The notes beneath the pieces are model-generated. The model did no database searches. It was not told the origin of the DNA and saw only the letters and a list, made by a program, of their open reading frames with translations. The translations under genes were made by a program, and so were the position numbers. 64,000 bases of DNA. Source: Pachyseris speciosa. Taxonomy: Eukaryota > Cnidaria > Anthozoa > Scleractinia > Pachyseridae. Within the stretch, counting starts at the first letter, position 1. Every line of letters starts with the position of its first letter. Positions 1 through 64,000 of this stretch are shown in pieces. The DNA lies in assembly GCA_016490735.1 (NCBI GenBank), contig JAEMWC010000005.1, forward strand, positions 142,001 to 206,000. The letters run 5' to 3'.

Positions 1-330
1 CTTGAAACACAATAACATTCCAAAAATATTTCTAGTGTTCATGGTTTACGGATTTTCACAGTAAATCACAAAATAAACACAGAACTTCATTTGTGACACC
101 ATTACTAGTCTGTATGCCAAAGTTGAGTGCATTTGGAGAGATTTGGATTTTAAGGCAAAAAAACAACATGCCCCTTTCGTGGAATACCCTCCAATTGCTT
201 GCAGTGTACGGTGGAGTTCAGGAGCCAGCATTTCAATGACAGGTGATATGAGTCACTACACTGCTGTTTACTTAGTGACTGAGCCACCTAATTTCAAGGA
301 TAACTGAATTAATTCCTGCGCACCACTCAG

Positions 331-2383
331 AGATACAGTACCGCCCAAAAGTAAGTTGCCACCCTCGCGCGCGACGCGAATCGCGTCGCGCGCCGCGCGC
401 TACGCGATTCGCGTCGCGCGCTACGTGATTCGCGTCGCGCGCCACGCGAATCGCGTCGCGCGCGATGTTGTAGAAACTGTAAGTAAATTGGCTTGAAGCT
501 CTCGCGCGATTTAAGATGCCCATTGTAAAGTAACAATAGCCGATTTCAATAGTCGATTCCAGTGTTCGCAAAAGACCGCTAAGAAGAAATGAATATGTGT
601 GATCGATCGATCTCCGGAGAACGGCAGCGCGTGCTAAGCTACAAAATTTTGTGTCAAACCGCTTTTTCGGCGAAACTTGGCTAGGTTGAGATCGACATGA
701 TTAACTTAAGAAAACTATATACACAGTATGATGCACATGAACATGGTTTTCCGTTTTCGGTCTTTCGAAGTGGAGACATACTGTACAGAGGAATTCTACC
801 GCAGTGAGCGCGGTTACTATCTAATTAATTCGCTTCCCTCGAATTCAAGCTTCTTCCTAAACTGAACATCAAACCGCCGATAATTTCGGCTCGTTCGTGA
901 GTGATGCTTAACTTTTGTTAAAGCTTTCTATTCATTTGATTCTTGACAACTTTAGTTAGCCGTTTGAAAATCGAAAAATATTGTTGACACACTTGGGATG
1001 TTTCTTTTCGTATGCGTGGTTTCGACGGAGCGAAGCATGTAAATTGATTTGCGAGTGTCTTTATTGAGGGTACTCTAAGTTTAATGCGGATTATTACCAA
1101 ACGCAAATAGGTATATGGTAATATTTGTTTATGTACCTCAAAAAAGCTCAAAACATAGAGTTGGCACAGCGATTGAGGGGTAAACGAGCTGGGAGATAAG
1201 CTGTTCGTTCTTTCGCACGTGCGACGCTTCCTTCAGCAACTCTTTTTACGCGGACAAACGCTACTGTAGCGCAACTTTACAAAGATATGCCCAGGAAAAT
1301 GTTTTTAGGTCTTTCGAAGTAGAAAACATACGATTGAGTGGCCGCGTGTTGAATAACAAACTTCGCCATGGCCAGATGAATCTCAAATTCTACATGATAA
1401 GATCGAGCCGTGAGATAAGCTTATCGTTCTCTTCATCGATCAATCAACCAAAGTAAGCTCAGCACGTGCGAGGCTTCCGAACTACCGTACTCTTCAGCAA
1501 ATCTTTTTACGCGGACACACTCTCCTGGAGCACAACCTTACAAATATATGCCCAGGAAAATGTTTTTCGGTCTTGCAAACTAGAAAATATACGACTGAGT
1601 GCTGGCGTGTCGAATAAACATTTCACATACGCTTATGAAGTCTTAATTAACGACTCAAACTTCATCAGCCAGATGAACTTCCAATTTCTACATGATAAGA
1701 TTATTCGTTCAAAAAGAAGGAAATGAAATAAAGTCCGTTCTGCTTCGGGTTTTCCACGGCTTCTCAAGCGAGTAATGATTAACGAGTGTTGTGCCATGTT
1801 TACTGAGTGGAAGGTTTCAGGTTACACAGCCAGTAGTTATTGCGGTTTTATGCAAATTTTAGCCTGCATCGTTTTGTGATCTGAAAGCAAAATACAGCAA
1901 GCAGTTGCCAATGGCCATTTGCTTGTGGCGAACTAGCACTTAATTTTCCTAACGAATTCAGAAAACACGACCATATATCGTATTGATGACAGAACCGATA
2001 AAAGTTGTCATTTCAGCGCTAGCGGGAGCAAGGAACACCCGAGGAACAGTAACCATTCGCAATCGATCTTCGTCGGTTTGTTTACAAGAGGACTGCACCA
2101 TTTCAATTCGTGATGAACTCCATGATGCTGTCTGTATTTGCATAGAAGGGAACGACATGTATTCGATTGAAACAATAGCTGCATTCGTAAAGCGCTACGC
2201 GAAATTAATTGATTTCGCGTTGTAAAATCATCCGAAATTTATGCCAAAAATTTTCGCTTCAGTGAGTCTCGCGCTACGCGAATCGCGTAGCGCACGACGC
2301 GATTCGCGTAGCGCGCGACGCGAATCACGTCGCGCAGGAAACGCGACGCGACTGGCAACTTACTTTTGGGCGGTACTGTATCT
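331..2383. mobile_element. DNA transposon with 30-bp TIRs and CpG-rich subterminal palindromes
   Basis: Positions 331-360 and 2354-2383 are perfect 30-base inverted repeats. If the termini are read as CAGTACCGCC, the flanking dinucleotide is TA on both sides, which would fit a Tc1/mariner-type target; the outer five bases are also inverted, so the true end is ambiguous. Just inside each TIR lies a block of tandem CpG-rich palindromes built on CGACGCGAATCGCGTCG (361-468 and 2269-2350). The interior has a diverged direct duplication (about 1190-1415 against 1416-1710). I see no transposase, so it is probably non-autonomous. It lies in an intron of the CCDC42-like gene or just beyond its 3' end. 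Confidence 0.72.
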
Positions 2384-2397
2384 GTCAAGTAGACTAA

Positions 2398-2778
2398 GGC
2401 CCCGTCCACACGTATCCGGAGATTTTTGTATCCGCAAATTTTTTTATGTGGATACAAAAATATCTGCGTCCACACGTAGCGTATACGACCATCCACACGT
2501 ATCCGATTCGTATCTGGACATCTCAAAGGATTAGTCAACAGAGCATGCGCATTACAAAGAAAGCTGATACTGTGACGTCAGCGTATACAAAAATATACGG
2601 ATACGAGCATCCACACATATCCGGATACACAGCGTATACAGAAATTTCCACTCTGGAGAGTGTATACAGAAATCTCCGGATACACCGAGCGTATACGGTG
2701 GACACGTGTGGACGCTAGGTGTATCTGCATAAAAAAATTTGCGGATACAAAAATCTCCGGATACGTGTGGACGGGGCC
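2398..2778. mobile_element. Harbinger-like MITE
   Basis: The termini are long inverted repeats beginning GGCCCCGTCCACACGTATCC (left arm 2398-2448, right arm about 2728-2778). The element is flanked by TAA on both sides (2395-2397 and 2779-2781), a 3-bp target duplication typical of PIF/Harbinger elements. The interior repeats variants of GTATACGGATAC-type sequence and encodes nothing recognisable. Only about 15 bases separate it from the larger element to its left. Confidence 0.78.
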
Positions 2779-2809
2779 TAAGATAAATAACAAAATTAAC
2801 AAAAAATAC

Positions 2810-3820
2810 CTGGGTTTGCTTCTTTTTAAGCTCCTCCTCTTTTCTCTTGCAAGCTGCCATGCGCTCGGCAAACTGCCGTCTTTTGATGTCAAGGTCTTCT
2901 TGCACTTTTTCCACTTCCACTTGTTTTTTGAGCAGAAGAGTGGACTGCACGGTGTTGAGCCCTGTATCAAGCAGCTTGCTTGCTGACTATATTGTCAAAA
3001 GAAAAGGAAAGTTTTATTGGCAATTACGCGCCTATCTTTGTGTGCGAAATCTTGGGTTCACATCCAGGTGGTAAAGTGGTTCATCAAAAAGACGAGGTTC
3101 ATCAAGATGCGATTTTAACATTTATTTAATGAACAGATCTAAACTGTAACATGCTCACTTTGAAAACACGCATCGATCCGTTGCGCATAAACGATATAAG
3201 CTTACAAATTATACTAAGTCTGAAACTATTTCTTGGCAACAGGTTTGATATTAAATCTCATTATTTTGCCTTGAAGGTTGAGCTAAAACTGCTACACGTG
3301 AAGAGAACAGCTGGCGATTCCTTCGGTCTTAGGGATAACAAAATGTAAACACATTGACAGACGTTAGTCAATATCAAGAACACAAGGCTCATCTCGGATA
3401 AATTAAGTTAAAATTTAAGAAGATAACTATGCCCAAATAATTCCCTCAAACTCTGGCATAAATTGGCGCTGTGCAAGATGTTACGCTTGTTAAATCTTTA
3501 CACCAAAATTATAGGAAGTTTATGGTGTCATTATGTCCACGGCAAGAACGCAGATCAGACAGGGAAGGGTCTTCTTTATATGTACCTCTTTGACGATGGG
3601 GAATTTGCGAACCTCACTATCATCCTCTTCGTCTTCTCTGCCGAGAAAGAATAACACAAATAACACACAAATTAGTAGAGTCATCTCATATCTACGATCT
3701 ACTAAATGCACAACTAACGCAGCTAAAAGTGAATCGAATCTTCACGTACCGTAACTGCGTTACGAAGACATTCTGTTTCTGTGGTTCTAGCTCAAGGCGA
3801 TACGACCCCTCCGCAGCCAT
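2810..3820 (-). CDS. CCDC42/CFAP73-like coiled-coil protein, 5' exons (partial)
   Basis: Three exons join in frame: exon 1 3820-3750 (ATG at 3820, ends phase 2 before GTACGT), exon 2 3637-3586 (AG before 3637, GTACAT donor) and exon 3 2986-2810 (donor CAG|GTATTT). Together they give 100 codons. Residues about 25-35 are acidic. Exon 3 is a heptad-rich coiled coil with LLLKKQVEVEKV, QFAERMAACKRKEEEL and KKKQTQ, the layout of the DUF4200 segment at the start of CCDC42 and CFAP73. Those family members are ciliary/flagellar axoneme or manchette proteins; that role is inferred here. The remaining exons should lie beyond position 1. A Harbinger-like MITE and a 2-kb transposon follow exon 3. Confidence 0.62.
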
Positions 3821-3829
3821 TTTTGCCTG

Positions 3830-4081
3830 CGAAAAGTTATTATAGATGGCACGGAAAAAACGTGTTCCGCAATTTAAAGACGACGGAAGACGTCAGTCCA
3901 AGTCTATATCCAGCTGCTTGAATCAATCATTCGAACAGATCGATGTTTCATTCTAGAACACGATGCGCCGTTACCATAGAGACCAGTCTTCAAATTAACT
4001 TGTTGACATTTTGGAATTCGTCGCAACGGACTACAGGAATACTGAACCGGGAATGCAAGATACGAATTTTTTCTCTTTCTC

Positions 4082-4117
<36 letters not shown>

Positions 4118-4140
4118 CAGAACAAGGACATACCTTATTT
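3830..4140. other. Upstream region, no gene seen
   Basis: This stretch lies upstream of the ATG at 3820 on the minus strand. It ends in a pyrimidine tract of TTTTC units (about 4072-4118). No gene or recognisable repeat protein is visible. Confidence 0.4.
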
Positions 4141-4149
4141 TTTTAAACA

Positions 4150-4440
4150 GTTACTGCTGAGTGACAGAGTTTTATGCATGTTGACTAGCAAAAGATTTGT
4201 TGTTCATTTATTGCCAATCTTGCACTACTTTGCAAATTAGGACTGAACGCCCTTTTTATTGTAGATAATATTTAATATACATTTGTAAATTAGGATTGAT
4301 AAGTATTTTTCCTATTGTAGATAATAACTAATGTATTTTTGTGAATTAGGACTGAAAAGCCTTCTTGGAGCCGTAATAAAGATTATTATTATTACTACTA
4401 TTATTATTATTATAAATATTATTATTATTATTATTATAAC
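4150..4440 (+). repeat. LINE 3'-UTR-like tandem repeat with (ATT)n tail
   Basis: Three diverged copies of a ~65-base unit share 'aaattaggactga' and 'ttgtagataat'. They are followed by an AATAAAGATTATTATT run. A short 3' unit ending in a trinucleotide tail is the usual 3' end of CR1/L2-type LINEs. Confidence 0.5.
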
Positions 4441-4479
4441 CAATCAAACATCATCACAACTTGCTTGAAATTCACAGGT

Positions 4480-4733
4480 CACATTTGCATTGTTTATGTC
4501 GGGTACACAAAGGGCCACCTTCACACGCGTGTTGAGGGACACTGTCAAAGGCGTCATCTATTTACAAGCATTATTCCAAAGAACATAACACTGCTGTTCT
4601 GAACAATTTCTTAGCACACTTCAATGTAATCACAAAGTGCACGAACAAATTTGACTGCCTTGTTAATGAAATGCTTTTTATTCAAGATCTTAAACAAGCA
4701 CTGAATGTACAGTCTGGTTCTCTTCATGCTTAA
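4480..4733 (+). mobile_element. Penelope-like element, GIY-YIG endonuclease remnant
   Basis: Reading from about 4487 gives IVYVGYTKGHLHTRVEGH, which fits the GIY-YIG core seen at the C-terminus of Penelope-like polyproteins. After a frameshift near 4597 a second frame gives NKFDCLVNEMLFIQDLK and ends at the stop 4731-4733; this matches the conserved tail of the same domain. The reverse transcriptase is absent, so this is a 3' fragment and is frameshifted. Confidence 0.66.
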
Positions 4734-4734
4734 G

Positions 4735-4884
4735 TAATCATGTAATTAGCTTGGCACTTTTTTATGCAAATTCGCTTCAACTTAGCCTTTTCACAAACTG
4801 CTTTTTATCATTAATCGTGTAACCTTGATAATGGCACAAGATGCACCAAAACATCGGTTTCTATCACTTATATCTCTTGTCTCA

Positions 4885-4920
<36 letters not shown>

Positions 4921-5640
4921 TTTTTTAACCTCTTATCCTTCAATAATTGTTTATTTGCAGTCCTTGAAGTTAATATCTTAATTTTAGAGACACAGCATTC
5001 ATGGAAAGCAGGTTTAGCTAGTATTTTAATTTTTAAGAGTAGTATTTTTTTTACATGTTTAGGATATTGTATGTTTCATTATTATTTACATATTAATTAT
5101 AAATAGATTGAAATTGAAATTGAAGTTTGTATGTCTGCACATAGCAGTTTTCTCCACTTAAGTAACCACTGCAAGTACTCCAGACATATTTCTGAGCTGT
5201 TTCAGCTTTTAAGGGATCATTCACTTTCTATAAAGTAAAAGGCCTTTCAAATTTAGTTCATCCACATTTTTTGATCTCCTGAGTTCCTTTCCATTGATGA
5301 TACACACTCCAACAAGCTGGAACATACTTTTTCTTTTTTTTTATTTGCTCCTGGAAATGTTTTTCGCTACTTATCTTTCAAAGCAGGCTCTTTGCATCAC
5401 CCTCCATAATTGAAGGATTCTATACGAAACTATTGTAAATGACTTTTAAGTCAAATTTTTAGATTTTAACCCAAAATCCATGAATTTTTACACGCCAGTG
5501 GAACTTTGCATGAAGCATTGTTCTTTGACTTAACTGAAGGCCACATGTGCAAAAATTTAGGCAATTCAAGCAAATCACAAAAAAAAATTACCTAAAAAAT
5601 GTCATTTATAATACGTACTGTACAGTACTTTTGCATAAAA
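4735..5640. other. Non-coding stretch with an (ATT)n microsatellite
   Basis: An (ATT)n run occupies about 4886-4918, preceded by a sequence resembling the post-ORF region of Penelope-like elements (about 4824-4862). I see no coding exon or structured RNA in the rest. Confidence 0.4.
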
Positions 5641-6060
5641 CTAGGGGGTACTCCCTTATATGGGCTATATAGGTATCTGTGGCCCCAAAGTGTATTGTTT
5701 TTCAGCCCTTTTGGTCTGAAATAGGGTATCGATTTTGACCATTTTGGTCTGGAATAGGGTATGGTCTTGAATTGGGTATGTTTTTTAGAAGAAACTACTT
5801 TGTCATCATTTGGAGATAAGACCATCAACAAAAGCCCTTCTTTTTTGTCTTTTAATTATCTAATGTTTATGCTAGGTGTGTATGGAAAATAATTAGTCTG
5901 AAATAGGGTATCAAATTTTTGGTCAGGTCTGAAATAGGGTAGGGAAAATAGCAGATTTTGGTCTGAATGAAATAGGGTAAGGGTTTCAGGAAGTGGGCCG
6001 CACACCCCCACCCAGTTTTTTCCAGGAGTACCCCCCCGCCCCCCCTTGGGCCAACAGCTT
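5640..6060. repeat. GTACTCCC-bounded dispersed repeat
   Basis: The left edge reads GGGGGTACTCCC and the right edge ends in GGAGTACCCCCCC, so the termini are inverted. The interior is a run of 'tctgaaatagggtat' variants. Similar layouts occur at 12797-13148 and 43845-44286 in this window. It is probably a non-autonomous transposon family; long overlapping ORFs here are not genes. Confidence 0.55.
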
Positions 6061-6838
6061 ACTCCAAAATTATGCATATTAAATGACCATTCCCTTCTAA
6101 TAATAGCTGAGCCTAAACCGTTTCACATGGGAGTGGAAGATATCTCACTTTTAAAGGTAACTTCAAAAAATTGCTCTCTGATTTGCAGGTGATGTTCCCT
6201 GCAACAAAGACTTGATGAATAATAATCTATCATTTTTTATACATGATCATGATCATTGTATATTTTTATGAAAATTATGTAACATAAGATATGTAAGGCA
6301 TTTATTATTCATTTCCAGTCATGTTGTGGCTGCATTCACCGTGAACACTGGGAAACTCAAACTGGAGAGAGAACAGTAGAAATTCTGCTAATTCTGTCTT
6401 GAAACACAGGCCAGTATAGGAAACAAAAGGAAATTAAACAAACACAACACAAAATTTCAGGAACAAAAGCACAGTGCAGTCTGTGAGTCTCGAAAATTGT
6501 TGTTGACTAATTAACTGAGAGATCTTATTCAAAGCTGATGAGATATCCTGTTCTTGGCACTGAGGTTGTATAACCTGTACTTTGTTCTTACATAACTTGT
6601 AATGTGTACTTGTAATCTGTAATTGCTGTTGTCGTTAGGACCACCACACCATCCAGCTTACTGATCCTCATCCTCTTTGAATGGATCTTTTCTCTTTGGT
6701 CTTATTAGCTAACAAAAAAAATTGTGACCAACAAAAATAAAATAAAAAAGATCAACAAGAATCCTTTTTGAATCGTGATCACCAGACAACTTCAATAAAA
6801 TCTCTTTTCAATCAAGCCAACAAAATAAAATTTAATCA
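6060..6838. other. 3' flank of the small minus-strand gene
   Basis: Nothing coding is recognised. On the minus strand this would hold the 3' UTR of the 78-residue gene; a minus-strand AATAAA occurs near 6301-6306. Confidence 0.3.
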
Positions 6839-7797
6839 CTACAGGGCTGACACTACAGGGAGCAGGGATTTCCTCTGGATAGTACGAGGACGACTCCCAT
6901 CTTCCTTCAGACAGAACCCCCCTAGCTGACTGCTGCTTCAGCACTCGGTTCCTCACTTACTAATTTGATATACCCGGCAACTTGAAATCTTAGTGAAAGC
7001 CCTGCAGCATGCAAATAAAATAAGGAAAAAAGCAGAAGGCTCAGTAGTTTGTACAAAACTTACATGCCATCTTGCTACTGCTTTTAGGTATTCCTCCAAC
7101 TTTATAACAACTGGTCCTTTTTCATAGAGTTCTTCTTCTGTAACTGCAAAAGAAACACAGAACTTTCTCAAGTTTTTAGTTAGGAATACCCTTGAGGATA
7201 CAGGTACTTAGGGATACAAAAGGTATTATTTGAGTTCAGTCTAAAATTTAAAAATGATGGCCAGTGTCTTTGGGCTGATCAATATAACCTATAATTGCAG
7301 GCACCTTCCGTAAGCAGACACCTATGATAAGTCCACACCGACAAACCCGAGGTCCTGACAATTTGACCACTGGAACCCTACTGTGATATTATTTGAACCA
7401 CTATTAAAGCAAGGACACTTAAGTACATGTTGCTTAGGTCTAGGTCTTACCAATTACTGTGCGAGCTGTACTGTACAGTGTCAGATCGAGTCAAACCGGA
7501 AACGAGAAGTCCACTTATAGTGGTGATCAACCGTACTTTGGCTTCAGATCACTCACGCGAAAGTACGGAAAAAGTACGCAAATTAGAGAAGGGAACGAGG
7601 TGCAATGATGGCTACAGAACTTACGAGAAGAAAAAGACTGCTTGCAGTCTAATAATCCGGCTGAGAGATCTGGCTCGAAGGCCACGCCTTCCTGGAAGTT
7701 CAGAAATTTCTGACTGTTACTACTCACGTTTTACCCTCTCTCCTTTAAAATGCTTGTATATCAGAATCAGCTGTGCAGAAAACATCAATCCCATCAT
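6839..7797 (-). CDS. Small three-exon gene, ~78-residue protein of unknown function
   Basis: Exon 1 7797-7728 starts with tandem ATGs and ends phase 1 at a GTGAGT donor. Exon 2 7143-7064 follows TTTTGCAG, keeps the frame and ends at CAT|GTAAG. Exon 3 6925-6839 follows GTCAG and ends in TAG. The product begins MMGLMFSAQLILIYKHF, a short hydrophobic N-terminus, then a charged middle with TEEELYEKGPVVIKLEEYL and a basic C-terminal stretch RPRTIQRKSLLPVVSAL. The N-terminus could be a membrane anchor or organelle signal. I do not recognise the family. It is divergent from the selenoprotein gene, with about 360 bp between start codons. Consistent phases and consensus splice sites at both introns support it; exon 3 is the least certain. 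Confidence 0.5.
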
Positions 7798-8160
7798 GCT
7801 ATAAAGAAGGCGGTTGTTGTGTTTGTTTGCAAACAAACGCCATCTTAGCCAAAGACTCTTTCTCTCTCTCATTTTGCATTTGAAAACGCGTTCCAACTAA
7901 CTACAGTTCGTCCGCCATTACTTTTTGACAAGAGAACGCTGGCCATAAAGGCGAAGTTATTAGAGCCCAGTCCTTCCTCGTCACGGATTCAAAATGGCGG
8001 TCGTCACCTCACAAAGTAATCACTACATATTTTCTCCTTTGTATCTAAACTGCTCGGTGAGGATCTTTTTCTAACTTCGCAAATCTTCTATAATTTTAGA
8101 GCGGAGCAGCTGTTACCGCTGAACTTTTAGTGAGGCATTTTCAGGGGAGCGTATAAAAAC
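7798..8160. promoter_or_regulatory. Putative bidirectional promoter
   Basis: This ~360-bp gap separates the start codons of two divergent genes. It has no convincing TATA box for either and contains several ATGGCG-type motifs on both strands (for example near 7839 and 7993). A TATAAAA lies only 8 bases before the selenoprotein ATG, too close to act as its TATA box. The call rests on gene layout. Confidence 0.45.
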
Positions 8161-11100
8161 ATGTCCGGAGCGGATCATGAACCGTCGAAAAAGCGACCTA
8201 AACTAATGCAAAATGAAAAAGAAGACGACAGAAGCAACCAGGTCAGAATACTAAAATTGTTTTTAATTCTTAAATTAGCGCCTTGTTAAGGTTTATGTTA
8301 TTACAATACTATAAAGCGCCTCGCCTCGAATTTAATTCAGGGGGAGAAACCAGAAGGGAGCAGGGTGGTACCCTAGTACCCTGGGAGTTTCTGCTTAGGG
8401 GTGCATCACTGGGATTCTCAAACTCTCCACATACTTGATCATTTCCAGCTAGGCAGGTCCATATTGTACCATCCCTCTTATGTCCCACACATCAACAAGA
8501 AATTTGCGTCAATTTCGAACAGGCTTGATTGGTGCTTAGGATGTAGTTCAAGGGATGTGAGGAAATCTTACCCAGCTACAGGACTTTAAACGCAGTGCCT
8601 ATAGACCTCTGAACTGTACTTGGACATGTACGGGGCTCATGGAGTAATTAGGGCAAACAGGATAGGAAATCCATATTTTATATGATGATTTTCAATTGAA
8701 GACATACATGTCATTTATATCAGTGGGCAGCGTGGCCAAGCGGGTGGAGTGCTGGACTTGCGAAGCCCTGCTCTGGTCGATGCTTGTTAATTAATAGCCA
8801 ACTGTTCTGCCTCCCTCCAATTGAGTTTGTTGAGTTTCAACTGTTATGTTATGTGAACCAGCTAGAGCAGCTAATTATAAACAAAGAATTTATAGTTTTT
8901 TTACTTTTGCATTTAATTTACATGTGTCTGTTTATGAAAGACAATGCTTTTGAAATTCAAGAAATGTATACAGAGGCATGTATTAATCACATCAATTATT
9001 TTAGACATCTTTGAATGTGGTAACATTTAATTTGATTAGATTTTCAACAAGAACTGCAAAAAATCACTATATTTCCTTATTTATCTTTATGCACCCATGA
9101 ACTAATTTCTTGAGTCATTGTATATATTTCCTTATTGCTTAATGATAATATTATATATAGTTTTTGTACTTACCGGCAAATAATATTTGAATTCGTTATT
9201 TGTTAAGTCAACTTACTTAACATTTAACACTTAAGGTTAATTTTATATTAATTTTTTTAAAATTACCGGTAATTAACCCATTGGCACCCGTGCCGGCCAA
9301 AACCAGCTGTAAAAAACTCCCATGCTTCAAAACATTGCAACTTTCTCAATCGCACGAATATTGCCTTAACTGTTAGTTGTGAGCACGAAATGGAATGCCC
9401 TTTAAATTAATTTTGGATATCCAATAAATGCAAGAAACGTAGCGATTTTTACCAAATATGGCCTTTTGAGTTTGGACAAGAACGAAACTGACCGTTTTTA
9501 ACGTCAAAGAGAAACAACAAAAATGCCCCTTTTTGCCTTCATGTTTTTTAAGGAAATCATCGCCGAAAAACCAAACCTCAACCATCATAACGAAATTCAG
9601 TCCTTTTTCTAGCTTAGAAATGCCTTTTTTTTTCATATTCTTCTCCCAAGCGTAGATACAGCCTTTTTTTCCAGTGCATTCGTGCCTTTCCGCCATTTTC
9701 AACATCTAGACCACATTGCATGCTGGGAAATGACGAGAAGTTTTGACAGCAACCATTCCTTCTCCCAATTCTTTCACATATAAACTAAGTCTACAGCCAC
9801 TCCGACCTACTGCCAAAAATTCCTGCTTGTGGTCATCTTCAGTACTCAGAAATTCCAAAATATGTGGCGGTAGGTCGAGAAATTCATCAATAGTCGAGTC
9901 CCAAAAGGTACTAAGTGTTCGACCGGCCAAATTCCCAGTTCTTCGAGTAACAAGCCAAATTCAACAACAAAGTACATCACCTTGCTCGATTCTTTGAGAA
10001 AGTGGACTCTTAGCTACCGTCACGCTTAATGATGCTCATCAGGCAGCCGCTAAAGATGAAAAATGGCTGTAAATTTAGCAGAAATCGCAAGCAAACCGAA
10101 CTTGGGCCATTGTTGTCGCTTCACGGATAAAAAATAGCTACGTCAAAATGACGTTTTCAGAAACCTTGAGCCTCCAGTGGCTTAGGACAGCACCACTTTT
10201 CCCTGGTAGTTCAAATAAAGAGTCACGAATTGCTATTCATCGTTTATAGGTGGGAAATCGCTCCGAAAATGTAAAAACAGCCAGTAGTCAATGGGTTAAC
10301 TAATTAATTTATTTATTTGTATACCCTAGTGTATGCCAAAGTGTGTAAAAAATCTGTGTTCTATATGCAAATTTCGAGTTCATAATTAAACCACAAAGCT
10401 ATCTTTTGCAATATTTGTCACTTATGGACACATCTGAAATGTACCCTACTTTCTCTTTCAGAATATAATGACTTGACGCATTCTCATGATGACTGGTATT
10501 GTTCTAACTGCCTCTCTGACACATTTCCTTTTAATCATTTTGATAGTGATACCGATTTCTTTTTTTTTCTTGTTAGATCTTCAATCTTCTTCCAATTTTG
10601 ACAGCTCTCTTTTGGGAACTAAATAATTTATTTCAATCCATTTTTGGAAGACCCTGATACTTATCAACTTCTTCTCAACTCTGACCTTGATCCTGACATC
10701 GATATGCTCTCATCAACTTCTCACTTACTATCTAGATGTACTTATATGAACAGTAGATAGTTCAATAATCTGTTTTTTGACTCCTCTAACTCCAACTGCT
10801 TCTCATTATTTCACTTGAATATACGCAGCTGTAAAAAACACTCTGTTGACCTAGAGGAATACCTCTCCACCTTAAATACATCTTTCTCAGCCATTGGCCT
10901 CTCTGAAACCTGGCTAGACACCTCTTCTAATGATTTGTATAGTATCCCCAGAACTATTTTTAAGACCTTTGGTTGGCTGGACATCTCAGACTAATTATGG
11001 GTGTCAGCGTGTTGTCAGCGTGTTTATTTTAAATGCATCTATTAACCATTATTTTTTAGGGAGCCATGGAACACTTGCTTCAAGAAATAGAAAAGTTACG

Positions 11101-13777
11101 AAAGATGTTGAGGAGTATTTTGGCTGAAGCCCAAGAAAATGCAAGGCAATCTACGGAGAACTTTGTTGCAGATAAAGTACGTAAAATGGGAGCGATGATA
11201 GGTCACTATTTTACAACATTTCAAGCTCTGAATGTCATGTCATGGAAGGGTATGGAGGAGGAAATAAGAAAGATGTACAGCCATGAAAGCATTCGTGATG
11301 CAGAAGAGGAACTTCTTCAGGCTGAAGATGAGTGGAATTCCTTCTTGGAGGGAATAGATGCTAAAATGGACCCTTCGCCAGATGTAAAAACTGAAGCAGA
11401 GCTTTCTGTTGGGTCGAATGGCCCCTGCGAACTCAAGTTAACTGATGTTTCTACAGAAAGGTGGGTATGCATACAGTGTGGCCGGTATTACTATCATGCA
11501 TACTCATGTTACAGCTTGGTGCATTTGCCACAAATTTATTGCCCTTGAGATGGGGGAGGGGTAGGGCATTTATTGTTTGACAGTTGTTTGTTTTTCCTTG
11601 TGATGATCAACTTGATATGCTTCATTCACATGGCTTCCATTTTGGTCAGAAACCACAAGTGAAACCAGTATAAAATAGAACTACCGGGACTGAAGATGTG
11701 AAAGAATGTCGCAATTGTAAACACTACTTGAGCAGTGGTAAAAAAAAATTAGGCTTGACGGGAGTGAAGAGAGTGACACCTGCTACTGTAGGTTGTTTTG
11801 TGTCACTTTCTGGGTTGTCCTATTGAGTGAAACATGCTAAGTCATTGACTTGTCACTACACCATCAGCAAGAGGTATCTCAGTAAAGGTTAAAATGTGGT
11901 CAACAAATACATTGAAGTCAAGGCTTGTCAACATCATAATCATTGCAATTACATGTATAACCTTTCTATAATTTTAAGTGCATGTACTTTGCTGGAAGCA
12001 TAAAGCAAACATAATATTTACTGGTAACTGTTGCTGTCTGTGAATCTGGGGTCTTCTGAGGATACAAGTTTGTTGACTAGTTAACAAAAAACTGACCATG
12101 CGAACTTTTTTTTTACAAGTTTTTTTGTTGTTGATGATGTTGATGTTAGGCACATGTCTGTACAAGACCTCTTAACCTCGACATCCACAGTCCTGATTCT
12201 TCTGCGGCATTTTGCTTGACTGCCATGACGTGACCATGTGGCCCAACTTCAGCATCACAGGGCAGAATTTGAGTCTCAGAATGGACAAGTCATAGTTGTA
12301 AGCTTTGGAAATGTGGTAAGAATAATTACATGTATACTCTTTGCTGTAATACGAGTAGACGTTACAGCTATTCCATAAGCGCAGTTTGGATATTACATGG
12401 CAGACAGCATATGCCAAGATGACGATACATACAAAAAGCACAGGTGAACTAAATACAACCGAGAGGTGCTACTGGTTTTTCCAAGAAAATAACAGAAGGA
12501 AACTTATGTGACAAACTTCATCAAAAATGGTATAATTGCTGATGTCCCATGTCCGCTAAGCCAATATAAATTCTAGAATTGTCTTATCTAATGCTCCAGT
12601 TTTTAATGGGAAAAGAAAAGGGCAGAGCATTGAAAATGGTCAGACCTTTTCATAGTTTGGATGAACTCACCAAAATTCTCACCATCGATGTTATAAAAGT
12701 ACTGCTGGGTTGACAGTTGGTTTTAATAACGACGATTGAGCAACTCCTGGATGGTTTTCAGTCGAGCATCGAAAGAAGTTCTCCTTTGCTCCCGGGAGTG
12801 GAGGGGGGGGGGGGGGGGGGGGAGTACTCCCTATAATGGCCTGTACGGGGAGGCTCCGCCCGAAGGGGGTACCTTTTTCACGCTTTAGGTATATGAGAGG
12901 GTAGGGATTTCATGAGTCAAAGTATATGAAAGAGTAGGGTAATTTGTCATTTAGGTATTTAAAAGGGCCTTTCATTAAAATATTTCGAACACATACCTTA
13001 TGACTGTACGAAGGGGTACTATTTGTCAATGGAAGGTATATGAAAGGGGTACCTTTTCTGTCAAAAATGGTATATAAAAGGATAATGGGTCAGACCTCCG
13101 CGCTGAGCCTCCCCGTATAAATTTTTTTTCGTACCCCCTTCCCTGGGCGTTTGCTTAGGTTTTGCTTTTCTTTGCTCCGCTGTGATTGGTTGGCAAAACC
13201 TGCGCCACTTTCTCAACAAATGAGAAGCAAAACCCAAACCCAATCGCGACTTGCTTTCGAGCATTTTCCCGCGCTTGACGCCGGTTACATGTAATTGCTT
13301 CGATTTCTGATTGGTTCATTGCTTTGTCTGAGTCTGTTGTGATTGACTAAAGTAATTGCTTTGGTTTTGGTTGTACGACACTCAGTTGAAACTCTCAACT
13401 CTTTCCTCGTTCAAAACTGGCAGGATGGAGCAAGGAAATGGCTTCAAGACACCAAATGTGAGTTCAGAATGTTCATTGACCCTGAGCGTAAGCTGTACCG
13501 TTCCCTCGGACTCAAACGATCAGTGGCGAAAGTATGGAGCATCCCCGCCCTTGTTTATTACGCCGAACAGAAGCGCGCAGGACGCAAGCTTGCGGCGATG
13601 TTCGACGAAGATGACCCCACCCAGATGGGAGGAGATTTTGTGTTAGACGAGCACGGAAAACTGGCGCTTGTTCATCGCAGTAAGGTGTCGACTGATAGGC
13701 CTGCAGTGGAGGCACTCTTAGAATGCGTTAGGGGACTTAACGAAGTGAAGACAAAAACGTGTAAAACTAGAATTTAA
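8161..13777 (+). CDS. SELENOL: Selenoprotein L-like, UxxU thioredoxin-fold/peroxiredoxin-like protein
   Basis: Four exons with GT-AG borders and matching phases: 8161-8241, 11060-11460, 12150-12315 and 13424-13777, giving 334 codons with stop. An in-frame TGA upstream of the ATG supports the start. Residues 1-160 are charged and helical (LLQEIEKLRKML) and unrecognised. From about residue 163 the protein reads as an AhpC/TSA_2-type thioredoxin fold: LILLRHFA, then TGA-L-P-TGA (residues 184 and 187), then RDHVAQL, QVIVVSFGNV, DGARKWLQDT, DPERKLYRSLGLKRS and MGGDFVLD. Conserved coding sequence continues in frame after both TGAs, so I read them as selenocysteine. SelL is a known family of aquatic animals whose two selenocysteines form a diselenide in a redox UxxU motif. 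A SECIS-like hairpin lies downstream at 14664-14732. The substrate is unknown. Confidence 0.86.
8725..8900 (+). mobile_element. tRNA-derived SINE fragment
   Basis: The start contains GGCAGCGTGGCCAAGCGGG, a good internal A-box-like tRNA head, followed by TGGAGTGCTGGACTTGCGAAG. The continuation (gatgcttgttaatt, tagccaactg, ttgcctccctcc-like) is SINE body. The B box is missing or degraded, so this is a decayed copy. It lies in intron 1 of the SelL-like gene. Confidence 0.5.
9277..10295. mobile_element. piggyBac-like element with TTAA target duplication
   Basis: The element starts CCCATTG after TTAA (9273-9276) and ends CAATGGG before TTAA (10296-10299). TTAA duplication with CCC/GGG termini is the piggyBac pattern. 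At ~1.02 kb it is too short for a full transposase. Minus-strand ORFs near 9373-9930 (one contains FLDLPPHILEFLSTEDD) are intact for 70-110 residues but match no transposase I recognise. It sits in SelL intron 1. Confidence 0.62.
10335..10985 (+). mobile_element. LINE 5' fragment: PHD-like finger and AP-endonuclease start
   Basis: Around 10415-10530 a frame gives CHLWTHLKC and DWYCSNC, the second half of a PHD-type zinc finger as found in CR1-like LINE proteins. Further on (10800-10970) frames give LFHLNIRSCKKHSVDLEEYL and AIGLSETWLD, the first motifs of a LINE apurinic endonuclease. Several frameshifts and stops break it. It ends about 75 bases before SelL exon 2. Confidence 0.6.
12150..12315 (+). 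other. SELENOL: Selenocysteine-bearing exon 3 of the SelL-like gene
   Basis: The exon follows GATGTTAG and ends GTG|GTAAGA. In the frame set by exon 2 it runs across TGA at 12217-12219, CTG CCA, then TGA at 12226-12228, and stays open to the donor. The residues on both sides (LRHFA before, RDHVAQL after) are the expected redox-motif flanks. No single standard ORF spans this exon, so conventional annotation would end the protein at residue 183 or skip it. Confidence 0.85.
12797..13148. repeat. GTACTCCC/GTACCCCC-bounded dispersed repeat with poly-G
   Basis: A run of G (12798-12821) leads into AGTACTCCCTATAATGGCC. The interior repeats 'ggtatatgaaagggta' variants, and the right edge is the inverted GGCTCAGCG...CGTACCCCC arrangement. 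'GGGGAGGCTCCGCCC' near the left and 'GAGCCTCCCCGTATAA' near the right are inverted. It sits in SelL intron 3. Confidence 0.6.
13150..13410 (+). repeat. Dispersed repeat ending just before SelL exon 4
   Basis: The 3' part 'taattgctttggttttggtt..acgacactca' recurs at 49619-49655 inside the GPCR intron, so this is an interspersed repeat. It contains several ATTGGTT motifs. It ends ~15-40 bases before the exon 4 acceptor at 13421-13423. Confidence 0.5.
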
Positions 13778-13877
13778 CGCGATAATGTATTTTTGAAAGA
13801 TATAGCCAAACCCCATTAGTACAGACGCCTGTCGGTTAGAAAACTTTCTATAATTACGGAGTGGCTTTATTAGTAAT

Positions 13878-14345
13878 GGTAATAGGACTGAGTGGAGTCC
13901 AATTCGGTCTGTAATCATACGAGTGATAACAAAATCGCGCGGTCGTCCGATTTGTTTATCATGAGTATGATTACAGACCGAATTGGACGACACGAAGTCT
14001 TATTACCAATTAATTGATCCTAAAAATTACAATTTCCAAGAAAAGAGGAAGAGCCAAGTTATAAAAGGGAAGGAAATTTTGCATTAAAAGACTGACAAAG
14101 GAAGCGTAAATTGTTTAATGTCGCAGGCTCTGAAATTGACTACGATCAAAATGTATGGTGATTGTAACCAAGGTTGTGATGGTTGATTTAAACTACAACT
14201 TTGAATGTGATTCGTTGATTTAAAATACTACTTTGAATGTGATTGGCTTATTGAATTGTCCGATAACAACTTGACACGTGAATTAGTGGAAAATAGGAGT
14301 TTTTTAAACCAATCACGATCGAGGAAATTGTAATTTTTATGATTA
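13878..14345 (+). mobile_element. Composite hairpin/MITE, copy 1
   Basis: The first part (13878-14007) is a foldback: GGTAATAGGACT..GTCCAATTCGGTCTGTAATCAT on the left, its inverse on the right. The second part (14015-14345) has inverted ends TAAAAATTACAATTTCC and GGAAATTGTAATTTTTA. An inverted copy of the whole arrangement lies at 33321-33811, so the two parts move together. It is in the 3' UTR of the SelL-like gene. Confidence 0.65.
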
Positions 14346-14663
14346 AGCGTGGTATTTTAACGACAGTCTATGGATCGAGAACTAGAAAACTGCTTGCGAT
14401 TGCAGATGCCCAAATCCGCAAACTTAATGCGAGAGTCTCCCATCGCGGTTTTGTATGCAACTCAAGTACAGTCTGTAGTTGCGAAAAGAAGCTTGAAGCT
14501 TGTTGCAGTAATCTATTATCGGTCATACTTCTCATCTGCTGCTCACAGACGTACTATGTTTCGCTTTTATGAGTTGTTCACAAAACAGTGTTTCTCAGTG
14601 TGCCCGCAGTCAGTCAGCGTAAAACCGTCGGTGGAAACTTTTGCATCATATCAAGCTCATGGG

Positions 14664-14732
14664 TATAGCGGAAAAAAATGACGGCTGTGACTGAAACCAA
14701 AGATAAGGTCACTGCTTGAAGAGAAAGCTATA
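14664..14732 (+). promoter_or_regulatory. SECIS element (selenocysteine insertion)
   Basis: The basal stem TATAGC (14664-14669) pairs perfectly with GCTATA (14727-14732). The 5' quartet side is ATGA (14678-14681) and the 3' side is TGA (14717-14719), allowing the tandem non-Watson-Crick G-A pairs. Between them GTGACT (14687-14692) pairs with GGTCAC (14707-14712), and GGC faces GCT. The apical loop starts with AAA, 12 bases after the quartet, the canonical spacing. It lies ~890 bases after the SelL stop codon, on the same strand. Confidence 0.85.
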
Positions 14733-14878
14733 AACTTGAGCTCCGCGATATGCTTGCAACAAAGCCTTGCGGCAAATGAAAGGCAAATTTCTAAATCATG
14801 AATTTCTTCATTTTACTTTGTTCCCTCTCTAAATAGCTAAGTTTCCACCAGCCACGCATTCTCAAAAAATAACATGGT

Positions 14879-14884
14879 AATAAA
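14879..14884 (+). promoter_or_regulatory. Candidate polyadenylation signal for the SelL-like gene
   Basis: AATAAA, about 147 bases past the SECIS, on the coding strand. It is the first such hexamer I see after the SECIS. Confidence 0.45.
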
Positions 14885-15157
14885 CTGAAACGTTTGCTCA
14901 ATGAAAAGAAAACTTTGATTCATATGGTTGTATAGTTTGCATGACGGGCGCTAGAAAGGCGAGAGGAAGTTGGAAAATACGGCGCTCGAGGGGAGCGCGG
15001 CCATTATGAAGACCAACTAGCGAACATTTGAGAAGAAAATTCAAGAAAGAGTTTCATCTTTACCGAGTAAGAAACCTGAATAATAAAGAAGCACATTTCC
15101 AGAACATAACGGTTTTTTATTTCCACTGAGACACTTTCTTTCATTAGTACCTGATGC

Positions 15158-15228
15158 GCTTTAGGAGGGGGGTGAATAGGTTCGCGGATCGACGGATTTC
15201 CTGACCCCTATTCACCCCCCTCCTTTAG
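15158..15228. repeat. Short GC-rich hairpin
   Basis: GGAGGGGGGTGAATAGG near the left is inverted as CCTATTCACCCCCCTCC at the right, with a ~25-base loop. The role is unknown; it may be a degenerate MITE. Confidence 0.5.
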
Positions 15229-15282
15229 ACAACAGCTTCAATTCGCAATTGTGACACTCCATTAATCGGACAACCTTAATTA

Positions 15283-15446
15283 CAGTGGAACCTCGATTTA
15301 ACGAACCTCTATACAACGAAGTCCTCTATATAACGAACGATAATCTTCATCCCGACCTTTTAAAAATGTATGGAAAAGGACCTCGATATAACGAACAAAT
15401 TTCCCTAGTCCCTTGACACTTCGTTGAGTCGAGGTTCCAGATACTG
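15283..15446. mobile_element. pogo/Tigger-like MITE remnant
   Basis: The left end reads CAGTGGAACCTCGATTTAACG after TA; the right end is the inverse of CAGTATCTGGAACCTCGACTCAACG, followed by TA. TA flanks and CAGT..GAACCTCG termini are the pogo-type pattern. Only ~165 bases remain, with internal 'ataacgaac' repeats and no transposase. Confidence 0.62.
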
Positions 15447-16364
15447 TACCGGTCTTAACACTAAAGATAAAGATGTTCCCTCTTGAGGAAAATTAATCGG
15501 TATTTTCTGTCAAAACGCTTTGACTGAAGGCGACAGTGAATCACCGAATTATTTTGTGCCTCGGTGATAACAGCAAAATCTGCAGGTGAAATAATATCTT
15601 CATGAGACGCTTAGTCATATCACTTTACTTCTCGAGTTGTGAGGAAAAAATATGGATGCCAACACAATTTGGATGACCACTGACCAAAGCTTACCGTCTT
15701 TTCTTTATTTGGTAATGGTTTGTCATCGGTATTCTGGTTCGGTTTAAGACGCTGCGCACCTTTGCTAACATTCTGTTAGCGAGCTTATCGCTTGCAAACT
15801 TTCTCAACGCGTTGATCAACATGCCCCTGTTTTTACTGGACGGTGTTTTAAAGAAGCTCTGGTACAGGGGAAAGCAACTAGCGATTATTACTCTTTACAG
15901 CTGGCTGACCCTTCTTAATCCCGCTTCCATGTTGATGTTACTAATCAACGTGTCACCTGAAATATTTTACCTGGAAGACGAATAAGAGACTGAGCTATCT
16001 TCATAGCCCTCGTTCAATGGTTCGTCTGTATTGTCTTGGACTTGTTGTCAGTTTTGCCTTTCCTTGATGCTGACCTTCATAACGGTGATGTCTTGAAGTA
16101 TCGCCAGCTGTTTTTCCGCCAAGGAAAATCATTTTTGGCTTTATTTATGATATTGTTTATCATAGCTGCCGTAGTATTGATCGATTACTCAGCGCGAAGA
16201 CAGACATTGAAGGTAATTAAAGCTAGAAGAATTGTTACAATAGTCCGGTTTACCGTACTTTTCTTAACAAATTAAAAATGTAGCACTGAAGAACTGTGCA
16301 TTATTTTTCGGCTACAAATTTTTATAAGCGGCTTCTAGTCTGAAAACGGGCTCGTGTAAGCACC

Positions 16365-16600
16365 CCAACACTGGCAAACATCATCCAACCAGTTGCTGGG
16401 ACCAGCATAATGGATGCATTTTAAACCAGCCGTGCTGGCTGTTGTTGTTGAAAATTGCTGGGTGTTCTCGTTTCAAGCTGCTAACAACTCCCAGCAACAT
16501 CAAACAGGGTATTCACGGCACCCAACATGTTTGGCCCAACAAAGTTGCATGCTCCTGGCCACCAATATTGCTGGTGCGTTTTCACCGGTTCGGAGATTTT
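16365..16600. repeat. CCAGCA/CCCAACA-rich repeat
   Basis: This stretch is dense in CCAGCA, TTGCTGG, CCCAACA and GTTGGCC-like words, including near-palindromes such as CCAGCCGTGCTGG. It looks like low-copy transposon-derived sequence. No gene is seen. Confidence 0.35.
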
Positions 16601-16699
16601 GCGGATCACAGGCTTGTCTTCTTGTTGTTTTTGTTTTTATTTGTACGTAGAAACGGTGAAAATCGGTGACTGGCTATAAGTGCTTTGGATATTAACTCA

Positions 16700-17590
16700 A
16701 ACGTAGGTAAACATTTAATATCTAACGTGGGTAAACAATCAATCTCTTTTATGGCTACGGACATTTGGAAAGACCTCCCAACTCATTTAAAAAACTCAAC
16801 TGTGTTCACATTTCCGAAATTGAAATGGTTATTTTCAAACTTAAATGGATAGTGGTTCTCGTCCACCTATTTTCGAAGCTAAAACGGCTCTTAAAAGACA
16901 TAAGTACTATCTTTTATTTGCCGTTGGTCAATTTTTTGGAAGCGTATTCCAGGTTCAAGAAAATTTCTTTCCATACAAAAAATGGCTCATTTCTGTTGAT
17001 TTTCAAGTGCAAATGGATAGACCTTGCACTTGATAAAACTTCTTCGTTTTTGTCTATTATTGTAGATACATCCTTCCTCTTCAAAAAGCCGTTGGTCAAA
17101 GTGTTGGTTAGCAGTTATGTGATGTCACACGAGCAAGTTTGCTCTGCCCACTCGGCCGATTTGAGCCCTTTCTTCTCTTATTCTGGGGTTTTCAAAGCGC
17201 GCTCACTTTCAAATTTGCCGCTTCGGTGAGTTTGAATAATTAATGATGTGCACTCATTCTGCCCGATGAAATTAAACGTTATCTACTCTCTGAACAACAA
17301 ATAAAATAAACTTTCGTTTTACTGATGAAGCAACATACTTACATACAAGTAAATAAGTTCATCCTTCTTTGCATTTCTTTTTATTTTATTTTTGTTTTCT
17401 TTTGTTTTACCTGCCACTTAGAATCTAAATTGTTCAGGGAGCTAACAAGAAAACCTACTGGGTTCTTTAGCTTCCTAGCTTGCCCGTTGTTTTTATTTAG
17501 TTTAGATTAATTTTATTTTGTGAATTTTCTAGATTGTAATAAAAAAAATGTGTACACTGACAAAAGCAAATAAAGATTATTAGTATTATC
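16700..17590 (+). mobile_element. LINE 3' end fragment
   Basis: 16750-16830 gives FMATDIWKDLPTHLKNSTVFTF, the 'W-x-x-L-P' segment common at the C-terminus of CR1-like LINE proteins. After several hundred bases without a clear frame, the 3' end shows AATAAAGATTATTAGTATTATC and a trinucleotide-rich tail (17567-17610), typical of a LINE terminus. Confidence 0.45.
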
Positions 17591-17639
17591 ATTATCGTTA
17601 TCGTTATCGTTTTCAGTGCTATGGATTGCTTCCCACAGT

Positions 17640-17901
17640 CTCCTACAACCGGGGCCAATCCTTGGTCCTGAGGTACCAGGGAGAGCTTTTATTTGATGGA
17701 CAGAAACCTTCTCAGTATGTGCGCCGTTCCTAGTAGGACGATCTTTTGCAGCTCGTTAATGTTGCTGGTTCCGGGGATCTTTCCTAAATTCTGGTCCATT
17801 CCCTCGCTAATAAGTCCCAGTGCACCAACAATAACCGGCACAGTCTCTGTCCTCATTCCCCACATTCTCGTGGTTTCAATCTCACGATCTTTATTATAAC
17901 C

Positions 17902-17905
<4 letters not shown>
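17640..17905 (-). mobile_element. LINE C-terminal fragment (R2/NeSL/RTE-like tail)
   Basis: The minus strand encodes TVPVIVGALGLISEGMDQNL and LQKIVLLGTAHILRRFL. A 'VVPVVVGALG ... LQK..LLGTARILR' block is a familiar C-terminal signature of non-LTR retrotransposon proteins. The rest of the protein is absent. A (TTA)n run (17903-17935) lies on the 5' side of this fragment. Confidence 0.6.
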
Positions 17906-17934
<29 letters not shown>

Positions 17935-18076
17935 GTTATGATTATTATTATTATGTGTGAATGATATATGAAATGAATCATATATGAACTGCGGAAATGA
18001 AATCAAATGAAGAATGACCCTCGCAGTTGTGAACGCAATTTATGCAATTGCGAAAAGAAGCCTGAAAAAAATTCAG

Positions 18077-18112
18077 GACTTCAACGGGGTTTGAACCCGT
18101 GACCTCGCGATT
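18077..18112 (-). pseudogene. Inverted 3' half of the tRNA-like head
   Basis: The reverse complement matches the 3' half of the tRNA-like sequence from ATCGCGAGG to the acceptor end GAAGTCC. The 5' half is missing and is replaced by the TTTCCGCAGTTCATATATG junction sequence. Confidence 0.65.
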
Positions 18113-18193
18113 TCCGCAGTTCATATATGATTCATTTCATATATCATTCACACTCATTTTTCTCACGGGAACATATGAACCCACAATCGACCT

Positions 18194-18208
<15 letters not shown>

Positions 18209-18234
<26 letters not shown>

Positions 18235-18282
18235 ATCGCACCGGTAATCGCGAGGTCACGGGTTCAAACCCCGTTGAAGTCC
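18209..18282 (+). tRNA. tRNA-like gene (Thr-GGT-like), probably SINE head
   Basis: The acceptor GGCTTCA pairs with TGAAGTC, the D stem GCTC with GAGC, and the T arm ACGGG-TTCAAAC-CCCGT is perfect. The A box (TAGCTCAGTTGG) and B box (GGTTCAAAC) are intact. The anticodon arm is TCGCA-CCGGTAA-TCGCG; GGT (Thr) would be the anticodon, but the stem does not pair and position 33 is C, not T. With its SINE body and a second copy alongside, it is more likely a tRNA-derived promoter than a working tRNA. Confidence 0.55.
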
Positions 18283-18443
18283 TGAATTTTTTTCAGGCTT
18301 CTTTTCGCAATTGCATAAATTGCGTTCACAACTGCGAGGGTCATTCTTCATTTGATTTCATTTCCGCAGTTCATATATGATTCATTTCATATATCATTCA
18401 CACTCATTTCTCTCACGGGAACATATGAACCCACAATCGACCT

Positions 18444-18458
<15 letters not shown>

Positions 18459-18484
<26 letters not shown>

Positions 18485-18532
18485 ATCGCACCGGTGATCG
18501 CGAGGTCACGGGTTCAAACCCCGTTGAAGTCC
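18459..18532 (+). tRNA. tRNA-like gene, second tandem copy
   Basis: Same structure as the copy 250 bases upstream, differing in the anticodon loop (CCGGTGA in place of CCGGTAA). Acceptor, D and T arms pair; the anticodon stem does not. Probably the head of a second SINE. Confidence 0.52.
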
Positions 18533-18629
18533 TGAATTTTTTTCAGGCTTCTTTTCGCAATTGCATAAATTGCGTTCACAACTGCGAGGGTCATTCTTCA
18601 TTTGATTATTATTATTATCATCATCATAA

Positions 18630-18885
18630 TAGCCGGTAGTTATAGCAAAATTTTTATCTCGTTTGGTCTACTTTAGTTTGCGTCAAAAAAGTGTGCAAAT
18701 TTTCTTCAAATTTTCATAAGAAGTTTCTCGGCATTGGAAGACTTGTTTTATTATTTTTCGGTTTTTATGTCCAGAAACAGCGGAAATCAGTGATTGGATA
18801 TCAGTGCTTCTATTGTTGTGAAAGCTTGATCTCAAATCGTGTCTCTGTAACAGAAATAAATCAGCACCCCAAAAATATATAACTA
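18630..18885 (+). repeat. Repeat shared with 26275-26550
   Basis: A ~255-base block ('tatagcaaa..ttttatctcgtttggt' through 'acagaaataaatc..cagcaccccaaaaatata') recurs at 26280-26550 at roughly 85-90% identity by eye, and a diverged inverse lies near 49330-49450 in the GPCR intron. It probably belonged to the duplicated GPCR unit. Confidence 0.5.
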
Positions 18886-19621
18886 TCAAGCTGAAGGTGA
18901 ATACACTCACGTGAGAATAACAACAACTATTTATTTTATCTGAATCACAGTTGAACCCTCCTTTCTCTTAAAATCTTTTAGCTATAAAAAATAAAACAGA
19001 GGTAGCTGCTGTTGCAAAATTTTCAAACCACCTCTCACTTCTCACCGTAAAAATGCGCTTTTGTTCCTGTATGCATGCAAATACCTTTGAAGAACATTCT
19101 ATACACCTGTGATAAAGAAGCCAAGTGACAACACAGTCTCCTGTTCTCATAGCCGTAATGATGGAATGCATGGATTCTCGGCATTCTTCATATGTTAAGT
19201 TGTCTTTTGGATAAAATTACCAATACTACCGATATTTTCCTTTTGCAGAGAGATCACACCAGCCAAAACTGTGGCTTAGTAACAATTATTGCATTCTTGG
19301 TGTATTATCCCATTCATAGTGTTTATGGTAGGTGATCGAGTAAGGCTCGATAGCGATGTCAGTCATGCTGGATGGCCTGGGTTCCTGGCCCAGTTCATCA
19401 TTTTTCTCTCCAGCGGAATCAATCCCTTCATCGATTGTTTCCAAACCAGACGATTTCGCTCGGCCCTGAAACAGCTTCTTAGAGATCCCCGTGGAAAGAG
19501 TCCATTCCAAGAGTTGAAGGAAAAACAAATGGTCCCACGGCATGTTCCACTTCAACCTGCAAGAAAAGCTTCAAGGAGCAATAACACCAGTTATACACCA
19601 GGAGGGCTAGTCACATCGAAA

Positions 19622-19663
<42 letters not shown>

Positions 19664-19959
19664 AATAATAATAATGTTTAATAGGTTTTTTACTTATATT
19701 GCTCCTTTTACATCTAAATGTGAACAAAAGCGCATCACAGTAACTATCTTAATAATATAATATAAATGATAAAAACGAAAACAGCGAAAACATCACTCAA
19801 TGTGAATTCGGTGTACGAATATCCAACGAGGTGGGCGAGGATAAAGAAGAATGTCATGTTAAGTTAGCGTGGGTGGAAAGTCGCCGGCACACTCCTCCAG
19901 CCTCTGAATGAAGAAGGTGCACAACTGAGAATAACTATCCTTGGGAAGCAAGAGTATAA

Positions 19960-22440
19960 CAATTCTCTGTGGAGATTCAACAAAGTCACATTTGCAGGAG
20001 GGAATTTATGGTGTAATCGGATTGTAATGTGTTTCGCCTATTTTAGTGATTTTCAGCTTATTTTCATGATGGAGACTACCTGTATAAAGACAGTTCTGCA
20101 AGTGTGTCGGCTTACATTTTGGCTCATAGTCTTTGTCGTTTTCTGCTAAACAACAACGTGAAATGAATTTAAGTCCAAGGTTTTGTCAAAAACATGATCG
20201 CATGACTGTCGACTTTCTTTTGCTCAGTTTTTCAACGGCGTTCATGGCAATTTAGTTCTTCAAGTTCGCCACAGTCTAAAAGTTAAAATAATTGCAAAAA
20301 TGAGTTACAAAACCGAGTTGAAATGACGTTTCCGCTGTCGTTAACGTATTCGTTGCTTAATTGTGGTAACTAAAGCATGCCCAGCGACAGAGTACAGCGA
20401 ATCAGAGAAAAAACAAAGCTTCCCTTTCCTAACATAAATTTTAAACTATAATGTGTCATATTGAAATAAAAAGCGTTCTCTGGTTTAAAAGATTAAAATC
20501 ATAAGCTTTCGGCTATCAGTCTATAGCTTTTAACGAATGGAAAATGTAACGCGCGGACTGAAATATATACGAAGAGGGTGCGAACATTTGAGAATAAAAA
20601 TACAAAAAGATGTGTATAACAAAAGCTAGAAGTTAAAAATGTAAATGAGGTCTAATTACAATAAAATGGAGTATTGCCTAGGCGACAGTTTTAAGTTATT
20701 ATCCGCGTTGACGATGTTTACATTTTTATCCTCTAGCTTTTTTTATACTCTTCTTTCTGTAATTTATTCTCAAATTTAAGCACCTTCTTCGTCTATATTT
20801 CCGTCCGCGCATTACATTTTCCATTGATTAAAGGCTATAGAGTGATATCCGAAAGATTATGATTTTAATCTCTTTAACCAGAGAACGCTTTGTACTTCAG
20901 TACGTCTTATCCTGGTTACAGCTCTATTTTTAGTTATAATGTGTCAGTTATACCTTCTTCGTTGCAAAGGTGAGAACACGTGAGACAAAAATTACACATC
21001 CGTTGTTTTTCAAGGAAATTAGGTAATATTTTTCAAAAGGATATGAAAAGTGCAACGCTCAAAACGCTCCAAGAGTGAAGAGAAGAGTTTTTTTTCGCGG
21101 TGTAGCTAGGCTGTTACAGTTAGAATCAACTTTACGATCAGTGGTGGATTAAGGCTAGAAGTAGAGTTGGGTTTGTAAGCGCCAAAAAGGGAGTGAAACT
21201 TAGCTTCTTCATCGTATCTAGCTAACAAGTTATAGCACTTGGTATTTGCAGAAACTCCTTTCTCGGCTGTTTGTTTCCCGCATGTTGCTGTTTCGAATTC
21301 AACTGTAGTCTCATGAGGCCTTATGAAAATAGCTCTACTAACAAGCTCCCAGTGGAATCGTCTGGGTGCGTCTTAACAATAGTCTGCAACAGCTTTCATG
21401 TAGTCGATCATGTAAAGACATTTGCTGAATAAATCTTTCAATGAGAGAAAAATTAACATAAGTAACGGAAAAAAAGGAAAATCGACATGTCCGTTTGTCT
21501 TTAATAGAAGTTGCATTCAGACCTGATGCAGCCCTTGATTTCCTGGCTTAAAACCTTCCCGCGGCTGACAAGAGCTCGACTATTTTCAACTGGAAAGAAT
21601 TTGAAAATTGATTTGTCAAATTGTTATCAAGTGAACACAATACGAGAATAATGTGCTGCTCATCAGTAATTTCGTTTTAAAGTAAAAGTAAGGCTTGCAT
21701 ATACGCCGACATTAGGTCATATTGTAGAAATTCAATACAAAACATTGAGAAGGAAGAGTTTGAAAGCAGTTGAGGCCCACTAAACGGAGTGATTTTAAAA
21801 TATTTACACATACAGCAAGAAAGAAAACAATACGGACCACAGACCTGGTCAAATTCGCTTAGAACGCTCGAATAGACTGAGCTGCATTTTGTTTTCTATC
21901 ATCAATGACTTGACTGTTTCTCTCTGATTAAAATTGTCTTTCGATTACTGAATATGTCACACCTGCGAATCTGATCGAACTCGGGCTGCTTTTATTGCTT
22001 TAGCTAATTAATTATATTTTTTTATTTCAATCTGTGTTTTCTTCAAACGTTTTAATGTCAAAGTCCACCTTATTGATTATTTTCTTTTGCCTCTTTCCTA
22101 TTGGCTCGGATCACTGACGTCACTCGTTTCTCATTGGTTCCTATTCACGCTATTGTTTTTGGCCTATATAAGTGCAACCCCACCCGGATGGTTGGGCGGA
22201 ATCAGTAAACTGTAGTCCTATATGCTCCAGTGAGTAACCAGCTTATTTTGTTTTTCCTCCTTTATTCTTTTAATACACCCATCCGTTTCACCAGTGATAC
22301 TGTAATATTCATTACTACTGTCACTCATCCACTCATGTGCAGTAACGCTTACGCATTTACGCATGCCATGTTGATTTAGCGTGGTTACTGAGCGAGCACA
22401 CAGTTCCAGTCCCTGTAAGACGAAAATGTACTGCTAATTC
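19960..22440 (+). repeat. Repeat unit copy 1 (blocks a-b-c-d-e)
   Basis: Blocks by similarity to other places in the window: a 19960-20340 (also 26922-27311), b 20360-20940 (27853-28380), c 20940-21830 (28380-29105 and 40255-41130), d 21830-22180 with a promoter module (26552-26905, 41130-41490, part at 25480-25620) and e 22180-22440 (25615-25860). Inside b, 20570-20640 and 20700-20830 are inverted relative to each other. No protein is intact here; the block c ORF on the minus strand is frameshifted. Confidence 0.65.
22095..22231 (+). promoter_or_regulatory. CCAAT-CRE-TATA promoter module with leader exon, copy 1
   Basis: In order: inverted CCAAT (ATTGG, 22100-22104), a full CRE TGACGTCA (22115-22122), a second ATTGG (22133-22137) and TATATAAG (22165-22172). 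A start ~30 bases downstream would give a ~35-base leader ending CTCCA|GTGAGT, a consensus splice donor (GT at 22230). Near-identical copies lie at 25530 and 26795, and a weaker one at 41405. Confidence 0.6.
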
Positions 22441-23365
22441 GAACGGGGGATTTCAGTCTTTTCAAGTCAGTGCATTTCCTTAGTGTATGTTACTAACTTG
22501 TTAACTATCTTGGTGTTCTTATTGATAAAAATCTTTCCTGAAAGTACCATATCGAAGAAGCACCATTGGCACAAAAGTTAGTACAGAAATGTTGGGTTTA
22601 TTGTAAAACTGCGCCATTTTGTTCCTCGACAAATACTCTTGAATATCTACCAATCGCTAATTAATCCCTACTTAACTTATGGTCTCCAGAAAAAGGCATT
22701 TCGTATAATGTATTTTGCTGACAGACGTGATCATGCAATCCCTTTATTTCTTGATGCCAATATTTTACCAATAAATTTTCTTTATTACGAATCTGTTTCA
22801 CATTTAATGCCCAACATCAGTAATAACAATGCACCATTAAATATGTTACATTTATTTGAGAAAACATCCAGCATCCATTCATACAACACACACGATCGTC
22901 CACCTCCGGAAAGTATTACGTGAAAAATTCTAGATTAGAGATACAAAAACATGCCTTTTCTAGATTTGGTGTAAGACTGTGGAATGAGATACCTTGTCAT
23001 ATAACAGAAACATTTAAAAAGGTCCTCCGTCAATTGCTTTTTGATATTATGGGAAAAGAAGATAACTACATTGAAATAGCAGCGATTATTAAAAAAGTAG
23101 GATTACTTAAATAACTCTATTTATATATTTAACTCTGATTCACTTATTTATTTTCTCACTTTTCTTGCATAGTTAGAACTCTTTTTAGCATATCTTCCTG
23201 GTTTTCAGTTTAGTTTTAATCCATCTTTTTGTTACCTTTTTGTTATTTTGTCTTAGCTTTGGTCGTTTTGTCCCGCCCCAATTAGCGTTGTAGCTATTTG
23301 CGGGACAAACTATTGGTTTTGTTGTAAAGATCGTGGAATAAAGTTGTTGTTGCTGTTGTTGTTGT
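22440..23365 (+). mobile_element. LINE 3' fragment with (GTT)n tail
   Basis: Frames give NYLGVLIDKN-like sequence (about 22500), NIYQSLINPYLTYGL, RIMYFADRRDHAIPLF and, after a stop, HAFSRFGVRLWNEIPCHITE. This is the region after the reverse transcriptase in a CR1-like LINE. A ~240-base 3' UTR ends AATAAAGTTGTTGTTGCTGTTG, a trinucleotide LINE tail. Multiple stops; inactive. Confidence 0.72.
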
Positions 23366-23413
23366 CCGTAACTTGCAGTACGGACATTGAACTCGGTTAG
23401 TAATAAGTATTTA

Positions 23414-23767
23414 CACTTTATTTTAGCCGGCTGTTCACCCTAATCAAACTCGCCTCCATGTTGGTGTTACTAATCAAAGTGTTTCTGGCGATAAGATTTC
23501 ACCTGAGGTATTTCACCTGGAAGACGAATAAGAGAGCCGCCTTCATAGTCCTCGTACAATGGTTCGTCTGTGTTGTCTTGGACTTGTTGTCAGTTTTGCC
23601 TTTCCTTGATGCTGACCTTCATAACGGTGATGTCTTCAAGTATCGCCAGCTGTTTTTCCGCTAAGGAAAAAAAATCATTTTTGGGTTTATTTACGATATT
23701 GTTTGTCATAGCTGCCGTAGTATTTGGTATCCTGGTAGATTACTCAGCGCGAAGACAGACATTGAAG
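23414..23767 (+). pseudogene. GPCR fragment B (helices 3-5)
   Basis: The frame ASMLVLLIKVFLAIRFHLRYF then FIVLVQWFVCVVLDLLSVLP and FLDADLHNGDVFKYRQLFF matches helices 3-5 of the intact receptor. A frameshift follows at the AAAAAAA run near 23665. It ends at donor AAG|GTGACT, the same exon 1 border as its paralogs. Helices 1-2 are lost at the LINE junction and no second exon follows; a minisatellite begins ~135 bases later. Confidence 0.78.
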
Positions 23768-23899
23768 GTGACTAAAGCTATAAGAATTGTTAAAATAGTC
23801 CGGTTTACCTTAGTTCTGAGGAACTATGCATTAAAGGAGCTCGGTAACGATAGTTTGGGTCATTCAGTTAGAGACATAAAAAATGCTTTTAAATGATGA

Positions 23900-25479
23900 G
23901 ATGATGATGGTTTGGGGTCATAGAAAACCGGTTAGGGGTCATAGAAAACCGGTTTGGGTTCATTTAAAACTGGTTTTGGGTGAGGGAAAATGGTTGGGGG
24001 TCAGGGAAAACCGGTTGGGCACGCGTAAAACCGGTTTGGGGTCAAGGAAAACCGGTTTGGGGTAAGGGAAAACTGGTTTGGTATCAGGGAAAACTGTTTT
24101 GGGATCAGAGAAAACTGGTTTGGGGTCATAGAAAACTGGTGTGGGGTCAGGGAAAACCGGTTTGGGTTCAGGTAAAACTGGTTTGGGGTCAGGAAAAACT
24201 GGCTTGGGGTCATAGAAAACTGGTTTGGGGTCTGGGAAAACCGGTTTGGGGTCAGGGAAAACCGGTTTGGGGTCAGGGAAAACAGGTTTGGGTTCAGGTA
24301 AAACGGGTTTGGGGTCGGGGAAAACCGGTTTGGGGTCAAGGAAAACTGGTTTGGGTTAAGGGAAAACAGGTTTGCGTTCAGGTAAAACCGGTTTGGGGTC
24401 AAGGAAAACTGGTTTGGGTTCAGGGAAAACCGGTTTGGGGTTGGGGAAAACTGGTTTGTGCTCAGAGTAACCTGGTTTGGGGTCAGGGAAAACTGGTTTG
24501 TGCTCAGAGTAACCTGGTTTGGGGTCAGGGAAAACTGGTTTGGGGTCAGGGAAAACAGGTTTGGGTTCAGGTAAAACCGGTTTGGGGTAAGAGAAAACCT
24601 GTTTGGGGTCAGGCAAAACTGGTTTGGGTTTAGGAAAAACCAGTTTGGGGTCGGGGAAAACTGGTTTTTGTTCAGGGTAAACTGGTTTGGGGTGAGGGAA
24701 AACTGGTTTGGGGTCAGGGAAAACCGGTTTGGGTTCAGGTAAACCTGGTTTGGGGTCTGGGAAAACTGGTTTGGGGTCATAGAAAACCGGTTTGGGGTCA
24801 GGGAAAACCGGTTTGGGGTCAGGGAAAACAGGTTTGGGTTCAGGTAAAACCGGTTTGGGGTGAGGGAAAACCGGTTTGAGGTTGGGTAAGACTGGTTTGT
24901 GCTCAGGGTTAACTGGTTTGGGGTGAGGGAAAACTCGTTTGGGGTCAGTTAAAACCGGTTTGGGTTCAGGTAAAACCGGTTTGGGGTGAGGGAAAACCGG
25001 TTTGGGGTTGGGTAAGACTGGTTTGTGCTCAGGGTAAACTGGTTTGGGGTGAGGGAAAACTCGTTTGGGGTCAGTGAAAACCGGTTTGGTGTCAAGTAAA
25101 ACCGGTTTGGGTTCAGGTAAAACAGGTTTGGGGTGAGGGAAAACTGGTTTGGGATCAGGTAAAACTGGTTTGGGGTCAGGGAAAACTGGTTTGGGATCAG
25201 AGAAAACTGGTTTGTGGTCATAGAAAACCGGTTTGGGGTCAGGGAAAACCGGTTTGGGTTCAGTTAAAACTGGTTTTGGGTGAGGGAAACTGGTTGGGGG
25301 TCAGGGAAAACCGGTTTGGGCACACGTAAAACCGGTTTGGGGTCAGGGAAAACCGGTTTGGGGTCAGGGAAAACTGGTTTGGGATCAGAGAAAACTGGTT
25401 TGGGGTCATAGAAAACCGGTGTGGGGTCAGAGAAAACCGGTTTGGGTTCAGGTAAAACTGGTTTGGGGTCAGGGAAAAC
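23900..25479. repeat. 21-bp minisatellite array 1
   Basis: About 75 tandem 21-base units of consensus AAAACCGGTTTGGGGTCAGGG, with variants GGGTTCAGGT, GGGGTGAGGG and TGCTCAGGGTA. Because 21 is a multiple of 3 and the unit lacks stops in several frames, long ORFs run on both strands (up to ~260 residues of N-P-N-x-F-S-L-T-P type). These are by-products. The array follows GPCR fragment B and stops abruptly at block d. Confidence 0.92.
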
Positions 25480-26275
25480 CAGTGTTAATGTCAAAGTTTA
25501 CCGCATTGATTATTTTCTTTTGCCTCTTTCCTATTGGCTCGGATCACTGACGTCACTCGTTTCTCATTGGTTCCTATTCACGCTATTGTTTTTGGCCTAT
25601 ATAAGTGCAACCCCACCCGGATGGTTGGGCGGAATCAGTAAACTGTAGTCCTATATGCTCCAGTGAGTAACCAGCTTATTTTGTTTTTCCTCCTTTATTC
25701 TTTTAATACACCCATCCGTTTCACCAGTGATACTGTAATATTCATTACTACTGTCACTCATCCACTCATGTGCAGTAACGCTTACGCATTTACGCATGCC
25801 ATGTTGATTTAGCGTGGTTACTGAGCGAGCACACAGTTCCACTCCCTGTAAGACGGGGGATTTCAGAAGTCAGGAAGATGGGGCAAGTATTTTCAAGTCA
25901 GTGCATTTCCTTAGTCTATGTTACTCTTGAAGAGATACAAAAACATGCCTTTTCTAGATTTGGTGTAAGACTGTGGAATGAGATACCTTGTCATATAACA
26001 GAAACATTGAAAAAGGTCCTCCGTCAATTGCTTTTTGATATTATGGGAAAAGAAGAAAACAACATGGAAATACTAGCGATTATTAAAAAAGTAGGATTAA
26101 TTAAATAGCTTTATTATATATTTAACTCTGATTCACTTATTTATTTTCTCACTTTTTTTGCAGAGTTAGAACTCTTTTTAGCATATCTTCCTGTTTTTCA
26201 GTTTAGTTTTAATCCATCTTTTTGTTACCTTTTTGTTATTTCTCTTAGCTTTGGCCGTTTTGTCCCGCCCCGATT
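25480..26275 (+). repeat. Partial repeat unit: promoter/leader plus LINE tail
   Basis: 25480-25860 repeats blocks d-e of copy 1 (22052-22435). 25925-26275 repeats the LINE tail at 22940-23280, including HAFSRFGVRLWNEIPCHITE and a frame open to 26108. The intervening ~500 bases of copy 1 are deleted. Confidence 0.7.
25530..25664 (+). promoter_or_regulatory. CCAAT-CRE-TATA promoter module, copy 2
   Basis: The same order as copy 1: ATTGG, TGACGTCA (25548-25555), ATTGG, TATATAAG (25598-25605), and leader ending CTCCA|GTGAGT (GT at 25663). It begins almost directly after the first minisatellite. Confidence 0.58.
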
Positions 26276-26794
26276 ATCCAGTATTTATAGCAAATATTTT
26301 ATCTCGTTTGGTGTAGCTTAGTTTGCGTCAAAAAAATGTGCACATTTTATTCAAATTTTCTTAAGAAGTTCCCGGCATAGGAATACTTTTCGCGGATAAA
26401 AGACGTGTTTTGTTATTTCCGATTTTTATGACCAGAAACAGCGGAAATCCGTTATTGGATATTTGCTCTTCTCTTGTTGCGATGAAAGCTTGATGTCAAA
26501 TCGTGTCTCTGTTACAGAAATAAATCTACCTTTCAGCACCCCAAAAATATACGGACCACAGACCTGGTCAAATTCGCTTAGAACGCTCGAATAGACTGAG
26601 CTGCATTTTGTTTTCTATCATCAATGACTTGACTGTTTCTCTCTGATTAAAATTGTCTTTCGATTACTGAATATGTCACACCTGCGAATCTGATCGAACT
26701 CGGGCTGCTTTTATTGCTTTAGCTAATTAATTATATTTTTTTATTTCAATCTGTGTTTTCTTCAAACGTTTTAATGTCAAAGTCCACCTTATTG

Positions 26795-26905
26795 ATTATT
26801 TTCTTTTGCCTCTTTCCTATTGGCTCGGATCACTGACGTCACTCGTTTCTCATTGGTTCCTATTCACGCTATTGTTTTTGGCCTATATAAGTGCAACCCC
26901 ACCCG
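26795..26905 (+). promoter_or_regulatory. CCAAT-CRE-TATA promoter module, copy 3
   Basis: ATTGG, TGACGTCA (26834-26841), ATTGG and TATATAAG (26884-26891) are all intact. The leader exon is missing: sequence changes after CAACCCCACCCG to block a. Confidence 0.52.
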
Positions 26906-27311
26906 TAAAAGAATTCCGCTTTGTGCAGATTCAACAAAGTCACATTTGCAGGAGGGAATTTATGGTGTAATCGGATTGTATTTTTTCGGTTAATTTAGTG
27001 ATTTTAAGTTTATTTTTTAATAATGGAGACTCCCTGTATAAAGACAGTTCTGCAAGTGTATCTTACATTTTGGCTCATAGTCTTTGTCGTTTTCTTCTAA
27101 ACAACAACATGAAATGAACTTAAGTTCAAGGTTTTGTTAAAAACATGATCGCATGACTGTCGACTTTCTTCTGCTCAGTTTTTCAACGGCGTTCATGGCA
27201 ATTTAGTTCTTCAAGTTCGCCACAGTCTAAAAGTTAAAATAATTGGAAAAATGAGTTACAAAACCGAGTTGAAATGACGTTTCCGATGTCGTTAACGTAT
27301 TCGTTGCTTAA

Positions 27312-27852
27312 GCTCTTTGTTGATGGCTCGATTGCAACTCTCCACAGGGGCACCCAACGAGCCAAATCAACCAAAAGCTGTAGAAAGGTATTTTTAAGTA
27401 CCTAATGGTGTTTGAAGTCTGTTTAAGGTGATTTTATCGTCAGCTAGAAGAATTTCATCTGTTCGGATTCCCTAGCTGAAATTTTAATTGTCCGAAAATA
27501 TTAGGGAACAAAATCTTCCTTTGAGAAAATGCTAGCTGAAATGAGCTTTCCACGAACCTTCTAGGGAACAATTTTCTTTCCGAAAATGCTAGCCGACGTT
27601 TTTGACTTCCAAAAACATCAATTACGACCTTTCCGAAAACCTCAGGGGCTATGATTACCCCATTGCGAATCTTTTAGGCCACGTTTTAGTTACGAAAATC
27701 TGAGTGCACTCTTTAATCGATGCCGTAAGCGCAAGGCGAACTACCCTCCACCGAACAGATATCTACCGAAACTTGCCGTTGGGTGCCCCTGTCTCCACTA
27801 AAGTTTAAACGTTAGTTGAGGGGAATAATCAGAAGCGTACTATAAGAGACTG
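27312..27852. mobile_element. Inserted MITE with ACAGGGGCACCCAACG ends
   Basis: Copy 1 of the host repeat reads straight through this point (about 20356), so the ~540 bases are an insertion. ACAGGGGCACCCAACG near the left (27343-27358) is inverted near the right (CGTTGGGTGCCCCTGT-like, 27776-27791). The outer ~30-60 bases are extra flank or part of the element. No protein is seen. Confidence 0.6.
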
Positions 27853-28604
27853 TATGGTAACTAAAGCATGCCCAGCGACAGAGTACAGCGAATCAGAGAA
27901 AAAACAAAGCTTCCCTTTCCTAACATAAATTTTAACTATAATGTGTCATATTGAAATAAAAAGCGTTCTCTGGTTTAAAAGATTAAACTCATAAGCTTCC
28001 GGCTATCAGTCTATAGCTTTTAACGAATGGAAAATGTAACGCGCGGACTGAAATATATACGAAGAGGGTGCGAAAATTTGAGAATAAAAATACAAAAAGA
28101 AGTGTATAAAAAAAGCTAGAAGATAAAAATGTAAATGAGGTCTAATTACAATAAAATGGAGTATTGCCTAGGCAACAGTTTTGAGTTATTATCCGCGTCG
28201 ACGATTTTTACATTTTTATCCTCTAGCTTTCTGTATTTTTACAGAAAACGTTACATTTTCCATTGGTTAAAGGCTATAGAATAACAGCCAAAAGATTATG
28301 ATTTTAATCTTTCTAACCAGAGAACGCTTTGTACTTCAGTATGTCTTATCCTGGTTACAGCTCTATTTTTACTTATAATGTGTCAGTTATACCTTAAACT
28401 ATAATGTGTCAGTTATACCTTCTTCGTTGCAAAGCTGAGAACACGTGAGACGGAAATTAGGTAATATTTTTCAAAAGGATATGAAAAGTGCAACGCTGAA
28501 AACGCTCCAAGGGTGAAGAGAAGAGTTTTTGTTCGCGGTGTAGCTAGGCTGTTACAGTTAGAATCAACTTTACGATCAGTGGTGGATTAAGGCTAGAAGT
28601 AGAG

Positions 28605-28835
28605 TTACCTAGGTTTGTAAGCGCCAAAAAGGGAGTGAAACTCAGCTTCTTCATCGTAACTAGCTAACAAGTTATAGCACTTGGTATTTGCAGAAACTCC
28701 TTTCTCGGCTGTTTGTTTCCCGCATATTGCTGTTTCGAATTGAACTGTAGTCTCATGAGGCCTTAAGCCTGAAAATAGCTCTACTAACAAGCTCCCAGTG
28801 GAATCATCTGGGTGCGTCTTAACAATAGTCTGCAA
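28605..28835 (-). CDS. Conserved short ORF in repeat block c
   Basis: A 76-codon ORF (VKTHPDDSTGSLLVELFSGL ... SYDEEAEFHSLFGAYK). A second copy at 40446-40733 (-) keeps the frame for 95 codons with mostly conservative changes; a third at about 21160-21420 is frameshifted by a 4-base deletion. This might be a real exon, since TTGCAG lies just before ACTATTGTTAAGACG, or chance survival in young repeats. I do not recognise it. Confidence 0.25.
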   Translation of the reverse strand: MQTIVKTHPDDSTGSLLVELFSGLRPHETTVQFETAICGKQTAEKGVSANTKCYNLLASYDEEAEFHSLFGAYKPR

Positions 28836-29118
28836 CAGCTTTCATGTAGTTGATCATGTAAAGACATTTGCTGAATAAATCTTTCAATGAGAAATAAATT
28901 AACATAAGTAACGAAAAAAAAAAGGAAAATCGACATGTAGAGTTCCGTTTGTCTTTAGTAGAAGTTGCATTCACACTTGATGCAGCTCTTGATTTCCTGG
29001 CTTTAAACCTTTCCGCGGCTGACAAAAGCTCGACTATTTTCAACTGGTGAGAATTTGAAAATTGATTTGTCAAATTGTTATCAAGTGAACACAATACGAG
29101 AATAAAGTGCTGCTCATC

Positions 29119-31097
29119 TCTGGTTTGGGATCAGAGAAAACCGGTTTGGGGTCAGGGAAAACCGGTTTGGTGTCCGGTAAAACCGGTTTGGGTTCAGGGA
29201 AAACCGGTTTGGTGTCAGGTAAAACCGGTTTGGGTTCAGGTAACACCGGTTTAGGGTGAGAGAAAACTGGTTTGGGATCAGAGAAAACCGGTTTGGGGTC
29301 AGGGAAAACCGGTTTGGTGTCAGGTAAAACCGGTTTGGGTTCACGTAAAACTGGTTTGGGGTGAGAGAAAACTGGTTTGGGATAAGAGAAAACCGGTTTG
29401 GGGTCAGGGAAAACAGGTTTCGTGTCAGGTAAAACCGGTTTGGTTTCAGGTAAAACTGGTTTGGGGTCAGAAAAAAACTGGTTTGGGTTCTGGTAAAACT
29501 GGTTTGGGGTCAGGTAAAACCGGTTTGGGTTAAGGTAAAACCGGTTTGGGGTCAGGGAAAACTTGTTTGGGGTCAGGGAAAACTGGTTAGGTGTCAGGTA
29601 AAACATGTTTGGCTTCAGGTAAACCCGGTTTGGGGTCAGGAAAACCAGTTTGGGTTGTGGTAAAACTGGTTTGGTGTCAAATAAAACCGGTTTGGATTCA
29701 GGTAAAACCGGTTTGGGGTGATTGAAAACTGGTTTGGGATCAGAGAAAACAAGTTTGGGGTCAGAAAAACCGGTTTGGGGGTCAGGTAAAACTGGTTTGG
29801 GTTCAGGGAAAACCGGTTTGGTTTCAGGGAAAACCGGTTTGGTGTAAGAGAAAACTTGTTTGGGGTCAGGGATAACTGGTTTGGGATCAGAGAAAACCGG
29901 TTTGGGGTCAGGGAAAACCGGTTTGGTGTCAGGTAAAACCGGTTTGGGTTCAGAGAAAACCGGTTTGGGTTCAGGGAAAACCGGTTTGGTGTCAGATTAA
30001 ACCGGTTTGGGTTCAAGTAAAACTTGTTTGGGATCAGGGAAAAGCGGTTTGGTGTCAGGTAAAAGCAGTTTGGGTTCAGGTAAAATTGGTTTGGGGTCAG
30101 GGAAAACTTGTTTGGGGTCAGAGAAAACCGGTTTGGGTTCAGGTAAAACTGGTTTGGGGTCAGGGAAAACTGCTTTGGGATCAGAGAAAACCGGTTTGGG
30201 GTCAGGGAAAACCGGTTTGGGGTGAGAGAAAACTGGTTTGGGATCAGAGATAACCGGTTTGGGTTCAGGTAAAACCGGTTTGGTGTCAGGTAAAACCGGT
30301 GTGGGTTGAGGTAAAACCGCTTTGGGTTGAGGTAAAACCGGTTTTGGGTGAGAGAAAACTGGTTTGGGAGCAGAGAAAACCGGTTTGGGTTCAGGGAAAA
30401 CCGGTTTGGCGTCAGGTAAAACCGGTTTGGGTTCAGGTAAAACTGGTTAGGGGTCAGGGAAAACTTGTTTGGGGTGAGGGAAAACCGGTTTGAGTTCAAG
30501 TAAAACTGGTAAGTGGTCAGGGAAAACTCCTTTGGGATCAGAGAAAACCGGTTTGGGGTCAGCAAAGACCGGTTTGGTGTCAGGTAAAACCCGTTTGGGT
30601 TCAGCGAAAACCGGTTTGGTGTCAGGTAAAACCGGTTTGGGTTCGGGGAAAGCCAGTTTGGTGTGAGGGAAAACCAGTTTGGGGTGAGAGAAAACTGGTT
30701 TAAGATCAGAGATAACCGGTTTGGTGTCAGGTAAAACCGGTTTGGGTTCAGGTAAAACCGGTTTTGGGTGAGAGAAAACTGGTTTCGGATCAGAGAAAAC
30801 CGGTTTGGGGTCAGGGAAAACAGGTTTGGTGTCAGGTAAAACCGGTTTGGGTTCAGCTAAAACTGGTTAGGGGTGAGGGAAAACTTGTTTGGGGTCAGGG
30901 AAAACCGGTTTGGTGTCAGGGAAAACCGGTTTGGGTTCAGGTAAAACCGGTTTGGGGTGAGGGAAAACCGGTTTGGGTTATGGTAAAACTGGGTTGGGGT
31001 CAGGTAAAACCGGTTTGTTTTCAGGTAAAACCGGTTTGGGGTGAGGGAAAACTGGTTTGGGATCAGAGAAAACCGGTTTGTGGTCAGGGAAAACCGG
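29119..31097. repeat. 21-bp minisatellite array 2
   Basis: About 94 units of the same 21-base family as array 1, with more GGTGTCAGGT and GGGATCAGAG variants. The centre AAACCGGTTT is a perfect 10-base palindrome in most units. ORFs to 309 residues on the minus strand are by-products. The array is cut at 31097 by the left arm of a large inverted repeat. Confidence 0.92.
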
Positions 31098-31640
31098 TAT
31101 AAAAATTTCGGAAAATTTGAAAAAAATTCTGTGGACTACCCTAGGTATTCTATTAATGAAAATATAAATTTTACTTTCATCGGATGAATATTTTTGTTCA
31201 TATGGATGGTGTCAAGTTCGGGTCCTGTATAACCTCTGCCAGATCGTTTTTTCGAGGTCCTAGACCGGGCTACGGTAAGAGCTCAATTTGAATCTAATTG
31301 AAAATCATTCAAACTACAAAGCTTCTTATCACATTTAAGAGATTTAAACACGCATTTTGAGTGGTCGTGCCCTGGAATTGATTGCGACTAGAATATTTTA
31401 CAGATTTTTAAATATTTACAAAATTTTGAGGATTTCGCGGAAGGAAAATTTTGTCGAAATTCGAAGGCCAAAAATCACACCCGGTACCTAATTTCAAACA
31501 ACAAAAACCATTCTACATTAAAAAGCAATCTCGAAGCTTTCAAAATATGTTTTTGAAACGTTGGGCAACATATGAAATGAATTTTTGGGAACGCGAAATT
31601 CACGGAGCACTTGAGTGAAATTTGACCCTTCTGACTTGAC

Positions 31641-43429: not shown

Positions 43430-45190
43430 TTTTTTCTTTTTTTTATTGCAACAAAATACTGCATAATTTCCGTGAAAAACAATTGATTCAATCCTGAAAG
43501 GAAATTCTGTAAGATAGGTTTGGTTTTTCATTTTCGTTTTAACCTATAAGATATCGGTATTTTTTTTCGGTAGTATTGTTTGAGTGGGTATTGTAAAAAC
43601 TGCTAGGGAATTGTTGAAACTTTATCAGAAAAGCGCTGTTTATTGAAGTGCTCGTGGAGTTTGGGACGAGAAATAAAGAAAGAAAAGTGGTTGACAGGAT
43701 GCCGGTGACAAATGGTGACAAGTACGATCACTCAAATTGTGTGCGATTCCACTTTCTGATCTTTCTCTGAGCGAAGAGAAAACAATCTTCAATCGAAAAC
43801 AAAACGTGTCAAGCAGAACCGTATATCGAATTCCTGATTGTCATCCCAGGGGGGTTACTTGGGTAAATTTTTGCTGGGTATGTGCCGCTGGCCTCTCAGA
43901 ACCCCTACCCCATTATAGTCTATTCTGTCGCCAAATATAGACTCCATCTCAGTCACTTTTGGGCAAATTTAATTTTCGTGATGCCATCTTAGTCACTTTC
44001 TGTTTATGCATCTACCTTGTAAAGCCTTTTAAGTAGGTCATCTTAAAATGAATTCACACATTTGTTAAACTGCGGAGTGTAGAACTTTTTAGTTTTCACC
44101 TACAGTACAAACATTTTGGTACATTTACCCCCAAACTCCCGAAAATGTGCGACCCCATTCTAGTAACTCTATTAAAAATGCAACCCCATTATAGTCAATC
44201 CAGTCGTGAAAATGCGACCCCATCCAGCGGCACATCCCCATTAGCCTATGTACTAGGAAGTGCCGCCCCCCCCCCCCCCCCCCCCAATTGTCATCTGTTA
44301 AAAAGAAGCCAAATTGGTGGGCTAAAGACGTTTGGTTGCATTCGGAGTTTTTTTAAGCAAACCTGCTGTGTGATTTCCTAGAAAAAAACAATTGATTTTA
44401 GTAAAGGCCAATGATCCTCGCTCAAGATTTTGTCTTTGAGTTTTCTTTTGTTGCAAAATTATCAACCAATCGCACCGATCCGTAAATGAACTGATTTTGT
44501 TGACATAAACGCTTTCATTGAGTATTATTGAAAAACTGTAGTTTAAACTTGTGCTGGGAAATTGAAGTTTATTTGAGTGCTAATAAAAAGAAATTTCGAA
44601 GTCTAGCGGGACGGTTGAATTTTGCATAAATAAGGACCGGGGTTTTCTATCTTTGAAATGTTTTTCCATAAAAAAAAACCCACCAAACATTTACGGAATA
44701 TTTCTGTTCGTTTCCTGTTTTACTCAGTGGTAAAAGAAAAATCCAGCATCGTTGGAAATATTTTGCATATGATAATCAAAAATGATTTCCATTTTATTTT
44801 CCAATATCTTTCATCTGTTCTGTGTCTCTAAGTTGCCGTGTTGTAATTAAATGTAGCAGCTTCTAATTCTATTCTATTATTTTTGCCGTTAACATTTTAC
44901 CTTTTCCGTGCTTCATTTTAGTGTCGAAGCAGTTTTCGTCAACACTATTATTTTCGGAACAGGTGTTTCTGTCTTAATTTATCTTCTGACGGGATCCAGT
45001 TTATTACAATTGCTAAAATGCCTGGTATACGCCTTGATCAGAGAAGCAATCGGATTCCTCAAAGTTCATCACTCTGAGCAATATTTTTCAGTTTATCATG
45101 GCGCATTTTTATCTCTGTCTACTAATTTAAATATTTTTCCAATTTTTCAAACAGTCCTAGAATTTAGTCTCCGTGGACCAAATGATCATG
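43430..45190 (-). repeat. Duplicated 5' flank of GPCR copy C
   Basis: Blocks here match the 5' flank of the intact receptor: 43460-43730 to 50500-50840 ('gtgaaaaacaattgatt', 'aagatatcggta', 'gaaactttatcagaaa', 'gtttgggacgag'), 44285-44640 to 51050-51620, and 44925-45085 to 51765-51935. Part of it also matches 46090-46380. This shows whole receptor units, with promoter regions, were duplicated. Confidence 0.62.
43845..44286. repeat. GCGACCCCAT repeat inserted in the GPCR flank
   Basis: Interior repeats of 'accccattatagtcaatcc', 'tgccgctggc' and its inverse 'ccagcggcacat', ending in a poly-C run (44266-44285). The layout is like 5640-6060: GC-rich ends and repeated interior words. Confidence 0.5.
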
Positions 45191-45414
45191 ACTGATTGAT
45201 TCAGCATGTTACGTGTTTGCACTTTTGCATTTACGATTGCTGTTAATTGAATGCCTTCTAGTTGACGTTTTGCAGTCTTAAGAATGCACTGTAACATTAT
45301 TGTTTGTACGATAAATTGGGTTAAAAAAACTGAATGGAAAAAGGGGTCATACCCTTGCAATTCTTTATGCAGTCAAGGATTATTATGGAAGCTTCGCTTA
45401 CTCGAAATTTCTTC

Positions 45415-46010
45415 CCTGTTCACACTGAGTAAACCACCAGGATATAGAAAATTATCGGGCATACGACAAATGAGTACACACACGAGACCAAGGCATGCGT
45501 TTACCTTGCTGAACGAACTGCCAACGATACTCAAGACATGAGCATCTTGGGAGTCGACGTAAGCAGACACGAAATGAGCCATTCGAGAACAGCGACTAGG
45601 GTCAGGGCTTTTTCATTTGTCTGCCAAGTAAAATATACCAGGTCATATATTTACCTCCAGAAAAAAGTGTTGCATGGAGGCAAGATTGAGAAGTATGAAC
45701 AGCAGGCCAAAATATAGCGTAATGATCGCTAATTTCTTTCACCTGAACCATGCCACTAATACAACGCTGCACAGTAAGAACAGTGGCTTGTGGATGAACA
45801 CGCTTAGAAAATCAGCAAGCGATTGATACGTTTGCTAACAGTATGTTAGGAAAGGATCGCTTTTGCTTAAACCGAGCAAGGATACCGCGATGATTACAAA
45901 TTTATTGCTAAACACAGGAAAGGCTGTCAGCGATGTGACAAGTGTAATCATGGCCAATTTGGTAAGGATCCATGCTTTTTCCGTACGACTTACAAAATGC
46001 CAATTTCAAC
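45415..46010 (-). pseudogene. GPCR copy D, first exon
   Basis: The minus strand shows pieces of helices 1-5: SLADFL-like and NILL sequence around 45825-45855, LNLASMQ around 45675 and a helix 5 end near 45430. Several frameshifts and a deletion after the helix 3 serine region break it. No second exon follows before 44900. The upstream flank 46090-46380 resembles that of the intact receptor. Confidence 0.68.
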
Positions 46011-46444
46011 ATTTTCAAAAACCTAGCAAATGTTTCTTCAAAAACGTCTGTTTCCTTGCTTAAAAAAAGAAATTGAATCTTAAACTAGCGCTTTGTTGTG
46101 AAAGATTTCAATTTATTCTGATTTTCTTTTCTGACGAATATATTGCCTAATTTCCGTAAAAAAAACAATTGATATATAAATATAGCTTTTGTTTGCATTT
46201 TCTTTGTAAGACGACGTCAGCCTATAGGATATCGGCAAACTGATGTTTCGATGGCACTATTTGAGTCGGTATTATAAAGACTTCAAATGGCAGGTAAAAA
46301 ATTTATGGTAAACGTCCGTTTATTGAAGTAAACATAAAAATAGATTTGGGGCGAAATTGGCAACGTTAAATTTTCTTCATTATCAGTGCTGGTGAATGGA
46401 CACACCTTCTTAAAATTAAGCGTGCCAGGATATCTATAGCAAAT

Positions 46445-47250
46445 AAATCGCCTAAGGAAAAATGCCGGGTTGACAAGACAAAGACAACGCGCACGAACCA
46501 TTGAAGGAGGTCTATTCCAATGGCTTTTTTATTTGCCCGTTCCAGGTATAATGCACATGTTATCGGCTTCCCCGTGGGGTCGACCCCCGGGCCTACCAGG
46601 GAGATATGTGGGGGAATATAAGGAGATGGATGTGATTCTTTGCCCGAGGGTTGGGCAAAATCTTGACATTGTTTTACGATCAAAGATTAGAGGGTGGGGG
46701 AAATCACAAGTTTGAAAAGGATGTCACGGGCATTATCAGCTGAGAGACACCTCACCCAGGGGGCTTTGTCTTGCGAGATTCCCCAACCCCCCGGGGAAAT
46801 TTCTTAAGTTTGCTTGACTGATTTTACAATCCCCCTGGTTAGCCCGGGGGTCGACCCCACGGGGAAGCCGATGACATGTGCATAATATATCAGGTCGAAC
46901 GTTATCGAGAATAGCCGGTTAAAATAAAACGGAGCGATCGGCAATCCCTTCCAATTGAAACGGCTCAGTCAGTTCCAGAGAACCGTACATAACAACAGAG
47001 GCACGTTAATGAGCGCGTTGAGAAAATATACCAGCCGCGACAAGTTCACTAAAAATATGAACAAATCAACTGCCAAAATAAAAAGATGGCCCGCGCTGAT
47101 AAGTGCAACCATCCAAACTCTGTCGTGATCCATGCTTTTTCCAAGGAATGGATTACCAACTACCGCGAACTGTAATGCAAAAGCTGAAATGTCTAATGAC
47201 TGAAGAGTTTTGTTAACCTGCCAGTTTGTCTTCTGCCGAATCATACTGAT
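46445..47250 (-). pseudogene. GPCR copy E, first exon split by a MITE
   Basis: 47160-46965 gives DHDRVWMVALISAGHLFILA and LVYFLNALINVPLL (helices 1-2). 46965-46890 gives FNRLFSITFDL (helix 3 region), and 46545-46450 gives KKAIGIDLLQWFVRVVFVLST (helix 4). Between the last two lies an inserted MITE (46551-46883). Stops and frameshifts occur outside the insertion too. Confidence 0.7.
46551..46883. mobile_element. MITE inserted in GPCR copy E
   Basis: ATGCACATGT.ATCGGCTTCC..GTGGGGTCGACCCCCGGGC at the left (46551-46590) is inverted at the right (about 46845-46883). TATA-type sequence flanks both sides. It interrupts the second intracellular loop of the receptor reading frame. Confidence 0.75.
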
Positions 47251-48265
47251 GACAACTGCAGTGATTGCATACTACTTTGTTAGCTTCGCCGTTTGTAAAA
47301 GAAACATGAATACGGTATAAGTTTCTGTGAAAACAATTGATTGAGGGAAATCGCTTGGATTAGGTTTTGCTTCGTGCTTTGTTCATTACGTGGGCAAAAA
47401 TATATAATCCATCCCTTTCGTACTCCACAACAGCTATGGACTTTCCACCAAAACTTTCTCTTCTAACCTGAAAGTTGACAAATTTCATTGTGGTATGGTC
47501 GGTAATCGAAAGACACACCCGTCCCCGATGTAGTTCACAGGGGCTGTGCATGAACGTCTTCTTGACCTTTATTTTGTTGAAAATTTTTATTGCTAGCTGG
47601 TTGATCATATCGAGAGGTACTCCTTCCCTTCTCTAATCTAGTCGGGGCTTTTCTGACTTTTCTGCGCTGGTTAATTCTCGGAAACGATTGTATGTTGAGA
47701 TGGCCGCGCATTTAACTTCCAGAGTGAATTACTCCCTCATTTGATTTCAATGAAGTTGTGGTGTTTCACAGCGGCTATTTTTCGATTGGCAATTTTTACA
47801 GTCCTCGCAATTTCATCCAATAAGAGGTCATCAGAAACGTCTTGCTTTTTGAAATCTTTGTGGGTAGCGCACATCACTGAGTTATGTGTCATTCCGAAGT
47901 TCCTTTACTACTGTATTATAGTCTCTTGTTGTTGTGTTATGTGCCTCCCGGTTAGGTCGCTTTATCAAGACACATATTGGTATCTACTGTACCTTTTAAC
48001 TGTAAGATTACGTTTTCCCACTGTTAAGTCTAAATGGCATGGCTGAGGTCTTTCTTTCCCGGAAATTTTCTTTTTCAACTTAGTGGTTTCTTTGTAATAG
48101 TAATCTGTTCACACCTTTTAACAAGACAATCTCCACACATTGTTGCTGGTAGTGTTTTTTTTACAATGAAAGCTAACATCCTCTCCTCCTATTGGCCTTC
48201 GTTTTGTTGTTTGGCGCCTATCCGTTTGTCGCACCCTATTAGATTTACGTGTTCGCAACACGGCG
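47251..48265. other. Gap between GPCR copies; one unassigned ORF
   Basis: A minus-strand frame at 47608-47360 (HRGRVCLSITDHTTMKFVNF, GKSIAVVEYERDGLYIFAH) has protein-like composition but no start context or splice support, and I do not recognise it. The remainder shows nothing. Confidence 0.25.
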
Positions 48266-50395
48266 TCACGGTATGACACGGGGCTCTTCAGTCTCTGGCG
48301 CGACTTTCCTCCTAGTAGCACCCTGTCTTGTGATATTACGTGGAGCATCTTGTGGGGGCGTTTGCTCTTTCTTTCTTTCTGGGGAGGGACATCTTCCACA
48401 GGGATCTTTAAGAAGCTGTTTCAGAGCCGTGCGAAATCTTCTGGTTCGGAAATAACTGATGATGGGATTGATTCCACTGGAGACAAAAATGCTGAATTGG
48501 GCCAAGAACCCAGGCCATCCAGCATAACTGGCATCGTGCTTTACACGGCCCCACGCCGCGAACATTATGAATGGGATATAACACAGCAAGAATGCAGAAA
48601 CTATTATCGCTACAGTTTTGGCAGCTCGGGTATCCATCTTGAGTCGCGCCTCAGCTTGGAGTTGCGGCAGGTTTAGGCGATCTCTCTGCAATAAGGAACA
48701 TACTGGAATTAACGGTACTATCTGTGCCAGGACAAGTTAACAAGCCAACATCCCTAGAAAAAAGAATTGACGCACGCCACGAGAAAGAGGCAGTGGGAAC
48801 TATGTGAGAAGGCTATAGTAGCAGGATATTTTATAAGTGCATCAAACGGCCTTTCCCAAAGAAGAGATAGAAAGGCGAATTTTGGGGGAACCTTATATTT
48901 TAAGCAACAGGCACTTTTCTGGAGTACGCGGATGGAAAGTGAGAACGTTGAATCGTTTACACCAACAACAAACATTGTCCTTTACTTGAAATTTTAAGCG
49001 AACCGAAGAGGGTTTAACTGTGAAAAGATAAAAGAAATACATCTAGCTTTTAACGTATATTCCCCTCGACTTGACAGCTATATGGTTTTGGCGAATTATA
49101 GAGGTAGATTTATTTCTGAGAATGAATACATGAAAACCATATATTTGAACTGCGGATTAATGATTAAATATGTGAATGAGCATCGCAGTTATGAACACTA
49201 CTTAGGTAGCAGTGAAGCCTGAAAATAAAAAATTCCCGTAATAGCCTGAATTTTTTTAGAGCTTTAGTTTCACTGCTACCTAAGTAGTGGTCATAACTGC
49301 GATGCTCATTCACATATTTAATAGATTTATTTCTGTTACAAAAACGCGATGTAAGATCAAGATTCACAACAACTGAGGCACGGCTGTGGAACCCTGATTT
49401 CTGCTGTTTCTAGACATCAATAACAACAAAACAAGTTCCTTATCCTGAAGATGTTTGAAAATGGTTTCTATTACATAAAACTACTTATGAGAATCTTAAG
49501 AAAACTGGCACCCAAACTAAGGTAGAGCAAAGAAGGTAAAAAAAATGCAAGAGCGCCCTTTTTCCCGCGGTTTGATTAGTTTGCTTGCGCTTTACGCGTC
49601 TGTCGAGATTGGCCAGAGTAATTGCTTTGGTTTTGGTTTTACGACACTCAAGTTAAAATCGTTCTAAAAATTGTTATAAATTTTCTAAGATTCTTCAGTT
49701 CTATTTACCTGTAACTTCCTTCGTCGCACTGAGTAAACTACCAGGACACCAAATATTACGGCAGCTATGACAAACATTAACGTAAATAAAGCCAAAAATG
49801 ACTTTCCTTGGTGGAAAAACAGCTGGCGATACTTCAATACATGACCGTTGTGAAGTTCAGCATCAAGGAAAGGCAAAATGGTTAAAAAGACTAATAGAAC
49901 ACAGAGGAACCACTGAAGAAGGACTATAAACATGGCTTTTCCCTTTGTCTTCCAAGTAAAATATCTCAGGTCAAATCTTATCGCCAGAAACGCGTTGATT
50001 AGTAACACCAACATGGAGGCGAGATTGAGAAGGATGAACAGCCGGCTAAAATAACAAGTAGCAATCGCAAGTTTCTTTCCCTCGAACACACTTATTTCTA
50101 AAACGCCGTACAGTGCGAACAGTGGCATGTTGATGAACGCGTTGAGAAAATCAGCAAGCGATAAGCTTGCTAACAGTATGTTAGGAAAGGTGTGCAGCTT
50201 CTTAAACGAAGCCATGATCCCGATTACCAAGCCATTTCCAAACAGTGAACAGATGGCCAGCGAGGTGATGAGTGCAACCATCCCAATTTGGTCGGTATGC
50301 ATCCTTGTTCTGAGGACTTCAGAGAATGCTAAGACGTGATTTCTAGGACATAATTTCAACCATAAATCTTGAAAATGTTGCCGTAAAGAGGACAC
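48266..50395 (-). CDS. Class A (rhodopsin-like) GPCR, intact, DRY-less
   Basis: Two exons: 50395-49709 (donor CAG|GTAAAT) and 48685-48266 (acceptor TTATTGCAG), phase 0, 368 residues. Seven membrane segments: helix 1 with GNGLVIGIM (Asn1.50), helix 2 LSLADFL (Asp2.50), helix 3 ASMLVLLINAFLAIRF, helix 4 FIVLLQWFLCVLL, helix 5 LFTLMFVIAAVIFGVLVVY, helix 6 IIVSAFLLCYIPF and helix 7 SSGINPIIS. The D/E-R-Y at the end of helix 3 is absent (INAF-LAIRF), helix 6 has CYIP in place of CWxP, and NPxxY is NPIIS. The helix 7/8 boundary RTRRFRTALKQLL is normal. The ligand is unknown; the sequence suggests an orphan, lineage-specific family. Paralog remnants surround it. Confidence 0.85.
48692..49700 (-). 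other. Intron of the intact GPCR, with foldback and shared repeats
   Basis: Contains a foldback (49165-49321) and the 'taattgctttggttttggttttacg' repeat also seen before SelL exon 4. No coding exon is seen. Confidence 0.5.
49165..49321. repeat. Foldback element
   Basis: TGTGAATGAGCATCGCAGTT..ACTACTTAGGTAGCAGTGAA (49170-49217) is inverted at 49268-49317. The loop contains GAAGCCTGAAAATAAAAAATTC and CCTGAATTTTTTTAG, echoing the SINE body at 18061-18080. Confidence 0.68.
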
Positions 50396-50439
50396 AACAT
50401 GCTACCTTGTCGAAGAAAAAGATTTTGGCGATTGAAAGC

Positions 50440-51940
50440 TCTTTTTTAAATAGGTTTTAATTTATTCTTAGTTTTTATTTCCTTACAGCAAAAAAAAGAG
50501 AACAACAACAATATATCGCATAATTTCCGTGAAAAACAATTGATTTAATCCTAAAGGGCAACTCTGTAATATACGTTTTGTTTTTCATCTTCTTTGTAAC
50601 GAAGACCTTAACCAATAAGATATCGGTAAATTTGTTTCGGTGTCACTGTTTGAGTGGGTCTTACAAAAACGTCTGGGAAATGGTTGAAACTTTATCAGAA
50701 ATGCGCAGCTTATTGAAGTGACCATAAAAGTGGAGTTTGGGAGATCATAAAAGTGGAGACCATAAAAGTGACGTTTGGGACGAGATTAGCAACAAATGGA
50801 ACGACGGCACGCACGACATAACGAAAGAAAAGTACTTGTCAGGATGCCGATAACAAGCTCACTGCAGGCAAACACTAAAAAGGGGAAAGAAGTTTCCATA
50901 GGTTCAGATCTACAGAATTCTAAGAATGGCCAGCGATATGATAATTACGAAAATCCAAATTGTGTCCGATTCCTTTTTAGGCCCCGAGAAACCATCCCCA
51001 ATCAAAACCAAAACATTAAACGTGTCAAGGAGAACAATATATTAACTTCCTGATTGTCATCTGTCAAAGAAGGGCCAAATAGATGGCGTAAGGACGTTTG
51101 GTTATACGCTCGGAGTTTTTAAAGAAGGCTTGCTGCGCTGTTTTCTAGAAAATCTATTGATTTTAGCAAAGAACAATGATCCGGGCTTAAGTATTTTGAG
51201 TTCGGCTGTTTGTTGCAAAAAATATTTTTTGCCTTCATAAACCATCCGTAATCGAAAGCAAAACGTGTCAAAACGTATAAAGCAGAAGAATATATTGACT
51301 TCCTGATTGTCATCTGTTGAAGCAAAATGGTGGTCTGAAGACGTTTGGTCACGTTGGGAGTTGTTTAAGCAAGCTTGTTTCCAAGGAAAGCAATGGATTT
51401 TAGCATTAAGGGCAATGATCTAGATGGCTCAAGTGTTTTTGCGTTTTTCTATTTTTTTGCAAAGATTTCAACCAATCCTACGTCTGTAAGTGAATTTCGC
51501 TGACGTACGCTTTGAGTGGGTATTATTGAGATGTTGTGGTTTAAACCTTTGTTGGAAAATTGAAATTTAAATAGTTGCAATTTGAGTGCCAGTAAAAAGA
51601 AATTTCGAGGATTAAAAAGTTGAATGTTGCATAAATTAAGGCGGCGTTTTCTCTGTTTGAACTTTTTTTCCATATAAAATGACCATGCAAATTGTTACGG
51701 AATATTGAGTTCGTTTCTTCTCTGGTAAAAGGAAAATCCACTACCGTTCAAAATGTTTGGATGCGATATGTTCAGCACCGAAACAGTTTTCATCAACACT
51801 ATTATTATGTTCGGAGCAGGTGTTTCACTCTTAATTCAGCTTCTGACGGGATCCAGTTTATTATAATTGTTAAAATGTCTGGAATAAACATTCATAGAGA
51901 GCCAATCGGATTCCTCAAAAGCCATCACTCGCAGTAGTAT
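50440..51940 (-). promoter_or_regulatory. 5' flank of the intact GPCR, shared with other copies
   Basis: Blocks recur upstream of copies C and D (43430-45190 and 46090-46380). Conserved words include GTGAAAAACAATTGATT, AAGATATCGGTA and GAAACTTTATCAGAAATGCG. 51050-51400 has local duplications ('gattgtcatctgt', 'acgtttggt'). I do not see a clear TATA box or start site. Confidence 0.4.
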
Positions 51941-52614
51941 GTCGCAGTAGTAGTGCCCATCTAAGCTGTTGACACATCTTCAATTAATTCAGTTTTACTA
52001 TCGATAATATTAGTTACTAGTAGTTACCGTTTAAAAATTATGATTTGCACCTTTTCGCCATAGGTTTCGCATCAGAGCTCCAAATGCTACAGGATATAAA
52101 TTGTGGGCACAGAAATCATAGATTTATACCGACAGACCTTTCTGTGTATGGTTGGTGTGTTGTTTGGACCACTTGCACCTGCTATGGAGGAGATGAACAC
52201 TAACAATGTTAACATATAATACCGGATAAAAGCTGAGCTTATAGATTGACAGACCACTTTTAATTAAGAAAAGGCAAAAGATAACTTAAAGAGAAAATGT
52301 GCTTTCAACAGTGAGCACAGATTTCTAGCGACAGGTTCATCAGTGTATAGTTGGTGTGTTTTGGACCACCAAGAGTACGTACCGAATGTATATTAACAGT
52401 GACGTCCAACATTGTGGATTCCCCATAGAGCTGTGGATGTTCGTCCACCCGATATAGCCTGCCTTGCTCGGTGGTTCAAGGTGTCTCTTCATGCTGCCTT
52501 CGTATCTTATGTAACAACACGCCACGACCTGATATGTGATTGCTCAATCGCGCCATCGGCCAACGCCATCTTATTGGCTTCTGAAATACCGAATACAAGA
52601 AGAATGCTTCACAC
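51940..52614. other. No gene recognised; local duplication
   Basis: 'tgtatggttggtgtgtt..ggaccac' at 52146-52172 and 'tgtatagttggtgtgttttggaccacc' at 52334-52361 mark a ~190-base diverged duplication. Otherwise nothing. Confidence 0.35.
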
Positions 52615-52725
52615 CACGAATGTAGCGGCTGCTCTGGCCACAGCTTTGGCAGTTCGAATGTCCATCCTGAGTCTGGCCTCCGTCTGGAGTTGGGGTAGAT
52701 TTTGGTGGCTTCTCTAGCTGCAGAA
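52615..52725 (-). pseudogene. GPCR fragment G, start of second exon
   Basis: After a TTTCTGCAG acceptor-like site (52731-52723), one frame gives LPQLQTEARLRMDIRTAKAVA, matching the start of exon 2 in the intact receptor. Similarity ends before helix 6 can form. Confidence 0.66.
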
Positions 52726-52889
52726 AAACTAATAACATTGTATCCAACAGGGTAGTTCTAACCGACTTCGTTTACAAGGTTAACCAAGCTTTTTCTTAAC
52801 TTGTGTTTTTTATTCCTTAGAATAAAATATAACAGAGGCATAGAATGGTCCGTGGAGCATCGCAGGGAACATATTAATTAACTTTGGAT

Positions 52890-53120
52890 GATCCCGGCCC
52901 CTGGGAAAAACTGCAAAAAATTTCAAAACCTCATAAATGGTCTTTTTGGCCTTTAACCTACTCTAAATCACCCCTAACTATCATTTCTTGATCACTTTTA
53001 ACCAAACACAAACGCATAAAAAAAGTTCAAATTTTGACCCAAAACCATAAGTTTGGCTGAACCTGTCCCTTTGGAAAAATTGCCAAAAATTGAAAACGTT
53101 ATATATGGTCTGTTTGGAGT
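52890..53120 (-). repeat. Inverted copy of the ~168-bp satellite
   Basis: The reverse complement matches the unit of the array at 55640-57300, including GGTCAAAATTTGAA, GATCAAGAAATGATAGTTAG, TTAGAGTAGGTTAAAGGCC and CCATTTATGAGGTTTTGAAA. About 1.3 units. Confidence 0.75.
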
Positions 53121-53124
53121 TGAT

Positions 53125-53230
53125 AATGTAAATTGACCACGGTACAGGGATTCGATTATCTGACGTTTCGAGCGTTAGCCCTTCGTCGTAGCGAATCGAG
53201 GAATTGTGGGTTGTGTATGTGATATAGACA
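53125..53230 (+). repeat. Short TGACGTTTCGAGCGTTAGCCC repeat
   Basis: The motif TGACGTTTCGAGCGTTAGCCC-TTCGTC resembles the region after Penelope-like ORFs in animals. No ORF is attached, so the family call is tentative. Confidence 0.3.
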
Positions 53231-53481
53231 GAAAATGGAGCTACGCTATTGGTGGTAATATGGTAACGTGAAAAACACGAATAAATTAATTGAACGAAAA
53301 GCGCTTACGGAGAAAAAACGGGTATATTGGTATCCCCCCCCTCCCCCCCTGGCCGGGTCTGACTGGAAACACAGCGGGGCAGTTGATCAAATTTTGTCAA
53401 AAAAGTCAAATGCCCGAGTGTTTGCCCGGGGGCGGGGGAATGGGCGCTTTTGGAATTGACTGATACATAAGGAAGTTCTTT

Positions 53482-53822
53482 ACAATACAAAACATTACAC
53501 CTGTAATATTAAACTGCAAAGAGGTTCTTTTCGTTGGTTAAAACATTCAGGAAACCTCCAAGATATCGCTTTCAATGACAAATTTAATGTAACGAATGTT
53601 TACCTCATGTCCAAAAGAAAATAAATAGAGTAATAGGCTTTCTACTTCGCGGCTTCTAAATCCACAAGAAGTGAATTCTTGCAATTTCAGTGATGCGAGG
53701 ACAGATGCGAGTTCAAAGATGCGAGTGGAATTGAGCGAGGAACACATTCGCGACCAGTTTCCCTCCAAAGTATCTTGCGCCTTGCTAAGTTGGTCTTCGC
53801 AAATGGCGATAGCAATCTTTTA
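53482..53822 (+). repeat. Dispersed repeat, copy 1 of 2
   Basis: Matches 62674-63033 at roughly 90% by eye, from 'aagttctttacaatacaaaacat' to 'gcgatagcaatctttta'. One frame contains FRKPPRY-like sequence but reading frames differ between copies. Copy 1 is broken at its right end by a MITE. Confidence 0.68.
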
Positions 53823-53823
53823 G

Positions 53824-54394
53824 GGCCTGTTTACATGAAGGGAGGGTGCCCCGGCTAACCGAGTTACCCGGCTAGGAGGGTTAAAACATAGCCCGCCTTT
53901 ACCAGAAACTCACCTAGGCGGGATAGTCAGTGGGCTATTTTTAGATCGGCCGTTAACAGCGAACAAGATGGCGGACGAAGGAATCTTTTTTAACGGTAAG
54001 TTCAATTTGTTGATCGCTCATTCTGTCAACGGCCGCTTTTTAGTGTGCTGGGTCGTTATTTTGCACTCTGGTAATTGATCGTTGTCACCAGGGGCAGTTA
54101 ACTCTAAAAGCTGACCTAAAATTTATTGCTGCTTTCACGGTCTTCTCACCTCGGCTAGCCGGGATAAACCAGCACAAACCGTTTACATGGCAAAAAGCTA
54201 GCCCGCCTGGAAGGGTGCCCCGGGAAAGTAGACAGGGTGCCCCGGGAAGGCGGGCTACCCGGCCTGGCATGTAAACGCTTCAATGCGTTTTCTAAAGAAA
54301 CGTATGAAAAGTTGGCCCTCCCAGAATAGCTCGGTTAGTCGGGTAACTCGGTTAGCAGGGGCACCCTCCCACCCTCCCTCCATGTAAACAGGCC
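53824..54394. mobile_element. MITE with GGCCTGTTTACATG ends
   Basis: The left end GGCCTGTTTACATGAAGGGAGGGTGCCCC is inverted at the right (GGGGCACCCTCCCACCCTCCCTCCATGTAAACAGGCC). The interior repeats CGGCTA.CCGGG and GGTGCCCCGGG motifs. It terminates the dispersed repeat at 53822. Confidence 0.75.
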
Positions 54395-55120
54395 ATCAAA
54401 CATAAAATGCCTGTAAAGGCTACATTTAAATATTTCAGTTGGACTACAGCCAAACATTTGCCGTGCCTGCATTAGATGTGGTTATCTACATCGATCGATG
54501 ATCAATTGACAAATGCAAGACGTGTCTTTCATCTGCTTTGACTGTAAGTACCAAAAGTATACCAAACGTCAGTGTGCAAACTTCAGCGATAAGGCGGTCT
54601 TGTCTCGAGGGTAATCACAACAACACCTAGATTTTTGAGTATGCTGATAGTCATGTATTTATTACATTACATTTTATTTTTTCCTTTTTGCTATTCTCAT
54701 TATCTATTCATTCTATCTATTCTGTAATAGGTAGTGAGTAGCAGTTGTCAACAACATAGCAACCACTTCTACCAGTTTTTGAAGTGCCTGCAAAGAGGAT
54801 TTAGATCATTTACTACTTTAGTCTCAACGACTGGTAGATCTATGCCAAAACAAGAATATTATTCACCCTCCATGCTTGGTAGATGATTCACGGTGCCTTC
54901 GGGATCTATCACGCAAAAGATAATTTACTTGTTTTGATTTAAACCACCAGTAGATTTATACGAAAACAATTAGATTGTTCACTCTCCATGTGTAATAACT
55001 GATTAAAGCTGCACCTTCATCACCTATCACACAAAAGAAATCTCAAGCTCATAATGTAATAAATTATTGTAAATAACTGAAATACCAAATGAGCTCTTAG
55101 ACTGTGGGGCCCTTAAAACC
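54395..55120. other. No gene recognised
   Basis: AT-rich, with a diverged ~125-base direct duplication (about 54830-54930 and 54945-55045: 'ggtagatctatgccaaaacaa', 'ttgttcactctccatg', 'tatcac.caaaaga'). No ORF of note. Confidence 0.35.
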
Positions 55121-55129
55121 ACCTCTTCC

Positions 55130-55570
55130 AAATTGTCGCAAAATTCATAATTTTCGCAGTTTTCGTAAAAATCGTAGTTTTCGTTGGGGCCCTCTCAACC
55201 TACTTGTCTACTGCTTTTCACTGACTCAACGGATTTTCCAATTTTTCGCAAAATTCGCAATTTTGCAGTTTTTGTAAAAATCGTAGTTTTGATTGGGCCC
55301 TCATAACCTCTCTGTCTCCTGCTTCTCACTGACTTGACGAATTTTCCAATTTCTGGAAAAATTCGTAATTTTCGTAATTTTTGCAGTTTTTGTAAAAATC
55401 GTAGTTTTCGTTGAGGCACTCTCAACCTCTCTGTGTACTTCTCTTCACTGACTCAACACATTTTTCAATTTTCTCGCAAAATTCTTAATTTTCGTAATTT
55501 TTGCAGTTTTTGGAAAAATCACTGTTTTCATTGGGGCCCTCTCAACCTCCTCATCTACTGTCTTTTACTG
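55130..55570. repeat. ~120-bp tandem repeat, four copies
   Basis: Units carry 'gcagtttttgtaaaaatcgtagttttcg', 'gggccctctcaacct' and 'ttcactgactc.ac'. The spacing of 'cctctcaacct' (about 55189, 55301, 55418, 55538) gives 112-120 bases. Confidence 0.75.
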
Positions 55571-55639
55571 ACTCGACAAATTTTGATCTTTTTAAAAAAA
55601 ACTGGTAAATTTCGCAGCTGCCTGCAAACCTCGACATAT

Positions 55640-57300
55640 CTCGAGAGGTTTTAGGTCAAAATTTGAAATTGTTTTCTGTGGTTGTGTTTTGCTAAAAGTG
55701 ATCAAGAAATGATAGATAGGGATGATTTAGACTAGGTTAAAGGAAAAAAGACAATTTATGAGGTTTTGAATTTTTTTGCAATTGACTTTTTTTGCAATTG
55801 ACCTGGGTCAACCAAACTTCTGAAATCTGAAATTGTTTTTAGTGTTTGTGTATGGCTAAAACAGAAGAAGAAATGATACTTAGGGATGACTTAGAGTCGG
55901 TTAAAGGCCAAAAAGTCCATTCATCAAGTTTTGAAATTCTTTGCAATATTTCCAAAGGTCCGGGGTCAGCCAAACTTATGCTTTTGGGTCAAAATTTGGA
56001 TTTTTTTCTGTGTTTGTGTATGGATAAAAGGGATCACGAAATGATAGCTAGGGATGATTTAGAGTAGGTTAACTGCCAAAAAGATCATTTATGAGGTTCT
56101 GAAATTGTTTGCAATCTTTCCAAAGGGTGGGGTCATCAAAACGTATGGTTTTGGGTCAAAATGTGAAATTTTTTCTGTGTTTCTGTAGGGATAAAAAGGG
56201 TCAAGAAATGGTATTTAGAGATATTTTAGAGTAGGTTAAAGCCAAAAAAGACCATCTATGACGTTTTGAAATTTTTTGCAATTTTTGGAAAGGGTCGGGG
56301 TCAGCCAAACTTATGGTTTGGGTCAAAATTTGAAATTTCTTTCTGTGTTTGTGTGTGTGGCTAAAATTGATCAAGAAATGATAGTTAGGGATGATTTAGA
56401 GTCGGTTAAAGGCCAGAAAGTCCATTTATCAGGTTTTGAAATTCTTTGTAATTTTTCCAAAGTGCTGGGGTCAGCCAAAATTATGGTTTTGTGTGAAAAT
56501 GTGAGATTTTTTCTGTGTTTGTCTATGGCGAACGTTGATCAAGAAATGAACGTTAGGAATGATTTAGAGTAGATTAAAGGGCAAAAAGACCCTTTATCAG
56601 ATTTTGTAATTATTTCCGTATTTTCCAAAGGGTTGGGGCCAGCCAAACTTGTGGTTTTGGGTGAGAATTTGAAATTTTTTTCTGATTTGTGTATGGCTAA
56701 AAGGGATTGGGATATGATAGTTAGAGATGATTTAGAGTAGTTTAAAGACCAAAAGGACCATTTAGCAGGTTTTGAAACTTTTGCAACTTTTCCAAAGGGC
56801 CAGGGTCAGCGAAACCTATGGTTTTGGGTGAGAATTTGAAATTTTTTTCTGTTTCTGTGTATGGCTAATTAAAACGGATCGAAATATGATAGTTAGGGAT
56901 GATTTAGAGCAGGTTAAAGACCAAAAGCACCATTTATCAGGTTTTGAAATTTTTTGCAATTTTTCCAAAGGGCCAGGGCCAGCCAAAGTTATGGTTTTGG
57001 GTCAAATTTGAAATTTCTTTCTGTGTCTGTGTCTGTGTATGGCTAAAAGGGATCAAGAAATGATAATTAGGGATGATTTAGAGTAGGTTAAACGCCAAAA
57101 GACCATTTATGAGGTTTAAAAATTTTTTGCAAATTTTCCAAAGGGCCTGGGTCAGCCAAACTTATGGTTTTGGGTCATTTTTGTTTCTTTGTGTATGGCA
57201 AAAAGGGATCGAGAAATGATAGTTAGGGATGATTTAGAGTCGGTTAAAGGTCAAAAAGAGCATTTACGAAGTTTTTGAAACTTTTTAAAAATTTTTCCAA
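55640..57300. repeat. ~168-bp satellite-like tandem array
   Basis: About ten units, spaced near 167-168 bases, share 'gggtcaaaatttgaaatt', 'ctgtgtttgtgtatggctaaaa', 'gatcaagaaatgatagttagggatgatttagag' and 'ccaaagggccggggtcagccaa'. Copies are 80-90% alike by eye. ORFs to ~98 residues here are fragments of the repeat. Confidence 0.82.
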
Positions 57301-57539
57301 AGGTCCGCACTTATGTTCAGGTTTGCACGCCGCTGCGAAATTTGCGATTTATCGTGTCCTTGCAAAAATTGTGAAAAATCTGAAGGTTGACAGTTTTACG
57401 CGTTACTAACGAATTTTTGCCCAGTTCTTTGTCGATTGTTAATGGTAAGTCGAAAGCCAGTTGTGTGAAAACTGCGATTTTTGCGAAAATTGGGAAAAAT
57501 CGCACGGGTGACGATTTGTCGCGAAGCTACCTATATACC

Positions 57540-58560
57540 CGCCTCGTTCTATAAGCGACAGGGTGCAAACAATCTGCTAACGAGAACAATACCATAGTTT
57601 TAAGTCCAAATTATGGCCATGCATAACATCAGGAATGTAACGAACAATTTGATATTTATAAAGATACGCAACAGGTCAAACTTAAGGTGATTATTAATTT
57701 CTTGTCTTCTAGGGTTAAATAATTAAAAACTCTTAACATAAATCAAATTTGGTCTGTAACAAAGATTTCTTTTTTTCGGGCAATAGGTGTTATACATGCA
57801 GAAGTGATGCCATTTTGCACGCAATACTTTTACTTATGGTTCTTACACATGCAAGCAACACGTTTGTTTTGCTGAAGCAAGTCTGGAATTGAGCTGCAGA
57901 AATTATTGAACTTGGTTTTTGCTTGATAGTGAGAATTAACATGGCCTCGACTAGTGTTATCAAACACAAACTTGGCCATGATCATTCTTGCTATAAAGCC
58001 CAACCATGCCAACAGTTGTTAATTATTGTCATTTCTGTAACTGGTAGACTCCAAACAATTTTATAATAACACTAATTTAAATATCTTTTCAACACTCTTT
58101 AAATAAACACCACTGTAATGCCCAATTCTTAAATTACTATCTGCTTTATAATATAATTGTAGTTTGCTTTTATCAGTGTCTTTTGAAAGATGACTTAATT
58201 TCAGATACATTTCCAATCATCAACAATTCTCTTCAAGTTGCTGTTTTGAGTTCATTGAAGTACTTCAATCGCATATTGTGAATTGAGCTAACTGAGGCTG
58301 ATTTCTATATCTCGCACGTTTATTCACAAATGAGTCATAACTTTTTGAGCAATTTCAGAATACTGTACCAGGCCACTTCATTTACATAGCCACATGTTCC
58401 GCCCAAGCTATCACTTGAAATACATTTAGCTAAATACACCCCCGCTTCTCACAATCACATACCAAAGAATCACATTTAGTCATCGCCCATCCCAGTTACA
58501 CTTCTTCATGCAATCGATGGGCACTTATACTACCAATTACAGTGATATTAATACTATAAT
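57540..58560. other. No gene recognised
   Basis: AT-rich single-copy-looking sequence. A 60-codon minus-strand frame (58012-57830) has no recognisable features. Confidence 0.35.
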
Positions 58561-58564
58561 AATA

Positions 58565-58595
<31 letters not shown>

Positions 58596-58829
58596 TTTAT
58601 TACTTATTAGGCGCAAATTAACATGTGAATATGATCAAATGCGCCGTACAACTATAACTACCAATAATAATTACAATAAAATATACATAAGAATACCTAA
58701 AATTTATAATCTAAAAAGTAGTCACTCTAACTACCAATAATAATTACCATAAAATATACTTAAGAATACCTAAAATTTATAATCTAAAAAGTAGTCACTC
58801 TAACTATAACAGGCAAAAGTCTTCCTAAA

Positions 58830-59420
58830 TAAATAAGTCTTTATTGTTCGTTTAAAAACCGAAACGTTATCGATGTCTCTGATACTTGAAGGCAGACTGT
58901 TTCACAATGCAGGGGCAGCTACTTGGAATGATCTGTCTCCCAGAGTTTTCTTTGTTTTTCCTATGGGTAACTGCAATAGTAGTTCTTCAGAAGAACGAAG
59001 CTGGTATTTACATTTCTCCTTTAATTGAACTAGATCACAGATATAGGATGGCGCAAGTTGATATATTGCTTTAAATGTTAAAACTAAGATTTTAAACTCG
59101 ATACGATAGGTAACGGGTAGCCAATGCAAAGAAAATAAGACGGGTGTAATATGATTAAACCTTGGTGTTGAGCATACGAGCCGGGCAGCACTATTTTGAA
59201 TGCGTTGTAACTTACTCATGTGTATCGGGGGAACTTTATAAAGAAGACTATTACAGTAATCTAAGCGGCCTATAACAATGGAGTGAACAAGCGTTTGTGT
59301 GGCATCATTGGTTAGGTACTTTTTGATCCGCCTTGTACTGTAAATATGAAAAGACGCAGCTTTACATATGTTATTAATGTGTGGTATCATACTCATGTTC
59401 TGGTCAAAGCATGATCCCAA
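58830..59420 (-). pseudogene. LINE C-terminal domain
   Basis: Frame from 59420: GSCFDQNMSMIPHINNICKA, SIVIGRLDYCNSLLYKVP, LQRIQNSAARLV, HWLPVTYRIEFKILVLTFKA and SFQVAAPAL, then TGA where Trp is expected, then NSLPSSIRDIDNVSVFK and TYLFRKTF. Its first ~27 codons duplicate the end of the RT frame (59607-59689). Confidence 0.85.
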
Positions 59421-59556
59421 GTTCGTAACTTTTTATCTGTAATAAAGTCTGACCCCGATTTAGCGCGAAATTAATGGCTAAATGTTTTGTCTGTAACAAA
59501 GTGGGATCCCGATTTAATAGCTAAATGTTTTGTCTGTTGTGAAATGTGACCCTGTT

Positions 59557-60935
59557 TTAGCGGTAGATTAGTGGCTCAATGTTTTTTCTGTAATAAAGTG
59601 TGTATTGAAAAGACGCAGCTTTACATATGTTATTAATGTGTGGTATCATACTCATGTTCTGGTCAAAGCATGATCCCAAGTTCGTAACTGAAGTTACGGG
59701 AGCTATAATGCTCTCAACAACACTAAGACCATCAATGTTCACTTTAGCCAGTTGCTGTCTGGTGCCTATAATCATCAACTCCGTCTTACTATCATTCAGG
59801 CGTAGTTTGTCCTTGATCATCCACGATCGAATAGCCTGTATGCAATGCTCCATTGCCTCAACTGCGTCGTTTTGCGAACAAGCTGAGTCAGCATTGAATG
59901 ATAGATACAGCTGAGTATCGTCTGCGTATGCATGCGATTGTGGTAGATAGTTCTTAATAACCTTAAAAAGCTTACTCGCATACATAGTAAACAGCAGTGG
60001 ACCTAGGCATGATCCTTGAGGAACACCGCATTGCAAATTGAACTTCTTCGATAAATTTTGGTCAAAAGACACGCGCTGCGATCTGTTGAGAAGGTAGGAT
60101 GTAAACCACTGCAATGCCGATCCCCTGACTCCAAAGCTCGTACTGAGGCGATTCAATAACACTCCATGGTCAACTGTGTCAAACGCTGCGCTCAAATCAA
60201 GTAACGCAAGAAGGGTCACACGTTGAGAATCCAAGTTCATTAGGATGTCATTTTGCACTTTTAAAAGTGCAGTCTCAGTGCTGTGACACTTACGGTACGC
60301 TGACTGGAATGGAGGGTATAAGCCATGTGATGTCAAATGTGCATGCATTTGATCGAAGACGGCACGTTCCGTTAATTTTGAAACGTACTGCAAATTAGAC
60401 ACAGGTCTTAAGTTTGTAAACTCTGAAAGCATGCCAGACTTTTTGAGCAGAGGGGAAACTAACGCCTCCTTCCAGCAATCAGGAAATTCACCAGATTTAA
60501 GGGAAAAGTTAATTATGCGTGTAATGACCGGAAATAGAACATCAAGACAGGAGACCACAAGCGACGTTGGAGCTGGATCAAGTGGACAAGATTTTTTTGC
60601 AGATTGTCGGACAAGCTTCAGGACTTCGTCCTCACTGAGAGGATGGAAAGCATACAGTGCTTTTTCCGGGCCAACTTTTGGATCCTCCGGTACACGGAGG
60701 TACACGTTGCACGGGAGGTGACGGCCTTGTCAATATCCGAACGGATGGATTCTATTTTGCGGATAAAAAATTTCCCGATGTCATTCACAAGAACAGATTT
60801 ATCCACATAGTCGGGAAAAGACGGCACTTCCTTCTTAGCCAGCAGCTTCTTTGCTGCCCTAAATAACTTCCCTTGATCCATGCTATTCTCCGCAATAAAG
60901 TTAGTATAGAAGTCCTTTTTTGCAGCATTTATCAT
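59557..60935 (-). pseudogene. LINE reverse transcriptase domain
   Basis: Linker frame 60935-60618 (AAKKDFYTNFI, KLFRAAKKLLAKKE) shifts into the RT frame 60705-59557. Motifs: LVSPLLKKSG, NLRPVSNLQYVSKLTERAVF, FQSAYRKCHSTETALLKV, LALLDLSAAFDTVDH (first catalytic Asp), CGVPQGSCLGPLLF, HAYADDTQLY (YADD catalytic pair) and LNDSKTELM. All catalytic motifs look intact, but no continuous protein connects them to the endonuclease or the C-terminus. Confidence 0.9.
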
Positions 60936-61169
60936 GTAAGTTACACGATTTCTACGACTTTAAAAGCAAAAAGGTCTTCTTGTCGGCCAGTTTTCCGCCA
61001 CCGCCTTTCCGCTTTTCTCCTAAGACGTTTAGCAGCCCCTATTTCAGCGGTGTACCAGGGAACGGAAGGGCGTGCCTTCAAAGTCTTGGATTTCAGTCGA
61101 ACATGACAGTCGATCAGCATGCGCAAAGTGGAATTATAGTCCTTTGCAAGTTTATCAACACCATATACA

Positions 61170-62070
61170 GGTGTTTCCGTTGTCAAAGATGATTGACATA
61201 AAGATGTCTCCAAGTCATTCTTAAACGACTCCATGTCTATTGATCGATATTTCCTATAAGTAACCAGCTTTTCCACTGCTGGAGGTTTCTTTGGAATCAA
61301 CCTACAGCAGACTGACGCATGATCTGAAATAAACCGGTCAACTTTAGGTGGAGCTGCTAGAACGATCTCAGAGCAACGAGTGATTATAAGGTCGAGGGTG
61401 TGGCCCTCCATGTTGGTGCTGCCCTTTACGTGCTGTTTAAGCCCGAATGATTCGAGCAGATCTGCAAATTTTATGGCATCAGAGTCCCGCGGATTATCGA
61501 CGTGGATGTTAAAGTCTCCAACGAATAAAATTTGCTCTTTAGACAGAAGAACTGATTCGAGATGATCTGAAAATTCCCTTAAGAAGACAGTTGTTGGGAC
61601 CTTGCGTTTATCAGAGTATGGTGGTCGATAGATTATAAACAAGCGAATACAGTAACTGACCGTAGTCATAGTCCACTCAGAGAATTCAAAGGAGCTCTTC
61701 TCGCCCGCTTCAACTTTCTTAACACGCAGGAGTCAAGGTAGATGAGACCCGTTCCGCCGCCACACCGACCCTCCCATGGGTGGTCAAAAAAATTATACCC
61801 GTCCGGGTTCAACTCCGCTCTTACAGCAGCATCATTCTCCTTAAGCCAAGTTTCCGTTATTGCAAAAAGGTCAAATTTGCAATCGCATAGGTAGTCCATA
61901 ACCAGCGCTGACTTATTCCTTACTAACCCGGCGTTTAATAAGCACAGGGACAGAGGACCCAGCTCGCGATGGCTTACATACACAGGGAGTCCAGAACATT
62001 GTACATACTTAAGGTTCAGAGAGTTACGTGACGATCTATTTTCTAGCCTTGTGTCAGCACGCATCGTCAC
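61170..62070 (-). pseudogene. LINE apurinic/apyrimidinic endonuclease domain
   Basis: First frame (62070-61666): LCLLNAGLVRNKSALVMDYL, DLFAITETWLKEND and CGGGTGLIY, the N-terminal half of the fold including the catalytic Glu in ITETWL. After a frameshift near 61700, the second frame gives FIIYRPP, ILFVGDFNIHVD, HTLDLIITR and ISDHASV, with the catalytic Asp-x-Asn and terminal SDH motifs. The nuclease nicks target DNA for target-primed reverse transcription. Broken by the frameshift. Confidence 0.85.
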
Positions 62071-62239
62071 TATTCAGGTTGGTATTTGGCTGCGTTCCAC
62101 CGGACCAGGATTCAACTTGAAAATTAGTTCACCGCTTAACGTGAGATGAAATGTCGCGCACGAATTCGCGTAGTACGTGCATGGCCGCCTGTGTCTTCTA
62201 ATCCTCAGTCTGCGTTTGTCGAAAAAACAAACAAACAAA

Positions 62240-62410
62240 CATCAGGCAAATCAATGGTACTGTAGTTAACACATCGTATGCCAGATAACAATAGGTAATT
62301 GCATCCATTGTCAAGAAAACAAACAGATAGCAAATCTATCGCACTGTAGTTAACACATCGCCATCCAGATAACAATAAGTAATTGCATCCATTGTTAGGA
62401 AGGCAAACAG
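62240..62410. repeat. ~86-bp direct repeat, two copies
   Basis: 'actgtagttaacacatcg..ccagataacaata.gtaattgcatccattgt' occurs at about 62260-62314 and 62343-62397, each preceded by 'aaacaaac'. Placed at the 5' side of the minus-strand LINE, it may be its promoter repeat. Confidence 0.65.
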
Positions 62411-62673
62411 CGTTCGCTAGATTTCCAAATACAGCGATGGCGAATCAAGTGAAGACAGCCTTTTCTCGGACCACAGGCGATCTTGGGAGACCACAGCAAC
62501 CACAGTTGCTCCATACGGAGTTAGTAAACATTCTCCGTGGTTATTCACGCTCAAAAAGAACCCTGACAGTAACAAGTATAGTGAAACGACGGAGAGAACT
62601 AGGACGAGACCAACCTTCATTACGTATTCATTAGGCATTACTCAATGCCGACCTGTACAAGAATGATGCCAAA

Positions 62674-63040
62674 CATAAGGAAGCTCTTTACATTACAAAA
62701 CATCACACCTGTAATATTAAACTGCAAAAGAGGTTCTTTTCGTTGGTTAAAACATTCAGGAAACCTCCAAGATATCGCTTCTATGACAAATTTAATGTTA
62801 AAAATGTTTATCTCATGTCCAAAAAAAGAAAAATAAATAAATACTGTAATAGGTTTTCTACTTCGCAGCTTCTAAATCCACATGAAGTGAATTCTTGCAA
62901 TTTACGTGATGCGAGGACTGATGCGAGTGGACTTGAAACGGGGAACACATTCGGTACCAGTTTCCTTCCAAAGTATCTTGACGCCTTGCTAAATTGGCCT
63001 TCGCAAATGGCGATGGCAATCTTTTACTCTTCACTAACAA
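62674..63040 (+). repeat. Dispersed repeat, copy 2 of 2
   Basis: Matches 53482-53822 (see that entry). This copy continues past the MITE site of copy 1 ('caatcttttactcttcactaacaaatg'), so it shows the uninterrupted sequence. Small indels differ between the two, arguing against a shared protein. Confidence 0.68.
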
Positions 63041-63274
63041 ATGATATATAGATTTAGCTAAGCCTAAAAGTGGAGCTCCACCATTATTATTATTATTTTT
63101 TTTTACTGGTATTGAGAAACTTCGCATGGCTTTCGTTGTGCCAATATTTTCTGTTCAAGAGAGCAGTCAATAGGAATTGACCGCGGTTCAAAAACCTCAT
63201 ACAAAACATTTAAACATCACAATAAAACAATACACGACGCGTATGTTTGTTCGAAAACAAATTTAACAATTAAA

Positions 63275-63630
63275 AAACGATCAAACATTTTCATCCAACA
63301 TCGTGTTTAACCGTTTAACCACATCTCTTAACATTGCATTTAAGCTTATTCTTAAGGCTTTCCATGTTTGCTCTGGATCAAACATTTTCATCCAACATTT
63401 CGCGTTACGAACAAGTGTTTGATCGTTTAGCCACCCCAACCAAAAAAGCGTACACAGCCGGTAAAAAGCAACCAAAGGAACCACATAACGTCGAAATTTC
63501 AGCGATAATACGCAAAAAATCGTTTTGTGTACTCACTCTGTCTAGTGTTTGGTCAAACACTGTTTGTGCGTTTAGCCACCAAACGTTATGTTTGACAAAC
63601 ACGATGTTGGATGAAAATGTTTGATCGTTT
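63275..63630. mobile_element. MITE with perfect 34-bp TIRs
   Basis: AAACGATCAAACATTTTCAT through CATCGTGTTT at 63275-63308 is a perfect inverse of 63597-63630. Internal partial copies of the TIR ('gatcaaacattttcatccaacat', 63379-63401) and GTTTGATCG occur. No protein. Confidence 0.82.
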
Positions 63631-64000
63631 AGTCGGGGCTTTAATCCTTAATTTCACGAGGACTCATTGCGATTACGTGTTAATAAGATAAGGGCAAAAG
63701 TTTCTTAACGCTGTTGAGGCACCGAGGTCGAAAATCAGTCAGCCAAGCAGAGTAAAAATTAACACTCGTTCGCTTGCGAGTAAAACAACGTAACAAAACA
63801 AACAAACAATTCAACTAGTTCGTTGCGTCAAAAACGAGTAGAGATGATTGTTATTTATATCCAGTCGAGAGAAAAATACAAATTTCATTTCTGAACAAAA
63901 GCAACAACGATTCAAGATATTTGATTCACTTCACTGTCCTGTGTTGTAGAGGTTTCTACCACTTGAAAATAAGGGCTTACGTATTCTTGTCCACTTTAGT
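63631..64000. other. No gene recognised
   Basis: AT-rich end of the window. No ORF, repeat arm or RNA structure stands out. Confidence 0.35.

Follow-up and report, generated by a model that had tools for sequence, protein, structure and literature searches.

The locus that we examined, in a 64-kb stretch of the Pachyseris speciosa genome (hereafter the window), raises the question of whether two TGA codons lying three codons apart in an otherwise open frame end a gene or encode selenocysteine (Sec). The initial annotation of this DNA had proposed a hidden redox gene of the selenoprotein L (SelL) family with a UxxU motif. We conclude, with a probability of about 96%, that the gene is a cnidarian SelL of 333 residues, composed of a helical N-terminal part and a peroxiredoxin-like domain, with a Sec-Leu-Pro-Sec motif that would be decoded with the aid of a SECIS element.

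To define the gene, we followed its frame across the candidate exons and found that a single frame runs through four GT-AG exons for 333 codons and is interrupted by the TGAs at 12217 and 12226 and nowhere else (Table 1). These borders, phases and the length of the frame agree with the earlier proposal of one frame shared by exons 2, 3 and 4, and the two TGAs sit in that frame at the spacing claimed. Exon 2 ends in phase 2 and exons 2 and 3 sum to 567 nt, so exon 4 is entered in phase 0; the alternative frames of exon 3 hold two stops in one case and four in the other. Of ten relatives that end at LLRHFA, the residues just before the first TGA, nine open with MS and the tenth has MS at residue 4-5, in alignment with exon 1. 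The same annotation had held that a standard ORF scan would show the last exon only; the gene does appear in pieces in the stop-to-stop ORF list, but exon 2 is listed there too, as a frame separate from the last exon. Sequence search for polyadenylation signals returned further AATAAA/ATTAAA matches at 14083 and 15082. Shortly past the gene, at ~15163-15227, an inverted repeat with arms of ~18 bases (AGGAGGGGGGTGAATAGG) was noted by eye.

Table 1. Features of the predicted SelL gene, in window coordinates
Feature	Position	Strand	Details
Exon 1 coding part, ATG at 8161	8161..8241	+	27 codons, phase 0, GT donor after 8241
Exon 2, helical N-terminal domain	11060..11460	+	401 nt, AG/GT borders
Exon 3, start of thioredoxin-like domain and UxxU motif	12150..12315	+	166 nt; AG/GT borders, frame, conserved flanks
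First predicted Sec of U-L-P-U (TGA, codon 184)	12217..12219	+	Aligns with Cys, Trp or TGA in relatives
Second predicted Sec of U-L-P-U (TGA, codon 187)	12226..12228	+	Aligns with Cys, Trp or TGA in relatives
Exon 4 coding part	13424..13777	+	True stop TAA 13775-13777; Pfam AhpC-TSA_2 at residues 194-303
SECIS-like hairpin with basal helices, 3'UTR	14647..14752	+	Minimum-energy fold
SECIS-like core: AUGAC and UGAA quartet strands, helix II, apical AAA	14678..14720	+	Strict and loose scans
Polyadenylation signal AATAAA, probable transcript end	14879..14884	+	Sequence search

To determine whether the frame is conserved across the TGAs, we searched protein databases separately with the residues on either side of them. 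The upstream query matched 40 protein clusters, 10 of which end exactly at LLRHFA; these ten homologues fall in separate 90% clusters and include entries from Oculina patagonica (179 aa) and Porites lobata (186 aa). RHFA was found in none of the remaining 30 upstream relatives, all of which end before that site, many of them in residues resembling intron read-through. The downstream query matched 52 protein clusters: nine begin directly after the motif, the starts of most others lie deeper in the sequence or consist of unrelated residues, and one (P0103) begins SCREH, perhaps within the motif. Species names among the downstream matches are Exaiptasia diaphana and Nematostella vectensis, and every named species among the half-protein matches is cnidarian (Oculina, Porites, Exaiptasia, Nematostella). 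The ten ends at the first TGA, taken with the downstream matches, indicate that both the stop position and the sequence behind it have been kept. The flanks are conserved in relatives on both sides of the TGAs, as had been claimed, and together with the ten homologues they confirm, at the level of sequence, that the frame across the TGAs is more than chance.

These annotated halves could also be taken at face value, with the first TGA as a true stop that closes a helical 183-residue protein and the downstream part, if used, carried on a separate transcript; the Oculina patagonica and Porites lobata entries that end in LLRHFA, and the Exaiptasia and Nematostella entries that start downstream, have just this form. 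However, the two halves make up one conserved thioredoxin-like domain that sea star, fish and bacteria possess in full, a SECIS-like element lies downstream, and truncation at Sec codons is usual for standard gene callers according to PMC3473315, which makes a true stop very unlikely. A Porites evermanni gene model (P0143) skips the TGA exon altogether, a shape expected if that exon were spliced out and the product of exons 2 and 4 were the working form. The gap in P0143 is bridged by unrelated residues, though, joining exon 2 (401 nt) to exon 4 breaks the frame in Pachyseris, and the product would lose the active site along with some of the fold's core; we consider such a form exceedingly improbable. 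Under the SelL reading, the locus supplies a whole gene with a likely SECIS, whereas the public cnidarian entries found here are halves, those of Oculina and Porites lobata stopping at the first TGA and those of Exaiptasia and Nematostella starting after the second. Repairing such halves would alter redox gene counts for corals and anemones.

We next asked to which family the product belongs. With X placed at both TGAs, it matches AhpC-TSA_2 (PF13911) with an E value of 9.9e-17 over residues 194-303 and also AhpC-TSA (3e-08). A database search with residues 155-330 returned 51 relatives: a protein designated P0001 (78% identity over the domain), a sea-star protein (47%) and 49 others, all of which span at least 80% of the query and come from fish wherever a species is named. 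Three of these are called selenoprotein L; a search of this region against SelL proteins was among the checks first suggested. Homologs lacking UxxU or CxxC had been named as evidence that would count against the proposal; we found Cys-Cys at the TGA columns in 50 of the 51 relatives, where the Cys of the fish and sea-star rows may be Sec in the source, as the search tool prints Sec as Cys. The exception, P0001, carries Trp-Trp (W-x-x-W). Its 309 residues form an uninterrupted frame and its contig is no longer than 1082 bases, which means that P0001 derives from spliced sequence; it aligns across all three exon junctions, differing slightly in length close to the first. Because gene callers that read TGA as Trp print Trp, the Trp pair fits two TGAs, and TGA codons probably lie behind the W-x-x-W of P0001. 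A scan of viral contigs found no relative.

A SECIS element recruits the Sec insertion machinery, which comprises SBP2, eEFSec and tRNA-Sec. In the 3'UTR of the gene we found a predicted, SECIS-like element, whose core has AUGAC at 14678, UGAA at 14717, helix II between them, an AAA that opens the apical loop, and lower helices; it lies 901 nt past the stop and ~1353 nt past the first UGA in the mRNA. An unconstrained fold of 14645-14755 forms the core helices (-30.1 kcal/mol, z -3.31), and 1 of 200 shuffles folds as well as the hairpin. In a strict SECIS scan of both strands of the 64 kb, the core was the sole match; 7 of 10 whole-window shuffles also give one match, so a single strict match per 64 kb is unsurprising and the weight rests on its sense-strand position in this 3'UTR. 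Shuffles of the 3'UTR itself gave a match in 6 of 200 cases, and in 1 of 200 when a six-pair lower helix was demanded as well. The core ranked first of 14 in a loose scan, by energy as well as by the number of helix II pairs that form, and a looser closing strand with unchanged pairing thresholds returned three places. The scan was tuned after the candidate had been spotted by eye; an earlier version, which set helix II one base early, missed the core and returned three places, none of them in the 3'UTR. Rfam SECIS models matched nowhere in the window at the gathering score, nor at E values up to 5 over 13700-15100. Rfam matches to a group I intron and to a baculovirus family in the 3'UTR scored far under their cut-offs and were set aside. 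One SECIS is described in PMC3316567 as serving both Secs of SelL.

At the level of the genome, the assembly contains three tRNA-Sec genes (77.8-79 bits, anticodon TCA); a fourth match above the tRNA-Sec cut-off is a tRNA-Ser. An exon-level PF13911 search of the 984-Mb assembly found one place, the SelL gene itself, and thus no intact sister copy was seen in this exon-wise search. The window also holds two tRNA genes of ambiguous identity on the plus strand, at 18209-18282 and 18459-18532 (Rfam 51.4 and 50.5 bits), for which ARAGORN reports the four-letter anticodons ggta and ggtg. Two arrays of largely the same 21-base unit occupy 23908-25479 and 29122-31098 (75 and 94 copies, ~80% match); they contain long minus-strand open frames of KPVFPDP-like repeats, and GC skew is strong over 24-32 kb. 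Pieces of rhodopsin-family receptor genes (7tm_1) lie on the minus strand at 42427-42885, 48269-48736 and 49688-50401, the last alone exceeding the Pfam cut-off, and a similar-looking piece was noted by eye on the plus strand at ~15780-16210. A LINE-type element with reverse transcriptase and endonuclease domains covers 59560-61732 on the minus strand, and a frame at 38569-39691 resembles a reverse transcriptase by eye, its first part having no Pfam match.

To explore the motif beyond animals, we scanned prokaryotes, one genome per species, with two patterns drawn from an animal alignment, and found 31 loci. The first pattern asks for Cys at redox position one and the second lies far downstream, so Sec forms could enter through the second only. 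One locus (L032) falls short of the motif and was omitted from the motif count and the tree. Among the 30 aligned loci (L002-L031), the motif reads TGA-x-x-Cys in 26, TGA-x-x-TGA in three and Cys-x-x-Cys in one, placing TGA at the first position in 29 of 30 relatives from at least five phyla (Chloroflexota, Planctomycetota, Actinomycetota, Gemmatimonadota and Latescibacterota). The three TGA-x-x-TGA loci (L003, L004 and L008) are all from Chloroflexota, with the motif set in RHFA-x-LP-x-REH. TGA at the same positions in bacteria is the strongest support obtained here for Sec coding in the coral gene.

These data also bear on whether the coral gene might be a pseudogene, that is, a decayed Cys-type peroxiredoxin-like gene with two nonsense mutations. 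Such a history would account for in-frame stops where Cys is printed at both positions in all but one of the domain relatives; by contrast, it would not be expected to leave 333 codons free of any further stop or frameshift, the shared end of ten relatives at the first TGA position, TGA at the same places in bacterial relatives and a single PF13911 place in the exon-wise search of the assembly. The probability of decay is, in our estimation, negligible.

To compare the histories of the two redox positions, we built a tree of 42 rows comprising the 30 bacterial loci, the coral gene, P0001, P0002, four fish-labelled rows (among them P0029, which carries no species name) and five unclassified rows (P0095, P0098 and P0101-P0103). 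The animals and three unclassified rows group with a UxxC protein of Anaerolineaceae (98/94), and the three UxxU Chloroflexota sit elsewhere, among UxxC kin; the root is a midpoint root, 14 of its 39 internal branches stay open, and each of the fish, sea-star and unclassified rows may have either Sec or Cys. The separate places of the animals and the UxxU Chloroflexota hint at repeated gain, and it is conceivable, although we hold it somewhat doubtful, that a UxxC ancestor gave rise to the second Sec on two or more occasions, one being in the line of animal SelL and another in Chloroflexota. If so, the diselenide active site would have arisen in parallel, favoured for its own sake. The CxxC, UxxC and UxxU states of the bacteria form a small natural series on the value of a diselenide site.

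Together, the AhpC-TSA_2 domain, the three fish relatives named selenoprotein L, the TGA pair, the SECIS-like element and the tRNA-Sec genes make a cnidarian SelL the best reading of this locus, as the initial annotation had proposed. For this SelL reading, sequence itself provides the gene model, its conservation, the SECIS-like structure and the tRNA-Sec genes. In the mechanism that we envisage, the 3'UTR hairpin would bring in the Sec insertion machinery and ribosomes would decode both UGAs as Sec. The two selenols of the coral protein would then be oxidized to a diselenide and reduced again, in the kind of thiol/selenol redox cycle that has been reported for SelL.

SelL has been recorded in cnidarians before: in PMC3473315 (Table 1), Nematostella, a sponge, a placozoan, an annelid and amphioxus are each credited with one SelL, and a mollusc with none. 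Since SelL is listed for Nematostella, the coral gene belongs to a known family, to which it adds a member. Ciona SelL is known from ESTs (PMC2874816), and PMC2397514 describes SelL as having a diselenide bond and as confined to aquatic organisms, marine bacteria included. Among the matches listed in a search of the coral selenoprotein literature, no title or opening of an abstract concerned SelL.

The coral product resembles SelL of fish and of aquatic invertebrates, Nematostella vectensis included, in its peroxiredoxin-like domain, in redox residues three codons apart, in its N-terminal extension and in a 3'UTR SECIS, here predicted. It differs from the fish SelL rows (36-43% identity) in having U-L-P-U within RHFA..RDH, whereas fish mostly have C-L-L-C within RQFS..RLH, in which Cys may stand for Sec. 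The sea-star relative was modelled with a mean pLDDT of 87.5; its N-terminal part is a helical domain, and in its thioredoxin-like domain CLPC (164-167) runs into a helix at 165-176. The PDB folds that match it best are peroxiredoxins and human prostamide/prostaglandin F synthase (PGFS) with C44/C47, including 9usa, whose title, C44S/C47S mutant, points to a CxxC site; by sequence, the PGFS chain 9us9 (E 4.2e-05) was the sole match at E values up to 0.01. The coral product shares a domain match with PGFS and other AhpC-TSA_2 (PF13911) proteins, but theirs have Cys rather than Sec, and the 198-residue 9us9 chain is too short to hold the coral's helical N-terminal domain. Bacterial loci are mostly UxxC, unlike the coral gene, and ~25-36% identical to the sea-star protein that served as query. 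They share with the coral gene TGA at the same motif positions, and they may belong to the Prx-like family that PMC13188914 lists with both UxxC and UxxU forms.
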